Shown: piece by piece, positions 1 to 64,000 of the stretch
Numbering within the stretch: the first letter of the stretch is position 1
Layout of the letters: every line of letters begins with the position of its first letter
Assembly: GCA_030651575.1 (NCBI GenBank)
Contig: JAUSFB010000073.1
Span: 124,001-188,000, forward strand
Reading direction: 5' to 3'
DNA from: Phaeospirillum sp.
GTDB lineage: Bacteria; Pseudomonadota; Alphaproteobacteria; Rhodospirillales; Magnetospirillaceae
DNA length: 64,000 nucleotides
Position numbers and translations under genes: made by a program
The notes under the pieces: model-generated
Seen by the model: only the letters and a program-made list of their open reading frames with translations
Databases searched by the model: none
Told to the model about the DNA's origin: nothing

Positions 1-661
1 CCGCGTTGACCTCCACCGAGCTGGTGCCGTGGCGGCCGCGCAGCGCCATGTCGTAGATCCGCTCGACGCCCCCCTTGCCGATGCGGAACCCCGGCAATTC
101 CTCCAGCGGATCTTCGGTCAGTTCACTCTCGGACACCGCCGAGACGTAGCCCAGGATATGAGCCCCCAGGGATTCCAGCGGATAATGACGGCTTTGGCCC
201 ACATCGATGATGATGCCGGGCAGGTCGGCGGCGTTGACCTCGACCCGGGCCACCTCCTCCCAGGTCAGGTTCTCGCGCACGCTGATCGGGACAAAGCTGC
301 GGCGGCGGCGCACTTCCTTGTGGATGCGCGCCCGGTCGCCGTCCCCGATGGTGACGATGCGGGCCAGGGCGTCGAGGGTATAGTCCAGCGACGGCGTCCG
401 TTCGGCCACCACCATGACCCGATAGTTATGCTGATTGACCGCCATGGCGATGCCGTTGCGATCCACGATCAGGCCACGCGGCGGCGCCAACAATCGGGTG
501 CTGATCCGGTTATCCTCGGCCAGAACGGCGTATTTATCGGCCTCCATCACCTGGAGGTAATACATGCGCGCCGCCAGGGCGCCGATCAGCGTCACCTTGC
601 CACCGCCCAGGATCAAGGCCCGGCGGCTGAACATCTTGGAGCGATCGTTATCGTGATACAT
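1..661 (-). CDS. mrdA: Penicillin-binding protein 2 (N-terminal part, cut by window edge)
   Basis: This is the first 220 codons of a class B penicillin-binding protein, the transpeptidase that cross-links peptidoglycan for lateral wall growth with RodA and MreBCD. An N-terminal membrane segment (about residues 12-32) is followed by PPRGLIVDRNG, the conserved start of the PBP dimerisation region, and by a GYVSAVSESEL stretch typical of PBP2. The transpeptidase domain with its SxxK serine lies beyond base 1. The ATG sits 13 bases after the mreD stop, which fits a four-gene mreB-mreC-mreD-mrdA operon. The family call is firm; only the C-terminal part is unseen. Confidence 0.9.
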   Translation of the reverse strand, partial: MYHDNDRSKMFSRRALILGGGKVTLIGALAARMYYLQVMEADKYAVLAEDNRISTRLLAPPRGLIVDRNGIAMAVNQHNYRVMVVAERTPSLDYTLDALARIVTIGDGDRARIHKEVRRRRSFVPISVRENLTWEEVARVEVNAADLPGIIIDVGQSRHYPLESLGAHILGYVSAVSESELTEDPLEELPGFRIGKGGVERIYDMALRGRHGTSSVEVNA

Positions 662-674
662 GCCGACCGCCCTC

Positions 675-1190
675 CTACACGTCCTTGAGGAATGCCATCT
701 GAGTCCGCGCCAGCATCCAGGTCAGGATCGGAAAGAAGCAGAGCGTCATCAAATATTCAAAGATCACCGGCCCCGGCTCGATGGCGCGGCCAAGCAGGAA
801 CGATACCAGCATCCAGGCCATTCCGATGGCTCCGGCGGTCAGCAGCCCGAAGGCCCACCAGGCGACGGCGAAGGACTTGCCCAGAAAGAACTTGCGTTGG
901 CTGGCCGCCGTGCCTTGCACCAGCAGCATCACCAGGGCGTTCACTCCCAACGGCGTTCCGCCGACGATGTCGTAAAGCAAGCCGATGATGAAGGCCAACC
1001 ATGCCGGCAGCAGATCCGGGCGATAGATCGCCCAGTAATACACCCCCATCAGCGGCAGCATGGGCGCGATGCCGGCAAAGCCCGGCAGATGGGTCGGAAC
1101 GGCGGTCAGCAGCAAAAGAAACATCGTGATGCTGAACGGAATCAGGTGGCGGACCCAGGTATCCATCCGGACCCAGATGGAGGTTTTCAC
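675..1190 (-). CDS. mreD: Rod shape-determining protein MreD
   Basis: A 171-residue integral membrane protein with about five hydrophobic segments and few charged residues, the usual size and profile of MreD. MreD links MreC and the cell-wall synthesis enzymes in the inner membrane. The motif GLLYDIVGGTPLGVNAL matches the best-conserved part of the family. Its start overlaps the mreC stop by four bases (ATGA), which suggests translational coupling. Position between mreC and mrdA supports the call, because MreD sequences diverge strongly. Confidence 0.93.
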   Translation of the reverse strand: MKTSIWVRMDTWVRHLIPFSITMFLLLLTAVPTHLPGFAGIAPMLPLMGVYYWAIYRPDLLPAWLAFIIGLLYDIVGGTPLGVNALVMLLVQGTAASQRKFFLGKSFAVAWWAFGLLTAGAIGMAWMLVSFLLGRAIEPGPVIFEYLMTLCFFPILTWMLARTQMAFLKDV

Positions 1191-2074
1191 TCTTCCTTCC
1201 CCCGGCGGCGGCGCTCTGGCGGCGGCGGCCGTTCAAAGGGAAGAATCCCGCCCAACCCGAAATCGACGACGGAGACGAATTCCAGGTGGTGGCGCTGAAC
1301 GAAGGGCTCGACCCGGACGACGCCGTCATTGACCGACGATACCGCGCCGATGGGAATCCCGGGCGGAAACGCGCCCCCGGATGCGGCGGTCACGACCCGA
1401 TCGCCCACCGAAATGGTGGGACTGCCGGCCACATAACTCAGCCGTGGCCGCACCGTGTTGTCACCGGTCAGAATGGCCTTGGTGCGGGTGGATTCCACCA
1501 GGATCGGGGTTCGGGAATTGATGTCGGTGATCAGCAGCAACCGCGACGACCGCTGGCCGACCTCGGCGATATGACCGATCAGCGCCTCGCCCGACAAGAC
1601 CGCCTGTCCCTTGCGCACGCCATCCTTGGAACCCGCCCCCAACAGCATGGAGTGGCCGAAGGCCGAGCCCATGTCGCCGATCACCCGGGCGGTGACGAAG
1701 GCGGGGTCGGGGTCGGGAATGACGTTGAGATTCTCGTGCAGGACCACATTCTCGGATTCAAGCCGCCGCGCCACCGTCTGCCAATGCATCAGGCGGGCGT
1801 TTTCCTCCCGCAGGCGGGCGTTCTCGGTCCGGATATTAGCCAACTCGTGAAAATTCTCGGTAACCTGGGCGACCGTGGCGGCCGGCCGCGCCATGGCGTC
1901 AAGGGCCGGAGCCAGGGCGTCGGCCACCAAGGCGCGGGTATGCTCGATCAGCACGATGTCAGCCTTGCCCAGCAGCATCAGGGCCACGGAGCCGACGACC
2001 AGGGACAGGAAGGCAAAACGCTGGGCAAGCAGCCGAAACGTGGCGAGCCGACCTGCCGCACTGGACTGCTTCAC
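1187..2074 (-). CDS. mreC: Rod shape-determining protein MreC
   Basis: A 295-residue bitopic inner-membrane protein that organises the periplasmic part of the elongasome. One membrane segment (about residues 20-40) is followed by a coiled coil of roughly 40 residues (ANIRTENARLREENARL) and two beta-barrel-like domains with the family motif ARVIGDMGS and later GDRVVTAASGGAFPPGIPIG. The start is GTG, preceded at six bases by GAGGGA; no better ATG lies nearby. It lies 171 bases after mreB, and a very strong G/C hairpin occupies the gap. Confidence 0.95.
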   Translation of the reverse strand: MKQSSAAGRLATFRLLAQRFAFLSLVVGSVALMLLGKADIVLIEHTRALVADALAPALDAMARPAATVAQVTENFHELANIRTENARLREENARLMHWQTVARRLESENVVLHENLNVIPDPDPAFVTARVIGDMGSAFGHSMLLGAGSKDGVRKGQAVLSGEALIGHIAEVGQRSSRLLLITDINSRTPILVESTRTKAILTGDNTVRPRLSYVAGSPTISVGDRVVTAASGGAFPPGIPIGAVSSVNDGVVRVEPFVQRHHLEFVSVVDFGLGGILPFERPPPPERRRRGKEE

Positions 2075-2208
2075 CGAGTTCCCTCCACTCCGGGACGCCG
2101 CCCCGGAGGACGGAGCGAATTCATCGGCAGCATACTACTATATCTAGTGACGAACTGCCAGCGCAGTTTCCATTGCCGGGAACAGGACTCTAGCCCTGGT
2201 ACGCTGCC

Positions 2209-2234
2209 GGGGGGAGGGGCGACGCCCCCCCCCC
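2209..2234 (-). terminator. G/C-only hairpin between mreB and mreC
   Basis: Directly after the mreB stop the minus strand carries a run of ten G, then CGTC, then GCCCC and T plus six C. These can pair into a stem of about ten base pairs with one G-T pair. There is no clear T tract, so it may act as a partial terminator, a pause or an mRNA 3'-end stabiliser that sets mreB above mreCD. Seen in sequence; the role is inferred. Confidence 0.35.
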
Positions 2235-2245
2235 TGCGGCCGGCG

Positions 2246-3358
<1,113 letters not shown>

Positions 3359-3388
3359 CTAAAAGGATTCCAGGTGACCGGTGCTATA

Positions 3389-4945
3389 TCACGCCGTGAG
3401 AGCCGCCGGTGCGGTTTTTTGCCGCTTTACCAAAAGTTTATTCAGCGCGTTGACATAAGCCCGCGCCGAGGCCACCAGAGTATCGGTTTCCGCACCCTGA
3501 CCGTTAACGGTTTTACCGTTTTCTTCCAGCCGGACCGTCACCTCCGCCTGAGCGTCGGTGCCTTGGGTCACCGCGCTGACCTGATAGAGCTGCAAGTGGG
3601 CGTCATGGGGAAACAGCGCCTTGATGGCGTTGAAAGTGGCGTCCACCGGACCGTCGCCGATGGCGTGAACCGCCTTGACCTCGCCGTCGATCTCCAGCTC
3701 CAGCTCGGCCGAGGGCGGGACGTGGCGGGTGCCGCACATCACTCCCAGCGACACCAGCCTGATCCGGTCGTTGCCGCGCACGGCGGCGTCGTCGACCAGG
3801 GCGACGATGTCCTCGTCGAACACGTCCTTCTTGCGGTCGGCCAGATCCTTGAAGCGGGTGAAGGCGTCCTCGACCGCGTTGTCGCCCAGTTCGTAGCCCA
3901 GATCCTTCAGCTTGGCCTTGAAGGCGGCGCGGCCGGAATGCTTGCCCATCACCAGATGCGAGCGGTTGAGACCGACGGATTCCGGGGTCATGATCTCGTA
4001 GGTTTGGGCGTGCTTCAGCACCCCGTCCTGATGGATGCCGGATTCATGGGCAAAGGCGTTCTTGCCGACGATGGCCTTGTTGGGCTGGACCACGAAGCCG
4101 GTGATGGTCGAGACCAGCCGCGAGGCCCGCGTGATGGCCTCGGTCTTGATCCCGGTCCGGTAGGGCAGATGGTCGGCGCGGGTGCGCAGCGCCATGACGA
4201 TCTCTTCCATGGCGGCGTTACCGGCCCGCTCGCCCAGGCCGTTGATGGTGCACTCCACCTGCCGTGCGCCTCTGGCGACCGCAGCCAGGGAATTGGCGAC
4301 GGCGAGGCCCAGATCGTTGTGGCAATGGACCGAAATGATCGCCTTGTCGATATTGGGCACCCGGTCGAACAGCATGGCGATCAGGGCGCCGTACTCGTCG
4401 GGAACCGCATAGCCGACCGTATCGGGAATATTGATGGTTCTGGCGCCGGCGGCGATGGCGGCCTCGACGCAGCGGCACAAAAAGTCGTGTTCGGTGCGCG
4501 ATCCGTCCTCGGCCGACCATTCCACGTCATCGGTGAATTTGCGGGCGTAGGCAACGGATTCGGCAACCTTGGCCAATACCGCGTCCGGCTCCATCTGAAG
4601 CTTGTACTTCATATGCAGCGGGCTGGTGGACAAGAAGGTATGGATGCGGCCGGAAGTGGCGGGCTTGATCGCCTCGGCGCAGCGTTCGATATCGCCCTTG
4701 GTGGCGCGGGCCAAGCCACAGATGGTCGAGCCCTTCACCGCCCTGGCCACCGCCTCCACCGCCTCGAAATCGCCGTTGGACGCGATGGGGAAGCCGGCCT
4801 CGATGACATCGACCCCCATCTCCTCCAGCACCAGGGCGATGCGGACCTTTTCTTCCAGATTCATGGAAGCGCCCGGCGACTGCTCGCCATCGCGCAAGGT
4901 GGTGTCGAAGATGATGACCTGGGTGCTGTCCATTGAATCGCTCAT
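3389..4945 (-). CDS. leuA: 2-isopropylmalate synthase
   Basis: Condenses acetyl-CoA with 2-oxoisovalerate, the first committed step of leucine synthesis. At 518 residues it has the standard two-part layout: a TIM-barrel catalytic domain starting [18 protein letters not shown] with the metal-binding HCHND motif, and a C-terminal LeuA dimer domain for leucine feedback (about residues 390-510). The start is uncertain: the ATG at 4945 (MSDSMD) and the one at 4933 (MDSTQV) both lack a clear Shine-Dalgarno sequence. No leucine-rich leader peptide was seen upstream. It sits alone, apart from the ilv genes. Confidence 0.96.
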
Positions 4946-5073
4946 GCAGACTGCGCGGGGGGTGTTTCACACCGCACCACAAGGAAGTCCGACTCGCCCC
5001 CCGCTGTCAACAGGATCATGTATGCCAAAGCTGTGAAACAGCCAGATTTCGTACCAAAACCCCCGAAAGCCCC

Positions 5074-5520
5074 TCAGCGCAGACGATTGCGGGCGTGACA
5101 GCTGACGCAGGTCGTGGTGACGTTGCTGGTGGCGGCCGAGACCCCCTTGGCGGCGGCGTAGTCGCGCGCGGCGTCCAGCTTGCGGATAGCGGCCGCCAGC
5201 CCCTTGGCGGCATGGCGAAGGGCGGCGTCGGCCTCCTTCATATCGGCGTTCGCGTAGGCGGCGAAGGCGGCCTCCTTGGCGGGGTCGAACGGGGCGGCCC
5301 GCAGCCGCTCCTCCACCAGGGCGGCGGCCTCGCGGTAACGTTCGGTGGCCATGTGGGAAAAGACGGTGTCGAGCACGATGACATGGTCACGCATGGCGAT
5401 CAGCATGTCGCGCTGAACCTCCGGCGGCATGGGAACCACCTCGCGCACATCCTGAGCCCGCCCGGCCAGCGGCAGCGCCGCCAACAGTCCGACACACAGC
5501 GTCAACACGATCTTGCGCAT
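5074..5520 (-). CDS. Small periplasmic c-type cytochrome (cytochrome c'-like)
   Basis: A 148-residue protein with a signal peptide (cut probably after GRAQ, about residue 23), a helical middle part and one haem-binding CVSCH motif at C138-H142, only six residues from the C terminus. A four-helix protein with a CxxCH near the end is the layout of cytochrome c'. Such proteins bind NO or carry electrons in the periplasm. It lies between leuA and ilvC with no obvious functional link to either. The exact subfamily is uncertain; a c-type haem is well supported. Confidence 0.72.
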   Translation of the reverse strand: MRKIVLTLCVGLLAALPLAGRAQDVREVVPMPPEVQRDMLIAMRDHVIVLDTVFSHMATERYREAAALVEERLRAAPFDPAKEAAFAAYANADMKEADAALRHAAKGLAAAIRKLDAARDYAAAKGVSAATSNVTTTCVSCHARNRLR

Positions 5521-5671
5521 GATCTTCTCCCCCGTTTCACAGTCCCCCGACTATCGCGCGCCATGGACGAAAAGGAAAGCCGGAAGCGGGGGAGGAAACA
5601 GCAAGGCGCTCCCCCTCAAGGAAGAAGGCCCCATGACGCGCCCACCCAGCGCCTGAGGGAAACAATGAAGC

Positions 5672-5704
5672 AAAAAGGCCCCGGCGGGAAACCGCCGGGG
5701 CCTT
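5672..5704 (-). terminator. Rho-independent terminator after ilvC
   Basis: On the minus strand a perfect 11-base-pair GC stem (GGCCCCGGCGG with CCGCCGGGGCC, TTTC loop) is followed directly by TTTTT. It begins 24 bases after the ilvC stop, so it ends the ilvB-ilvN-ilvC transcript. Confidence 0.88.
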
Positions 5705-5727
5705 GATCATCGCGGACGCGCCGAAGA

Positions 5728-6801
<1,074 letters not shown>

Positions 6802-7317
6802 TTAAATCGGATTCGGTCCGCGCGCAATGGCGACGACGCCGGTCCGCGAAACATCAGACAGGCCGAGCGGCTCCATCAGCTTGATGAAGGCGTCGACCTT
6901 CTCGGTGGCGCCCACCACTTCGAACACAAAGCTCTCATTGGTAGAATCGATGGCGCGCGCCCGAAAGATATCGGCGATGCGCAGACTTTCCACCCGCTTT
7001 TCGCCATTGGCGGTGACCTTGATCAGCGCCAGCTCGCGCGACACATGCGGCCCTTCGGTGGTCAGATCATGGACCTTATGCACCGGTACGAGGCGGCGCA
7101 GCTGGTTCTTGATCTGCTCGATGATCATCGCCGTGCCCGAGGTCACGATGGTGATGCGCGACAGCTTTTCGCGCGGGTCGACCTCGGCCACCGTCAGGCT
7201 TTCGATGTTATAGCCGCGTCCGGAAAACAGCCCGACGACGCGGGCCAGCGCGCCGGACTCGTTATCGACCAGGACGGCGATGGTGTGGCGGTTGATTTCT
7301 TCGACTGCTTTGGTCAC
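6802..7317 (-). CDS. ilvN: Acetolactate synthase small (regulatory) subunit
   Basis: Regulatory partner of the catalytic subunit encoded upstream; the N-terminal ACT domain senses valine. ACT motifs HTIAVLVDNESGALARVVGLFSGRGYNIESL and the C-terminal ALS_ss_C part are complete. The frame is open 15 codons further upstream, but the GTG at 7317 has AAGGGGA eight bases before it and gives 171 residues, the usual size, so I chose it. A REP-like palindromic repeat separates it from the large-subunit gene. Confidence 0.94.
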   Translation of the reverse strand: MTKAVEEINRHTIAVLVDNESGALARVVGLFSGRGYNIESLTVAEVDPREKLSRITIVTSGTAMIIEQIKNQLRRLVPVHKVHDLTTEGPHVSRELALIKVTANGEKRVESLRIADIFRARAIDSTNESFVFEVVGATEKVDAFIKLMEPLGLSDVSRTGVVAIARGPNPI

Positions 7318-7335
7318 GTCAGTATCCCCTTGCTC

Positions 7336-7415
7336 TTGTCCCTCATGCGCCGGGCGGGCCACCTCTCCGTGGCCCTGGGCTTTCGCGCCATGTGGCGCGG
7401 ACGCGCCCGGTCGGG
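7336..7415 (+). repeat. REP-like palindromic repeat, copy 3
   Basis: The element begins TTGTCCCTCA, continues with GCGCCGGGCGGGCCAC, a CTCC loop and GTGGCCC, then a second hairpin (CGCGCCATGTGGCGCG), and ends near CCCGGTCGGG. The same plan occurs twice at 30371-30501. It lies between ilvB and ilvN, where it could alter the relative amounts of the two messages. Copy-to-copy similarity is seen directly; function is inferred. Confidence 0.7.
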
Positions 7416-7417
7416 AG

Positions 7418-9184
7418 TTACACCAGAACCATGCCGTCTTGCTCGGAGCCGGGCTTGTCGCGCGACTTGTCCTCCGGCCCCAGCACCATCTCGTTATGAG
7501 ACATGCCGGGCATGATCATCGGGAAGACGTTTTCCGAGGCGTCGGTGCGCATTTCCACGATCACCGGACGATCCACCGCCATCATCTCCTTGATGACGCC
7601 GTCCACCTCGCCGGGCTTTTCCGCCCGAAGGCCGACGGCGCCGAAGGCCTCCGCCAGCTTGACGAAGTCGGGGTGGTGGGTCATGTGGCTTTCCGAGTAG
7701 CGGCCGCCATGGATCAGTTCCTGCCACTGGCGGACCATGCCCATATACTGGTTGTTGAGGATGACGATTTTGACCGGCAGGCGGTGCTGCACCAGGGTCG
7801 CCATCTCCTGAATATTCATCTGGATCGACGACTCGCCGGCGATATCGATGACCAGGGCGTCGGGGTGGGCCATCTGGACGCCCATGGCGGCGGGCATGCC
7901 ATAGCCCATGGTCCCCAGGCCGCCCGAGGTCAGCCAGTGATGCGGAAGATCGAACTTCAGATGCTGGGCCGCCCACATCTGATGCTGCCCGACCTCGGTA
8001 CAGATATAGGGATTGCGGTGGCGGGTCAGCTCGTAGATGCGCTGGATGGCGTATTGCGGCTTGATCAGCTTGCCGGAGGTCTCGAAGGACAGGCAATCGA
8101 CGCCGCGCCACTCCTCGATCTTACCCCACCAGGACTTCAGCGCCTTCTCGTCAACCCGGTACTGCTTGGCCTTCCACACCTTGATCATGTCTTCGAGGAT
8201 ATGGGCGCAGTCGCCGACGATGGGGATGTCCACCGCAACATTCTTGTTGATCGAGCTGGGATCGATATCGACGTGGATCTTCTTGGAATTGGGCGCGAAG
8301 CCGTCCAGCTTGCCGGTGACGCGGTCGTCGAACCGGGCGCCGATATTGATCATGACGTCGCAGCCGTGCATGGCCATATTGGCCTCGACGGTGCCGTGCA
8401 TACCCAACATGCCCAGGAACAGCGGGTCCGAGCCGGGAAAAGCCCCCAGACCCATCAGGGTCAGGGTGCAGGGATAGCCGGTCATGCGGACGAACTGGGT
8501 CAGCAGTTGGCAGGCGGCCGGGCCGGAGTTGATCACGCCGCCGCCCACATAGAACATGGGGCGCTTGGCGTGGGCGATCATCTCGACCGCCTTCTCGATG
8601 GCCTTGAGATCGCCCTTGACCTGCGGCTTGTACTTGGACTTGACCCGCGACGGCGGCTGGTACTCGCCCTTGTTCTGGATCACGTCCTTGGGCAGGTCGA
8701 TCAGCACCGGGCCGGGACGCCCCGAGCGGGCGACGTGGAACGCCTCGTGGACGGTGCGGGCCAGATCGTTGACGTCCTTGACCAAGTAGTTGTGCTTGGT
8801 GCACGGCCGGGTGATGCCGGTGATATCGGCTTCCTGGAAGGCGTCGTTGCCGATCAGGTGGGTGGGAACCTGTCCGGTCAGGCAGACCAGCGGCACCGAA
8901 TCGCACAGAGCGTCGGCAAGGCCGGTGACGGCGTTTGTGGCGCCGGGGCCGGAGGTCACCAGGACGCAGCCGACCTTTCCGGTGGAGCGGGCATAACCCT
9001 CGGCGGCATGAACGGCGGCCTGCTCGTGGCGCACCAGCACATGACGCAGGCGGTTCTGCTTGAACAGCTCGTCATAGATGGGCAGTACGGCGCCGCCGGG
9101 ATACCCGAAAATGACCTCCACACCCTGATCGACCAGGGCCTTGAGGAGGATTTCCGCTCCGTTCAGCGTATCGTGATGCGCCAT
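7418..9184 (-). CDS. ilvB: Acetolactate synthase large (catalytic) subunit
   Basis: Thiamine-diphosphate enzyme joining two pyruvates, or pyruvate and 2-oxobutyrate, to start valine, leucine and isoleucine synthesis. It has 588 residues. The N-terminal PYR domain shows FGYPGGAVLPIYD and the catalytic glutamate in RHEQAAVHAAEGYAR. A central FAD/sulfonylurea-type domain follows, and the C-terminal ThDP-binding domain carries the GDG-like IAGESSIQMNIQE region. AAGGTG lies six bases before the ATG. It follows miaA by about 100 bases and precedes ilvN and ilvC. Confidence 0.97.
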   Translation of the reverse strand: MAHHDTLNGAEILLKALVDQGVEVIFGYPGGAVLPIYDELFKQNRLRHVLVRHEQAAVHAAEGYARSTGKVGCVLVTSGPGATNAVTGLADALCDSVPLVCLTGQVPTHLIGNDAFQEADITGITRPCTKHNYLVKDVNDLARTVHEAFHVARSGRPGPVLIDLPKDVIQNKGEYQPPSRVKSKYKPQVKGDLKAIEKAVEMIAHAKRPMFYVGGGVINSGPAACQLLTQFVRMTGYPCTLTLMGLGAFPGSDPLFLGMLGMHGTVEANMAMHGCDVMINIGARFDDRVTGKLDGFAPNSKKIHVDIDPSSINKNVAVDIPIVGDCAHILEDMIKVWKAKQYRVDEKALKSWWGKIEEWRGVDCLSFETSGKLIKPQYAIQRIYELTRHRNPYICTEVGQHQMWAAQHLKFDLPHHWLTSGGLGTMGYGMPAAMGVQMAHPDALVIDIAGESSIQMNIQEMATLVQHRLPVKIVILNNQYMGMVRQWQELIHGGRYSESHMTHHPDFVKLAEAFGAVGLRAEKPGEVDGVIKEMMAVDRPVIVEMRTDASENVFPMIMPGMSHNEMVLGPEDKSRDKPGSEQDGMVLV

Positions 9185-9286
9185 TTCTGCACCTTAAACT
9201 GTTGTTTCGTAGCCCAGCGCCCGCGACAAACGCCATTGCGTCCGGTCTGCCGCAGTGCGGCGCGAGCGGCACAAACTATCCGCATG

Positions 9287-10225
9287 TCATCGGGTGGTCA
9301 AGCGGAACTGGCGAATTTTCAGAAAGATTGTGGCTATTAAACTTTCCGAAAGTTGCTCGGCAATGACGTCGGACGCATTCAATTGATGGCGAAACCAAGT
9401 GCACTGGCGTTTGGCATAGTTGCGGGTGGCTTGCTGGGCGCTGGCGATGGCGGCCGCCAGATCGACCTCTCCGGCCAGGGCCGCCGCCAGTTCCCGCAGG
9501 CCCAGCGCCTTCATGGCGGGCAGGGAGGAGGCCAGCCCCAGCGCCATGACGGCGCGGGCCTCGTCCAGGGCTCCCGCCGCCACCATGGCCTTGAACCGGC
9601 CGTCGCAGGCGGCATAGAGGCGATCGCGCTCGGGCAACAGGGCGAGGATGTGCCACGCGGCCTTTACGCCTCCTTCCGCCGGCTGGGCCTGCCAGTCGGC
9701 CAGCGAGCGGCCGGTCGCCTCCACCACTTCCAGGGCGCGGACCATACGCTGGGAATCGCCCACCGCCAGCCGCGCCGCCATCACCCGGTCGCGGCCGGTC
9801 AGGTGGGCGTGAAAGGCGACATTGCCCAACTCGGCCAACCGCCGCCGCACCCCGGCGCGGACCTCGTCGGGAATCTCGGGAATGGGCGACAGCCCCTGCA
9901 TCAGGCTGCGCAGGTAAAGTCCGGTACCGCCGACCACGATGGGCAGCAGGCCCTCCCCCCAGGCGGCTTCCATCTCGGCCGCCGCCATGTCGCGCCAGCG
10001 CGCCGCCGAACACGCCGCCGACGGCGGCAACACCCCATAGAGGCGGTGCGGCAACTCCGCCTGATCCTGGGCGGAAGGCTGGGCGGTGAGAATGGGCAGG
10101 CCGCCATAGACCTGCATGGAATCGGCATTGATCACCACGCCGTCGAATTCACGGGCGAGGGCCAGGGCAAGCCCCGACTTCCCCGAAGCGGTCGGGCCGG
10201 CGATGATGATGGCGGGAGGGCTCAC
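9287..10225 (-). CDS. miaA: tRNA dimethylallyltransferase
   Basis: Adds the isopentenyl group from dimethylallyl diphosphate to A37 of tRNAs that read UNN codons. The P-loop IIIAGPTASGKSGLALAL, the INADSMQVYGGL motif, VGGTGLYLRSL and the C-terminal QATRNYAKRQCTWFR signature are all present. The GTG at 10225 gives about 312 residues; a TTG fifteen codons upstream (10270) is the alternative and neither has a strong ribosome-binding site. Transcribed toward ilvB, possibly on the same message. Confidence 0.95.
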   Translation of the reverse strand: MSPPAIIIAGPTASGKSGLALALAREFDGVVINADSMQVYGGLPILTAQPSAQDQAELPHRLYGVLPPSAACSAARWRDMAAAEMEAAWGEGLLPIVVGGTGLYLRSLMQGLSPIPEIPDEVRAGVRRRLAELGNVAFHAHLTGRDRVMAARLAVGDSQRMVRALEVVEATGRSLADWQAQPAEGGVKAAWHILALLPERDRLYAACDGRFKAMVAAGALDEARAVMALGLASSLPAMKALGLRELAAALAGEVDLAAAIASAQQATRNYAKRQCTWFRHQLNASDVIAEQLSESLIATIFLKIRQFRLTTR

Positions 10226-10397
10226 GACAGGTTCAGCGCGGCAGGCAGCGAAAGAATCCGGGCACGGCAATCTCGAATCTGTTGAAGGTAAGCCTGATCC
10301 CGATCACGCATGGCGAGGCGGATCGGATCGCTGTCGCCGCGATCATAACCCAGGGTGACGAGGAGGGATAGACGGATGGGACGCCGCCCGAAACGAC

Positions 10398-10427
10398 AAT
10401 GCCGACCGCGTCACCGCGGTCGGCATT
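10398..10427 (-). terminator. Hairpin terminator after hupB
   Basis: A perfect 13-base-pair inverted repeat (AATGCCGACCGCG with its complement, 4-base loop) lies 28 bases downstream of the hupB stop. On the minus strand it is followed by GTCGTTTC, a weak T tract. It probably ends the hupB transcript. Confidence 0.65.
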
Positions 10428-10454
10428 TCCGACAGGACGGAAAAACCGGCCTGA

Positions 10455-10727
10455 TTACTGAATGGCGTCCTTCAGACCCTTGCCAGCCTTGAACTTCGGC
10501 TGCTTGGAGGCCGGAATGGCGATCTTCTCGCCCGTGCGGGGGTTGCGCCCCTCGGAGGCGGCGCGTTCGGAGACGGCAAAAGTGCCGAATCCAACCAGGC
10601 GAACCTCTTCCCCACTGGTCAGGGCGGCGGTAATGGCTTGGAAAACACCCTCGACGGCGCTCGCCGCATCGGTCTTGGACAGACCGGCAGAGCTTGCCAC
10701 GGCAGTCACGAGATCGTTCTTATTCAC
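10455..10727 (-). CDS. hupB: HU-type DNA-binding protein
   Basis: A 90-residue histone-like protein that bends and compacts DNA as a dimer. The HU signature VRLVGFGTFAVSERAASEGRNPRTGEKIAIPASKQPKFKAGKGLKDA is complete, including the proline at the tip of the beta arm. The start is GTG (GTG AAT AAG) with GAAGGGGG upstream. Its place right after lon is the classic tig-clpP-clpX-lon-hup order. A gap of nearly 200 bases from lon leaves room for its own promoter. Confidence 0.96.
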   Translation of the reverse strand: MNKNDLVTAVASSAGLSKTDAASAVEGVFQAITAALTSGEEVRLVGFGTFAVSERAASEGRNPRTGEKIAIPASKQPKFKAGKGLKDAIQ

Positions 10728-10924
10728 TGATGGCCCCCTTCATTTAACCAAGAGTGATAGCCGGGCGGACCGCCTATCAAATAGCAGGGGGCAGTCTAAT
10801 TCACAGTCTCGGACAGCGTCAATCGCCAAAGCGCGCGAACTGGCGGATTTGCTGGCTTTTGCAGATGCAACCGGCCACCCGGCAAAGGGCGGCCGCAATG
10901 CAGCCCTATACCTTTGCGTTAATA

Positions 10925-13330
10925 TCAGTGCGTTACGACCCCGTTCGCGACAGGCTCGCCGTCCTTGGCGGCGGCAACCGGCTCGACCGGTTCGTCCCAC
11001 TCGATCGGCACCGGCATCCGGACCAGGGCATGGGCCAGGGCCTCGTCGGCGGTGGAGACCGGGATGATCGCCAGCCCCTTTTTGACGTTGTCGGGAATCT
11101 CGGCCAGATCCTTCTCGTTCTCCTTGGGGATCAGCACGGTCTTGATGCCGCCGCGCAGGGCGGCCAGCAGCTTTTCCTTAAGGCCGCCGATGGGCAGCAC
11201 CCGCCCACGCAGCGTGATCTCGCCGGTCATGGCGACGTCGCGGCGCACCGGAATGCCGGTCAGCACCGACACGATGGTGGTGCACATGGCGATGCCGGCC
11301 GAGGGACCGTCCTTGGGGGTCGCGCCTTCCGGCACATGGACGTGAATGTCGCGCTTCTCGAATACAGCCGGCTTGATGCCGAAGGTGACCGAGCGGGAGC
11401 GCACATAGGAGCGCGCCGCCTGCACCGATTCCTGCATCACGTCGCCCAGCTTGCCGGTATGGCTGAAGGTGCCCTTGCCCGGCATGCTGACGGCTTCGAT
11501 GGTCAGCAACTCGCCGCCGACCTCGGTCCAGGCCAGACCGGTGACGACGCCGACCAGATCGGTCTCCTCCACCTCGCCAAAGCGATAGCGATGGACGCCG
11601 GCGTACTTTTCCAGGTTGCGGGGCGTGACCATGACCTTGGTCTTGCGCGACGACACGATCTCCTTGACCGCCTTGCGCGCCAGACTGGCCAGTTCGCGCT
11701 CCATGCTGCGCACCCCCGCCTCGCGGGTGTAGTAGCGCACGATGTGGCGCATGGCCTCGTCGCTGATCGACCATTCCCCGGCGCGCAGGCCCGCCGCCTT
11801 GGTGACCTTGGACAGCAGATGACGCTTGGCGATTTCCACCTTCTCGTCCTCGGTATAACCGGACAGGCGGATGATCTCCATGCGGTCCAGCAGCGGCTGG
11901 GGCATGCGCATGGTGTTGGCGGTGGTGACGAACATCACGTCGGACAGGTCGTAATCGACCTCCAGGTAATGGTCGTTGAAGGTGGCGTTCTGTTCGGGGT
12001 CCAGCACCTCCAGCAGGGCCGAGGCGGGATCGCCGCGCCAGTCGGCGCCCAACTTGTCGATCTCATCCAGCAGAAACAGCGGGTTGGAGGATTTGGCCTT
12101 CTTCATGCCCTGGACGATCTTGCCCGGCATGGAGCCGATATAGGTGCGGCGATGACCGCGCACCTCGGCCTCGTCCCGGACGCCGCCCAGGCTCATACGC
12201 ACGAAGTTGCGGCCGGTGGCCTTGGCGATGGACTTGCCCAGCGAAGTCTTGCCGACGCCGGGGGGACCGACCAGGCACAAAATGGGGCCGCGAACCTTCT
12301 CGGTGCGGATCTGCACGGCGAGATATTCGAGGATGCGTTCCTTGACCTTCTCCAGGCCGTAATGGTCGGAGTTGAGAACCTTCTGAGCCAGACCGACATC
12401 CTTCTTGACCTTGGTCCGCTTCTTCCACGGAATGGTCAGCAGCCAGTCGAGGTAATTGCGGACCACGGTGGCTTCGGCGGACATGGGGCTCATGGATTTG
12501 AGCTTCTTCAGCTCGGCCAGGGCCTTTTCGCGGGCCTCGACGGTCAGCTTGGTCTTGGCGACCCGCTCTTCCAGTTCGGCGACCTCGTCCTTGCCGTCCT
12601 CACCCTCGCCCAGCTCCTTCTGGATCGCCTTGAGCTGTTCGTTCAGATAGTACTCGCGCTGGGTCTTCTCCATCTGCCGCTTGACGCGGTTGCGGATCTT
12701 CTTCTCCACCTGGAGAACGCCGATCTCGCCTTCCATGTAGGAGTAGACCCGTTCCAGACGCTCGGAGATCACCTCGACCTCCAGCAATTCCTGCTTCTCG
12801 GCGATCTTCAGCGCCAGATGCGAAGCGACGGTGTCGGCCAGCTTGGCCGCATCCTCGATCTGGTTGATGGAGACCAGCACCTCGGGCGGGATCTTCTTGT
12901 TCAGCTTGATGTACTGCTCGAACTGGCTGACCACCGAGCGCGACAGCGCCTCCAACTCCTGCAGGTCGCCTTCGCGCTCGTCAACCACGTCGGCATAGGC
13001 CTGGAAGAACGAATCGTTATCGGTGAAGCCGCGAATCCTGGCGCGCTTGCCGCCCTCGACCAGAACCTTGACGGTGCCGTCGGGCAGCTTCAGCAGTTGC
13101 AGCACGGTGGACACCGTGCCGACGGTATAGATGTCGTCGGTGGTGGGATCGTCCTGGGCCGCGTTCTTCTGGGCCACCAGCAAGATCTGCTTGTCCTCGC
13201 GCATGACGTCTTCCAACGCGCGGACCGACTTGTCGCGGCCCACGAACAGCGGGACGATCATATGGGGGAAGACGACAATGTCACGGAGCGGGAGAACCGG
13301 GAAAATATCGCCACGCGGGTTTTCGACCAT
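10925..13330 (-). CDS. lon: ATP-dependent protease Lon
   Basis: Cytoplasmic AAA+ serine protease of 801 residues that removes damaged and regulatory proteins. An N-terminal LON substrate-binding domain ([23 protein letters not shown]) leads into a coiled-coil linker. The AAA+ module has Walker [10 protein letters not shown] and Walker B FLLDEIDK. The C-terminal protease domain holds the catalytic serine in [11 protein letters not shown] and the lysine in [11 protein letters not shown] heat-shock-type promoter candidate lies about 60 bases upstream. It is between clpX and hupB. Confidence 0.98.
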
Positions 13331-13392
13331 GCTGCCTCGCTCACGCCTGCGGTTCGTGCGCGCACGGAACCGCCAATAGAAAGTTGTTCGTA

Positions 13393-13422
13393 GTAATTGG
13401 GGGGCTTTCAGCCACCGTCAAG
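13393..13422 (-). promoter_or_regulatory. Candidate heat-shock (RpoH-type) promoter of lon
   Basis: On the minus strand CTTGAC is followed after 17 bases by CAATTAC, preceded by a C run. Alphaproteobacterial RpoH promoters keep CTTG at -35 and a C-rich, A/T -10 at this spacing. It is about 60 bases before the lon ATG, a proper distance for a gene known to be heat-induced. The match is partial and made by eye. Confidence 0.4.
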
Positions 13423-13429
13423 TCGAAGA

Positions 13430-13453
13430 GGGCGGTTCATGTCCGAACCGCCC
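13430..13453 (-). terminator. Hairpin after clpX
   Basis: A nine-base-pair GC stem (GGGCGGTTC with GAACCGCCC, 6-base loop) starts eight bases beyond the clpX stop. The following minus-strand bases are TCTTCGACTT, so the T tract is poor. It probably marks the end of the clpX message just before the lon promoter. Confidence 0.5.
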
Positions 13454-13460
13454 CATCTTC

Positions 13461-14726
13461 TCAGGCACTGGCGCCGGTATCTTCGCGGCGTTCGGAGTAG
13501 ATGTAGAGCGGCTTGGCGCGGCCCTCCACCACTTCCTTGTTGATCACCACCTCATCGACCGCCTCCAAGCCCGGCAGGTCGAACATGGTGTCGAGCAGGA
13601 TCGCTTCCATGATGGAGCGCAGGCCACGGGCGCCGGTCTTGCGCAGGATCGCCTTCTCGGCGATGGCGCGCAAGGCGTCCTCGCTGAACGCCAGACGGAC
13701 GTCCTCCATCTCGAACAGGCGCTGATACTGCTTGACCAGGGCGTTTTTCGGCTTGGACAGGATATCGATCAGCGCATCGACGTCGAGATCCTCCAGCGTC
13801 GCCAGCACGGGCAGGCGGCCGACGAATTCGGGGATCAGCCCGAACTTCAGCAGATCCTCGGGCTCGACCTCGCGCAGGATTTCGCCGGTGCGGCGCTCGT
13901 CGGGGCCGCGCACATCGGCGCCAAAGCCGATGGAGGTGCCCCGGCCGCGGGTCGAAATGATCTTCTCCAGGCCGGCGAAGGCGCCGCCGCAGATGAACAG
14001 GATGTTGGTGGTGTCCACCTGCAGGAACTCCTGCTGGGGATGCTTGCGGCCGCCCTGAGGCGGGACCGAGGCCACCGTGCCTTCCATGATCTTCAACAGC
14101 GCCTGCTGGACGCCCTCGCCCGACACGTCGCGGGTGATGGAGGGATTGTCCGACTTGCGGCTGATCTTGTCGACTTCGTCGATATAGACGATGCCGCGCT
14201 GGGCGCGCTCGACATTGTATTCGGCCGATTGCAGCAGCTTGAGGATGATGTTTTCCACGTCCTCGCCCACGTAACCGGCTTCGGTCAGGGTGGTGGCGTC
14301 GGCCATGGTGAACGGTACGTCGAGAATCCGCGCCAGCGTCTGGGCCAGCAACGTCTTGCCGCAGCCGGTGGGGCCGATCAGCAGGATGTTGGACTTGGCC
14401 AGCTCGACTTCGTTGCTCTTGCCGCCGTGCTGCAACCGCTTGTAATGGTTATGGACCGCGACCGCCAACACCTTCTTGGCGTGCCCCTGACCGATGACAT
14501 AGTCATCGAGGACGGCACAGATATCCTTGGGCGTCGGGACGCCGTCGCGTGAACGCACCAGATGTGTCTTGTGCTCTTCACGAATGATGTCCATGCACAG
14601 CTCGACGCATTCATCACAGATGAACACGGTCGGCCCGGCGATAAGCTTCCGCACCTCGTGCTGGCTCTTTCCGCAGAACGAGCAGTACAGGGTATTCTTG
14701 GAATCGCCGCTGGTGGACTTGGTCAT
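13461..14726 (-). CDS. clpX: ClpX unfoldase subunit of ClpXP
   Basis: AAA+ ATPase that recognises, unfolds and feeds substrates to ClpP. The 421-residue protein has the N-terminal four-cysteine zinc domain ([11 protein letters not shown] ... [10 protein letters not shown]), Walker A GPTGCGKT, Walker [10 protein letters not shown], the [23 protein letters not shown] sensor region and the pore GYVG loop. In alphaproteobacteria ClpXP degrades CtrA and other cell-cycle regulators. It is 150 bases downstream of clpP, with a hairpin in the gap. Confidence 0.98.
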
Positions 14727-14829
14727 CGAAACTCCATCACATTAATGCGGTCGCACCCGCCAAGCCATGTTAGCCACAGCCGCCAGCGCCAGACAATCAC
14801 AATTCTGTCGTGCAGCCATACGCAGGAGT

Positions 14830-14857
14830 CCGGGCAGCCCCGCTCGGGACTGCCCGG
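14830..14857 (-). terminator. Hairpin after clpP
   Basis: CCGGGCAG and CTGCCCGG form an eight-base-pair stem, extended inward by CCC/GGG, in the clpP-clpX gap about 20 bases past the clpP stop. There is no T tract on the minus strand, so it may be a partial terminator or an RNA-end stabiliser. Confidence 0.4.
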
Positions 14858-14876
14858 TCTTCAGTCGATGCCGCAG

Positions 14877-15521
<645 letters not shown>

Positions 15522-15575
15522 GGGACGTCCTTATATCAAATGGTTCTGCCGGGGCGGGCGTTTCCTACGATCGGC

Positions 15576-16967
15576 CTACTCGGCCACCTTCTTCTTGGCG
15601 GCGGCTTTCTTCTTGGGCTTGGCCGGCTCGGCGACGGCGTCCGCGCCAGCAACCTCGTCGGGGTCCTTGCGCAGCGCCTCGACCGAGATATCCTTGTCGG
15701 TGATCTTGGCCAGTTCCAGGATGAAGTCCACGACCTTCTCTTCGTAGAGAGGGCCACGGAGGCTTTCCAGGGCTTCCTGATTCTTCTGGTAGTACTGAAG
15801 AACCATGTGCTCCTGACCGGGATAGTTCCGGGCCTCGGCCATGATGCCGCGATTGAGGTCGTCCTGGGTCACGGTGATGTTGTTGACCCGGCCGATTTCG
15901 GCCAGCAGCAGGCCCAGACGGACCCGGCGCTGAGCCAGGGCGGTGTACTCGGCCTTCAGCTCGTCTTCGCTTTTGCTGGCGTCGGAGGGGTCGAGACGAT
16001 CAGCCTCGCGATCCTCTTCCAGCTGCTTCCAGATATGGCCGAATTCCTGGTCGAACATGGTCGGCGGAATCGGGAAATCGTGACCGGCGGCCAGCACGTC
16101 GAGCAGGGCGCGCTTCAGGCGCATGCGCGAAATACCGTCCAGCGAGCGGCCGATCTCGTCATGAATGGCCTGCTTCAGGGCATCCAGGTTTTCCAACCCG
16201 ACGCTCTTGGCCAGATCGTCATCGACGGCGGCGGCCTGGGGGGCGCGGACTTCGTTGATCTTGACGTCGAAGGTGGCGGGCTTGCCGGCCAATTCCTCGT
16301 TGCCGTAGCCCTCGGGGAAGCTGACCTCGACCACCACGTCCTGACCGGCCGACTTGCCGACCAGCTGGGCCTCGAAACCCGGAATGAAGCTGTTCGAGCC
16401 AAGCTTCAGCGAGTAACCCTCGGCGGTGCCGCCGGGGAAGGCCACGCCGTCCTGCTTGCCGACGAAGTTGATCACGACCATGTCGCCATCCTGGGCGGCG
16501 CGTTCGACCGGCTCGGAGGTCTCGTTGCGCTCGGCGATGCGGGCCAGGGTCTCGTCGACCTCGGCGGCCGGAACCTGCGCCTTGTCGCGATCGAGGGCGA
16601 TGGTCGAAAGATCCATGATCTTGATCTCGGGCAGCACTTCGACCGCCACCGAGAACTCCAGATCGGCGCCTTCGGCGTAATTGGTGATCTCGACCTTGGG
16701 CTGCATCGCCGGGCGCAGATTGGCCTCGGTGATGGCCTTGCCGGTGCCGTCATTGACGGCCGCCTCAAGAATCTCGCCCATGATGGACGGACCGTACTTC
16801 TTGCGGACCATGGCCATGGGGACCTTGCCCGGACGGAAGCCCGGCATGCTGACTTGGCCGGCGATTTCCACCAGCTTGTCCTGCATCCGCGTCTCGAGTT
16901 GTCCAGCGGGAACGATGACCTTGAATTCGCGCTTCAGGCCTTCGGCATTGATCTCGGTTACCTGCAT
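15576..16967 (-). CDS. tig: Trigger factor
   Basis: Ribosome-bound chaperone and peptidyl-prolyl isomerase that meets nascent chains. The N-terminal ribosome-binding domain has the signature PGFRPGKVPMAMVRKKYG, close to the GFRxGKxP ribosome-docking loop. An FKBP-like domain (DGDMVVINFVGKQDG) and a long helical C-terminal domain follow. The tail is lysine and alanine rich (PAKPKKKAAAKKK). The ATG at 16967 (MQVTEINAEG) gives the usual N terminus; the frame stays open 21 codons further upstream without a better site. Confidence 0.97.
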   Translation of the reverse strand: MQVTEINAEGLKREFKVIVPAGQLETRMQDKLVEIAGQVSMPGFRPGKVPMAMVRKKYGPSIMGEILEAAVNDGTGKAITEANLRPAMQPKVEITNYAEGADLEFSVAVEVLPEIKIMDLSTIALDRDKAQVPAAEVDETLARIAERNETSEPVERAAQDGDMVVINFVGKQDGVAFPGGTAEGYSLKLGSNSFIPGFEAQLVGKSAGQDVVVEVSFPEGYGNEELAGKPATFDVKINEVRAPQAAAVDDDLAKSVGLENLDALKQAIHDEIGRSLDGISRMRLKRALLDVLAAGHDFPIPPTMFDQEFGHIWKQLEEDREADRLDPSDASKSEDELKAEYTALAQRRVRLGLLLAEIGRVNNITVTQDDLNRGIMAEARNYPGQEHMVLQYYQKNQEALESLRGPLYEEKVVDFILELAKITDKDISVEALRKDPDEVAGADAVAEPAKPKKKAAAKKKVAE

Positions 16968-17058
16968 CAGTCTATCGCCAATCGAGTCGAGTGGGTTGCA
17001 TCCGGACCCCGGTGGAGGGCGCACGCCCATGAGGCGGTCGCAGCCAGCGGCTGGTGAC

Positions 17059-17143
17059 TGGTGCGGCTGGAGGGAGTTGAACCCCCACGCCTTGCGGCGT
17101 CAGGACCTAAACCTGATGCGTCTACCAGTTTCGCCACAGCCGC
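17059..17143 (-). tRNA. tRNA-Leu (anticodon TAG), CCA encoded
   Basis: The minus strand folds into a class II cloverleaf: acceptor stem GCGGCTG/CAGCCGC, anticodon stem TCAGG/CCTGA around the loop TTTAGGT, a long variable arm (CGCCGCAAGGCG), and a T loop GTTCAACTC. The anticodon reads UAG, so it decodes CUN leucine codons. A is the discriminator base and CCA is present in the DNA. A TTATAG box lies about 25 bases upstream of the mature 5' end. It precedes tig. Confidence 0.96.
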
Positions 17144-17346
17144 TCCGTCGGGAGGGTCTGTCTATAACATGTTCGTTTCCGGGGAAATAGGGAAATGCCG
17201 CCCAGAGCGATTCTGTGTCGGATTCCGCCTCCCCCGCCTCACGCGGGAAACTTTTAATCGTACTGGCGTCACGCCTCCGCCATTGAACTCGACGGCCATG
17301 CCGACTAAGTTTATTTGGATGATACTTTAGGTGTAAGGTGACCAGA

Positions 17347-18678
17347 ATGGATCTTGACCGCTCGGGTAATATCGCATTTCTCCAGATCGATGAAGAGACC
17401 AAGCGCGCATTGCGTGAATTCCGCGACGTCCTGGCCCGACACATCGACGGCGTTCTCGACACCTTCTACCGCCATGTGTCCAGCAATCCGGGAACGGCCA
17501 AGTTCTTCGCCACTCCGGACCGCATGACCCATGCCCGCAACATGCAAAAGCGCCACTGGATGGAAAGCGTCTTCGCCGGCCAGTTCGACGACCGCTACTT
17601 TGCCCAGGTCACCGAAATCGGCAAGGTCCACCAGCGCATCGGCCTGGAGCCCAAGTGGTACACCGCCGGCTATTGCTTTGTACTGAACATGGTGTTCGGC
17701 GTGGCGATCGAGCATTACCGCAAGAAGCCGGAGCGTCTTGCCCAGGTCCTGGCGGCGATCAACAAAGCGGCATTCCTCGACATGAATCTGGCGACCTCGG
17801 TCTATATCGAGGCCAACACCGCCGCCATCATCGCCCGCGAACTGGGGGCCAAGGCCGACGTGTTCGAACGCGAGGTCAAGGGGCTGGTGGCCTCGGTGGC
17901 CGCCGCCGCCACCCAGATGGAAAGAACCGCCACCGGCATGACCTCCACCGCCGAGGAGACCTCGCGCCAGTCCACCACCGTGGCCGCCGCCGCGGAGGAG
18001 GCCAGCGTCAATATCCAGACCGTGGCCGCCGCGGCGGAAGAGCTTAGTTCCTCCATCACGGAAATCAGCCGTCAGGTCGCCCAGTCGGCCCGGATCGCTT
18101 CCAATGCCCAAGACGAGGCCCAGCGCACCAATCAGATGGTGCAGAGTCTGGCCGAGGCCGCCAGCCGGATCGGCCAGGTGGTCAAGCTGATCAACGACAT
18201 CGCGTCACAGACCAATCTGCTGGCGCTGAACGCCACCATCGAGGCCGCCCGGGCCGGCGACGCCGGCAAGGGCTTCGCCGTGGTCGCCAACGAGGTCAAG
18301 TCGCTGGCCAATCAGACCGCCAAGGCCACCGACGAGATCGCCGCCCAGATCACCGCCGTGCAGAACGCCACCCGCGACGCCGTCGGCGCCATCGGCGGCA
18401 TCGCCACCACCATCGGCCAGATCAACGAAATCGCCGGCTCCATCGCGTCCTCGGTGGAAGAGCAAGGCGCCGCCACCCAGGAAATCGCCCGCAACGTCCA
18501 ACAGGCGTCCATGGGAACCTCCGAGGTGACCGAAACCATCGCCCGGGTCAGCACCGCCGCCGCCGAGACCGGCATCTCCGCCCGGCAGGTACAAGACGCC
18601 GCCACCGAGCTGTCGCGCAACTCGACCCTGCTGGAGAATCAGGTCAACCGCTTCGTCTCCCAGATCCGCGCCAGCTGA
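17347..18678 (+). CDS. Globin-coupled methyl-accepting chemotaxis protein (HemAT-like)
   Basis: A 443-residue soluble chemoreceptor with no membrane segment. Residues 1-165 form a protoglobin sensor. H95 in [18 protein letters not shown] aligns with the proximal haem histidine of HemAT, and Y41 may be the distal residue. Residues about 190-440 form the signalling coiled coil with the CheA/CheW tip [24 protein letters not shown]. It is expected to sense oxygen for aerotaxis. ATG 17347 has AAGGTG six bases upstream, better than the GTG at 17338. It is divergent from the tRNA-Leu/tig unit. Confidence 0.93.
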
Positions 18679-18698
18679 ACCAGGACCACGATCAACGA

Positions 18699-18728
18699 CG
18701 CTCCGAGCCGGGCGACCGGCTCGGAGCG
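18699..18728. terminator. Strong hairpin between convergent genes
   Basis: A perfect 13-base-pair inverted repeat (CGCTCCGAGCCGG with a GCGA loop) sits between the ends of the chemoreceptor and malonyl-CoA decarboxylase genes. It lies 2 bases beyond one stop and 20 beyond the other. It has no T tract on either side but is well placed to end both transcripts. Confidence 0.6.
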
Positions 18729-18729
18729 G

Positions 18730-20166
18730 TCACTTCAGCAAGCTCCTGATCCGCCCGGACATGGCGACGGCCCCCGAGGCGGAATAGGCCTCGTGATTGA
18801 CCTCGATATCGCCCAGCTCATAGAGATAGTTGACCATCAGGCCGGCCGACTGGGCCAAGCCATTGGCCGAGCGGTCGCCCAGCCAGTTGAGCCGCTCCAC
18901 CCTGGCGCCGTTCGACAGGTGGAAATGCGCCACCGGGTCCAACGCCTGACCGCCGCCGGGCCGCTTCTCACGGGTCAGATAGCGGGCGGCGAGACGGGTC
19001 AGGACCGGCTCCAGCGCCTCGGCCAGACGGGGGTCGGCGGTCCAGCCGGGATCGGATAGCAAGGTCTTCAGGCTGCCCTTGGCGGCGAGGCCGTTGGACA
19101 GGCGGGTCAGCGACTTGTGCTCGGCGGGATTGAGCAAGCCGGCCTCCCCCTCGACCAGACGCCGGTTCAGCCAGTTGGCGAAGCCCGGAATCGGAGACAG
19201 GGTGGCGAAGGTCCGGATCTGGGGAAACTGGCGCGACAGGTCGTCGACCACCTTCTTGATCAGGAAATTGCCAAAGCTGATCCCGGCCAGCCCCTTTTGG
19301 GCATTGTTGATGGAATAGAAGATGGCGGTGTCGGCGGTCTCGGCATCGCCCAGCGGCGCGGCGGTGTCGAGCAAGTCCTGGACATTGCCGGCCATGCTCT
19401 TGACCAGCGCCACCTCGACGAAGATCAACGGCTCGTCGGGCATGCGGGGATGAAAGAAGGCGTAAAGCCGCCGATCCGAATCCAGCCGGTTCTTCAGGTC
19501 GCCCCAGCCCTGAATCGCATGGACCGCCTCGTAAGCCATGATTTTTTCTAGCACCAGCGCCGGCGAACGCCAGGTGATGCGCTCCATCTCCAGAAAGCCG
19601 ACATCGAACCAGGAGGCCAGCAAACCGCGAAGATCGCCCTCCAGCGCCGCCAGAGCCGGTTCGTCCGCCACCAACCGCATCAGTTCGGCCCGCAGATCCA
19701 CCAGGAACTTGACGCCCTCGGGCAAGGCGTTGAACTGGGTCAGCAGCCTGAGCCGGGGCGGTTCGAGGGCGGCGCGCAAACGCCGCTCGGCCGCTGCGCG
19801 GGAGACGCCGTCGCCGGCCCCGGTCAAGGCCAGGACCGCCTGATCCACCGCCGACGGTTCGGGGCCGAATTCACCGGCCAGCACTCCAAGGAAGCGCCGC
19901 CGCCCAACCGCCGACAGCGACAGATAGGCCCGCCCCAGTCCCGCCGCCCGCGCCCGCGCAGACACCTCGCCGCCCTTGGCCGCCAGACAGTCCCGCATCC
20001 GAGCCCGCAGCGCCGCCATATCCGCGTCCCCCAGATCGGGAGATAGCGCTGATATCCGGCCGGCCTCGTCGGGACCGGCGATCTCGCGCCACAGGCCCTT
20101 CAGGCTGGCGAACAGCGACGCTGCCGCCGAGGAAGAGGTGCGGTTCACATCCTTGATCTCGCTCAT
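18730..20166 (-). CDS. Malonyl-CoA decarboxylase
   Basis: Converts malonyl-CoA to acetyl-CoA and CO2. The 478-residue protein has a helical N-terminal domain and a C-terminal acetyltransferase-fold domain. Family motifs are FFHPRMPDEPLIFVEVAL, IFYSINNAQKGLAGISFGNFLIK, TLSPIPGF and AHFHLSNGARVERLNWLGD. The ATG at 20166 (MSEIKD) is preceded by GGAGGGG; an ATG four codons upstream lacks that. No malonyl-CoA synthetase gene adjoins it; nnr follows upstream. The family assignment rests on several independent motifs. Confidence 0.9.
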   Translation of the reverse strand: MSEIKDVNRTSSSAAASLFASLKGLWREIAGPDEAGRISALSPDLGDADMAALRARMRDCLAAKGGEVSARARAAGLGRAYLSLSAVGRRRFLGVLAGEFGPEPSAVDQAVLALTGAGDGVSRAAAERRLRAALEPPRLRLLTQFNALPEGVKFLVDLRAELMRLVADEPALAALEGDLRGLLASWFDVGFLEMERITWRSPALVLEKIMAYEAVHAIQGWGDLKNRLDSDRRLYAFFHPRMPDEPLIFVEVALVKSMAGNVQDLLDTAAPLGDAETADTAIFYSINNAQKGLAGISFGNFLIKKVVDDLSRQFPQIRTFATLSPIPGFANWLNRRLVEGEAGLLNPAEHKSLTRLSNGLAAKGSLKTLLSDPGWTADPRLAEALEPVLTRLAARYLTREKRPGGGQALDPVAHFHLSNGARVERLNWLGDRSANGLAQSAGLMVNYLYELGDIEVNHEAYSASGAVAMSGRIRSLLK

Positions 20167-20241
20167 TGGCCCCTCCATCGCCGCCCATCCCTCCCTTGAA
20201 TGATCCGACTCGCGGTGCGTCTTCGCAAGCCCTCCGTCGAA

Positions 20242-21687
20242 CTATGCGAGAAGAGCAATGACCGCCGGCAGCGCCTCGGCCAGATCCTCGGCGATCAGGC
20301 CGCATCCGACCGCCCTGGCCGCCCGGCCATGCAGCCAGACGGCGGCATTGGCGGCGGCGAAGGCGTCCAGGCCCTGGGCCAGCAGACCGGCGATCATGCC
20401 GGCCAGCACATCGCCCGATCCCGCCGTGGCCAGATCGGGCGGCGCATCGGTGGTGATCGTCGCCCGCCCATCGGGATGGGCCACCACCGTGTCCGGCCCC
20501 TTCAACAGCACCACCGCCCCCGAGCGCGCCGCCGCCGCCAAGGCCCGGTCGAGCCTGCTACCCGCCAGCGTCCCGAACAGCCGCTGAAACTCGCCGTCAT
20601 GGGGCGTCAGCACCACAGTGTCCGATAATGCCGCGAACAACTGGTCCGGCTGGCCGCTAAAGCTGCCCAGCGCATCGGCGTCGATCACGCAAGCCCGGCC
20701 GGTGGCCAGCGCCGCCAGGGTCCGCCCCGCCAGATCCTCACCCGCCCCGCCCCCCGGCCCCAGCAGCGCCACATTGCGTCGCGGGTCGGCCAGCACCGCC
20801 TCGAACGGCGAATCCTCCACCACGATGACGCCGGGATCGCCGGCCCGATAGGTGGCCAAGGCCTCGGCCGGAGCCGCGATAGTGACCAACCCGGCCCCGA
20901 TCCGCCGCGCCGCGCCGGCCGCCAGCCGCGCCGCGCCGGTCATGGCGGCTCCCCCCGCCACCAGGACATGCCCGCGCGCGTATTTGTGCCCATCCTCGGC
21001 CGGATGCGGCAGACTCCACCGTCCGGGGCCGTTCTCGGCGAAACGGGGGGCGATTTCCTCCAGCACGGCGGCGGGAATGCCGATATCGGCCACCACCACC
21101 ACGCCGCAATGCCGCCGCCCCGGCATCAGGCAATGGCCGGGCTTCTTGCGAAAAAAGGTGACGGTGGCGACGCAGTGGGGGGCGGTCCCCATCACCTCGC
21201 CCGTATCGCCATGCACGCCGGACGGCACGTCCACCGCGATCACCGGCAGACGGCGGCGTCCGATCTCCCCGATCACCGCCTTGGCGGCGCCATCCAGCGG
21301 CCGGATCAGCCCGGCCCCGAACAGGGCGTCGATCACGCCGGAGCAGCCCCGAAGGCTGTCCTCGGACAGTTCCCCGATCCGGCCGCGCCAGCGCGCCGCC
21401 ATCAGGGCGGCATCGCCCGTCAGCGCCTCGACCCGGCCCAGCAACGACAACCGCACCGCCCAGCCGGCCCGTTCCAGCAGCCGGGCCGCGACAAAACCGT
21501 CGCCGCCATTATTGCCGGGACCGCATAAAATGGCGATGCGCCCCCTGGTGAAGCGCCGACGCGCCTCGCGCGCCACCGCCCAGCCGGCGGCTTCCATCAG
21601 GCGCCCGCCCGCGACGCCGCCCGCCATGGCCAGGGCGTCGGCGCGATACATCTGCCGGACGGTGAGGAGTTCGTTGACCATGTTCAT
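20242..21687 (-). CDS. nnr: Bifunctional NAD(P)H-hydrate epimerase/dehydratase
   Basis: Repairs damaged NAD(P)H hydrates. The N-terminal YjeF epimerase domain (about residues 1-215) carries the glycine-rich GPGNNGGDGFVAARLL motif. The C-terminal ribokinase-like ADP-dependent dehydratase domain (about 225-480) shows HVLVAGGAAMTGAARLA, LTPHDGEFQRLFG and ATAGSGDVLAGMIAGLLAQG. At 481 residues both halves are complete. A second ATG two codons in (21681) is an equally good start. Divergent from dadA. Confidence 0.95.
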   Translation of the reverse strand: MNMVNELLTVRQMYRADALAMAGGVAGGRLMEAAGWAVAREARRRFTRGRIAILCGPGNNGGDGFVAARLLERAGWAVRLSLLGRVEALTGDAALMAARWRGRIGELSEDSLRGCSGVIDALFGAGLIRPLDGAAKAVIGEIGRRRLPVIAVDVPSGVHGDTGEVMGTAPHCVATVTFFRKKPGHCLMPGRRHCGVVVVADIGIPAAVLEEIAPRFAENGPGRWSLPHPAEDGHKYARGHVLVAGGAAMTGAARLAAGAARRIGAGLVTIAAPAEALATYRAGDPGVIVVEDSPFEAVLADPRRNVALLGPGGGAGEDLAGRTLAALATGRACVIDADALGSFSGQPDQLFAALSDTVVLTPHDGEFQRLFGTLAGSRLDRALAAAARSGAVVLLKGPDTVVAHPDGRATITTDAPPDLATAGSGDVLAGMIAGLLAQGLDAFAAANAAVWLHGRAARAVGCGLIAEDLAEALPAVIALLA

Positions 21688-21776
21688 GCCCTACTCTACA
21701 TCTTTGCGGGTCTGACACGGGCGAGCCAGAGCCGGCCCTTGGCCGCGACTCGTCAGTATAACACGGGAGACGGAAG

Positions 21777-23033
21777 GTGAAGGTCGTCGTCATCGGCGCC
21801 GGAGTGGTCGGAACCGCCTGCGCCTGGTATCTCGCCCAGGAAGGCCACGAGGTCACCGTGGTGGACCGGCGCGAGGCCGCCGGGCTGGAAACCAGCTTTG
21901 CCAATGGCGGCCAGGTATCGCCCTGCCACGCCGAACCCTGGGCCAATCCCGCCGTCATTCCCAAAGTGCTGAAATGGTTGGGCCGCGAGGACGCGCCGCT
22001 GCTGTTCCGCTGGCGGCGCTGGGACCCGGCGCTGTGGGCCTGGGGCCTGCGCTTCCTCGCCAACTGCACCGCGGCCCGCGCCGCCGTCAATACCGAGCGC
22101 ACCTTGCGGGTGGCGCTGTATTCCCGCCTCTGCCTCCAGCAATTGCGGGCCGAGACCGGCATCCAATACGACCAGAAGACCAAGGGCATCCTGCATATCT
22201 ACCGCGACGGCGGCGAATTCGCCCATGCCTGCGCCGCCGCCGAGCTGATGCGCCGCCACGGCCTGAAGCGGCTGGCCCAAAGCCCGGTCGAATGCGTCGC
22301 CATCGAGCCGGCCCTGGCCGCCGTCGCCTCCGAATTGGCCGGCGGCATCTTTACCCCCGACGACGAAAGCGGCGACGCCCATAAATTCACCACCGGACTG
22401 GCGGCCCTGGCGGCGGCCAAAGGCGTCGCATTCCGCTGGAGCGTTCCGGTGTCGGGATTGGTGCGCGACGGCGACCGGGTCGCCGGACTGGCCACCGAGA
22501 CCGGAACCATCGCCGCCGACGCCTATGTGCTGGCCGCCGGCTGCGACAGCCCACTGCTGGCGCGGCCACTGGGCCTGCGGCTGCCCATCGTGCCGGCCAA
22601 GGGCTATTCCATCACCGTGCCGGTGGCGGGGCATTCCGGCGCGCCCTCGGTCTCCATCACCGATGACGAGCACAAGATGGTCTATTCCCGCCTGGGCGAC
22701 CGGCTGCGCGCCGCCGGAACCGCCGAGATGACCGGCCATGACCGCACCCTCAATCCCAGGCGGCTCGCCATGATCCAAGATCACGCCCGCCGCCTGTTCC
22801 CCGATGGCGGCGACTTCGACCGGGCCGAACCCTGGGCCGGGTTGCGCCCGGTGACCCCCGACAGCGTGCCGCTGCTGGGAGCGACGCCCCTGGCCAATCT
22901 GTGGCTGAACACCGGCCACGGCACCTTGGGCTGGACCATGGCCTGCGGCTCGGGCCGGCTCGTGGCGGCGCTGGTCTCGGGCAGACGGCCCGAGATCGAC
23001 CTGGGCGGCCTGGGACTCCACAGAAAGCGGTAA
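21777..23033 (+). CDS. dadA: D-amino acid dehydrogenase
   Basis: FAD enzyme of 418 residues that oxidises D-amino acids, chiefly D-alanine, passing electrons to the respiratory chain at the membrane. The N-terminal dinucleotide fold VVVIGAGVVGTACAWYLAQEGHEVTVVDR is clear, then the family motif ETSFANGGQVSPCHAEPWANP, and the C-terminal FAD motif WAGLRPVTPDSVPLLG. The start is GTG with GGGAGA six bases upstream. No alanine racemase partner adjoins. Confidence 0.93.
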   Translation: MKVVVIGAGVVGTACAWYLAQEGHEVTVVDRREAAGLETSFANGGQVSPCHAEPWANPAVIPKVLKWLGREDAPLLFRWRRWDPALWAWGLRFLANCTAARAAVNTERTLRVALYSRLCLQQLRAETGIQYDQKTKGILHIYRDGGEFAHACAAAELMRRHGLKRLAQSPVECVAIEPALAAVASELAGGIFTPDDESGDAHKFTTGLAALAAAKGVAFRWSVPVSGLVRDGDRVAGLATETGTIAADAYVLAAGCDSPLLARPLGLRLPIVPAKGYSITVPVAGHSGAPSVSITDDEHKMVYSRLGDRLRAAGTAEMTGHDRTLNPRRLAMIQDHARRLFPDGGDFDRAEPWAGLRPVTPDSVPLLGATPLANLWLNTGHGTLGWTMACGSGRLVAALVSGRRPEIDLGGLGLHRKR

Positions 23034-23094
23034 CCCCCTTCTTCGGTGGAATTGCCGCCGCCGGACGAGGGGTGTAGGATTCACCATCGACGCA

Positions 23095-23550
23095 ATGGAT
23101 GCAGAGGCCGTCATGCTGGCTTGGCGAGACGCCATGAGCGTCGGACATCACGAGATCGACAACGCGCACAAGCACTTCATCAAGCGGATCAACGCATTCG
23201 AAAAGGCGTTGGCGAGCGATGGGGAGCGGGTGGCGATCGGCCTGTTCCTGACCGGCCTCTATGAAGAAGCCACCATCAATTTCGGGCGGGAAGACAAGGT
23301 CCAGCGCGAATGCAACTACCCCTTCCACGAGGCCCATGCCCGCGAACATGCCGCCCTGCTGGCCACGGTGGAAAAGCTTCAGGGCCGCTTTGCCGCCCTG
23401 GGCGAGAATGGCAGCCACGACCCTCTGCTGCACGAAGTCTCGGCCCTGATCAAGGAGTGGATCACCATCCATATCGTCCAAAGCGATACCAGGGTGAAAC
23501 CCTACTGGCTGCGCAAGAACAACATCTTCACCAAATCCTCGCGGGGATAG
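23095..23550 (+). CDS. Bacteriohemerythrin-like protein with one altered iron ligand
   Basis: A 151-residue four-helix protein of the hemerythrin family, which binds O2 at a di-iron site. Expected ligands are visible: H25 (NAHKHF), E66, H81 and H85 (HAREH), H126 and D131 (HIVQSD). The position of the conserved HFxxE histidine is Asn62 (NFGRE), an AAT codon. This loss may leave an incomplete or modified metal site. The ATG at 23113 (residue 7) has AGAGG five bases before it and is an alternative start. It follows dadA by about 60 bases. Confidence 0.82.
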   Translation: MDAEAVMLAWRDAMSVGHHEIDNAHKHFIKRINAFEKALASDGERVAIGLFLTGLYEEATINFGREDKVQRECNYPFHEAHAREHAALLATVEKLQGRFAALGENGSHDPLLHEVSALIKEWITIHIVQSDTRVKPYWLRKNNIFTKSSRG

Positions 23551-23572
23551 GACGCGAAAGACAGGCGCGGCA

Positions 23573-24502
23573 TCATCCGTCGGCGCGGATGCGGACGATC
23601 AGCTCGCCCTTGACCGCCTCCGCCTGGGCGGTGTCCACCTGACAGGTTCCCGCTGCCTCGTGGCCGCCGCCGCCATAGGCCAGCATCAGCCGGCCGACAT
23701 CGGTCCTGGACGAACGGTCGATAATCGACTTGCCCACCGCGAACACGGTGTTGAGCTGCTTTGCCCCCCACATCACATGCATGGAAATATGGGACTGGGG
23801 AAACAGCGCGTAAACCATGAAGCGATTGGCGGCATAGATCGTATCCTCGTCCCGCAGGTCCAGCACCGCCAGCTTGTCATGCATGACGGTGCAGCGGATC
23901 AGCTGGTGTTCAGCCCGCTCGGCATGGTCCTCGTAAAGCCGCAGCCGCTCGACCACGTCGGGCAGCGCCAGAATTTCGTCGATGCTGTGATTGCGGCAAT
24001 AGCCGATCAGATCGAGCATCAGCTGGGTGTTGGAAATGGTGAAGTCGCGGAATCGCCCCAGGCCGGTGCGCGGGTCCATGATGAAGTTCAACAGCGTCCA
24101 GCCCGAGGGGGCCAGAATCTCGTCCTCGGAATACTGGGCGGAATCGGCCTTATCGACCGCCTCCATCATCTCTTCCGAGATATGGGGAAAGCGCGCCTTG
24201 CCGCCGAAATGGCGATAGACCACCCGCGCCGCCGAGGCCGCGGTGGGATCGATCACATGATTGGACCGCAACTTGACCCGCAACAGCTCGCTGGCATGGT
24301 GGTCGAAACATATATGGACGCCGTCCACATAGGGCAGGTTGGTGGTGATGTCGTTGGCGGTAACCGCGATCTTGCCGTCCTGCATGTCCTTGGGATGGAC
24401 GAACAAGATGTCGTCGATCATGTCCAACTCGCGCAGGAGAGTGGCGCAGACCAGACCATCGAAGTCTGATCGTGTCACCAGACGGAACTTCTCGCCGGAC
24501 AT
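23573..24502 (-). CDS. DHH-family phosphoesterase (exopolyphosphatase-like)
   Basis: A 309-residue protein with the DHH superfamily metal motifs: DFDG at residues 13-16, DHH in CFDHHASE, and the DHHA1 motif GGGGHEAAGT near the C terminus. Relatives act as exopolyphosphatases, nanoRNases or related phosphodiesterases; the sequence does not decide which. AAGGGGGA precedes the ATG. It converges with the hemerythrin-like gene, leaving only 22 bases between stops. Confidence 0.8.
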   Translation of the reverse strand: MSGEKFRLVTRSDFDGLVCATLLRELDMIDDILFVHPKDMQDGKIAVTANDITTNLPYVDGVHICFDHHASELLRVKLRSNHVIDPTAASAARVVYRHFGGKARFPHISEEMMEAVDKADSAQYSEDEILAPSGWTLLNFIMDPRTGLGRFRDFTISNTQLMLDLIGYCRNHSIDEILALPDVVERLRLYEDHAERAEHQLIRCTVMHDKLAVLDLRDEDTIYAANRFMVYALFPQSHISMHVMWGAKQLNTVFAVGKSIIDRSSRTDVGRLMLAYGGGGHEAAGTCQVDTAQAEAVKGELIVRIRADG

Positions 24503-24573
24503 CCGGTCCCCCTTTCCTGCAATTGACCGTGCTCAACGTATGACGCCCTGAAACAATGGGCAAGACGGGCTGA

Positions 24574-25323
24574 TTATTTTTTCGGCATCTTTTCCGCCAG
24601 CATGTCCATCAGCCTACTGGGAAGGCAGCCGGAAAGTCGCGCCAGCACATGCATGGGCCAGGGAAAGGCGATCCGGCCGCGCCCTTGCTCCAGGCCACGC
24701 CGGATAATGGCGGCGGCGGGCTCCACCGGCATCAGAAACGGCATCTTGAAGCGGTTCACCGCCGTCATGGGCGTGACGACAAAGCCGGGGCAGATCACCG
24801 AGACCGAAACCCCGTCCGCCGTCAGTTCGCCCCGCAACGCCTCGCCCCAGACCCGCACCGCCGCCTTGGAGGCGCAATAGGCCGGCGCGCCGGGAAAACC
24901 GCGAAACCCGGCCAGCGAACTCATGATGCCGATCCGGCCGCGCCGCCGTCGCCGCATGGGCTCCAGCGCTGGCATCACCGTATTGATCACGCCGTCGAGA
25001 TTGACCGCGAAGATGGCGCGGGTCTGCCCGATGCTCTCGCCGCCGCCGCCGGTACCGGCCGAGATTCCGGCATTGGCGATCACCAGATCCAATGGCCGAC
25101 AAGCCTCGGAACACGCCACCCAGTCCGCCATGGCCTCGCGGTCGGTGACGTCGAGCGCCGTGGCGAACACCTCGGCGCCCCTGTCGCGGCAGGCATCCGC
25201 CACCGCATCCAACCGTCCGGTATGGCGGCCGGACAGATGAAGGGTGACGCCGGGACGGGCGTGGGCCAGGGCGAGAGCGGCGCCCAGGCCGGACGACGCC
25301 CCGGTCAGCAGGACCGAATTCAT
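24574..25323 (-). CDS. Short-chain dehydrogenase/reductase
   Basis: A 249-residue SDR with the NAD(P)-binding motif TGASSGLGAALA, the NAG motif VIANAGIS, and the catalytic Ser-Tyr-Lys (MSSLAG, YCASK). Substrate cannot be told from sequence. The C terminus has an extra 30 residues with a hydrophobic patch. Its ATG overlaps the HepT stop by four bases (ATGA), so it is probably co-transcribed with the toxin-antitoxin pair even though the functions look unrelated. Confidence 0.85.
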   Translation of the reverse strand: MNSVLLTGASSGLGAALALAHARPGVTLHLSGRHTGRLDAVADACRDRGAEVFATALDVTDREAMADWVACSEACRPLDLVIANAGISAGTGGGGESIGQTRAIFAVNLDGVINTVMPALEPMRRRRRGRIGIMSSLAGFRGFPGAPAYCASKAAVRVWGEALRGELTADGVSVSVICPGFVVTPMTAVNRFKMPFLMPVEPAAAIIRRGLEQGRGRIAFPWPMHVLARLSGCLPSRLMDMLAEKMPKK

Positions 25324-25664
25324 CCCTCGCCGCTCAACATCGTCCGCAAGGGCCCCACCAGGGGAGGCAGATCATGGCGGGCGGAGGCGAAGATGATGGA
25401 CGGATCGACCGAATGGTATTCATGGACCAGGATGTTGCGGATCTCGGTCATCCGGCTCCAGGGGATCTCGGGATGACGCTCGGTGATGGTCTGGGGCACC
25501 CGTTTTGCGGCCTCGCCGACGATTTCCAGGTTGCGGATCACCGCGTCCACCGAGCGGTCATCCGCGACGAACTCGCTTTCGCTCATGCCGGCGGTATAGC
25601 GGTGAATCCGCTCGATCGCCTCCAGGATATCTTCGATCCGAACCCGCCAATCCTTGAACGTCAC
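25320..25664 (-). CDS. HepT-like HEPN toxin (DUF86)
   Basis: A 114-residue helical protein of the HepT family. The RNase motif R-X4-H-X-Y is exact: R76, H81 and Y83 in RNILVHEY. In the studied HepT/MntA systems the toxin cuts RNA and is silenced by AMP groups that MntA adds to the tyrosine of this motif. The GTG start at 25664 overlaps the MntA stop (GTGA) and has AGGAGG ten bases upstream. The same frame is open further upstream, but that part is antisense-like read-through. Confidence 0.85.
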   Translation of the reverse strand: MTFKDWRVRIEDILEAIERIHRYTAGMSESEFVADDRSVDAVIRNLEIVGEAAKRVPQTITERHPEIPWSRMTEIRNILVHEYHSVDPSIIFASARHDLPPLVGPLRTMLSGEG

Positions 25665-26104
25665 GTCTTGCAGACCTCCTGGCTGTACACCTGGAGACAC
25701 TCCGCCAGGATGCGTTTTTTCAGGCGCGGCTTGATGTTGCCCGAAGTGATCAGATCGACCGGACGCCCCAGAAGCCCCTCCAGCGCCTGTTTCAGCTCCA
25801 CATAGCGAAACAGGCCGCCGGGATGGCCGGGATGAAAGGTCACCATCAGGTCGATATCGCTGGTGGGCCGGGCCTCGTCGCGGACCACCGAGCCGAACAG
25901 CGACAACGAGCGGACCCCGAACCGCTCCATGACATCGGGGCGGCTGTGCAGGCGCTCCACCACCTCGTCGCGGCCAATGGGCTGACGCCGGCGCGAAATA
26001 CGCCCGGCATAGCTGCGCACCGCCTCGGCCTTGTCGGCGGGGACGCGTACCACGATCTCGACCACATTGGGGCGGCCGCGTTGCGGCCGACGACGCTCGT
26101 TCAT
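25661..26104 (-). CDS. MntA-like nucleotidyltransferase antitoxin
   Basis: A 147-residue protein with a minimal nucleotidyltransferase domain at about residues 45-145. The motif GS-X10-DXD is exact (G71, S72, D83, D85 in GSVVRDEARPTSDID). It should neutralise the HepT toxin by AMP transfer. The first 45 residues are an arginine-rich extension containing a strand-helix pattern (VVEIVVRVPADKAEAVRSYAG) that resembles a ribbon-helix-helix DNA-binding unit. It is first in the pair and coupled to hepT by a four-base overlap. Confidence 0.84.
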   Translation of the reverse strand: MNERRRPQRGRPNVVEIVVRVPADKAEAVRSYAGRISRRRQPIGRDEVVERLHSRPDVMERFGVRSLSLFGSVVRDEARPTSDIDLMVTFHPGHPGGLFRYVELKQALEGLLGRPVDLITSGNIKPRLKKRILAECLQVYSQEVCKT

Positions 26105-26205
26105 ACCGAAAGGATAGCTCTCCTGCGGCGGTTGCGAAAGGTGCTTGGAGGGTGGCGAGCGGCGGGGCTATAAACAGGCCGACCAATTTATGTGAGGTAG
26201 TCCAA

Positions 26206-27105
26206 GTGACCGTCGCCAGCATGACCGGCTATGCCCGCGCCGAAGGGCGCGACGCCCAGACCGCCTGGGTGTGGGAAGCCAAAAGCGTCAATGGCCGTGG
26301 GCTGGAGCTGCGCTGTCGGCTGCCCTCCGGTCACGACGCCCTGGAAGTCGCGGCCCGCGATGCCGCTGCCAAGCGCCTGAAACGCGGCAATATCCAGTTG
26401 TCGCTGACCATCAGCCGAGTCGGAGAGCAATCGCTGCTTCAGGTCAACACTCCCCTGCTGGGCCAGCTGCTGTCCATGTGCAAGGAGTGGGAGGGCCGCT
26501 TTCCCGGCGTCGCCCCGGCCCGCCTCGACGGCCTGCTGGCCATCCGGGGCGTGCTGGAACCGGTGGTCGATGCCGAGGCCGGCGATACCGACGCCGACCG
26601 CCAGCAGCGTGAGGCCGCCCTGAGGACGACCCTGGACAGCATGCTCGACCAGCTGGCGGCCATGCGCCGCGACGAAGGCGCCCGCATCGGGGCCGTACTG
26701 AGCGCCCAACTGGACGAAATCGCCACCCTGGCGGCCAAGGCCGGCGCCTGCGCCGCCCTGCGCCCCGACGCCATCCGCGACCGCTTTCGCGCCCAGCTGG
26801 CGTCGGTGCTCGAAGCCGCCCCCAGTCTGGCCGAGGATCGTCTGGCCCAAGAAGTGGCGCTGCTGGTGCTGAAGGCCGATGTGCGCGAGGAACTCGACCG
26901 CCTCAACGCCCATGTGGCCGCCGCGCGCGAGCTGATCGGCCAGGGCGGCGCCATCGGGCGCAAGCTCGACTTCCTCGCCCAGGAATTCAACCGCGAGGCC
27001 AATACGCTGTGCTCCAAATCCTCGGATGTGGAGCTGACCCGCGTCGGCCTCGACCTCAAGGCCGTGATCGACCAGTTCAAAGAGCAGGTCCAGAACATCG
27101 AGTAG
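26206..27105 (+). CDS. YicC-family endoribonuclease-like protein
   Basis: A 299-residue YicC/YloC-family protein; members have been described as endoribonucleases linked to RNA turnover and stationary-phase survival. It starts with SMTGYARAEG, has the SVNGRGLELRCRLP segment and ends in the conserved REANTLCSKSSDVELTRVGLDLKAVIDQFKEQVQNIE block (DUF1732). The GTG start at 26206 has GAGG eight bases upstream; ATG 26221 is an alternative. It sits six bases before gmk, the standard yicC-gmk arrangement. Confidence 0.94.
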   Translation: MTVASMTGYARAEGRDAQTAWVWEAKSVNGRGLELRCRLPSGHDALEVAARDAAAKRLKRGNIQLSLTISRVGEQSLLQVNTPLLGQLLSMCKEWEGRFPGVAPARLDGLLAIRGVLEPVVDAEAGDTDADRQQREAALRTTLDSMLDQLAAMRRDEGARIGAVLSAQLDEIATLAAKAGACAALRPDAIRDRFRAQLASVLEAAPSLAEDRLAQEVALLVLKADVREELDRLNAHVAAARELIGQGGAIGRKLDFLAQEFNREANTLCSKSSDVELTRVGLDLKAVIDQFKEQVQNIE

Positions 27106-27111
27106 AAAGCC

Positions 27112-27756
27112 ATGACCAACGCGACTTCGACCATCGGCCGCCGTGGCCTGATGCTTGTGATGTCCTCGCCCTCCGGGGCCGGCAAGACCACTATCACCCG
27201 CGCCCTGCTGCAACGGGATGCCGGGATCACCATGTCGATCTCGGCCACCACCCGCGCACCGCGTCCGGGCGAGGTGGACGGCAAGGATTACTTCTTCGTC
27301 CCGGTTGAAAAGTTCCAGGGCTGGGTCAGGGACGGCCAATTCCTGGAGCACGCCAAAGTGTTCGACAATTACTACGGCACCCCCAAAGGTCCGGTGGAAG
27401 ACGTGCTGCGCCAGGGCCGCGACGTGCTGTTCGACATCGACTGGCAGGGCACCCAACAGGTGCGCGACACTGCCCGCGCCGATCTGGTGTCGGTCTTCGT
27501 GCTGCCGCCCTCGGTGGCCGAGTTGGAGCGCCGTCTGCACACCCGCGCCCAGGACAGCGCCGAAGTGGTGGCCAAGCGCATGGCCAAGGCCGGCGACGAA
27601 ATGAGCCACTGGCCGGAATACGATTACATTATCGTCAACGACGACCTGGAACGCTCCATCGCCAGCGTCCAGGCCATCCTGACCGCCGAACGCCTGAAGC
27701 GCGAGCGCCAGGTGGGCATGCACGACTTCGTCAGCCGCCTGCGCGGGATGGAATAG
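27112..27756 (+). CDS. gmk: Guanylate kinase
   Basis: Phosphorylates GMP to GDP. The 214-residue protein has the P-loop SSPSGAGKTTITRAL, the GMP-binding SISATTRAPRPGEVDGKDYFFV and the DIDWQGTQQ motif. It is co-transcribed with the upstream yicC-family gene and converges on aroC. The family and completeness are not in doubt. Confidence 0.98.
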   Translation: MTNATSTIGRRGLMLVMSSPSGAGKTTITRALLQRDAGITMSISATTRAPRPGEVDGKDYFFVPVEKFQGWVRDGQFLEHAKVFDNYYGTPKGPVEDVLRQGRDVLFDIDWQGTQQVRDTARADLVSVFVLPPSVAELERRLHTRAQDSAEVVAKRMAKAGDEMSHWPEYDYIIVNDDLERSIASVQAILTAERLKRERQVGMHDFVSRLRGME

Positions 27757-27810
27757 GAAAAAGGCTTGAGGCTTAGGCCCCCCCTTGACGGGGTAGGGTC
27801 CGGGGTCGCG

Positions 27811-28902
27811 TCAGAAACCTCCCGATTGAGCCCGCAGCCGCAACAGGTGATCGGCCAGGGTGCAGGCCATCATGGCCTCGGCCACCGGCACCGCCCGGAT
27901 GGCAACGCAAGGGTCGTGGCGGCCCTTGGTGGAGACCTCCACCTCATTGCCATGAATATCGACGCTTTGCTTGGGGGTGAGGATCGAGCTGGTCGGCTTG
28001 ACCGCCAGACGCACCACCACATCCTGGCCGGTGGAGATTCCACCCAGGATGCCGCCGGCATGATTGGACAGAAAATGGACCTTGCCGCCGTCGCCCATGC
28101 GCATCTCGTCGGCATTGGCCTCGCCGGTCAGGGCGGCAGTGGCGAAGCCGTCGCCGATCTCCACCCCCTTGACCGCGTTGATGCTCATCATCGCCTTGGC
28201 CAGATCGGCGTCGAGCTTGTCGTAGACCGGGGCGCCCAGACCGACCGGTATACCCTGGGCCACCACCTCGACCACGCCGCCGATGGACGACCCGCCCTTG
28301 CGGACGCCGTCGAGGTAGACTTCCCACTGGGCCGCAGCCCTGGCGTCGGGGCACCAGAACGGATTGACCTCGATCTGCGCCCAATCCCAGACCGACCGGT
28401 CTATGACATGCGGCCCCATCTGGACCATGGCGCCGCGCAGGGAGACTCCCCCCGGGACCAGGGCGTTCAGCACCGCCCGCGCCACCGCGCCGGCAGCCAC
28501 CCGCATGGCGGTTTCACGCGCCGAGGACCGGCCGCCGCCGCGATAATCGCGGATGCCGTATTTCTGCTGATAGACCCAGTCGGCGTGACCGGGACGGAAG
28601 CTGTCCTTGATCTCGCCGTAATCCTTGGACCGCTGATCGGTATTTTCGATCAGCAACCCGATGGGCGTACCGGTGGTCGCCCCCTCGAACACGCCGGACA
28701 GGATCTTGACCGTATCGGCTTCCTGGCGCTGGGTGGTAAAGCGGTTCTGCCCCGGCTTGCGCCGGTCCAGCCAGACCTGAATATCGGCCTCGGTCAGCGG
28801 AATGCGCGGCGGCACGCCATCGACCACGCACCCGATCGCCGGCCCATGGCTTTCGCCAAAGGTGGTGAAGCGGAACAGATGGCCGAAGCCGTTGCCGGAC
28901 AT
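27811..28902 (-). CDS. aroC: Chorismate synthase
   Basis: Last enzyme of the shikimate pathway; it makes chorismate from EPSP with reduced FMN. The 363-residue protein begins [32 protein letters not shown], a textbook family N terminus, and retains the [21 protein letters not shown] signature and GGISTGQD. It is 40 bases downstream of fabI. A class II DAHP synthase for the first pathway step lies elsewhere in the window (51891). Confidence 0.98.
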
Positions 28903-28942
28903 GATGTTTTGTCCCTCGAATACCGGGCGGGCGCGGCGGCTC

Positions 28943-29755
28943 TCAGACCACCGCGATATCGGGGGCGTCCACCGCCTTCATGCCGACAACGTGATAGCCG
29001 CAATCCACATGATGGGTCTCGCCCGACACGCCGGACGACAGGTTGGACAGCAGGTACAGGCCGGCGCCGCCGATATCGTCCAGGGTGACGTTGCGCTTCA
29101 GCGGGCTGTTGTACTGGTTCCACTTGAGGATATAGCGGAAGTCGCCGATGCCCGAGGCGGCCAGGGTCTTGATCGGGCCGGCCGACAGGGCGTTGACGCG
29201 GATGTTCTGGCTGCCCAGATCGACGGCGAGATAGCGCACCGAGGCTTCCAGCGCCGCCTTGCAGACGCCCATGACGTTGTAATGGGGCATCACCCGCTCG
29301 GCGCCGTAATAGGTCAGGGTCAGCAGCGAACCGCCGTCCGGCATGATCGCCGAGGCCCGACGCGCCACCGAGGTAAACGAAAACACCGAGATGTGCATGG
29401 AGGTCAGGAAGTTCTGCAACGAGGTGTCGGCATAACGGCCGCGCAGCTCTTCCTTATCGGAATAACCGATGGCGTGGACCACGAAGTCCAGCTTGCCCCA
29501 CTCCTTTTCGATGGTGTCGAACACCGCATCGATGGAAGCCTCGTCCGAGACGTCGCAGGGCAGCACCAGCTTGGACCCGACGCTTTCGGCCAGGGGCCGC
29601 ACGCGCTTTTCCAGCGCCTCGCCCTGGAAGGTGAAAGCCAGTTCGGCCCCCTGGGCGCGCGCCGCCTGGGCAATGCCCCAAGCGATGGAACGATCATTGG
29701 CGACGCCCATGACCAAGCCTCTTTTGCCGGCCATCAGGGGAGCGGGAGCGGTCAT
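28943..29755 (-). CDS. fabI: Enoyl-[acyl-carrier-protein] reductase (NADH)
   Basis: Reduces the enoyl-ACP double bond, the final step of each fatty acid elongation cycle. The 270-residue SDR-type protein shows [15 protein letters not shown], the FabI catalytic Y-X6-K (YNVMGVCK), and [14 protein letters not shown], the substrate loop. GAGAGGA lies before the ATG. FabI is the triclosan-sensitive reductase type. It is followed by aroC on the same strand. Confidence 0.97.
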
Positions 29756-29860
29756 GCGAGTCCTCTCTTAAGGAATTGAGACATAGCCGAAAACCGGCCA
29801 AGTGCTCCTACATACACGAAAGAGAGGAACCGGCAAAGCCGGATGAGATGGAAGCCGACC

Positions 29861-30295
29861 TTAGCCCAGAATCTCCTCCAGATCGTGTTTGACCGCCACT
29901 TCGCGCTCGAAGCTGACCAACTCCGCTCCCAACGCGTCGCGGATCGAGACCATGCCGACGGGAACGCCGCCATCGACCACCGGCATGTGTCGGAAGCCGG
30001 AATCATTCATCATGTGCAGGGCGTGACCCAGGCGGCGGTCGGCGGTGATGGTGGCGGGCTTGGCGGTCATGACCTCCGACAGGTGCGTGGCGTCGGGATT
30101 TTTTCCCTCGGCCAGCACCCGGAACAACCCGTCACGCTCGGTGAAAATACCCACCAGCTTGCTGGCTTCGACCACCATGACCGCACCGACCTTGCACTGT
30201 TTCATCTCGCAGGCGGCGGCGCGCACGGTAGCGTCGGGGGGCATGGTCAGGATGGTCTGGGTCTTGATGACGTCGCGAATCAGCCGAGGACACAT
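29861..30295 (-). CDS. Two-CBS-domain protein
   Basis: A 144-residue cytoplasmic protein consisting of a single Bateman pair: CBS1 at about residues 8-65 (GAVMVVEASKLVGIFTERD) and CBS2 at about 75-130 (HMPVVDGGVPVGMVSIRD). Stand-alone CBS pairs bind adenine nucleotides and regulate partner enzymes or channels; no partner is evident here. GGGAG lies upstream of the ATG. Downstream comes fabI, 105 bases away. Confidence 0.88.
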   Translation of the reverse strand: MCPRLIRDVIKTQTILTMPPDATVRAAACEMKQCKVGAVMVVEASKLVGIFTERDGLFRVLAEGKNPDATHLSEVMTAKPATITADRRLGHALHMMNDSGFRHMPVVDGGVPVGMVSIRDALGAELVSFEREVAVKHDLEEILG

Positions 30296-30370
30296 GGACG
30301 TGACTCCCTACTCCATTGCTTCGTCATCCAATATGGCCCCGCCCGGCTCTCCCATCAATGAGGGTTATTT

Positions 30371-30442
30371 TTTGTCCCTCAAGCGCCGGGTGGGCCACAT
30401 CCGTGGCCCTTGGCCGCAACTCCGCGCCGGCGGCGCGTCGGG
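30371..30442 (+). repeat. REP-like palindromic repeat, copy 1
   Basis: TTTGTCCCTCAAGCGCCGGG leads into the hairpin GGGCCACATCCGTGGCCC, then TTGGCCGCAA, a second hairpin (CCGCGCCGGCGGCGCG) and GTCGGG. Directly followed by copy 2 in the same orientation. Located between the divergent end of hpnJ and the CBS gene. Confidence 0.75.
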
Positions 30443-30501
30443 TTTGTCCCTCAAACGCCGGGCGGGCCACATCCGTGGCCCTTGGCCGCAAGCCCGTCGG
30501 G
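30443..30501 (+). repeat. REP-like palindromic repeat, copy 2
   Basis: Tandem partner of copy 1, identical over TTTGTCCCTCAA, CGCCGGG and the hairpin GGGCCACATCCGTGGCCC with the TTGGCCGCAA tail. It lacks the second hairpin and ends CCCGTCGGG just before the hpnJ stop. Confidence 0.75.
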
Positions 30502-30509
30502 ATGCAACC

Positions 30510-31940
30510 TCAGCAGGCGTTGGCGCGGTCGCGGGTGCGCAGGAACTGAAAGAACTCGACGCCCTCGCGCAGGCGGCGCTTCATCATGTCCCAATCGGTG
30601 ACCATCTCGCCCAGAATCTCGATGATCTTGCTGGGACGGAAATAGTAGGCCTTGTAGAAGTCGGCGACGCCCTTGAAGATTTCCTCCGACGACAGATCCG
30701 GATAGCTCAAGGCCGACATCTGCCAGCCATCGGTCATCACCAGAGTCTTGTCCTGCTTGAACCAGCCATTGGCGATGGCCTGATCGAACAGCTCGGTGCC
30801 GGGATAGGGCGCGGCCATGGAGACCTGAAGGGTGCGCGGATTGACTTCCTTGGCGAAGGCCAGGGTCTGCTTCATGGTCTCACGGGTCTCGCCCGGCAGG
30901 CCCAGGATGAAGGTGCCGTGCACGATGATGCCCAATTCGTGGCAGTCCTTGGAGAACTGCCGCACGATGTCCAGACGCAGGCCCTTGCGGATATTGTTGA
31001 GAATCTCCTGCACGCCCGACTCGTAGCCGACCAGCAGCACCCGCAACCCGTTGGCCTTCAAGACCTCCAGGGTCTTGCGCGGGATATTGGCCTTGGCGTT
31101 GCACGACCACGGCACGCCCAGATTGCCGATGCCGCGCGCGATTTCCTCCACCCGGTCCAGGTCGTCGGTGAAGGTGTCGTCGTCGAAGAAGAATTCCTTC
31201 ACTTCCGGGAACATCTGGCGGGCCTGCTTGACCTCCTCGATCACGCTGGGGGCGCTGCGGGCGCGGTAGACCCGACCGCCGATGGTCTGCGGCCACAGGC
31301 AGAAGCTGCACTTCGATTTGCAGCCGCGCCCGGTGTAAAACGACATGTAGGGGTGCTTGATATAGCCGACGAAGTAATCCTGGACGTTGAGGTCGCGACG
31401 ATAGATCGGCGCCACATAGGGCAGCGCGTCCATGTCGTGGATCAGGGCGCGGTCCTTGGTGTGAACCGGCTTGCCGTCCTCGCCCCGGAAGGTCAGGCCG
31501 TCGATCTCGGCGAAGGGCTTGCCCTCGGCCACTTCGAGAATGGTGTAGTCGAATTCGTGACGGGCGACGAAATCGACCGCGACGGAAGCCAGCAACGACG
31601 GCTCGGGGACCGTCGCCACATGGGCGCCGACCATGCCGATCATGATCTTGGGATTGGCCTTTTTGAACGCCTCGGCGACCTTGACCTCGGACGGGTAGGT
31701 GGCGGCGCTGGCGTAGATCACCAGCAGCTCGTAATCCTTGGCCAGGGGCAGGACGTCGTCCAGGGTCTTACCGCTGGCCGGAGCGTCGATCAGCTTGGAC
31801 CCGGGAACCAGGGCCGCCAATTGGCCCAGCCAGGTGGGGTACCAGTTGGACTTCACCTCACGCTTCGCCTGATAGCGAGCGCCGGCACCTCCATCGAAAC
31901 CGTCAAAGGAAGGCGGATTGAGGAAAAGCGACTTCTTCAT
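30510..31940 (-). CDS. hpnJ: Hopanoid radical SAM protein HpnJ
   Basis: A 476-residue B12-binding-type radical SAM enzyme. The N-terminal 190 residues form a cobalamin-binding-like fold, and the iron-sulfur motif C-X3-C-X2-C is at C207, C211 and C214 (GCKSKCSFC). In the hopanoid pathway HpnJ contracts the amino-sugar ring of bacteriohopanetetrol glycosides to give the cyclitol ether. Its ATG overlaps the hpnI stop by four bases. The usual deacetylase partner hpnK is not in this window. Confidence 0.92.
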   Translation of the reverse strand: MKKSLFLNPPSFDGFDGGAGARYQAKREVKSNWYPTWLGQLAALVPGSKLIDAPASGKTLDDVLPLAKDYELLVIYASAATYPSEVKVAEAFKKANPKIMIGMVGAHVATVPEPSLLASVAVDFVARHEFDYTILEVAEGKPFAEIDGLTFRGEDGKPVHTKDRALIHDMDALPYVAPIYRRDLNVQDYFVGYIKHPYMSFYTGRGCKSKCSFCLWPQTIGGRVYRARSAPSVIEEVKQARQMFPEVKEFFFDDDTFTDDLDRVEEIARGIGNLGVPWSCNAKANIPRKTLEVLKANGLRVLLVGYESGVQEILNNIRKGLRLDIVRQFSKDCHELGIIVHGTFILGLPGETRETMKQTLAFAKEVNPRTLQVSMAAPYPGTELFDQAIANGWFKQDKTLVMTDGWQMSALSYPDLSSEEIFKGVADFYKAYYFRPSKIIEILGEMVTDWDMMKRRLREGVEFFQFLRTRDRANAC

Positions 31941-33076
31941 GGTGCGGACCCTTCAACAAGATCAAGAGTGCCATCGCGGCGAACGACAAATCGGCGGCCT
32001 CGCCATATCACAGTCCGCCCGCAAGATGCGACAACATAGACGACAAACGACAGAAATTCACGCAGCGCCAACAGCCCGACGCCACCGCGCGGCAGGCCCA
32101 GCGCCCGCTCCTCGGCCCGCACCGCCCACAGGCGGCAAGCGCAGGCAAGGCCCAGGACCGACAACGGGACAAGACCGCCCCAGCCCACCGCCACCGCCAA
32201 GGCGGCCAGCGCCACCGGCTGGGTGACGACCGAAGCCAGATAGGACGGCCGATCCACCGCGGCAATGGTCCGGCCCCACCGAATTTCATGAGCCAGCAGG
32301 GCGGCGAGATCGGGCTCGTGAACCATGATATCGACCGGCCGGGCCGCCAATTCAATCCCCAGCCCCGATTTTCGCACCATATCGCCCAGCACCCAATCGT
32401 CAGCCAGCACATCGGCAAGGCGCTCCAGGCCGCCGGCCCGCTCCAGCACGTCGCGGCGCACCGCCATGGTGGCGCCGAAACAGCCGTCCTTGCGCCCGAT
32501 GGCCCGCGCCAGCACCGCCGAGGGCAGGAAACCGTGATTGACGCCCAGCGCGCCCAAGGCGCTCCACACCCCGCCGGTGGGACGGCCGACGTAAAGGCAG
32601 GTCACCACCCCCACCTTGGGATCGGCGAACGGGGCCGCCAGATCGTCCAGGTAATGCGGTCCCACCCGGATATCGCTGTCGGCGATGGCGATCAGATCGT
32701 GCCGCACGCTGGGCCACATATTGAGCAGATTGCCGACCTTGAGGTTCCGGCCATGAACCGTGGAGTCGACCACGGTGGCGATCTCGGCCGGACCGGCGGA
32801 CAGCCGCGCCACCTCGGCCAGCGCCGGATCGGCGGCGTCGGCCACCCCGAACACCATCTGGAAGGCGGGATAATCCTGGTTCAGGCAGGAGGCGAGATTA
32901 TCCACCATCCCCGGCTCGGCGCCGCATAACGGCTTCATCACGCTGATCGGCGGACGGATGGCCGGGGCGACCGGCGGAGTCGCGGCAAAGCGGCGCACCA
33001 GCAAGGCGGCGGCGATCTGGTAGAAACAGCCGGCCACGGCCGCTGCGACCAGCAGCAGGGAAAGCGATTGCAACAT
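31937..33076 (-). CDS. hpnI: Hopanoid glycosyltransferase HpnI
   Basis: A membrane-bound family 2 glycosyltransferase (379 residues) of the ceramide glucosyltransferase type. An N-terminal membrane segment leads to PISVMKPLCGAEP, the metal motif ADSDIRVGP, the DDW motif (LADDWVLGD) and the HEIRWGRT acceptor-site motif. The C-terminal membrane helices follow. HpnI adds N-acetylglucosamine to bacteriohopanetetrol. The start is ambiguous among adjacent TTG 33082, GTG 33079 and ATG 33076; I chose ATG. It lies just after hpnM. Confidence 0.9.
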   Translation of the reverse strand: MLQSLSLLLVAAAVAGCFYQIAAALLVRRFAATPPVAPAIRPPISVMKPLCGAEPGMVDNLASCLNQDYPAFQMVFGVADAADPALAEVARLSAGPAEIATVVDSTVHGRNLKVGNLLNMWPSVRHDLIAIADSDIRVGPHYLDDLAAPFADPKVGVVTCLYVGRPTGGVWSALGALGVNHGFLPSAVLARAIGRKDGCFGATMAVRRDVLERAGGLERLADVLADDWVLGDMVRKSGLGIELAARPVDIMVHEPDLAALLAHEIRWGRTIAAVDRPSYLASVVTQPVALAALAVAVGWGGLVPLSVLGLACACRLWAVRAEERALGLPRGGVGLLALREFLSFVVYVVASCGRTVIWRGRRFVVRRDGTLDLVEGSAP

Positions 33077-33087
33077 CACCAAGGGCT

Positions 33088-33693
33088 CTACTTCTTGTCC
33101 AGCGCCGCCGTCTGCTTCTGGATGGTCTCGATCAGGCCGGACAGGCCCTTGGTCCGAAAGATGGACACGAATTCCGAACGGCGCACCGCCACCTGACTGA
33201 CCGTTCCGTCATAGAGCACGTCAACCACCCTCCAGCGGCCATCGACCTCTCGCATCACGTAATCGATCTGGGTCGCATCGCCGGTCTTGGGGGCGATCCA
33301 GCTGGGAACGACGATCGCGCCACCGGTGGAGGGACGCTGCTCGCCAACCTCGAACCGCTCGCCGCCCCAATCGTCGAACTGGGCAGCATAGGTGGCGACC
33401 GAAAAAGCCAGATAGGCCTCCGTCAGCTTGGTGGCCTCCTCCGGAGTCAGCTTGGCTGCGAGAGCGCCCAGGGTGCTCCTGGTCATGGAGGACATATCAT
33501 AGATCTCGGCCACCGCCGGCCGCAGCTTGTCGAAGCGGCCGGTGAATCCAAGCTTCGGGCCATTCTTCATGACATCGAGCAGGCGGTCGCTGAAGGTCCG
33601 AATCGCCGTCTCGGCGGCGCCGGCCCAGGCAAGTCCGGGCAGGCCGGCGGCCAGGGTGAAGACCAGCAGGAAAGCGAGGAAGCGCGAGCGCAT
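33088..33693 (-). CDS. hpnM: HpnM / MlaC-like periplasmic lipid-binding protein
   Basis: A 201-residue secreted protein of the toluene-tolerance Ttg2D/MlaC family, often encoded in hopanoid loci as hpnM. It has a signal peptide (hydrophobic residues 4-20, cut after AWAG) and the family core PAVAEIYDMSSMTRSTLG and DVLYDGTVSQVAVRRSEF. A role in moving hopanoids or phospholipids through the periplasm is inferred. ATG 33693 has GGAGG six bases upstream; the frame is open 12 codons further but without a ribosome site. Divergent from hpnH. Confidence 0.88.
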   Translation of the reverse strand: MRSRFLAFLLVFTLAAGLPGLAWAGAAETAIRTFSDRLLDVMKNGPKLGFTGRFDKLRPAVAEIYDMSSMTRSTLGALAAKLTPEEATKLTEAYLAFSVATYAAQFDDWGGERFEVGEQRPSTGGAIVVPSWIAPKTGDATQIDYVMREVDGRWRVVDVLYDGTVSQVAVRRSEFVSIFRTKGLSGLIETIQKQTAALDKK

Positions 33694-33775
33694 GAAAGAC
33701 CTCCGGGAATTTGAACGCTGCATTATCACATTAAGCCTCGATGGTCTTTAGGCAATACCCACATGCGTTCAACTG

Positions 33776-33805
33776 TTGAACTTCAACGACCCGGCCCTGT
33801 ATGAT
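33776..33805 (+). promoter_or_regulatory. Candidate sigma-70 promoter of hpnH
   Basis: TTGAAC and TATGAT are separated by 18 bases. The -10 box covers the ATG at 33801, so transcription would begin near 33812 and the coding start must be downstream, supporting the GTG at 33840. The match is to the general consensus only. Confidence 0.5.
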
Positions 33806-33839
33806 CCGGCCGCCGTTGAAGCCAGTCAGAGTCAAGCCC

Positions 33840-34988
33840 GTGGCCGTTCCCCTGCTCCAAACTTTCCGTATCGGTCTTTACGTTTTACGCCAGCACTTCT
33901 CCGGCGTGAAGCGCTACCCACTGGTACTGATGATGGAGCCGCTGTTCCGCTGCAACCTCACCTGTGCCGGCTGTGGCAAGATCGACTATCCCGACGCCAT
34001 CTTGAATTCGCGGATCTCGGTGGAAGAGGCGCTGGCCTCCATCGACGAGTGCCCGGCCCCGGTGGTGGTGATGGCCGGCGGCGAGCCGCTGCTGCATCGC
34101 GAAATGGATCAGATCGTCAAGGGCGCCATCGCCCGCAAGAAATTCGTCTATCTCTGCACCAACGCCCTGCTGCTGGAAAAGAAACTCGACCAGTTCGAAC
34201 CCAATCCCTATTTCACCTGGACGGTGCATCTGGACGGCAACCGCGACGACCATGACAAAGCGGTCGCGCGCGAAGGCACCTTCGATCAGGCGGTTTCGGC
34301 GATCAAGGCCGCCAAGGCCAAGGGGTTCCGGGTCAACATCAACTGCACCTTGTTCAACAACGCCGATGCCGGCCGCATGGCCGAGTTCTTCGACTACGCC
34401 CATTCCATCGGGGTCGAGGGCATCACCATTTCGCCCGGCTACGCCTATGAGCGCGCCGCCGATGGCGAGCACTTCTTGAACCGCCGCACCACCAAAGAGC
34501 TGTTCCGCAAGCTGTTCGGCCTGGGCAAGGGCAAAAAGTGGGCCTTCACCCAGTCGTCGCTGTTCCTGGACTTCCTGGCCGGCAACCAGACCTATCAGTG
34601 CACCCCCTGGGGCAATCCCACCCGCAACGTGTTCGGCTGGCAGCGCCCCTGCTATCTGCTGGGCGAAGGCTATGCCAAGACCTATCAGGAGCTGATGGAC
34701 GACACCGACTGGGACGCCTATGGCGTCGGCAAGTACGAGAAATGCGCCGACTGCATGGTCCATTGCGGGTTCGAGGCCACCGCCGTCACCGATACCCTCA
34801 GCAATCCGCTGAAGGCCGCCTGGGTCGCCCTGCGCGGACCCAAGACCGATGGCGCCATGGCCCCCGACCTGCCCCTGGACAAGCAGCGCCCGGCCATGAA
34901 CAACTACGACCAGCTGCTGGCTCAGAATCTGGAAAAGCTACACGCCGAGGGCCGGACCAACAACCTGCAACGCGTCTCCCAGGGCTGA
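33840..34988 (+). CDS. hpnH: Adenosyl-hopene transferase HpnH (radical SAM)
   Basis: Attaches adenosine to diploptene, the first step of the C35 hopanoid side chain. The 382-residue protein has the radical SAM cysteines C38, C42 and C45 (CNLTCAGC) and a C-terminal cysteine-rich region (KCADCMVHCGFEA). The HpnH-typical N terminus AVPLLQTFRIGLYVLRQ supports the GTG start at 33840; an ATG at 33801 falls within a promoter -10 box. It stands alone on the plus strand between two minus-strand hpn units. Its last 51 bases overlap the end of hpnG. Confidence 0.95.
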   Translation: MAVPLLQTFRIGLYVLRQHFSGVKRYPLVLMMEPLFRCNLTCAGCGKIDYPDAILNSRISVEEALASIDECPAPVVVMAGGEPLLHREMDQIVKGAIARKKFVYLCTNALLLEKKLDQFEPNPYFTWTVHLDGNRDDHDKAVAREGTFDQAVSAIKAAKAKGFRVNINCTLFNNADAGRMAEFFDYAHSIGVEGITISPGYAYERAADGEHFLNRRTTKELFRKLFGLGKGKKWAFTQSSLFLDFLAGNQTYQCTPWGNPTRNVFGWQRPCYLLGEGYAKTYQELMDDTDWDAYGVGKYEKCADCMVHCGFEATAVTDTLSNPLKAAWVALRGPKTDGAMAPDLPLDKQRPAMNNYDQLLAQNLEKLHAEGRTNNLQRVSQG

Positions 34989-35591
34989 CAGGCCGGTCTT
35001 GCTGTCCAGACCGACCCGGATCAGGCCGGGAAGGTCCTGGGGCCGTCGCAGCAGCGCCGCCATCACCGCCAGCGGCCGCGTGCCGCCATCCGGACCCAGC
35101 CCGACCAGGGCCGATGGCGGCAAGGCCCGCCCGGCAGGGTCGGACACGGCGCGCAGGCAGGCAAAGGGTTTGCCGGCCTCGGCCGCCACCCGCGCCACCG
35201 CGCCACTCTCCATATCGACGATCACCGCACCGCGTCGCTGAAACAGCGCCCGCTTGTGCCCGACCGTGGCGGCAACCTCACCATTGCCATAGACCAGCCC
35301 GGTCCGCGCGCCGGCGATGGCGGACAGCAGGCGGCAGCGCCAGACCGGATCGGTCTCGATCACTCCATCATCGGTTTCGACTCCGCTGCCGATGACGATA
35401 TCGCCGGGACGCAGGCCAGGGTCCAGCCCGCCGGCAATGCCGATACTGATCAAAGCCGTGGCGCCGCCAGCAATGAACGCCCGCGCCAGCGCCTCGGCGC
35501 GGACGGGAATGCCACCGGCGCAGCCCACCGGAATCCCCGCCGGCAACAGCGCCGCCTCGCTCCGCATACCGACGATGACGGCGATGGTCAT
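34938..35591 (-). CDS. hpnG: Adenosylhopane phosphorylase HpnG
   Basis: A 217-residue nucleoside-phosphorylase-family protein that removes adenine from adenosylhopane, the step after HpnH. Motifs are GIAGGLDPGLRPGDIVIG and the nucleoside-binding VDMESGAVARVA with the acidic residues typical of purine nucleosidases, then AVSDPAG. It follows shc on the same strand by about 50 bases and runs tail-to-tail into hpnH, overlapping it by 51 bases. Confidence 0.92.
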   Translation of the reverse strand: MTIAVIVGMRSEAALLPAGIPVGCAGGIPVRAEALARAFIAGGATALISIGIAGGLDPGLRPGDIVIGSGVETDDGVIETDPVWRCRLLSAIAGARTGLVYGNGEVAATVGHKRALFQRRGAVIVDMESGAVARVAAEAGKPFACLRAVSDPAGRALPPSALVGLGPDGGTRPLAVMAALLRRPQDLPGLIRVGLDSKTGLSALGDALQVVGPALGV

Positions 35592-35642
35592 GATGATTGC
35601 CCCAAAAGCACCGACCTGAAAGACGTCGCCGGGCTCTGCCCC

Positions 35643-37565
35643 CTACAGCGCATGCATGACCGGACCGGCGTTACCCGTGGTCAGGTTGCGATAGCGGGCC
35701 AGCGCCCAGACCGGGAAGAACTGTCGGTAACCGTGATAGCGCAGATAGAACACGCGGGGAAAGCCGACCGCGGTGTAGTGCTGCTCGTCCCACAGGCCTT
35801 CGCCGTTACGGGTGCGGATCAGGTAGTCGATGCCGCGCGCCACCGCCGGGTTTGCGGTCTCGCCCGCCGCCATCAGGCCCAGCAACGCCCAGGCGGTCTG
35901 CGACGGGGTCGAGACCGTGGCCTCGCCGCGCGGCTGATCGGTCCAGTAGGATCGGCCATCCTCGCCCCAGCCGCCATCCTCGCGCTGCTTGGCCAGCAGC
36001 CAGGACACCGCCTTGCGCATGGCCGGGTGGTCATGGGCCAGCCCGGCGGCGTTCAGCGCCGCCAGCGACGACCAGGTTCCGTAAATGAAATTGGTGCCCC
36101 AGCGGCCGAACCACGAGCCGTCGGCCTCCTGCTCGCGCAGCAGATAATCGACGCCTTCATGGGCCACCACGTCGGAGTGACGCTGGCCCAGCACCGACAG
36201 CACCGAAACGCAGCGGGCCGAGACGTCGGCGGTCGGCGGGTCTAGCAGGGCGCCGTGATCGGCGAACGGGATATGATTGAGGTAATAGGCGGTGTTCTCG
36301 GCGTCGAACGCCCCCCAACCTCCCCCCTTGCACTGCATGCCACGCAGCCAGACCGCGCCCTTGCGGATCGATTCCTCGTAGCGTTGCGGATCAATGCGGT
36401 CCAGCGCCGCCATCACCACGGCGGTGTCGTCCACGTCGGGATAGTGGGGGTTGGCGTATTGGAAGGCCCAGCCGCCCGGCTCCAGCCCCGGCCGCTGCGC
36501 CGCCCAGTCGCCGACCACGTCGGTGATCTGACGCTCGACCATCCACTCGGCGGCGGCGCGGGCGCTGGCCTCGGCCTCGGCCCCCCCGACCTCCAGGATG
36601 GCGTGGGTCGCCAGGGCGGTATCCCAGATCGGCGACAGGCAGGGCTGGACCCAGGCGCGTTCGCCCTCCTCCACGATCAGATTGCGGATCGACTGCTTGG
36701 CGATGACGACGCGGGGATCGTCCTTGGACACCCCCAAAAGGTCGTACATCAGCACCGAATTGACCATGGCCGGGAAAATGGCGCCCAGCCCGTCCTCGCC
36801 GTTCAGCCGCTCGTCGACGAAGGCCACCGCCTTGTCGATGGCACGCTGGCGCAATCCCTGGGGAAAGAAACGAACGACCTTGTGCAGCACCCGGTCCAGC
36901 GCCCGGAAGACATAGGCCCAGTTGGAGCGGACCTCCTCCAGATACCAGTCGGCGACCTGCTCCGGCGGGATGACGAACAGCTCGGGAATATTGATGTTCA
37001 GCGGATTGCGCGCCTTGGGCCGCAGGCTCATCAGCACGATCAGGGGCACGATCACGGTGCGCGACCAATAGCTGACCTTGTCCAGGTGGAACGGGAACCA
37101 CTTGGGCAGCAGCATGATCTCCACCGGCATGATCGGCACGCCCTTCCACGGGATCTGTCCGAACAGAGCCAGCATGGTGCGGGTGAAGACATTGGAGGTG
37201 GCGGCGCCGCCGACGGCCAGGATGGCGTCGCGCGCCTTTTTCATATGAGGCGCGTCGATATCGTCACCGATGGCCTTCAGGGCGTAGTAGGCCTTGACCG
37301 AGGCGCTGATATTCAGCTCGCCGCCATGAAACAGCGGCCAGCCGCCGTGCTCGCCCTGGATATCGCGCAGATAGACGCCGATCCGCTGTTCCATCTCGGG
37401 ATCGCGCTCGTCGAGATAGTGCAGATACAAGACGTATTCGGCCGGAATGGTGGCGTCGGCCTCCAGCTGAAAGACCCAATGGCCATCGGGCCGCTGCTTG
37501 GCCATCAAGGCGGCGGCGGACTCGTTGACCGCAATCTCAAGGGAATTGATCTCGTTGAAAGACAC
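35643..37565 (-). CDS. shc: Squalene-hopene cyclase
   Basis: Cyclises squalene to hopene at the inner membrane. The 640-residue protein has the catalytic DxDD motif in YPDVDDTAVV, several QW repeats (QKPDGHW-type QRPDGHWVFQLEAD, GGWGAFDAENT, QEADGSWFGRWG, QREDGGWGED) and WALLGLMAAGE. GTG 37565 has AAGAGG six bases upstream and is my choice. GTG 37586, overlapping the hpnD stop, and GTG 37613 are alternatives. It is the fourth gene of hpnA-hpnB-hpnD-shc-hpnG. Confidence 0.95.
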   Translation of the reverse strand: MSFNEINSLEIAVNESAAALMAKQRPDGHWVFQLEADATIPAEYVLYLHYLDERDPEMEQRIGVYLRDIQGEHGGWPLFHGGELNISASVKAYYALKAIGDDIDAPHMKKARDAILAVGGAATSNVFTRTMLALFGQIPWKGVPIMPVEIMLLPKWFPFHLDKVSYWSRTVIVPLIVLMSLRPKARNPLNINIPELFVIPPEQVADWYLEEVRSNWAYVFRALDRVLHKVVRFFPQGLRQRAIDKAVAFVDERLNGEDGLGAIFPAMVNSVLMYDLLGVSKDDPRVVIAKQSIRNLIVEEGERAWVQPCLSPIWDTALATHAILEVGGAEAEASARAAAEWMVERQITDVVGDWAAQRPGLEPGGWAFQYANPHYPDVDDTAVVMAALDRIDPQRYEESIRKGAVWLRGMQCKGGGWGAFDAENTAYYLNHIPFADHGALLDPPTADVSARCVSVLSVLGQRHSDVVAHEGVDYLLREQEADGSWFGRWGTNFIYGTWSSLAALNAAGLAHDHPAMRKAVSWLLAKQREDGGWGEDGRSYWTDQPRGEATVSTPSQTAWALLGLMAAGETANPAVARGIDYLIRTRNGEGLWDEQHYTAVGFPRVFYLRYHGYRQFFPVWALARYRNLTTGNAGPVMHAL

Positions 37566-37582
37566 GTCGAACCTCTTATCGC

Positions 37583-38437
37583 TCACAGCAAGCCGTGGCG
37601 GAGAATGCACCACAGCTTGAACCCCTTCGACACCTTCACCGGCGGATCGCGCGGCACGAAGCCCTCGGCCTCGACCTTATGAAAGATCTCGCGGTACATT
37701 TCCTTCATCAGGGTCGCCGGCCGCATGGCGCCCGGCGAACACTCGGCCATGACCCGGTCGGACGTTTCGAAATAGCCCCGCGCGACGTCGCCCAGTTCGC
37801 GACACGCCGCCGTCAGATTGGGATGGGCCAGCACGGCCATGGGATCGTCGCCGCCGATGCCATGGGCGGTCAGCAACTCGTCGGGCAGATAGAGCCGGCC
37901 GATGGCCGCGTCCACCGCCACGTCGCGCAAGATATTGGTCAACTGCAAGGCCATGCCGGTGGCATCGGCCACATCCAGGCTGCGCGGCCGCAATTCACCG
38001 AATACCCGCACGGACAGCCGCCCGACAGCACAGGCCACCCGGTCGCAATACAGCACCAGATTGGCCATGGAGGGGCGCACCATCTCGTTGCGGCCGTCCA
38101 TCTCGCAGCCGTCGATCACCGCCATGAAGTCGTCCTTGGGCAGGCCGAATTCCGCGATCGGGCCGACCAGGGCCAAGGCGATGGGATGGGTCGGACATCC
38201 CCGATATAGCCGGTCCAGCTCGTCGCGCCACTCGGCCAGCTGGCGGCGCTTGGTCTCCGGCTCGCCCGGCTCGTCGGCGATGTCGTCGACCTCGCGGCAA
38301 AAGGCGTAGATGGCGTACATGGAAAAGCGCCTGGGCCGGCTGAGCAGCCGCATGCCCCAGTAGAAGGACGAGCCCGAGGCCCGGACCTTGTCCGCCACCA
38401 TGTCATACTGGCCGGCATCGATCACCAGGGCGTTCAT
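37583..38437 (-). CDS. hpnD: Presqualene diphosphate synthase HpnD
   Basis: Joins two farnesyl diphosphates head to head. The 284-residue prenyltransferase has the two aspartate-rich motifs, DDIADE at residues 51-56 and NILRDVAVD, plus YCDRVACAVGRL. The N-terminal SGSSFYWGMRLL and AIYAFCREVDDIADEPG stretches fit HpnD rather than HpnC. Squalene formation by this route also needs HpnC and HpnE, which are not in the window. The ATG overlaps the hpnB stop by four bases. Confidence 0.92.
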   Translation of the reverse strand: MNALVIDAGQYDMVADKVRASGSSFYWGMRLLSRPRRFSMYAIYAFCREVDDIADEPGEPETKRRQLAEWRDELDRLYRGCPTHPIALALVGPIAEFGLPKDDFMAVIDGCEMDGRNEMVRPSMANLVLYCDRVACAVGRLSVRVFGELRPRSLDVADATGMALQLTNILRDVAVDAAIGRLYLPDELLTAHGIGGDDPMAVLAHPNLTAACRELGDVARGYFETSDRVMAECSPGAMRPATLMKEMYREIFHKVEAEGFVPRDPPVKVSKGFKLWCILRHGLL

Positions 38438-39612
38438 ACCGGAACTCCATCAACCGGCACGCCCGGGGCCAGACCGTCTTGAACCCGGCCCTTCCACTCG
38501 CCACCCTCGCCGCGCCAGTACTTGACCGCCGAATGGATGGTCGCTGCCAGATAGAACAGCGCCACCAGCGGCAGCAGCGGCGCCCAAAGCGGCGACTGCC
38601 GGTAATATCGCACCATAGGGTAATAGGCGATGGTCATGGCCGCCCAGGCCAAGGCGCCGGTCGTGCCGCCGCCGCTGCCGCGAATGGCCAGAACGGGCGG
38701 CAGTATGAACACCAGCAGCATGGCCAGGACCGTGCCCAGCAGCAACAAGGGTGAATGGCGCAACTGGGTATAGGCCGAGCGCGAGATCATCCGCCACAAT
38801 CCGTCCGGGCCGTGATAGCCGCGCAGGGAAACGGTGTCGTCGGCAAGGTCGAGAGTCAGGCGCCCCCCCTCGGCCTTGACCGCCGCCGCCAGGGTGCAAT
38901 CGTCGATCAGGGCGTCCTTGATGGCCTTGATGCCGCCGATGCGCTCCAACATGGCGGGACGGATCAAGACATAGCCGCCCGCCGCCGCCGCCGTGGTGCT
39001 GCGCGGATCCGACACCCAGGAAAACGGGTAAAGCATGCGAAAGAAGAACACGAAAGCCGGAACGATGGCGCGCTCCCACAGGCCTTCGGCCCGCAACCGC
39101 ACCATCAGCGAGGCCATGTCGAGCCGCTCGGCCAACAGCCGGCACACCGTCTGACGCAACTCGCCCTTGCCATGGCCGATATCGGCGTCGGTCAGCAGCA
39201 GCAGTCCGGCGTCGGGATAAAGGGCGCGGGCGGTGACGACGCCGTGACTCTGCGCCCACATCTTGCCGGTCCAGCCCGGCGGCAAGTCGGGGGCCTGGAC
39301 CACGGCCAACCGGCCGGCGGCACCGATCACCTCGGCCCTGGCGCGCGCCACGCTGGCGGTGCCGTCGCTGCTGTGATCATCCACCACCACCACCGACAGT
39401 GCGCCGGGATAGTTCTGCGACAGCAGCGATTCCACCGCGTCGCCGATCACCTCGGCCTCGTCACGGGCGGGAATTACCGCCACCACGTCCGGCCAGTTAT
39501 CCGGCATAACGGCCCGAGGGGTGGACTCGACCCGCCAGAAGTTGCCGCGCATGGTCATTAGCCAGCCCCAGGCGCCGACACCGGCGAGTCCGGCGAAAGA
39601 AGCGAGGCTCAT
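38434..39612 (-). CDS. hpnB: Hopene-associated glycosyltransferase HpnB
   Basis: A 392-residue membrane glycosyltransferase of family 2. It has DVVAVIPARDEAEVIGDAVESLL, VVDDHSSDGT, the metal motif LTDADIGHG and the acceptor-site RMISRSAYTQLRHS, then three or four C-terminal membrane helices. It is regularly found in hopanoid clusters; its exact substrate is not settled in my knowledge. The ATG at 39612 overlaps the hpnA stop (ATGA). Confidence 0.9.
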   Translation of the reverse strand: MSLASFAGLAGVGAWGWLMTMRGNFWRVESTPRAVMPDNWPDVVAVIPARDEAEVIGDAVESLLSQNYPGALSVVVVDDHSSDGTASVARARAEVIGAAGRLAVVQAPDLPPGWTGKMWAQSHGVVTARALYPDAGLLLLTDADIGHGKGELRQTVCRLLAERLDMASLMVRLRAEGLWERAIVPAFVFFFRMLYPFSWVSDPRSTTAAAAGGYVLIRPAMLERIGGIKAIKDALIDDCTLAAAVKAEGGRLTLDLADDTVSLRGYHGPDGLWRMISRSAYTQLRHSPLLLLGTVLAMLLVFILPPVLAIRGSGGGTTGALAWAAMTIAYYPMVRYYRQSPLWAPLLPLVALFYLAATIHSAVKYWRGEGGEWKGRVQDGLAPGVPVDGVPV

Positions 39613-40601
39613 GCGACGTCTCCCGTGCTGCGAAACCACCCGACCGCCGCCTTCAGTGCCTCTTGAGCCGAGCGGTGGCGATAGCCCAGGTCACGCTCGG
39701 CCTTGGCCGAGGAAAAGAACATCCGCCAGCGCGACATCTTGAGACCGTCAACGGTGACGAACGGCTCGCCCCCGGCAAGACGGGCCCACAGCTCGGCCGC
39801 GACGGCCAACGGATAGAGCGGCGCGCGCGGCAGCTTGATCCCTGGCGGCTTGCGACCGGTCAGCCTGGCGATCTCGGCCAGGATATCGGCCAGAGACAGA
39901 TTATCGCCACCCAGGATATAACGCTCGCCAACGCGGCCCTTCTCCATGGCCAGCAGATGGCCCTCGGCCACATCTTCCACATGGACGATGTTAAGGCCGG
40001 TATCCACATAGGCCGGCATGCGGCCGCAAGCGGCCTCGACGATCATCCGCCCGGTTGGTGTCGGCTTGACGTCGCCCGGTCCGACGGGGGTCGAGGGATT
40101 GACGATCACCGCCGGCAGGCCGTCCTCGGCCGTCATGCGGCGGACCACCTCCTCGGCGAGGAATTTCGATTGCTTGTAAGGCCCCACCTTGTCGTCGATC
40201 GCGCTGGGGGTGTCCTCGTCGGCGATTCCGCCTTTCACATGGCCCAGGGTGGCGACCGAGGAGGTATAGACGACGCGCTCGACCTTTTCCGCCAAGGCGG
40301 CCCGCATCAAGGTGCGGGTTCCCTCCACATTGGCCAGCATCATGGCGGTGGGATCGGGAACCCAGATCCGATAATCGGCGGCGGCGTGAATCAGACGGGT
40401 GCAGCCGTGAATCGCCTTGCGCAGCGAGGCTTCGTCCTCCAGCCGGCCCTCGACCACCTCCACCTGAAGATTCGCGACGTTATGGCGGTTGGAGTTGGGC
40501 CGCGCCAGCACCCGCACCTTGTCACCCCGCGCCAGCAGCGCCCGCACGATGGCCGAGCCGACGAACCCGGTTGCTCCGGTGACCAGATATTTCCCTTGCA
40601 T
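39609..40601 (-). CDS. hpnA: Hopanoid-associated sugar epimerase HpnA
   Basis: A 330-residue extended SDR (NAD-dependent epimerase/dehydratase). The Rossmann motif YLVTGATGFVGSAIVRAL opens the protein and the catalytic pair YxxxK is in GPYKQSKFLAE, after TSSVATLG. It is named HpnA from its steady presence in hopanoid loci; it probably supplies or modifies the sugar moiety. ATG 40601 has AGGTGGGG upstream. The frame is open about 50 codons further, but without motifs. It heads the five-gene unit. Confidence 0.92.
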   Translation of the reverse strand: MQGKYLVTGATGFVGSAIVRALLARGDKVRVLARPNSNRHNVANLQVEVVEGRLEDEASLRKAIHGCTRLIHAAADYRIWVPDPTAMMLANVEGTRTLMRAALAEKVERVVYTSSVATLGHVKGGIADEDTPSAIDDKVGPYKQSKFLAEEVVRRMTAEDGLPAVIVNPSTPVGPGDVKPTPTGRMIVEAACGRMPAYVDTGLNIVHVEDVAEGHLLAMEKGRVGERYILGGDNLSLADILAEIARLTGRKPPGIKLPRAPLYPLAVAAELWARLAGGEPFVTVDGLKMSRWRMFFSSAKAERDLGYRHRSAQEALKAAVGWFRSTGDVA

Positions 40602-40817
40602 GCGCGCGCACCCCACCTCTGCCAAGCCGGGACTCAGCCCAGCCGAACGGGTGGTAGTTACATCTTTTGCAAGGCGATCCGCCAGAAGTTTCTTTGATTT
40701 CGGCTCTTGAATTCCACACACCGATATCGGAGAAACAACGATCTTCAATCGGAACCCACGCCGGAAAATGCTTCTCCCCCAGATTGCTGCCGGCGCCCGC
40801 CGCTAACGGTGATGATG

Positions 40818-40834
40818 CCGGCCCATGGGGCCGG
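40818..40834 (-). terminator. Short hairpin after the 559-residue gene
   Basis: CCGGCCC and GGGCCGG form a seven-base-pair stem around a three-base loop, ending one base beyond the stop codon at 40836. There is no T tract. The following 216 bases up to hpnA carry no gene that I can support. Confidence 0.35.
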
Positions 40835-40835
40835 A

Positions 40836-42515
40836 TCAGCCAAAGCCGCATTCCACCAGCAACTTGTGAAATTCGCGCAGGCTCTTGTCCCCCTGGCTGG
40901 GGTCGGGGCAACTGGCGACGAACTTTTCCTCGAACTGTTTCTGGCGCAGATGCTCGATGACGCGGGCCTTGGCCATGTTGAGGGACTTGCCCTCGATCAG
41001 CACGCCGGCCCCGCAGAACTTGACCAGCCGGACGGCCCGAGCCGCCAGCGGATCGTCGGGTTTGTCGATCTTCTCGATCACCCCCTCCTCGGTCAGGTAG
41101 CGCACCATGACGTCGTCGATCAGTTCGGCCAGCGACTTCTTGAACTCGTCCGCCAGAACCGGGCAGGATCTCAACGCCTTGTTGGCTGCGGTCAGGGCCG
41201 CCATGCGGGCCGGCGGCGACAGGCGGACCGCCACCCACTGATCGATATGGGCCGAGCGGCGGACATGGTTGTCCAACACCTCGGTCAGCACCTCGCCCAT
41301 GCTCTTGCCCAGGGACGAGGCGCATAGGGTCAGCAGGAATTGCAGCCGGACGCAGCCATCGGCCAGCGTCCCCAGCAATAATTGCAGGGCCTGAGGCGCC
41401 GATACGGTGGCGCCGCCGGCGTTAAGCACCCGAGAGCCGCGTTGCAGCAGCGACTCGGCCAGGGGCGGACCACCGGTGACGGCGTCGCGATCCACCAGCC
41501 GGTGCAGCATCTTGTGGAACATCTCGTATTCTTGGGCCGGATCGTTGCGCGACAGCGGATTGACGCCGCCGACTTCACGAACCACACGGGCCAGCAGCAC
41601 CTCGCGGGTCTGCGGCAACCGGCCCTCGGCGAACAGCTTGTTCAACTCGACGAAGGTCTGGGGGGCGAACTTGGCAGCCTCAGCCTTGCCCTCGGTCAGG
41701 GTGACGATCTGGCACAGCGCGGAAGACAGGTTGGACTGGAAGCCCAGCAAATCCTGGATCACCTGCGCCGGCACCATCAGATCCGAGATGATTCCGTCGA
41801 TCACCGGCATCTGGGCCGCCGGCTCCGCCGCCCAGGCGATCAGCATGTCGAGCTTGCCGAACCAACTGCGCTTTTCCAGCAGCGCCATGCTCAACAGCGC
41901 CCGCAAGGTGAAGGCGTCGCCTCCGGCCGCGCCGACGGCCTCGGCGAAGGTCTGCGGCGTCTTGGGCTTCTTGGTGGTGAACTCCTTGGCCCGCGCCAGC
42001 AGCTGTTCCCACGACTTGTCGAGGAAGTCCTTGCGGGCCTTGCCGTTCTCGTCGCCGGCCGCCTTGGCCTGAAGGGCCGACACCTTGTCGATGGCGCCGA
42101 ACAGCAGATTCCCCTTGTCGCCGAACCGCTTCATCTCCTTGGCGTCGTGAAGCAGCTCGGTGGGCGAGATCAGCGCCTCGTCGAGATATTTGCGCAACAG
42201 CCGGCCGATGGTGGTCCGCGACGGCTGACCGTAAAAGTCCTCCAGAGCGGCGCAAAGCGGCGCTTCGGTGATGGAAGCCAGGGTCGGGTCGCCCGGCCCC
42301 TTGGACGCCGCCTGCTTTTCCAGCAGGACGGTCTCGGTATGGGTGCCGTCGATGCGCTGGTAGTCCTTGACCACCCGCACCGCCGCGTGATTGCCGGTCT
42401 GCAACAGGTTTTCGGCGAAGGCCTTGGCCTTATCCTCGTCGCCGGCCATCTCGGCGATCACCCAGTGCTTGTCTTCCAGAACCTGGACCTCGAACGAGGT
42501 CTTGGGTGTGCTCAT
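40836..42515 (-). CDS. Protein of unknown function, 559 residues, coupled to the Sel1 gene
   Basis: I do not recognise this protein. It has no signal peptide or membrane segment. Residues 1-65 form a compact mixed domain (FEVQVLEDKHWVIAEM ... TETVLLEK), then a long, largely helical body rich in leucine and alanine, suggesting an all-helical scaffold. There is no enzyme motif that I can name. GGAGG lies seven bases before the ATG, which overlaps the stop of the Sel1-repeat gene by four bases, so the two are surely co-translated. Confidence 0.85.
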   Translation of the reverse strand: MSTPKTSFEVQVLEDKHWVIAEMAGDEDKAKAFAENLLQTGNHAAVRVVKDYQRIDGTHTETVLLEKQAASKGPGDPTLASITEAPLCAALEDFYGQPSRTTIGRLLRKYLDEALISPTELLHDAKEMKRFGDKGNLLFGAIDKVSALQAKAAGDENGKARKDFLDKSWEQLLARAKEFTTKKPKTPQTFAEAVGAAGGDAFTLRALLSMALLEKRSWFGKLDMLIAWAAEPAAQMPVIDGIISDLMVPAQVIQDLLGFQSNLSSALCQIVTLTEGKAEAAKFAPQTFVELNKLFAEGRLPQTREVLLARVVREVGGVNPLSRNDPAQEYEMFHKMLHRLVDRDAVTGGPPLAESLLQRGSRVLNAGGATVSAPQALQLLLGTLADGCVRLQFLLTLCASSLGKSMGEVLTEVLDNHVRRSAHIDQWVAVRLSPPARMAALTAANKALRSCPVLADEFKKSLAELIDDVMVRYLTEEGVIEKIDKPDDPLAARAVRLVKFCGAGVLIEGKSLNMAKARVIEHLRQKQFEEKFVASCPDPSQGDKSLREFHKLLVECGFG

Positions 42516-43876
42516 GGCGCAACCTCCGCCATGCGACACTCGCGGCGGCGGCGCGATCTGGCCAGGCCTTCGTCTCCCAGCTGAACCGCCAGCGCCTCGG
42601 CCGCCCGACGGGCGGGGTCGGCCACGCTCACCACGCCGGATTCGGCGGCCAGACTCAGCCAGGCATGGGCCTCGACCGCATCGGCGGCGATACCCTGGCC
42701 CCGTTCGAGCAGGATGGCGAGTTGATACTGCGCGCCGGGATTGCCGGACCGGGCCGCCCGTCGCAACCAATGAACGGCGAATTCCTCGTCGCGTCCCACC
42801 CCGGCGCCGATCAGCAGCATCAGGCCGAAATTGAACTGGGCCGCGGGCAAACCCTGTTCGGCGGCGCGGCGGCACAACGACGCGGCTTCGGTGGGGTCGG
42901 CTTCGGCGCCGCGCCCCTGGCGCAGCATGTTGGCCAGATTGAACTGAGCCTCGGCCTCGCCCTGCTCGGCCGCCTCGCGATACAGCTCGACCGCCAGGGC
43001 CTCGTCCCGCTCGACGCCGCTGCCGACCTCGTGCAGCGCGCCCAGCGCGAACAAGGCGGCGGCGTCGCCCTGATCGGCGGCTTGGCGGAACCATTTGGCG
43101 GCCACGTCGGGACTGGCCTCGACACCTCGGCCCAGGCGGATCATGTTGCCCAGGTTGAACTGCGCCGCCGCATCGCCTTGCTTGGCCGCTTCACGGAACC
43201 ACTTCAGGGCATGGGCGTTGCTTTGCGCCACTCCCTGGCCCAGGTCGTACATCACCGCCAGGGAATACTGACCGCGCGCATCGCCGGCTTTGGCCGCCAG
43301 GGTGTAAAGACGGACCGCCTCCACCGGGTCGACGGTGACGCCGCGTCCCTCGCGATAGGCGTTGCCCAGCGCCACCTGCGCCGCCGCATCGCCCTTTTCC
43401 GCCGCCGCCTTCAAAATCGCGGGGTCCACGTCGTCGCCGTCGAATTGCAAAGGATCGGTCTCGACCTCGATCTCGGGCAGGGGAATCACCCGTGGCCGAA
43501 CCGGCTCGGGCGGCAAGGACGGCGCCTCGACCCGCGCTTCCTCCACCGCGACGGCAGGGGCCGCCGGAGAGACAGACGGTGGAGGAACCGCAGGCAGGTC
43601 CATGCGGGGGGCCGGGTGACGCGGGCCGGGCAGGTCGTCCACCCGACGACGCACATCCACCCCGTCGGCTGCCAGTTTCTTCAAAAGCTTGACGGCGTCC
43701 GGGTTGCCCTGACGCGCCGAGCGAACCAGCCACACCACCGCCTCGTCCAGGTCGCGCTTGACCTGATAGCCAAGGCGGTAAAGCTCGCCCAGCTTGAACT
43801 GGGCGATCGGGTCGTTTTCCAACGCCAGACTGCGATACCTGGTGACGATCTCGGGTTCACGCGCCATGACGTCCAT
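42512..43876 (-). CDS. Sel1-like repeat (TPR-like) protein
   Basis: A protein of about 454 residues. An N-terminal Sel1-like unit is followed by a proline-rich linker (about residues 85-145) and six or seven further 36-residue Sel1 repeats, each with the A-X-Y/F-LG pattern (GDAAAQFNLGNMIRLGRGV). Sel1 arrays act as protein-binding scaffolds, often for envelope or signalling complexes. No signal peptide is seen. ATG 43876 (MDVMAREP) and ATG 43867 are both possible starts. It is coupled to the downstream 559-residue gene. Confidence 0.9.
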   Translation of the reverse strand: MDVMAREPEIVTRYRSLALENDPIAQFKLGELYRLGYQVKRDLDEAVVWLVRSARQGNPDAVKLLKKLAADGVDVRRRVDDLPGPRHPAPRMDLPAVPPPSVSPAAPAVAVEEARVEAPSLPPEPVRPRVIPLPEIEVETDPLQFDGDDVDPAILKAAAEKGDAAAQVALGNAYREGRGVTVDPVEAVRLYTLAAKAGDARGQYSLAVMYDLGQGVAQSNAHALKWFREAAKQGDAAAQFNLGNMIRLGRGVEASPDVAAKWFRQAADQGDAAALFALGALHEVGSGVERDEALAVELYREAAEQGEAEAQFNLANMLRQGRGAEADPTEAASLCRRAAEQGLPAAQFNFGLMLLIGAGVGRDEEFAVHWLRRAARSGNPGAQYQLAILLERGQGIAADAVEAHAWLSLAAESGVVSVADPARRAAEALAVQLGDEGLARSRRRRECRMAEVAP

Positions 43877-44106
43877 CCGCCGCAAAATATACCATATGGC
43901 CAGCATGACGGAATGAAACGCCCCTGTCGAGGCAAGCGCACCCCCACCCGTTTCAGAACCCGCCAGAAATACTACATCAAGCCCGGAAAAATCACTTTTA
44001 GGGCGAATCCTTCACATTGCACTGCAATATCAAGATGATATGGCAATCTGGAATTATCCCCCCATATCTGGCATAATGATTTTTCCGCACATCAAAGGAT
44101 TTTTCC

Positions 44107-44304
44107 ATGGAAAGACCGATCGATAATTGTTGCCGCTGGATAGATGGCGACGTCCGATCCGGCACGGCGACTTGGTGCGGTGCTCCGACGCGTGACGGCG
44201 GACCTTGGTGTCTGGAACATCGCCGCGTGGTCTATGTCGGCTGGAGACCCGCCACCCGAGCCGCGTTGCGCCCGATCCCGGTTGCGGACGCCACCGGAAC
44301 CTGA
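44107..44304 (+). CDS. GcrA-like cysteine/histidine mini-protein (65 residues)
   Basis: A short frame with AAAGGA seven bases before its ATG. Residues 9-44 follow the C-terminal pattern of the cell-cycle regulator GcrA: CRW-x-GD near the start, then W-CGAP at C24 and PWCLEHRR at C35-H38, a C-x14-C-x10-C-x2-H set that could bind zinc. The N-terminal helix-turn-helix of GcrA is absent. It could be a GcrA-derived small regulator; that is inference. The 230 bases upstream are AT-richer than the surroundings and hold no other gene. Confidence 0.55.
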   Translation: MERPIDNCCRWIDGDVRSGTATWCGAPTRDGGPWCLEHRRVVYVGWRPATRAALRPIPVADATGT

Positions 44305-44339
44305 CCTGCCTTCGCCTCATCCCTGTAGAAAGAGTGTTC

Positions 44340-44540
44340 ATGGCCTTCAAGCCCAATTACAACCAGCTCCGCAATGATCGCGACCGCGCCAAGACGGCCA
44401 AGAAAAACGAAAAGAAGCGTCAGTTGGAGGAAGATACGGCCAAGCGCAGGGCTCATCCCGACGACCAGGACGGGCAGGCCCAGGACGGACAGGACACAGC
44501 CGGCCCCACTCCGCCGGCCGAGGACGCAGCGGCTCAATAG
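44340..44540 (+). CDS. Small highly charged hypothetical protein
   Basis: A 66-residue protein. The first half is strongly basic (NYNQLRNDRDRAKTAKKNEKKRQ), likely one helix, and the second half is acidic and disordered, ending DAAAQ. AAGAG lies upstream of the ATG. I recall similar small proteins in Rhodospirillales, without a known function. It lies 35 bases after the GcrA-like frame and 61 before the next small gene, as in a small operon. Confidence 0.65.
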   Translation: MAFKPNYNQLRNDRDRAKTAKKNEKKRQLEEDTAKRRAHPDDQDGQAQDGQDTAGPTPPAEDAAAQ

Positions 44541-44601
44541 CTCTTTTCCGGGGACTCCGGCAGGCGATGTCGCCTGTCCCGAATAGCCATGGGAGAGAGT
44601 G

Positions 44602-44826
44602 ATGGCCCGTAAAAAAGCGACCGATAACACCTACGTGCTGTTCGACATCATCTATGAGGATGGAACCCTCAGTTCCAACCGCAAGATCGAAAGCGCCGAA
44701 TTGCTGGGCCAGGAAGGCGACACCCCTGCCAAGTGGCTGATCGAGGCCCAGGATCGCAAGATCGCCGAAATGTCGGGTAATTCGCGTGGCCCCATCAAGA
44801 CCATCTGCCGCACCCCCGGCCAATAG
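44602..44826 (+). CDS. Small hypothetical protein, 74 residues
   Basis: A 74-residue protein with a beta-rich centre (NTYVLFDIIYEDGTLSSNRKIES) and a basic tail. A clear GGGAGAG precedes the ATG. I cannot assign a family. It is the last of three short plus-strand genes before the Pls-like synthetase, from which a separate promoter and 245 bases divide it. Confidence 0.65.
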   Translation: MARKKATDNTYVLFDIIYEDGTLSSNRKIESAELLGQEGDTPAKWLIEAQDRKIAEMSGNSRGPIKTICRTPGQ

Positions 44827-44959
44827 GCCGCGTAGCCAAGGGGGCGGACGGCCTCACCCGACGACTGAGGAACAACGAAGTGGGTCAATTTATTGGCTCG
44901 CCGCACCTGACTGCTCTGGACGAGGCGGCTTGGCGGACAGCCGGCCGCCTCCCCGGTCG

Positions 44960-44988
44960 TTGCGAAGGTGAAAGCCGCCCCGTATACT
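44960..44988 (+). promoter_or_regulatory. Sigma-70-type promoter of the Pls-like synthetase
   Basis: TTGCGA and TATACT are separated by exactly 17 bases, about 85 bases before the ATG of the synthetase. A small hairpin (GATGAAGTTTTCATC) lies in the leader near 45015. This is a good housekeeping-type promoter, so the gene has its own transcript. Confidence 0.6.
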
Positions 44989-45071
44989 GACGTCGGGGAT
45001 ACCTCCACCATCGATGAAGTTTTCATCATCGCTGCCCGGGCGTAAGCCGAGACGGGCTATTTCAGGATGTC

Positions 45072-48000
45072 ATGAACCAGCTCTCTCCGCCCTTGCCCGC
45101 CCCCCTGCTTGGCCGCGACGATCCGTCTCTCCTCCGCGACGAGATGTTATCCGAAATATTCGCCGCCTCGGCCGTCCGGACCCCCAACGCGACCGCCGCC
45201 ACCTTCGGCGAGACCTCGCTGAGTTATGGCGAACTTGCCGGCCGCGTCGATCGGATCGCCGCGGCCCTGGCCGCCAAGGGGATCGGACGCGGCGCCTTCG
45301 TCGGGCTGTGGATGTCGCGCTCTCTGGACCTGCATGTGGCGCTGCTGGGAATCCTGCGGGCCGGAGCCGCCTATATTCCGTTCGACACCGACGCCCCGGC
45401 CGAGCGGGTGGCGGAATGCCTTGACGATTGCGCCGCAGCCGCCATCATCGTCGACGCGGTGACCGCCGGCGGAGTCGAGACGCCGCTGCCGGCCGAAATG
45501 CTGCTGCTGCCGGCCTTGCTCGAACAGGCGCCGACCGCCCCGCCCCCCGATCCGCGGGCCTTGGGCGCCGGCCCCTCCGATGCCGCCTACGCCATCTATA
45601 CCTCCGGCTCCACCGGCAAGCCGAAATCCATCGTCATCAGCCATAGCAACATCTGCCATTACCTGCGCGCCGCCAACACCATCTACGGCATCAACGCCAC
45701 GGATGTGGTGTTCCAGGGCGCCTCGGTCGCCTTCGATCTGTCGCTGGAAGAGATCTTCATCCCCTATCTGGTGGGGGCCTCCCTCTGGATCGCCGGCCGC
45801 CAGACCCTGGCCGAAGCCGACCAACTGCCCGACGTACTGACCCAGGCCGGCGTCACCGTGCTCGACACCGTGCCGACCCTGCTCGGCCTGCTGCCCCGCG
45901 ACGTCTCCTCGCTGCGGGTGATCATCCTGGGTGGCGAGGCCTGCTCGCCGACGGTGGCCGAACGCTGGAGCCGGCCCGGCCGACGCATCTTCAACTCCTA
46001 CGGCCCCACTGAGGCGACCGTGGTCGCCACCATCGCCGAGGTCAAGCCGGGCGAGACGGTGACCATCGGCCGGCCCATCCCCAATTACAGCTGTTGGGTG
46101 GTGGACGGAACCCTGGCCCCGGTCGCGCACGGGACCACCGGGGAGCTGCTGATCGGCGGCCCCGGCATCGCCGCCGGCTATCTTGGCCGTCCCGAGCTGA
46201 CCGCCGAGAAGTTCATCGCCAATCCATGGGACGCCACCGGCGCCGCGCCGGTTCTCTATCGCTCCGGCGACGCGGTCAGCGTGGACGAATCCGGCAATCT
46301 GGTGTTTCACGGCCGCATCGACGATCAGGTCAAGATCCGGGGCTTCCGGGTCGAACTGGGCGAGATCGAAGCCCGGCTGGCAACCCAGAACGGGGTCGCC
46401 CAGGCCGCCGTGGTGCTGCGCAACGATGACGGCGTCGAGCGGCTGGTCGCCTTCCTGGTCGCCGAGGATGAAGAGGTCGAGTGCACGCGGCTGCGCGATT
46501 CGCTGCGCACCCAACTGCCCGCCTATATGGTGCCGTCCCATTACCTGACCCTGCCGGAACTGCCGCGCCTGACCTCCGGTAAGCTCGATCGCAAGGCGCT
46601 GCGGCAAATTCCGCTGGGGACCATCGCCGCCGAGGAGCAAGAGGCCCCCGCCACCGCCACCGAGGCGGCCTTGCTGGAAGCCGCCCGCCGGGTGTTTCCG
46701 GGGCAGTCGATTCCGTTCGAAGCCGACTTCTTCATGGATCTGGGCGGTCATTCGCTGCTGGCCGCCAAGTTCGTCTCGGCGGTGCGCGAGACTCCGACCC
46801 TGGCCAGCCTGACCCTGAACGAGATTTATGGTGTCCGCACCCTGCGCGCCATGGGGGCGTTGCTCGACTCCCGCACCCCGGCCGCCGACGCCAGGCCGGC
46901 CGACCTGTCATTCCTGCCGCCCACCCTGCTCCGCCGCTTCACCTGCGGTTTGGCCCAGGCCGTCGCCATGCCCTTCATCCTGGCGCTGACCACCGCGCCG
47001 TGGCTGGGGGTGTTTATCAGCTATATGCTGCTGTCGGGCGAGGAAGCCGGGCCGCTGGGTGAGTTGGGCACCCTGATGCTGACCTACGCCGTCATCAATG
47101 TGGGGACCATCTCGCTATCCATCGCCCTCAAATGGGTGATCCTGGGGCGCACCAAGCCGGGCCGCTACAAGCTGTGGGGCGTCTATTATTTCCGCTGGTG
47201 GCTGGCCCAGCGCGTCGTCAGCGTCGCCCATATCAAGTGGTTCCAGGGCACGCCGATCATGAGCATCTATCTGCGGCTGCTGGGGGCCAAGGTCGGTGGC
47301 GACTGCATCATCTCGGAACTGGAGGCCGGTGCCTTCGATCTGGTGACCATCGGCCGCGACGTCGCCATCGGCGGCAAGGTCCGCCTCGCCAATGCCGAGG
47401 CCGTCGGCGACGAGTTGGTGATCGGCGCCATTTCCATCGGCGACGACGCCTATATCGGCTCGTCTTGCATCATCAGCCACAATGTGGTGATCGAGCATGG
47501 CGGCGAGTTGGGCGATCTCACCGCCCTGTCTCCCGGCTCGCGGGTCCGCCGCTACGAGCATTGGGACGGCTCGCCCGCCCGTCAGGTCGGCATGGTCGAC
47601 GAGGCCGCCCTGCCGCCCCCGGCGCGGGCCTCCGCCGGCCGCAAGATGGCGCTGACCGCCTTCTACGCCGCCATGCTGGTGGTCCTGCCGCCGGTCAGCC
47701 TGCTGCCCATATTCCCCGCCTTCTTCCTGTTCGACCATCTCAGCGAAATCCTGGCCGGCACCGGACCGCAGGATTACCTTTACATACTGCCGCTGCTGGC
47801 CTGGCCGACCGCCATGGCGCTGATCGCCATCACCGTCTTGCTGATCGCCGCGGTGCGCTGGTCGGTTCTGCCGGTGGTCACCGCCGGCCACTATTCGGTC
47901 TATGGCGGCTTTTACGTGCGCAAATGGATCGTGGCACTGGCGACCGAACTGGTGCTGGAGACCCTGTCCTCGCTGTACGCCACCGTCTATATGCGGCTGT

Positions 48001-49073
48001 GGTACCGGCTGATGGGGGCCAAGATCGGCAAGGATGCCGAAATCTCGTGCAACCTCGCCGGCCGCTACGACCTGACCGAAATCGGCGCCAAGTGCTTCAT
48101 CGCCGACGAAGTGGTGCTGGGTGACGAAACCGTCCGCCGGGGCTGGATGGTCCTGGAGCCGGTCAAGACCGAGGCCCAGGTGTTCGTCGGCAACGACGCG
48201 GTGGTTCCGCCGGGATCGTGCATTCCCACCGGCACCCTGATCGGCATCAAATCGCGGCCGCCGGCCAATTCCGAGATGCAGCCGGGCGATACCTGGTTCG
48301 GCAGCCCGCCCATCAAGCTGCCGGTCCGCCAACGCTTTGACAGCGTCGGCGCCAACTGGACCTACGAGCCGCCCCAGTGGCGCCGGGTTCTGCGCGCCGT
48401 GTTCGAGGCCTTCGCGGTCTCGCTGCCCACCATGCTGTTCATCACCTTTGGCATCCTGACGGTCGAGGTGCTGGCGCCGTCCATCCTGCGACACGATTAC
48501 GGCACGGTGATCCCCCTGTTCATCGCCGCCTCGGTCGCCATCTCGGTGGCTCTGGCGACCGCTTCCATCGCGGTCAAATGGCTGATGATGGGCGTCTACC
48601 GCCCCACCGCCAAGCCCATGTGGTCGTGGTGGGCGCTGCGCACCGAAGCGGTGGCGGTGATGTACTGGGGACTGGCCGGCAAGGTGCTGCTGGACCATCT
48701 GCGCGGCACCCCGTTCCTGCCCTGGGTGCTGTGGCTGTATGGCTGCCGGTTCGGTGAAGGCGTGTACATGGACACCACCGATATCACCGAATTCGACTGC
48801 ATCGACGTGGGCGATTTCTGCGTCATCAACTCGCTGTCGGCGCTTCAGACCCATCTATACGAGGATCGGGTCATGAAGGTCGGCCGGGTCAAGTTGAACC
48901 CCGGCGTGACCATCGGCAGCGGCTCGACCGTACTCTACGACACCCATATCGGCCAGTTCGCCCGCATCGGCAAGCTGACCATCGTGATGAAGGGCGAATC
49001 GATTCCGGCCCATGGCGAATGGGAAGGCGCGCCAGCCCAGATGTCTCCCCCGCGTCCTCCTTTGGCGCGATGA
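45072..49073 (+). CDS. Pls/PosA-type single-module non-ribosomal peptide synthetase
   Basis: A 1333-residue protein laid out as A-T plus membrane tandem domains. The adenylation domain (about 20-515) has YTSGSTGKPKS, NSYGPTEAT, YRSGD, the KIRGFRVELGEIEARL core and the A10 lysine in LTSGKLDRKAL. The carrier domain has the phosphopantetheine serine S561 in LGGHSLL. The rest contains three pairs of membrane helices, each followed by a hexapeptide-repeat domain, the plan of epsilon-poly-lysine synthetase. Aligned by eye with GrsA, the pocket reads D235, L236, E239, D278, I299, G301, S322, V330, V331, which suits a basic amino acid. Product unknown. Confidence 0.88.
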   Translation: MNQLSPPLPAPLLGRDDPSLLRDEMLSEIFAASAVRTPNATAATFGETSLSYGELAGRVDRIAAALAAKGIGRGAFVGLWMSRSLDLHVALLGILRAGAAYIPFDTDAPAERVAECLDDCAAAAIIVDAVTAGGVETPLPAEMLLLPALLEQAPTAPPPDPRALGAGPSDAAYAIYTSGSTGKPKSIVISHSNICHYLRAANTIYGINATDVVFQGASVAFDLSLEEIFIPYLVGASLWIAGRQTLAEADQLPDVLTQAGVTVLDTVPTLLGLLPRDVSSLRVIILGGEACSPTVAERWSRPGRRIFNSYGPTEATVVATIAEVKPGETVTIGRPIPNYSCWVVDGTLAPVAHGTTGELLIGGPGIAAGYLGRPELTAEKFIANPWDATGAAPVLYRSGDAVSVDESGNLVFHGRIDDQVKIRGFRVELGEIEARLATQNGVAQAAVVLRNDDGVERLVAFLVAEDEEVECTRLRDSLRTQLPAYMVPSHYLTLPELPRLTSGKLDRKALRQIPLGTIAAEEQEAPATATEAALLEAARRVFPGQSIPFEADFFMDLGGHSLLAAKFVSAVRETPTLASLTLNEIYGVRTLRAMGALLDSRTPAADARPADLSFLPPTLLRRFTCGLAQAVAMPFILALTTAPWLGVFISYMLLSGEEAGPLGELGTLMLTYAVINVGTISLSIALKWVILGRTKPGRYKLWGVYYFRWWLAQRVVSVAHIKWFQGTPIMSIYLRLLGAKVGGDCIISELEAGAFDLVTIGRDVAIGGKVRLANAEAVGDELVIGAISIGDDAYIGSSCIISHNVVIEHGGELGDLTALSPGSRVRRYEHWDGSPARQVGMVDEAALPPPARASAGRKMALTAFYAAMLVVLPPVSLLPIFPAFFLFDHLSEILAGTGPQDYLYILPLLAWPTAMALIAITVLLIAAVRWSVLPVVTAGHYSVYGGFYVRKWIVALATELVLETLSSLYATVYMRLWYRLMGAKIGKDAEISCNLAGRYDLTEIGAKCFIADEVVLGDETVRRGWMVLEPVKTEAQVFVGNDAVVPPGSCIPTGTLIGIKSRPPANSEMQPGDTWFGSPPIKLPVRQRFDSVGANWTYEPPQWRRVLRAVFEAFAVSLPTMLFITFGILTVEVLAPSILRHDYGTVIPLFIAASVAISVALATASIAVKWLMMGVYRPTAKPMWSWWALRTEAVAVMYWGLAGKVLLDHLRGTPFLPWVLWLYGCRFGEGVYMDTTDITEFDCIDVGDFCVINSLSALQTHLYEDRVMKVGRVKLNPGVTIGSGSTVLYDTHIGQFARIGKLTIVMKGESIPAHGEWEGAPAQMSPPRPPLAR

Positions 49074-49324
49074 ACCGCAAACGCTCGGTGATGATCGCCG
49101 GACACGCCACCAGCGTGACTTTGGAGGCCGCCTTCTGGGATGAACTCAAGGGCATCGCCGAGGCGCGAAGCACCTCGCTCAACCATCTGGTGACCGAGAT
49201 CGATTCCGGGCGCGCCGGCAACCTGTCCTCGGCGATCCGGGTTTTCGTGCTGGGTGAACTGAAGCGAAAAGCCGTCGGGGAGCCTGCCGTCAAAAAGCCG
49301 GACGACCCCACTCCGGTCAGCTGA
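49070..49324 (+). CDS. Ribbon-helix-helix domain protein
   Basis: An 84-residue protein. KRSVMIAGHATSVTLEAAFWDELKGIAEARSTSLNHLVTEID matches the RHH_4-type fold (strand, then two helices), a small DNA-binding dimer unit found beside many alphaproteobacterial genes. Its ATG overlaps the stop of the Pls-like gene by four bases, so it belongs to the same transcript and may regulate it. The target is unknown. Confidence 0.78.
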   Translation: MNRKRSVMIAGHATSVTLEAAFWDELKGIAEARSTSLNHLVTEIDSGRAGNLSSAIRVFVLGELKRKAVGEPAVKKPDDPTPVS

Positions 49325-49350
49325 GGAATGAAAATACACCCTCTCCCGCT

Positions 49351-49380
49351 TTGACAGCGACGGCGAAAGAACCCTATACT
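49351..49380 (+). promoter_or_regulatory. Near-consensus sigma-70 promoter
   Basis: TTGACA and TATACT are separated by 18 bases, one of the closest consensus matches in the window. It is about 50 bases upstream of the AGGAGG site and ATG of the FlaF-like gene. Confidence 0.65.
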
Positions 49381-49434
49381 CGTATGGTCTTTTGTGCGGC
49401 TTGATACCGTACAAATCCTGGATAGGAGGCAGTC

Positions 49435-49908
49435 ATGGCGACTCTATCCATTCCGGTAAGGTTGGCCCTGGCCGAACTCAGTGCCGCCGCTCTGATGGAA
49501 ACGGCCGCCGGTCTTGCCGCAGCGTCGGATCATCAAGCCTTCATCGCCGCGCTCGAAGACAATCACCAACTGTGGCGGACCCTGGTCGGGGTAGCGCACC
49601 AGCAGTCGTGGAGCGCCCCGGATGCCCATCAGGCCGAGTTCGTCATGACGGTATCGCGGAAATGCGGCCTCGGCGTCTGCGATAACCATGTGGAAGCACT
49701 GATCGGCATCAACCACCGGGTTTCCAGCCAACTGGCGGGCGGCGCCGACCTGGGTCGCATCGCCCACCGCGCCAATTCGACATGGCACGAGACCGGGCTG
49801 GCCGAAAGCGTCTCGTTCTCCCACTGGCTGATGGAGGAAATCCTGCGCAAGGCCCGCCACAACGCAGCCTTTCCACCCCCGGAAGCCCCGCTGGCGGCGG
49901 CGAGTTAA
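49435..49908 (+). CDS. FlaF-like protein
   Basis: A 157-residue soluble helical protein. The stretch ALEDNHQLWRTLVGVA and the later LIGINHRVSSQLAGG follow the spacing of the alphaproteobacterial flagellin-assembly regulator FlaF (N-x2-LW-x-L ... L-x-IN-x-V). Resemblance is by pattern only, and the C-terminal 45 residues are extra. No flagellar gene adjoins it. AGGAGG lies well placed before the ATG. It could be a FlaF relative recruited elsewhere, or a different helical protein. Confidence 0.6.
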   Translation: MATLSIPVRLALAELSAAALMETAAGLAAASDHQAFIAALEDNHQLWRTLVGVAHQQSWSAPDAHQAEFVMTVSRKCGLGVCDNHVEALIGINHRVSSQLAGGADLGRIAHRANSTWHETGLAESVSFSHWLMEEILRKARHNAAFPPPEAPLAAAS

Positions 49909-49975
49909 GGCTGTATCGACATTCAGGGAATCCGGCTGATTTCGGTCCAGGCCGTTTTTTAGACAGAGATTTCAG

Positions 49976-50050
49976 CCACAGGTGAACACAGATGGATTGA
50001 GAACATTTCCATCTGTGTCCCGCGCAGCGGGAATCTGTGTTTACCCGTGG
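49976..50050. repeat. Nested inverted repeat built on ACACAGAT
   Basis: The outer arms of 18 bases (49976-49993 and 50033-50050) match at 16 positions. An inner perfect 11-base inverted repeat (49986-49996 and 50008-50018, ACACAGATGGA) and a TCCCGC/GCGGGA hairpin lie inside. The octamer ACACAGAT occurs once forward and twice reversed. It fills the gap between the FlaF-like gene and the convergent chemoreceptor gene, so it may also end both transcripts. From memory, similar CCACAG-x-TGAACACAGAT repeats occur in many proteobacteria. Confidence 0.75.
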
Positions 50051-50087
50051 CCCATATTTCGTCCCGTCCGCCTGAATGTCGGTTGGC

Positions 50088-51785
50088 CTAGCTGTCGGCT
50101 CCCTTGTCGGCGCGAATCGAATCCATGAAGCTGTGAACCTCGCTTTCCAGACTTCCGGCCTCGTTGCTCAGGCGGCTGGCGATGTCGAGGACGGTGTCGG
50201 CGCTGCCGCCGGCCTCGGCGGTGGCGGCGGATAGCTGCCCCAGCACCGCCGTGACCTCCTGGGTTCCCGAAGCCGCTTCTTGAACATTCCGGGCGATTTC
50301 GGCGGTGGCGGCGCCTTGTTCCTCGACAGCGGCGGCGATGGCCCCGGCGATTTCGTTCAAAGTACCGATGGTGCCGCCGATGCCGCGAATGGCATTCACC
50401 GCTTCGCTGGTCCGCGCCTGCACCGCCCCCACCTGGGTGGAAATTTCATCGGTGGCGCGCGCCGTCTGGTTGGCCAGGGTCTTGACCTCGTTGGCGACCA
50501 CGGCGAAGCCCTTGCCGGCGTCGCCGGCCCGCGCCGCCTCGATGGTGGCGTTCAGGGCCAGCAGGTTGGTCTGTGACGCGATATCGTTGATCAGGGTCAC
50601 CACCTCGCCGATCCGGCCGGCCGCTTCGGCCAGACTGAGCACCAAGGCGTTGGTCCGCTCCGCCTCGGTCACCGCCTGACCCGAAATGGTCGATGAGCGG
50701 TGAACCTGCCGCGAGATTTCGTGGATGGAGGCGGAGAGCTGCTCGGCCGCGGTGGCGACCGTCGCCACATTGGCGGAAGCCTGTTCGGCGGTGGCGACCA
50801 CCCCCGCCGCCTGATTGCTGGCGCTTTGAACCGCGCCGGATACGACACGGGCGGCGCCTTCCATCTCGGCCACCGCATCGACCAGCACGTCGGACACCCG
50901 CTTGATACTGGCTTCCACATCGTCGGCCAGCTTCATCCGCGCGTCCCGCCGCTGTGCCGAAGCGACCTTATAGCCTTCCTGCTGTGCGGCGCGGACCGCC
51001 TCCAACTGAGAGGCCTCGTCCCGCAGGGTGGCGATGGCCAGGGTCAGAGTCCCGATCTCGTCGGCGCGCGGCGTCCGGTCCACATCGACGCTGAAATCCC
51101 GCAAGGCGAGGCGACGAGCCACATCCGACAAGCGGATGATCGGAGTGGCGATATCGCGGGCCAGCAACGCCGTCAACACCAGGGCCACCAGGATCACGGC
51201 GGCGGCGATCAGGGCGAAGCGCCATGCGGCGGCGCGAAAGGCGACGTCGACATCATCGATATAGATGCCGGTGCCGACGATCCAGCTCCACGGCTCATAG
51301 GCCGAGACCACCGACACCTTGGGGGCCGGAACATCCGAACCGGGGCGGGGGAATTTGTAAAAGGCGCTGCCGGTGCCGCCGACCTTGGCCCCGTCGATCA
51401 TGGTGCGGATATATTTGTGGCCGTCGGCATCGGCAACATCGAGGAAGCTTTTGCCTTCCCGATCCGGCCGCACCGGATGCATGACGTTGACGCCGTTCAG
51501 GTCGTAGACGAAAAAATATTCCGCCCCCTGATACCGCAGCGGACGCAGAGTCTCCAGCGCCTGGGCCTTGGCGGTGGGCTCGTCGAATTCGCCGGCCTTG
51601 GCGCGATCATGGAAGGATTTGATGGTGCCCCGCGCCACCTCGGACAACGCCTGCACCTTGGAGATACGATCATCCATCATGGACTGGCGCAACTGCCCCA
51701 ACGCCACCCAGGATAGAATAATGAAACCTGCCAGCGCCAATGCTGCGGTCGACAACAACTTGGTAAGAATCCCCGACTTCCCCAT
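50088..51785 (-). CDS. Methyl-accepting chemotaxis protein with Cache sensor
   Basis: A 565-residue membrane chemoreceptor. TM1 lies at about residues 9-30, then a periplasmic single-Cache domain with [15 protein letters not shown] and [23 protein letters not shown], and TM2 at about 190-210. A HAMP domain ([23 protein letters not shown]) follows, then the signalling coiled coil with the tip [24 protein letters not shown]. Ligands of this Cache class are often small organic acids; not determined here. It is monocistronic. Confidence 0.94.
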
Positions 51786-51872
51786 GGTACGCTAACCCCC
51801 AAAGTAGCATCCAGGGGGGGAAGTCTATATCAGCGAGTCATGACTAGCCAGCAGCGATAATTTAAGACCGCC

Positions 51873-51890
51873 GGACCGGAAAGACGGTCC
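51873..51890 (-). terminator. Weak hairpin after the DAHP synthase gene
   Basis: GGACCG and CGGTCC pair around a six-base loop, directly after the stop at 51891 on the minus strand. The following bases are GGCGGTCTTAAATTAT, so the T tract is short and delayed. Plausible terminator. Confidence 0.4.
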
Positions 51891-53276
51891 CTACCGCCCC
51901 GCCGCCCGTGCCTTGGCCCGCGCCTGCACCCGTTCGTCCTTCAACTGTTCCGCAATCAGGAAAGCCAGTTCCAGGGCCTGGGTCGCATTCAGCCTGGGGT
52001 CGCAATGGGTATGATAACGGTCGCCCAGACGGGCCTCGGTAACGGAATTCATGCCGCCGACGCACTCGGTGACGTCCTGGCCGGTCATTTCGAAGTGAAC
52101 GCCGCCGGCATGGGAACCCTCGGCCTTGTGAACGGCGAAGAAGGCGCGAACCTCGGCCAGGATGCTGTCGAACAACCGGGTCTTGAAGCCGCTGGTCGCC
52201 TTGACCGTGTTGGCGTGCATGGGGTCGCACGACCACACCACCGAACGCCCCTCGCGCTGGACGGCGCGGATCAGGGCCGGCAGGGCCTTTTCGATCTTCT
52301 CGGCCCCCATGCGGGTGATGATGGTGATCCGGCCCGCCTCGTTGGTGGGGTTGAGCTGGTCGATCAGGCCCAACAGCTCGTCCGGGGACATGCCGGGGCC
52401 GGCCTTGAAGCCCAACGGATTGCGGACGCCGCGCAGAAACTCCACATGGCCGGCATCCAGCTGACGGGTGCGCTCGCCGATCCACAGCATATGAGCGGAG
52501 CAGTCGTACCACTCGCCGCTGGTGGAATCGATGCGGGTCAGCGCCTCCTCATAAGGCAGCAGCAGCGCCTCGTGCGAGGTGAAGAAATCGGTCTCGCGCA
52601 GCTGTGGCGTGGTCTCCGAGGTCAGGCCGCAGGCCTCCATGAAGGCCAGGGTCTCGTCCAGGCGGGCGCACAGATCCTGATAGCGGGCGCCCTGAAGGGT
52701 GCCGGCGACACAGCTGAGGGTCCACTGATGCACCTTGTGCAGGTCGGCATAACCGCCCTGGGCAAAGGCGCGCAGCAGATTAAGGGTCGCCGCCGACTGA
52801 TTATAGGACCGCACCATGCGGTCGGGATCGGGAATGCGCGATTCCGGCGTGAACTCGATGCCGTTGATGTTGTCGCCGCGATAGCTGGGCAGGGTCACGC
52901 CGTCGATGGTTTCGGTGTCGGCCGAGCGCGGCTTGGCGAACTGGCCGGCCATACGGCCGACCTTGACCACCGGCATGGCGGCGCCGTAGGTCAGCACCAC
53001 CGCCATCTGCAACAAGGCCCGGAAGGTGTCGCGGATATTATTGGCACGAAACTCGGCAAAGCTTTCGGCGCAGTCGCCGCCCTGGAGCAGGAACGCCTTG
53101 CCCTCGGCAACCTCGGCCAGCGACGCCCGCAGGCGACGCGCCTCGCCGGCAAACACCAGCGGGGGGAAGTTGCGCAGGGTCTCCTCGACCTCGGCCAGTT
53201 TGACCTGATCGGGGTAGGTTGGGACCTGATGGATGGGCTTCGCGCGCCAGCTGGCCGGCGACCAATTCTCAGACAT
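51891..53276 (-). CDS. 3-deoxy-D-arabino-heptulosonate 7-phosphate synthase, class II
   Basis: Condenses phosphoenolpyruvate with erythrose 4-phosphate, the entry to the shikimate pathway. The 461-residue protein is of the plant/mycobacterial type: [39 protein letters not shown], the metal-binding [11 protein letters not shown] and [21 protein letters not shown] 53276 ([10 protein letters not shown]) matches the family N terminus; a TTG eight codons upstream is less likely. It stands alone between a chemoreceptor and the acetyltransferase gene. Confidence 0.96.
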
Positions 53277-53438
53277 TGACCTATACTCTCCTGGAAGCAA
53301 CGCTCTCCCGACGCTTCGCGCCTGCGAAACGGAAGGGCATTTCTATACGACTCCCCGCGACACATTTCCAGTCCGTCGGCGATTTTATGGAAGCAAACCC
53401 GTCGAAGACTTCAAATCGAGATCCTTCGAGACGCTTCG

Positions 53439-56093
53439 CTACTCCAGATTCAGCACGGCCTCGATGACGTCGGGATCGTCGGAGGGCTGGCGGACAAAGC
53501 CGTTCTTCAGGGCAAGCCGCAGCATGGCGGTGTTCTCCGTCATGAGCTGGGCATAGATCGCCTTGGTTCCTCGGGTCCGCTGATAGCGGATGATCTTTTC
53601 CATCAGCACGGTGCCGAGGCCGGTGCCCTTCATGTCGGAGCGGACCAGCGCCGCCAGTTCGGCCCGCTGATTGTCGGGATCGGTGACGGTGCGGATCACG
53701 CCCAGGGTCTCCGGCTGGCCGTCCTTGCCCAGGCGGCTGGCGATGAAGGCCATCTCGCGGTCGTAATCGATCTGGGTCAGACGCGCCATCTGATGATGAT
53801 GAATTTGCCGCACCTGACCAAAGAAACGCAGCCGCAGATCCTGGGGCGTCATGCGGGTCATCAGTTCGGCATGGGCGGGCAGATCCTCGGGACGGATGGG
53901 GCGCAAGACGACGGCCGAGCCGTCATGCAGGCTGGTCGTCTCTTCCAGCTGCGCGGGATAGGGCAAGATGGAGAAGTGGCGAAGATCGGTATTCTCCCAC
54001 GGCGCCACCCGCATCCTGACATCCAACGCCAGCACGCCGTCCTCGTCGGCGAAAAGCGGGTTGATGTCGCAGGCGATGATTTCCGGGTGATCGGCCAGCA
54101 TGGAAGACAGCCGCACCAGCACCTGGGCGATGGCATCGCGGTCGGCGGCGGGACGCGGTCCGCTGGCGTCGAGCAGGCGCGATACGCGGGTCCGCGCGAT
54201 CATGCCGCGCGCCAGCGGCAGGTTCAACGGCGGCAGGCCGACGGTGTGATCGCGGATCACCTCGACGGCGCGGCCGCCTTCACCGAAGACCAGCATGGGA
54301 CCGAACAGCGGATCGCAGGCGATGCCGGCCACCAGTTGGCGGGCATGGGGACGGAACGCCATGGTCTGAACGGTGAATCCTGCCACCTTGGCCTCGGGGC
54401 GGTTCTGCCTGACCCGGCGAAGGATGCCCTCGGCCGAGCTGCGGACCGCATCGGGATTCTCCAGATTGAGGGCGACGCCGCCGATATCCCATTTGCGGGC
54501 CACGTCGTCGGCGGCCAGGGTCAGGGCCACCGGATAGCCCAGGGCCTCGGCCGCCCGGACCGCCTCGTCGACGGTGCGGGCCAGGGTCGAGGGCTGGACC
54601 GGAATGCCGTAGGCGGTCAACATGGCCTTGGCGTCGGGCTCGCTCAACTGCCCACCGGGAGTAGCGAGGCCCCGACCGACGATCAGCCGGGCGGTGCCCT
54701 TGGCGGCGGTAAAGCCGCCCAGCTGCGATGGCGGCGTCTCCATCAGCATGTCCTGATTGCGCTGATAGTTGACCTGATGCCGGAAAGCGCGGACGGCGCG
54801 GCCGGGCGTGTCATAGGTGGGCAGACCGGCCTCGGCGAACAGCTTGCGGGCGGGGGCCACCACCTCCTCGCCGACCCAGGAGGTCAGCACCGCGCCGCCA
54901 TGGCGGCGTTGGGTGTCGATCACCGCCTGGGCGGCCTCGACCGCGTCGGACATGGCGTTGGGGGCGTGAATCACCAAGATGGCGTCCACCTCCTCGGCCT
55001 CGGTCAGAATGCGCTGGGCGTCGGCATAGCCCTTGCCGGTGGCGGAAAGGCCGAGATCCACCGGATTGTCGGCCACCCAGCCGCGCGGCATCAGGGCGGA
55101 GAGCTTGCGCAGCGTCTCGGCCGACAGCCCGGCGATCTGGCCGCCGCCGGGATCGCCCATTTCCTCCCTGGCCATCATGGCGGTGCCGCCGCCATTGGAA
55201 ATGATGGCCAACCGGTTGCCCTTCATAGGCTTGGCCCGCGCCAGGGTCTCGACCGCGCCGAACAGCTCGTTGATATCGTTCACCCGCAGCGCGCCGGCCC
55301 GGCGCACGGCGGCATTGAACGAATCCTCCGGTCGCGCCAGCGCCTCGGCCAGGAAGGGGCCGTGGGGACGATCCTCGGTCGGCAGGCTGCCGACCCGGAC
55401 CAGCAGAACCGGCTTGTTGCGGGCGGCGGCGCGGGCGGCGGCCATGAAATTGCGCCGGGCGCCGATGGATTCGATGTAAAGCAGGATGGCGCGGGTCTGG
55501 TCGTCATTGGCCAGGTAGTCCATCACATCGGCGAAGTCGATATCGTCGCCCTCGCCCAGGCTGACGAAGTGGGAAAAGCCGATGCCGCGCGGCCGCGCCC
55601 AGTCGAGCACGGCGCTGCACAGCGCGCCGGACTGCGAGACCAGCGCCACTTTGCCCGGTAGGGCCGAAATATGAGAAAAGCTGGCGTCCAGACCGATCCG
55701 GGGAACCATCACCCCCAGGCTGCCCATCCCCAGCAGCCGCAGGCCGTAACGGTGGGCGACGGCCAGCACGGCGGCCTTGTCCACATCGGCGGCGATGATC
55801 ACCGCCGCGCGGGTTCCCTTGCGGCCCAAGGCGTCCAGCAGCGCCGGGGCCATGGCGCCCGGCGTGCACAACACCGCCAGATCGGGAGACAGCGGCAGCG
55901 ACTCCACATCCGGGTAGGCCAGAACGCCGGCCACCGCCCGATGCTTGGGATGCACCGGCATGATCGGCCCCTTGAAGCCGCCGGCCAGCAGGTTGCGCAT
56001 CACCACCGCGCCGGCGGAACGCGGCCGGTCCGAAGCGCCGATCACCGCGACGGAAGAGGGCTCGAACAAGGAAGGCAGGTTGCGAATACTCAT
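53439..56093 (-). CDS. Pat-type protein: NDP-forming acyl-CoA synthetase fused to GNAT acetyltransferase
   Basis: An 884-residue fusion. Residues 1-450 are the CoA-binding and ligase domains (SVAVIGASDRPRSAGAVVMRNLL, KVALVSQSGALCSAVLDWA), then an ATP-grasp domain (about 480-700, LGYPVALTLAADDVARKWDIGGVALNL), and a C-terminal GNAT domain (about 715-880, ELAALVRSDMKGTGLGTVLMEKIIRY). Relatives such as Pat/PatZ acetylate lysines of acetyl-CoA synthetase and other proteins. ATG 56093 (MSIRNLPSLF) fits the family start; the upstream 52 codons look non-coding. Confidence 0.92.
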   Translation of the reverse strand: MSIRNLPSLFEPSSVAVIGASDRPRSAGAVVMRNLLAGGFKGPIMPVHPKHRAVAGVLAYPDVESLPLSPDLAVLCTPGAMAPALLDALGRKGTRAAVIIAADVDKAAVLAVAHRYGLRLLGMGSLGVMVPRIGLDASFSHISALPGKVALVSQSGALCSAVLDWARPRGIGFSHFVSLGEGDDIDFADVMDYLANDDQTRAILLYIESIGARRNFMAAARAAARNKPVLLVRVGSLPTEDRPHGPFLAEALARPEDSFNAAVRRAGALRVNDINELFGAVETLARAKPMKGNRLAIISNGGGTAMMAREEMGDPGGGQIAGLSAETLRKLSALMPRGWVADNPVDLGLSATGKGYADAQRILTEAEEVDAILVIHAPNAMSDAVEAAQAVIDTQRRHGGAVLTSWVGEEVVAPARKLFAEAGLPTYDTPGRAVRAFRHQVNYQRNQDMLMETPPSQLGGFTAAKGTARLIVGRGLATPGGQLSEPDAKAMLTAYGIPVQPSTLARTVDEAVRAAEALGYPVALTLAADDVARKWDIGGVALNLENPDAVRSSAEGILRRVRQNRPEAKVAGFTVQTMAFRPHARQLVAGIACDPLFGPMLVFGEGGRAVEVIRDHTVGLPPLNLPLARGMIARTRVSRLLDASGPRPAADRDAIAQVLVRLSSMLADHPEIIACDINPLFADEDGVLALDVRMRVAPWENTDLRHFSILPYPAQLEETTSLHDGSAVVLRPIRPEDLPAHAELMTRMTPQDLRLRFFGQVRQIHHHQMARLTQIDYDREMAFIASRLGKDGQPETLGVIRTVTDPDNQRAELAALVRSDMKGTGLGTVLMEKIIRYQRTRGTKAIYAQLMTENTAMLRLALKNGFVRQPSDDPDVIEAVLNLE

Positions 56094-56226
56094 GATGGTT
56101 CCGGTCTGGCCTTCGCGGAAAAAAATTGCAAGCGCGAAGTGCGGGCGGCGGGGCTTTATGTCCGCCGGCCCATGGTCTATGGTTCGGCGGGGTGTCTCCA
56201 AGTTAAAGATCGAAGGTGGTGTTTCA

Positions 56227-57105
56227 ATGCGCAGACTGTCCGTTCTCATCCTGGCATTGATTCTGAACGGGGCGATTGCGGCCCAGGCGGCCGATGACGC
56301 GCCGACGCAAGGTCAGAGTCTGTCACAGCCGCTGCCGCTCACCGGGGCCGCGCCGGCGCCGCCGACCGAGGAGACCCCCGGCTTCCAAGCGGTGCGCCCG
56401 GTAGACGCGCCCGTTCCCGCCGCCATGCCGCCGGTCCCGGCCACGCCGCCGCCCGCCATCCTCCAGGCCCCTCCCGCCGCCGCCGTCCAGCCTCCTCCTC
56501 CCGCACCAGCTCCGGCCGCACCAGCTCCGGCCGCGCCCGCTCCGGCCGCCGAACCGCCGGCTGCCGGCCTGATGGATGGCCTCGGTCTATCCCTGCCGGC
56601 CGCACTGGTCTCGGCGCTGATGCTGGTGCTGGGCGCCGCCATTGCCGGCGGCTGCGGCCTGCTGATGATCAATGTCACCCAGGGCCGCGACCTGATCCGG
56701 CGGCGTCGGGCGACCACCTCGACCCTGTTCCTGGAGCTGGAGTCGCGGCGGGTCGCGTTCGAAGCCGTGCCGGTGCCCCCCAATGCCGAAGCCGGCGTCT
56801 CCTTCGTATCGGCGGTGACGGCGCTGGCGCAACTGGATTACGGCTGGCGGGCGGTGCAGGGCTCGCTGCACCTGCTGCCGGAAAAGCTGGCCGGGCACCT
56901 TTCGGTACACTATGCCGCCGTGCATCATGTGGCCAATTTCGTCAAGGGCCAGTCCCTGGCCGCCGCCCTGCGCATGCTTCAGGCCAACCGCATCGGCGGC
57001 TATCCCTGCCCCGACCCCGCCGCCATGCGCGAAGCCCATGTGGAGCTGGCCGCCGCCTTCCGGGGCCTGGACAAGATCATCCAGGGCCTGAAATCGGCCG
57101 GCTGA
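56227..57105 (+). CDS. Secreted or membrane-anchored proline/alanine-rich protein of unknown function
   Basis: A 292-residue protein that I do not recognise. It has a signal peptide (cut near AQA-AD, residue 21). A 95-residue proline/alanine-rich linker follows, including a near-perfect APAPA repeat around residues 97-113. Next come a membrane helix (about 124-149, ALVSALMLVLGAAIAGGCGLLM) and a C-terminal helical domain of about 140 residues. The linker would let the membrane helix span periplasmic distance. AAGGTGG precedes the ATG. It is divergent from the Pat-type gene. Confidence 0.8.
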   Translation: MRRLSVLILALILNGAIAAQAADDAPTQGQSLSQPLPLTGAAPAPPTEETPGFQAVRPVDAPVPAAMPPVPATPPPAILQAPPAAAVQPPPPAPAPAAPAPAAPAPAAEPPAAGLMDGLGLSLPAALVSALMLVLGAAIAGGCGLLMINVTQGRDLIRRRRATTSTLFLELESRRVAFEAVPVPPNAEAGVSFVSAVTALAQLDYGWRAVQGSLHLLPEKLAGHLSVHYAAVHHVANFVKGQSLAAALRMLQANRIGGYPCPDPAAMREAHVELAAAFRGLDKIIQGLKSAG

Positions 57106-57121
57106 GGGCGATAAACCGTCC

Positions 57122-57787
57122 CTACTTCCCCATCAGCGCCAGCAGCGCCTTGATGGTATTTTCCGCACCGTCGGCGATCTGGGAAATGGTCGAATCCAGC
57201 ATGTAGCAGGGAGAGGTCACCAGCTTGTGCTTGTGATCCACCACTACTTGGCCATGACCGGCGACCTTGTGGCTGGCGCCCATGGCCTCGACCGCCTGGG
57301 CGGTGCCGGCATCGTCGCCGATGGTGAGGTCGACGCCGTCGCCCAGGACCTTGGCCATCAGGGCGGGAGCGATGCACAACGCTCCGATGGGCTTGCCCGC
57401 CGCCGCCATGGCCTTGACCGCCGCCTCGGTGGCGGGATCGACCGAGCAGTCGGGACCGTCGACCGCGAAGCTGCACAGATTCTTGGCCGCGCCAAAGCCG
57501 CCGGGAAACACCAGGGCGTCGAACTCGGCGGGCTTGAAGCCGGCCAGATCCTTGATCCGGCCGCGGGCGATGCGGGCCGATTCCACCAAGACGTTCCGGC
57601 TTTCGCCGGACGGCTCGCCGGTCAGGTGGTTGACCACATGCATCTGGGCGCGGTCGGGGGCAAAGCACTGCGCGCTGCCGCCCAGGCGGTCGATGGCCAG
57701 CAGGGTCAGCACGGCCTCGTGAATTTCCGCGCCGTCATAGACGCCACAGCCGGACAGAACTACGGCGAATCTCGGTTTGGCGGACAT
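57122..57787 (-). CDS. elbB: ElbB-type glyoxalase-like protein (DJ-1/PfpI family)
   Basis: A 221-residue cytoplasmic protein. FAVVLSGCGVYDGAEIHEAVL, FPGGFGAAKNLCSFAVDG and the nucleophile-elbow cysteine C138 in GALCIAPAL are the ElbB signature. ElbB (older name: enhancing lycopene biosynthesis protein 2) has weak glyoxalase activity; its physiological role is unclear. ATG 57787 has GGAG before it; another ATG seven codons upstream is weaker. Confidence 0.93.
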   Translation of the reverse strand: MSAKPRFAVVLSGCGVYDGAEIHEAVLTLLAIDRLGGSAQCFAPDRAQMHVVNHLTGEPSGESRNVLVESARIARGRIKDLAGFKPAEFDALVFPGGFGAAKNLCSFAVDGPDCSVDPATEAAVKAMAAAGKPIGALCIAPALMAKVLGDGVDLTIGDDAGTAQAVEAMGASHKVAGHGQVVVDHKHKLVTSPCYMLDSTISQIADGAENTIKALLALMGK

Positions 57788-57894
57788 GGGGGCTCCTCGT
57801 TCTCGCATGGGAAGGAATCAGAATACCGATTCCCATCGGCAACGACCATGCTCTATCGTTCGTGGCCCTGACCAATCTCGGAAGTCCCCCTCGC

Positions 57895-59382
57895 ATGACC
57901 GCTTATTCCCGCCTGGAAGCCATTTTCCGCAAAACCGCCGCCCTGGGCGACGCGCTGGCGATTTTGCATTGGGACATGGCGACCATGATGCCGAATGGCG
58001 GCGCGGAATCCCGGACCGAGCAGATCGCCACCTTGAAGGGCATCGCCCACGAGACCATCACCGCGCCGGATCTGGCCGAACTGCTGACAACGGCGGCGAC
58101 GGAGACTCTCGACAACTGGGAGCGGGCCAATCTGCGCGAGATGCACCGGGAATGGGTCCATGCCAGCGCCCTGCCGGCCGATCTGGTCGATGCCCTGACG
58201 CGGGCCGAATCCGCCTGCGAGATGGTCTGGCGCGAGGCGCGGCCGGCCTCGGACTTCAAGCGGGTGCTGCCGCATCTGCGCGACCTGCTGGGACTGGTGC
58301 GCCAAGTGGGAGCCATCAAGGCCGAGCGTCTGGGCGTCGGCGTCTACGACGCCCTGCTCGACCAATACGAACCCGGCGGGCGTTCATCCGAGATCGACCC
58401 GGTCTTCACCCATCTGGAAGGCTTCCTGCCCGGCTTCATCGGCGAGGCGCTGGAGGTTCAGGCCGGCAAGCCGCCGCTGCTGGCGACCTCCGGCCCGTTC
58501 CCCGTCGAGAGTCAAAAGGCACTGGGCCTCAAGATGATGGAGATGTTGGGCTTCGACTTCCATCACGGCCGGCTGGACGTCTCCCATCATCCGTTCTGCG
58601 GCGGTACGCCCGCCGACACCCGCATCACCACCCGGTACGACGACGACGACTTTGTTTCGGCGATGATGGGGGTGCTTCACGAGACCGGACACGCCCTTTA
58701 CGAATTCGGCTTGCCCAAGGGTCGCTGGGGCTCCCAGCCGGTGGGGCGCGCCCGGGGCATGGTGGCGCACGAGTCCCAGTCGCTGCTGATGGAGATGCAG
58801 GCCTGCCGGTCGCGCGACTTCATGGGCTTCGCCGCGCCGCTGATCCGCGAGACCTTTGACCGCCAGGGAGCGGAGTGGGAGGCGGACAACCTCTATCGGC
58901 GCGGCATCCGGGTCGAACGCGGCTTTATCCGAGTCGAGGCCGACGAGGTCACCTACCCCGCCCATGTCATCATCCGCTATCGCCTGGAAAAGGCGCTGAT
59001 CGAGGGCCGGATGGAACTGGAAGACCTGCCCGCCGCCTGGAACGAGGGCTATGGGCGACTGCTGGGAATAGCGCCACCCGACGACCGGCTGGGCTGCTTG
59101 CAAGATATCCACTGGTTCGGCGGGTCGTGGGGCTATTTCCCCACCTACACCTTGGGAGCCATGACCGCCGCCCAGTTGTTCGACGCCGCCCAACGGGCCG
59201 ATGGCGATATCCTGGCCGGCCTCGGGCGCGGCGATTTCAAGCCGCTGCGGGATTGGCTGCGAACCAATATCCACGGCAAGGGCTCGCTGTTGTCCACCCG
59301 CGAACTGCTGACCGAGGCCACCGGTCGGCCGCTCGACCCGACCGTGTTCGAAGCCCATCTGCGGCGGCGCTACCTCGGGTAA
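57895..59382 (+). CDS. M32 metallocarboxypeptidase (carboxypeptidase Taq family)
   Basis: A 495-residue zinc or cobalt carboxypeptidase. The HExxH motif is H262-ETG-H266 (MGVLHETGHALYEFGLP), with the family motifs DVSHHPFCGGTPADTRITTRY, HESQSLLMEMQ and IHWFGGSWGYFPTYTLGAM. It removes C-terminal residues from peptides in the cytoplasm. ATG 57895 (MTAYSRLEAI) has GGAAG upstream; GTG 57862 is an alternative. Two tiny genes and meaB follow on the same strand. Confidence 0.95.
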   Translation: MTAYSRLEAIFRKTAALGDALAILHWDMATMMPNGGAESRTEQIATLKGIAHETITAPDLAELLTTAATETLDNWERANLREMHREWVHASALPADLVDALTRAESACEMVWREARPASDFKRVLPHLRDLLGLVRQVGAIKAERLGVGVYDALLDQYEPGGRSSEIDPVFTHLEGFLPGFIGEALEVQAGKPPLLATSGPFPVESQKALGLKMMEMLGFDFHHGRLDVSHHPFCGGTPADTRITTRYDDDDFVSAMMGVLHETGHALYEFGLPKGRWGSQPVGRARGMVAHESQSLLMEMQACRSRDFMGFAAPLIRETFDRQGAEWEADNLYRRGIRVERGFIRVEADEVTYPAHVIIRYRLEKALIEGRMELEDLPAAWNEGYGRLLGIAPPDDRLGCLQDIHWFGGSWGYFPTYTLGAMTAAQLFDAAQRADGDILAGLGRGDFKPLRDWLRTNIHGKGSLLSTRELLTEATGRPLDPTVFEAHLRRRYLG

Positions 59383-59405
59383 GCAAACTGCGGTAGGATC
59401 ATAAG

Positions 59406-59714
59406 ATGATCGGTTGGCTGCAACGTCTGTTCCTGGACAAACGAGCGCGCGAGGCGTTGAACAGACGCCCGGCGCCGCCAAGGGCTGCTCGCCGTCACGA
59501 GGTCTCGGTCCCGCCGCCCGAGCGCAGCCCGGCCGACGCCTTGGCCGAGGCGGAAATCCGCATGCAACGGATGCCGCCGGAAAAAGCCCAGCTGATCCGC
59601 AGCGCCATGGCGGTGCATCGGGCCAGCCAGTCGGCCCTGGCCGAGCTTGGCGACGAAGAATTGGACAAGCTGCGCCAAGTGGCGGAAAAGGCGCTTCTGG
59701 GTGGGGGACGCTAG
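59406..59714 (+). CDS. Small hypothetical protein (related to the next gene)
   Basis: A 102-residue protein with a hydrophobic start (MIGWLQRLFLD), a basic proline-rich linker and a helical C-terminal region. Its last 40 residues (SAMAVHRASQSALAELGDEELDKLRQVAEKAL) follow the same pattern as those of the next gene, suggesting a tandem duplication. No known function. AGGAT lies before the ATG. Confidence 0.7.
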   Translation: MIGWLQRLFLDKRAREALNRRPAPPRAARRHEVSVPPPERSPADALAEAEIRMQRMPPEKAQLIRSAMAVHRASQSALAELGDEELDKLRQVAEKALLGGGR

Positions 59715-59717
59715 ACG

Positions 59718-59963
59718 ATGTTCGGCTTTCTCAAGACCCTGTTCGGCGATTCCAAGCCGGCCCCGAAATCCGCGCCGAAACCGGCAAAACCGGCGACGGC
59801 CCCAGTCCAGAACCGCGCCAGGCTGCTGAAGCAGGCCCAGGAGGTTCACCGCGCCAAGCGCAAGATCCTCGACGCCCTTTCCGACGAGGACCGCGCCAAA
59901 CTGGTCGCCATGGCCATCCTCACCTTTCTGAACGAGGGGCGCGAGCCCGACAGCAAAAAGTAG
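59718..59963 (+). CDS. Small hypothetical protein (paralogue of the preceding gene)
   Basis: An 81-residue protein with the same plan as its neighbour: a short hydrophobic start (MFGFLKTLFGD), a lysine/proline/alanine linker and a helical tail with VHRAKRKILDALSDEDRAKL. GGGGGAC lies eight bases upstream. It is three bases after the previous stop and ten before the meaB-like gene, so all three are one transcript. Confidence 0.7.
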   Translation: MFGFLKTLFGDSKPAPKSAPKPAKPATAPVQNRARLLKQAQEVHRAKRKILDALSDEDRAKLVAMAILTFLNEGREPDSKK

Positions 59964-59973
59964 AGAGTCAATC

Positions 59974-60975
59974 TTGAGCCTTCCACTCCCCGATCCCATC
60001 GCCTTGGCGAAAGGCGTGCTGGCCGGCGAACGCCGCGCCTTGGCCCGCGCCATCACCTTGATCGAATCCACCCGCGCCGATCACCGCGAAGCGGCCGAGA
60101 CGCTGATGCACGAACTGCTGCCCCATACCGGCAATTCGATCCGCATCGGTATCACCGGCGTTCCCGGCGCCGGCAAAAGCACCTTCATCGAAAGCTTTGG
60201 CCTGCATGTGCTGAGTCAGGGCAAACGCCCGGCGGTGCTGGCGGTGGACCCGTCCTCGCCCCGCTCCGGCGGCTCGATCCTGGGCGACAAGACCCGCATG
60301 GAGGAGTTGGGCCGCGACGCCAGGGCCTTTATCCGCCCCAGCCCGTCCGGCTGCACCCTGGGCGGCGTGGCGCGCCGCACCCGCGAGGCCATGCTGGTCT
60401 GCGAGGCCGCCGGCTTCGACGTCATCGTGGTCGAGACCGTGGGCGTCGGCCAAAGCGAGACCGCGGTGGCCGACATGGTCGACATGTTCCTGCTGGTGCT
60501 GGTGCCGGGCGGCGGCGACGAGTTGCAGGGCATCAAGAAGGGAATCGTCGAACTGGCCGACGCCATCGTGGTCAACAAGGCCGACGGCGACCTGGCGGCT
60601 GCGGCCGGACGGGCGGCGCGCGATTATAAAAGCGCGCTCCATCTGCTGGCGCCGGTCTCCCCCCACTGGACGGTGCCGGTGCTGACCTGCTCCGCCCTGA
60701 CGCGTTCGGGGATCGACGAGGTATGGCGGATGATCGACGGCTATCGCAACGCCATGGACAAGGCCGGGGCGCTGACCGGACGCCGGGCCGATCAGGCCCA
60801 TGCCTGGATGTGGAACGAAGTGTCGGAAACACTGCTCTCGACGCTGCGCGACGACCCCAGGGTCGAACGATTGCTGCCCGAGATGGAACGGGCGGTCGCC
60901 GCCGGCCGCATGGCGCCTGGAGCGGCGGCGCGGCAGTTGGTGGGAACCTTCCGACTCCCCTTGGCTCCGTCATGA
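59974..60975 (+). CDS. meaB: MeaB/ArgK-type G3E GTPase
   Basis: A 333-residue P-loop GTPase that loads and protects B12-dependent methylmalonyl-CoA mutase or related mutases. Walker A is GVPGAGKST at residues 62-70. Next come AVDPSSPRSGGSILGDKTRME, VIVVETVGVGQSE (switch II) and the base-specificity motif VNKADGD. The start is TTG, with GAGAG upstream; no ATG or GTG fits without cutting into the conserved N terminus. No mutase gene is in the window, so the partner is elsewhere. Confidence 0.93.
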   Translation: MSLPLPDPIALAKGVLAGERRALARAITLIESTRADHREAAETLMHELLPHTGNSIRIGITGVPGAGKSTFIESFGLHVLSQGKRPAVLAVDPSSPRSGGSILGDKTRMEELGRDARAFIRPSPSGCTLGGVARRTREAMLVCEAAGFDVIVVETVGVGQSETAVADMVDMFLLVLVPGGGDELQGIKKGIVELADAIVVNKADGDLAAAAGRAARDYKSALHLLAPVSPHWTVPVLTCSALTRSGIDEVWRMIDGYRNAMDKAGALTGRRADQAHAWMWNEVSETLLSTLRDDPRVERLLPEMERAVAAGRMAPGAAARQLVGTFRLPLAPS

Positions 60976-61021
60976 TAAACAGGCTATCCTTTGGCCTCTC
61001 GCACACCGATTGGGACGTGAA

Positions 61022-61582
61022 ATGCCGAACCCGCCGAATGACACCGTGATCCTAAAGCGAGAGCTTGTCGGCCTGTTCGGGCACATGCAGAAGATTCGCA
61101 AGGAGCTGGCGGCCCTCAATCCGCCCGGCTCGCCAGATCATTTCGGCGGCATGTCCGAGCAGTTGGACGCCATCGTCGCCGCGACCGAGGGCGCCACCAA
61201 CACCATCATGGAAAGCATGGAAGCCATCGATACCCTGATGGGCGAGGCGCGTGCGCTGGCGGCGGACAATCCCCCCCTGAACGCGATCTTCGATCAGGTC
61301 ACCGACAAGGTGAACACAGTGTTCGAGGCCTGCTCGTTCCAAGACATCACCGGCCAGCGCATTTCCAAGGTGGTCGGGACGCTTAAATTCGTCGAGGAGC
61401 GGGTCAACACCATCGTCCTGACCTGGGGCCGGGACGAACTGACAAAGGTCGCGGTCCAGATCAAGGAAGAAGACCCAGACAAGAGGCTCCTGAATGGCCC
61501 GCAGCTGGCTGGCCAGGGTGTCACCCAGGCCGATGTGGACCGGATGCTGGGTCAGGATGCCATCGATAAGCTGTTTGGATAA
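61022..61582 (+). CDS. CheZ-family phosphatase
   Basis: A 186-residue helical protein. The catalytic CheZ motif is present as SFQDITGQRISKVVGTLKFVEERV, with D108 and Q112 in the positions that attack phospho-CheY. The C-terminal part (GVTQADVDRMLGQDAIDKLF) resembles the CheY-binding tail motif. It should switch off a CheY-type response regulator. It is about 45 bases downstream of meaB, far from any che cluster in the window. Confidence 0.85.
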   Translation: MPNPPNDTVILKRELVGLFGHMQKIRKELAALNPPGSPDHFGGMSEQLDAIVAATEGATNTIMESMEAIDTLMGEARALAADNPPLNAIFDQVTDKVNTVFEACSFQDITGQRISKVVGTLKFVEERVNTIVLTWGRDELTKVAVQIKEEDPDKRLLNGPQLAGQGVTQADVDRMLGQDAIDKLFG

Positions 61583-61600
61583 AGAGTCGCGATTCAAGGC

Positions 61601-61629
61601 TTGACGGCAGGCCTTCGCCCCCTTAAAAA
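61601..61629 (+). promoter_or_regulatory. Candidate promoter of rpmB
   Basis: TTGACG and TAAAAA are separated by 17 bases, about 75 bases upstream of the rpmB ATG. The -35 is near consensus; the -10 is weaker. Confidence 0.45.
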
Positions 61630-61706
61630 CGCGGCTTCCTCCGGGACCGCTCCGGCTGCTAAGGCCGTCGATGGACCGGCGAACGATTCGAAGTGAGGAT
61701 TTAGCT

Positions 61707-62009
61707 ATGGCACGTCGCTGCGCCATCACCGGCAAAGGCGTTTTGACCGGTAACAATGTCAGCCACGCCAATAACAAGACCCGGCGTCGGTTTCTGCCCA
61801 ACCTGCAGGAAGCCTCCGTGCTTTCCGATGCTCTCGGCCATCCCGTGCGTATGCGGGTGTCCATGAATGGTCTGAAGACCATCGAGCACAATGGCGGCAT
61901 TGACGCCTTCCTGCTGTCCGTCTCCGACAGCAAACTGTCGGTCGAGGCCCGTCGCCTGAAGAAGAGCATTCAGCGCGCCCTGGCCAGCAAGCAGGTTGAA
62001 GCGGCCTAA
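61707..62009 (+). CDS. rpmB: 50S ribosomal protein L28
   Basis: A 100-residue ribosomal protein. [34 protein letters not shown] is the standard L28 N terminus; the longer C-terminal part is normal for alphaproteobacteria. It lacks the zinc-binding cysteine pairs of C+ paralogues, having only C5. GAGGA lies seven bases before the ATG. A strong terminator follows, so it is monocistronic. Confidence 0.98.
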
Positions 62010-62032
62010 TTCAGGCTTCACCAGATGATCAG

Positions 62033-62061
62033 ACGGCCCGCGGAAAACCGCGGGCCGTTTT
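62033..62061 (+). terminator. Rho-independent terminator after rpmB
   Basis: A perfect 11-base-pair stem (ACGGCCCGCGG with CCGCGGGCCGT, AAAA loop) is followed by TTTTGTC, 23 bases after the rpmB stop. Confidence 0.9.
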
Positions 62062-62081
62062 GTCGTGTCCGATACCGACAA

Positions 62082-62115
62082 GGACAGGCCGAGGATAGTC
62101 TTCCCCGGCCCGTCC
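62082..62115 (-). terminator. Hairpin terminator after the GST gene
   Basis: On the minus strand GGACGGGCCGGGGA and TCCTCGGCCTGTCC pair over 14 positions, two of them G-U, with a six-base loop. TTGTCGG follows. It starts just after the GST stop. The plus-strand copy pairs less well, so it serves the minus-strand gene. Confidence 0.5.
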
Positions 62116-62120
62116 CAGAC

Positions 62121-62726
62121 TCAAATCAGCTTTTCGGCCTTCAGCGCCGCCTGGACCGCCGGACGCGCCCCGATGCGGGTGGAGTGGGCCACCAGATTGG
62201 GCCATGCGGCAGGGTCGATCCCGACCCGAGGCAGCCACGAGAACACGTTGAACAGATAGAAGTCGGCGATGCCGACGCTGTCACCCAACAGATACGGCCC
62301 CTTGCCCAGCGTCTGATTGACGTAGTCCAGACGCCGCGTCAACAGCCCCTTGACCATCGTCTTGCCCTCTTCGGGCATGGCCGGGTTGAACAGGCCGCCG
62401 GCGCTCTTGTGCAGTTCGGTCGCGATGAAGACCAACCATTCCACCAGCTTGAAATAGCCCGGCGAGCCGGCCGGCGGGGCCAGCTTCTTATCCGGGGCCA
62501 TGGCGGCGATGTTCAAGACGATGGCGACGCCCTCGGTCAGCACGGTGCCGTCATCCAACACCAGGGCGGGAATGTAGCCCTTGGGATTGATGGCCAGAAA
62601 GTCGGCGCCGCTTTCGGTTTTCTTGGTGGGCAGATCAACCGCCTCGATCTCGAAAGCGAGTCCGGCTTCACGCAGTGCGATATGGGGCGACAGGGAGCAG
62701 GCGCCAGCCTTGTAGTAGAGCTTCAT
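62121..62726 (-). CDS. Glutathione S-transferase (beta class)
   Basis: A 201-residue GST. The N-terminal thioredoxin-like domain starts MKLYYKAGACSLSPHIALRE with the beta-class active-site cysteine C10, and keeps the cis-proline in GYIPALVLDDG and the TEGVAI glutathione contact. The C-terminal helical domain has SVGIADFYLFNV. It is a cytoplasmic detoxification or redox enzyme. AAAGGA lies six bases before the ATG. Confidence 0.94.
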   Translation of the reverse strand: MKLYYKAGACSLSPHIALREAGLAFEIEAVDLPTKKTESGADFLAINPKGYIPALVLDDGTVLTEGVAIVLNIAAMAPDKKLAPPAGSPGYFKLVEWLVFIATELHKSAGGLFNPAMPEEGKTMVKGLLTRRLDYVNQTLGKGPYLLGDSVGIADFYLFNVFSWLPRVGIDPAAWPNLVAHSTRIGARPAVQAALKAEKLI

Positions 62727-62740
62727 GGAGTGTCCTTTAA

Positions 62741-62959
62741 TCAGGAGTCGTGCGGAACTTCGTTAAGAGCGCCGCAACTGCATTGATAGAGCAGGTTCAC
62801 CAGCATGGCCTTGATGGGCATCTCGTGCATCATCTCGCGGCCACAACTGCCGCAAAAGGCGTTATCGCCTCCCAACCCGATCATGGCGACGCCGGTATCC
62901 ATGATCTCGCGACCATTGATATAGGCTTCCGCCACCACTTTTAGAACGATATCGGCCAT
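62741..62959 (-). CDS. Small zinc-ribbon-like protein
   Basis: A 72-residue protein with four cysteines in two knuckles, FCGSCGREM and YQCSCGAL, probably binding one zinc. The N-terminal half (ADIVLKVVAEAYINGREIMDTG) looks like a beta-alpha segment. Function unknown. ATG 62959 has AAGGGGA about eight bases upstream; the frame is open 17 codons further without support. It lies between the gamma-glutamyltransferase-like gene and GST on the same strand. Confidence 0.7.
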   Translation of the reverse strand: MADIVLKVVAEAYINGREIMDTGVAMIGLGGDNAFCGSCGREMMHEMPIKAMLVNLLYQCSCGALNEVPHDS

Positions 62960-62987
62960 ATAATTAAAGTCCCCTTGCTTCCAAACA

Positions 62988-64000
62988 TCAATATCCCGCC
63001 ACGCTCCCATCGGACCGGAGGTCGGCGGCTCCCTCGATCAGTCCGTCGCTTCGGCGGCACAACGCCCCGGCATGGCCCAGCAGGCAATCCCAGGCTCCGA
63101 CCACCTCGATCATGTGCCCCGCTTGGCGCAAGCGGTCGATGACCGCCGGGTCAAGCCGGGATTCCACCTGGATGGCGGCGCTGGTCTTGCCGTCCAGCAT
63201 GCGTCCCATGGCCCAGCGCGGGGCGGAGACCGCCGCCTGGAGACCTTGGCCGAACAGGGCCGCGCGGGTGAACACTTCGGCCTGAAGCAGGGGTTGGGCG
63301 TCGCCGCCCGTGGCGCCATAGACCATGGTCCGGCCATCCCGGAGGCGTGCCAGACCCGGCGACAGGGTATGGAACGGCCGGCGGCGCGGCTCCAGGACAT
63401 TACGATGCCCAGGCTCCAGGCTGAAGGCGCTGCCCCGGCACTGCCAGACGATGCCAGTCTCGGACAGGGTGACGCCCGAGCCAAAGGCATGGAACAGGCT
63501 TTGGGTGAAACTGACGGCGCGGCCCTGACCGTCCACCACGCCCAGCCAGACGCTATCGCCCGCATTGCCGACGCCCGGCCGAGGCGAGGCACGGCGGCGG
63601 TCGATCCCGGCCGCCATGCCGTCGAGAATGCCGTCGGTCAGATAGGTGGTGGCGTGAATCGACATGCGGGCCGGGTCGGTGACATGGGCGTCGCGAACTC
63701 CATGGGCCAGCTTGGCGGCCTCGATCAGGCCGTGGATATGGTCGAAGCCGTCGGCCTCGGTCACACCCAGGCGCTGAAACAGACCCAACAGAATCAGTGA
63801 AGCCAGCCCCTGGGTTGGCGGCGCGGTGTTGAACAAGGTGCCGCCGGGCAGGCCCAGCGACAACGGACGGCGACGCATGCCGCGATGGCGCGCCATGTCC
63901 TCGGCCCGCAGGGGACTTTCGACGGCGGCAAGCCCGGCGGCGACTGAACGAGCCACTTCGCCACGATAAAAATCATCCAATCCGGCGGCAGCCAGCCGTT
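62988..64000 (-). CDS. Gamma-glutamyltransferase-like protein (C-terminal part, cut by window edge)
   Basis: The last 337 codons of an Ntn-hydrolase of the gamma-glutamyltransferase family; the 5' end lies beyond base 64000. Motifs include APPTQGLASLILL, the self-processing site region GDSVWLGVVDGQGRAVSFTQSLFHAFGSGV and SLEPGHRNVLEPRRRPFHTLSPGLA. The residue aligned with the catalytic threonine (TTHxxVxD) is serine (AGC codon) here. The family normally hydrolyses glutathione or gamma-glutamyl compounds; the substrate here is unproven. Confidence 0.85.
   Translation of the reverse strand, partial: RLAAAGLDDFYRGEVARSVAAGLAAVESPLRAEDMARHRGMRRRPLSLGLPGGTLFNTAPPTQGLASLILLGLFQRLGVTEADGFDHIHGLIEAAKLAHGVRDAHVTDPARMSIHATTYLTDGILDGMAAGIDRRRASPRPGVGNAGDSVWLGVVDGQGRAVSFTQSLFHAFGSGVTLSETGIVWQCRGSAFSLEPGHRNVLEPRRRPFHTLSPGLARLRDGRTMVYGATGGDAQPLLQAEVFTRAALFGQGLQAAVSAPRWAMGRMLDGKTSAAIQVESRLDPAVIDRLRQAGHMIEVVGAWDCLLGHAGALCRRSDGLIEGAADLRSDGSVAGY

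Follow-up and report, generated by a model that had tools for sequence, protein, structure and literature searches.

The closest described relatives of the gene reported here are PosA, the delta-poly-L-ornithine synthetase of Acinetobacter baumannii (PMC10522769; PDB 8g95-8g98), and Pls, the epsilon-poly-L-lysine synthetase of Streptomyces albulus (A domain, 7wew). The terminal domain of PosA has been described as three repeats of a helix pair and a beta-helix, and an Asp and a Glu of the substrate pocket are reported to be invariant across the family; their replacement in PosA (D217A, E221A) leaves no detectable activity (PMC10522769). The same work argues that the second position of the pocket code sets the chain length of the substrate, with Phe for DAP/DAB, Met for Orn and Ala for Lys, and reports that a Bdellovibrionales relative with Glu at position 3 showed modest activation of L-arginine and none of the diamino acids tested. 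An acidic pocket is hence no guarantee of a diamino acid. As for lysine codes in general, 11 of the 26 given in Table 5 of PMC12195549 carry the pair Glu-Asp at positions 3-4, and in the same paper Ile and Met at position 2 are also listed and a predicted model has the position-4 Asp touching the lysine side chain.

Alphaproteobacterial clusters of this kind are already in print. Patel and Gulick (2023) treat 'D L E D I G T V T/V/I K' as a unique signature and report it from Archaea, Rhizobia and Methylobacterium; in the same year a genome note on Bosea described a NAPAA cluster with the code DLedLgTVvK in its strain and in all seven other complete Bosea genomes (PMC10508160); and a Methylorubrum genome note mentions an epsilon-polylysine-like NAPAA cluster. 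Predicted NRPS and PKS clusters, together with a PKS deletion, have been described for M. gryphiswaldense (PMC7860042), the passages concerned establishing no tie to the gene reported here, and our searches of open-licence PMC papers listed nothing on a magnetospirillum NAPAA product. Cationic polymers with isopeptide bonds are of use as antimicrobials, and outside the actinomycetes few producing organisms have been tested.

Synthetase gene and genomic context

The window, by which we mean the whole 64,000-nucleotide stretch of a Phaeospirillum sp. genome that was analysed (contig JAUSFB010000073.1), carries on its forward strand, at 45072..49073, an uninterrupted open reading frame of 1333 aa whose product is a member of the Pls/PosA (NAPAA) family with the known single-module architecture. 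The family profile TIGR02353 (NRPS_term_dom, 'Pls/PosA family') matches aa 628-1322 over positions 2-695 of its 695, with 567 bits against a cut-off of 423.1. The adenylation domain (aa 30-504; 45159..46583, +) is made up of AMP-binding at aa 30-371 (PF00501, 262 bits) and AMP-binding_C at aa 431-504 (PF13193, 44.6 bits), and is also recognised by the NCBIfam model TIGR01733 (AA-adenyl-dom, 408.5 bits). It is followed by a carrier (PCP) domain at aa 543-598 (46698..46865, +; PF00550, 24.4 bits, cut-off 20.8), whose Ser561, in the motif GGHS, is invariant in 37 of 37 family sequences, counting the target (L092 and L098 were dropped from this conservation set). Neither a condensation nor a thioesterase family is among the Pfam matches of the protein.

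The rest of the protein is a predicted polymerising membrane domain (46953..49037, +), in which TIGR02353, hydropathy and AlphaFold2 together delineate three units, each a transmembrane pair with a left-handed beta-helix. In the AlphaFold2 model of this domain (719 aa, 42 sequences; pLDDT 86.8, pTM 0.86), each of three repeats consists of a long-helix pair and then a beta-helix, and the seven 19-residue hydropathy peaks of the synthetase all lie within the six helix regions. Searches of the PDB by sequence and by fold gave only weak matches; the 50 Foldseek matches listed were mostly hexapeptide acyltransferases, gamma-carbonic anhydrases and similar folds, with a query TM-score of at most 0.17, and included no solved terminal domain. 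The third beta-helix contains the motif QTHLYEDRVMK (48846..48878, +), a candidate condensation centre in which Q1259, H1261, E1264 and K1269 are invariant, H1261 being the sole invariant His across the 37 sequences, target included. The initial annotation had assigned the gene to a Pls-like family and read its plan as an A domain, a carrier and three membrane-pair/beta-helix units; the full-length profile match bears out the former and the agreement of Pfam, NCBIfam and AlphaFold2 the latter, while the feature begins at the coding start, 45072, and not at 44960 as had been proposed.

The window genome (4.23 Mb in 87 contigs, completeness 99.99) holds a single TIGR02353 match above the cut-off and two weak ones of 27 and 25 bits; only strong matches were counted, since at a loose threshold 13 of 14 control genomes also match. 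The absence of further NRPS modules or condensation domains, first remarked for the vicinity of the gene, extends to the whole genome for PF00668, which has no match at E 0.001 in a search that was positive in four of the 14 control genomes. It is worth asking why a magnetic bacterium should retain a predicted polycation synthetase when its genome shows no NRPS condensation domain. No substrate, export or degradation gene consistently adjoins the synthetase across the compared loci, in which neighbouring genes were called by codon usage, a procedure that small genes can escape. Of the 18 relatives L072-L089, in which the gene is unbroken (L090 and L091, where it is split, were left out), six have a phosphopantetheinyl-transferase gene directly upstream, in each case a match to PF01648; the window genome has two PF01648 genes, both on other contigs. 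A PPTase-like gene was also seen directly downstream of two PosA-type genes, in L105 at 2037-2636 (PF01648) and in L106 (by BLAST cluster only). Among the 80 best-matching relatives, out of at least 578, there are 76 named loci in which the gene is of sufficient length, and 37 of these have a histidine-phosphatase gene directly upstream (PF00300 in L101), an arrangement that is frequent in Hyphomicrobiales-type genomes; in 18 of the 37 a gene that we named AroC by eye follows within four genes. Some 4.5 kb upstream of the synthetase, on the opposite strand, the window carries the hopanoid genes HpnD, HpnB and HpnA (37583-40601, -), all above their NCBIfam cut-offs.

Within the genus, the neighbours are a Sel1-repeat gene, a ribbon-helix-helix (RHH) gene and a FlaF/DUF2934-like gene. 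The last of these is small (49435-49908, +), is conserved downstream in the genus and matches FlaF with 19.9 bits, under the cut-off. The RHH gene (49070..49324, +) encodes a small RHH_4 protein (PF13467, 86.4 bits, scanned from a longer start at 49019) and starts within the ATGA that ends the synthetase gene. In all eight genus loci inspected (the window and L072-L078) an RHH_4 gene follows the synthetase with a possible start in a 4-nt overlap, the junction being ATGA in six and GTGA in two. The overlap noted in the initial annotation is thus a regular feature of the genus, while the longer start at 49019 gives way to 49070, which this junction makes the most likely one. Such an RTGA overlap would fit translational coupling of the two genes. 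In the same gene calling, with its limits for small genes, no RHH homolog was called beside the synthetase gene outside the genus, so that a general regulatory link of RHH_4 to the synthetase is unsupported.

Substrate pocket and clade

The pocket positions of GrsA were placed by what we take to be the core motifs of the A domain, in an alignment with 38 homologs. This yields D235, L236, E239, D278, I299, G301, S322, V330, V331 and K517, or DLEDIGSVVK (D222, L223, E226, D265, I285, G287, S309, V317, V318 and K504 in the protein's own numbering); the first three of these fall within 45735..45749 (+) and D265 at 45864..45866 (+). The first nine positions are corroborated by the PosA code printed in PMC10522769 and by a gap-free alignment of aa 183-386 with the PosA crystal chains 8g95/8g97 (204 residues, 234 bits); with 7wew, the Pls A domain of S. 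albulus, the same stretch gives 127.5 bits. An AlphaFold2 model of aa 1-610 (39 sequences, pLDDT 87.8) fits the crystal structures of the PosA A domain (405-409 columns) at 1.6-2.0 A; for the L-lysine-bound form, 8g98, the value is 1.6 A across 408 columns. Among the 50 Foldseek matches listed, PosA has the lowest rmsd, 1.6 A; by E-value bigger multi-domain NRPS entries outrank it, but at higher rmsd. Alignment and model fit alike put acidic residues where a comparison by eye with GrsA had first put them, at D235, E239 and D278, the structural comparison giving an acid at both 239 and 278.

These acids differ in what they say about the enzyme. Both D222 and E226 are conserved without exception in the set of 37 sequences, which counts the target and takes in the codes DFEA, DAES and DSEC. 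Since E239 is thus family-wide, only D278 distinguishes this clade. In the 39-row alignment (target included), D278 is found in 24 of 27 DLE rows and replaced by Ser in three, while the 11 readable non-DLE rows have His, Ser, Ala or Cys there and one row is unreadable. Taking 80 named loci, the best of at least 578 relatives, together with the target, and leaving out five loci as truncated, 76 codes could be read, 73 of them DLED and three DLES; some genomes are common to the two code sets. Positions 299 and 322 covary in these 76 codes, Ile or Val at 299 going with Ser at 322 and Leu with Thr, with one exception (L144, DLEDIGTVVK).

The code of the clade can be written as DLED[ILV]G[ST]VVK, rarely DLES, and on this reading magnetospirilla, Azospirillum, Methylobacterium and Bosea are all included. 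Among the same 80 loci, the best of at least 578 relatives, named members belong to Azospirillum, Telmatospirillum, Methylobacterium, Bosea, Methylocella, Methylosinus, Rhodoblastus and Beijerinckia. The 16 other genomes of the genus all carry the gene (as two pieces in G009, G012 and G015), and so do 19 of 38 other genomes of the family; the remaining 94 of the 149 genomes searched gave no match at E 1e-100. A terminal domain of any clade was found at E 1e-90 in nine of 289 class-sample and 27 of 398 phylum-sample genomes. In a FastTree phylogeny of 59 sequences, drawn from Pseudomonadota only, with no Pls, actinomycete or fungal synthetases and rooted by choice on L104/L107, all 48 DLE sequences form one clade (support 0.979), whose sister is a group of three sequences with the exact PosA code, DMEHNGTVSK (support of the joint clade 1.0); one of these PosA-type sequences, L106, scores 517 bits against 8g95. 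Code and clade are not always concordant, as L110, with the near-PosA code DMEHNGTVTK, falls apart from the PosA-type sequences.

Other family members were met along the way. L111, from a genome of the window's class (G635), has the code DSECYGGVTK, which is that of the arginine-preferring Bdellovibrionales enzyme of PMC10522769, and a terminal domain of 367.9 bits, under the TIGR02353 cut-off; L109 (7770-11822) has the code DVEANGTGSK. L097, which has a lysine-type code shared by L096, was considered as a stand-in for Pls and rejected, 7wew being absent from its six PDB matches at E 1e-95. The gene is frame-split in G009 (C1:1471885-1475852) and G054 (C8:673821-677769), where either real decay or an assembly error is possible.

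Candidate products and proposed mechanism

We consider it highly likely that the gene encodes a membrane-bound Pls/PosA NRPS whose product is a short polycation of L-lysine or L-ornithine units joined by isopeptide bonds. The shortlist of these two amino acids offered in the initial annotation appears to be right, as predicted from the pocket code and the kinship with PosA; the pocket alone, as far as its residues can be read, cannot separate one from the other, while the bulky residue at 236 and the ancestry of the domain would lean to ornithine. The readings in which one monomer is specifically used overlap slightly, since the enzyme might use both.

That the enzyme is specifically of the epsilon-poly-L-lysine type has, in our estimate, close to an even chance. 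Its code is one position off the lysine domains ApnA A2 (DAEDIGSVVK) and AptA2 A2 (DTEDIGSVVK) and two positions off Rv0101 A1 (DIEDVGSVVK), all in PMC12195549, and shares with 11 of the 26 lysine codes cited above the Glu-Asp pair at positions 3-4. Against this, position 2 is Leu, where Pls-A has Ala, and the A domain is nearer to PosA than to Pls-A (364 vs 275 bits).

A delta-poly-L-ornithine-type enzyme is a serious possibility too, if one that we hold somewhat short of even. The clade is sister to the PosA-type sequences, the Leu at position 2, held to set chain length, resembles the Met of PosA in size, and the hydroxyl of PosA Thr304 is kept, as S309. However, position 4 is Asp and not His, lysine codes with Ile or Met at position 2 are listed as well (PMC12195549), and Val stands here for PosA Ser313, whose change in S313A costs PosA 183-fold (PMC10522769).

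It is decidedly improbable that the product is a polymer of a less usual monomer, such as 2,4-diaminobutyrate, 2,3-diaminopropionate, beta-lysine or an arginine analogue. Nearly this code is a unique signature for which the relevant passage of Patel and Gulick (2023) gives no substrate, the relative that prefers arginine (PMC10522769) does so with another code, and matches to Dat or EctB below the cut-off occur in three clade genomes (G024, G035, G042). Yet position 2 is neither Phe, as for DAP/DAB, nor Gly, as for beta-lysine (PMC10522769), and Dat or EctB is above the cut-off in only two of 26 clade genomes (Dat in G046, both in G021), which makes 2,4-diaminobutyrate unlikely as the clade monomer, and it was set aside; in the window genome neither has a match at E 1e-60. 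That the resemblance is one of domains only, an amino acid being activated with polymerisation lost, we regard as very improbable: no product is known to us and the gene is frame-split in the two genomes named above, but the target and the clade have kept the C-terminal residues found in PosA-type sequences and in other members of the family, genera of two orders retain the clade, and dN/dS for the window gene against each of seven congeners (Nei-Gojobori, own script) is 0.19-0.27 for the terminal part and 0.20-0.35 for the A-carrier part, values low enough in each to place both parts under constraint.

For the lysine or ornithine polymer that we favour, we infer a substrate, a linkage, a condensation centre at the H1261 motif and a biological role as follows. 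The A domain would use ATP to activate a single cationic diamino acid (L-lysine or L-ornithine), its side-chain ammonium being bound by E226 with the help of D265 and S309 and its alpha-amine and carboxylate being held by D222 and K504. The aminoacyl group would then be loaded onto phosphopantetheine at Ser561, and the pseudo-threefold membrane/beta-helix domain would repeatedly couple units through the side-chain amine, with the QTHLYEDRVMK motif (H1261) as the putative condensation centre by analogy with hexapeptide acyltransferases. A short isopeptide-linked polycation would be released without a thioesterase, and may serve as a cell-surface, biofilm or antimicrobial polycation. The chemistry of this scheme is carried over from relatives in the literature.

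A bolder proposal, which we consider unlikely, is that the polycation of the DLED clade has a conserved, non-antibiotic envelope role, with D278 tuning the enzyme to a monomer, or to a lysine/ornithine mix, that would be new for NAPAA. It is prompted by the presence of the gene in all 17 genus genomes searched and by the frequent histidine-phosphatase neighbour (37 of 76 loci).

The clade is large, its pocket is nearly uniform, and in the window's genus it is present in every genome searched. The A-domain substrate of one member would suggest the substrate for the whole clade, and at stake is whether Leu236 or Asp278 is the decider between lysine and ornithine. Our searches of open-licence PMC papers brought up no measured activity for any DLED-clade member.

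Relation to described synthetases

The lysine domains ApnA A2, AptA2 A2 and MxcG A1, with 9, 9 and 8 of 10 pocket positions identical to the window code, presumably belong to modular NRPSs without a Pls-type terminal domain. Pls has the same architecture as the window gene, as published; the equivalent of its E217 is present, and its code, DAESIGTVVK, shares 7 of 10 positions; the window gene has Leu for Ala at position 2, Asp for Ser at position 4 and Ser for Thr at position 7. PosA shares the A-PCP-terminal domain plan, is the top PDB match for the pocket stretch and is reported as a single-gene operon (PMC10522769), like the stand-alone gene of the window. The equivalents of PosA D217 and E221 are present, while only 5 of 10 pocket positions are identical (DMEHNGTVSK vs DLEDIGSVVK), the window gene having Leu for Met218, Asp for His260, Ile for Asn280, Ser for Thr304 and Val for Ser313.

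The window code is one residue away from the group of Patel and Gulick and belongs, by code, to the same clade; we found no essential difference from that group or from the Bosea NAPAA cluster (PMC10508160), as far as these are described there. The initial proposal of a cationic polymer synthetase in a Gram-negative alphaproteobacterium stands as to family, by TIGR02353. A Gram-negative homopolymer synthetase, PosA, has been published before, and so have clusters from alphaproteobacteria whose code is essentially the one seen here. The kind of enzyme and the pocket pattern are already in print, and the window gene is a new member, which looks like a magnetospirillum representative of a clade known from Bosea and from the Patel and Gulick signature.
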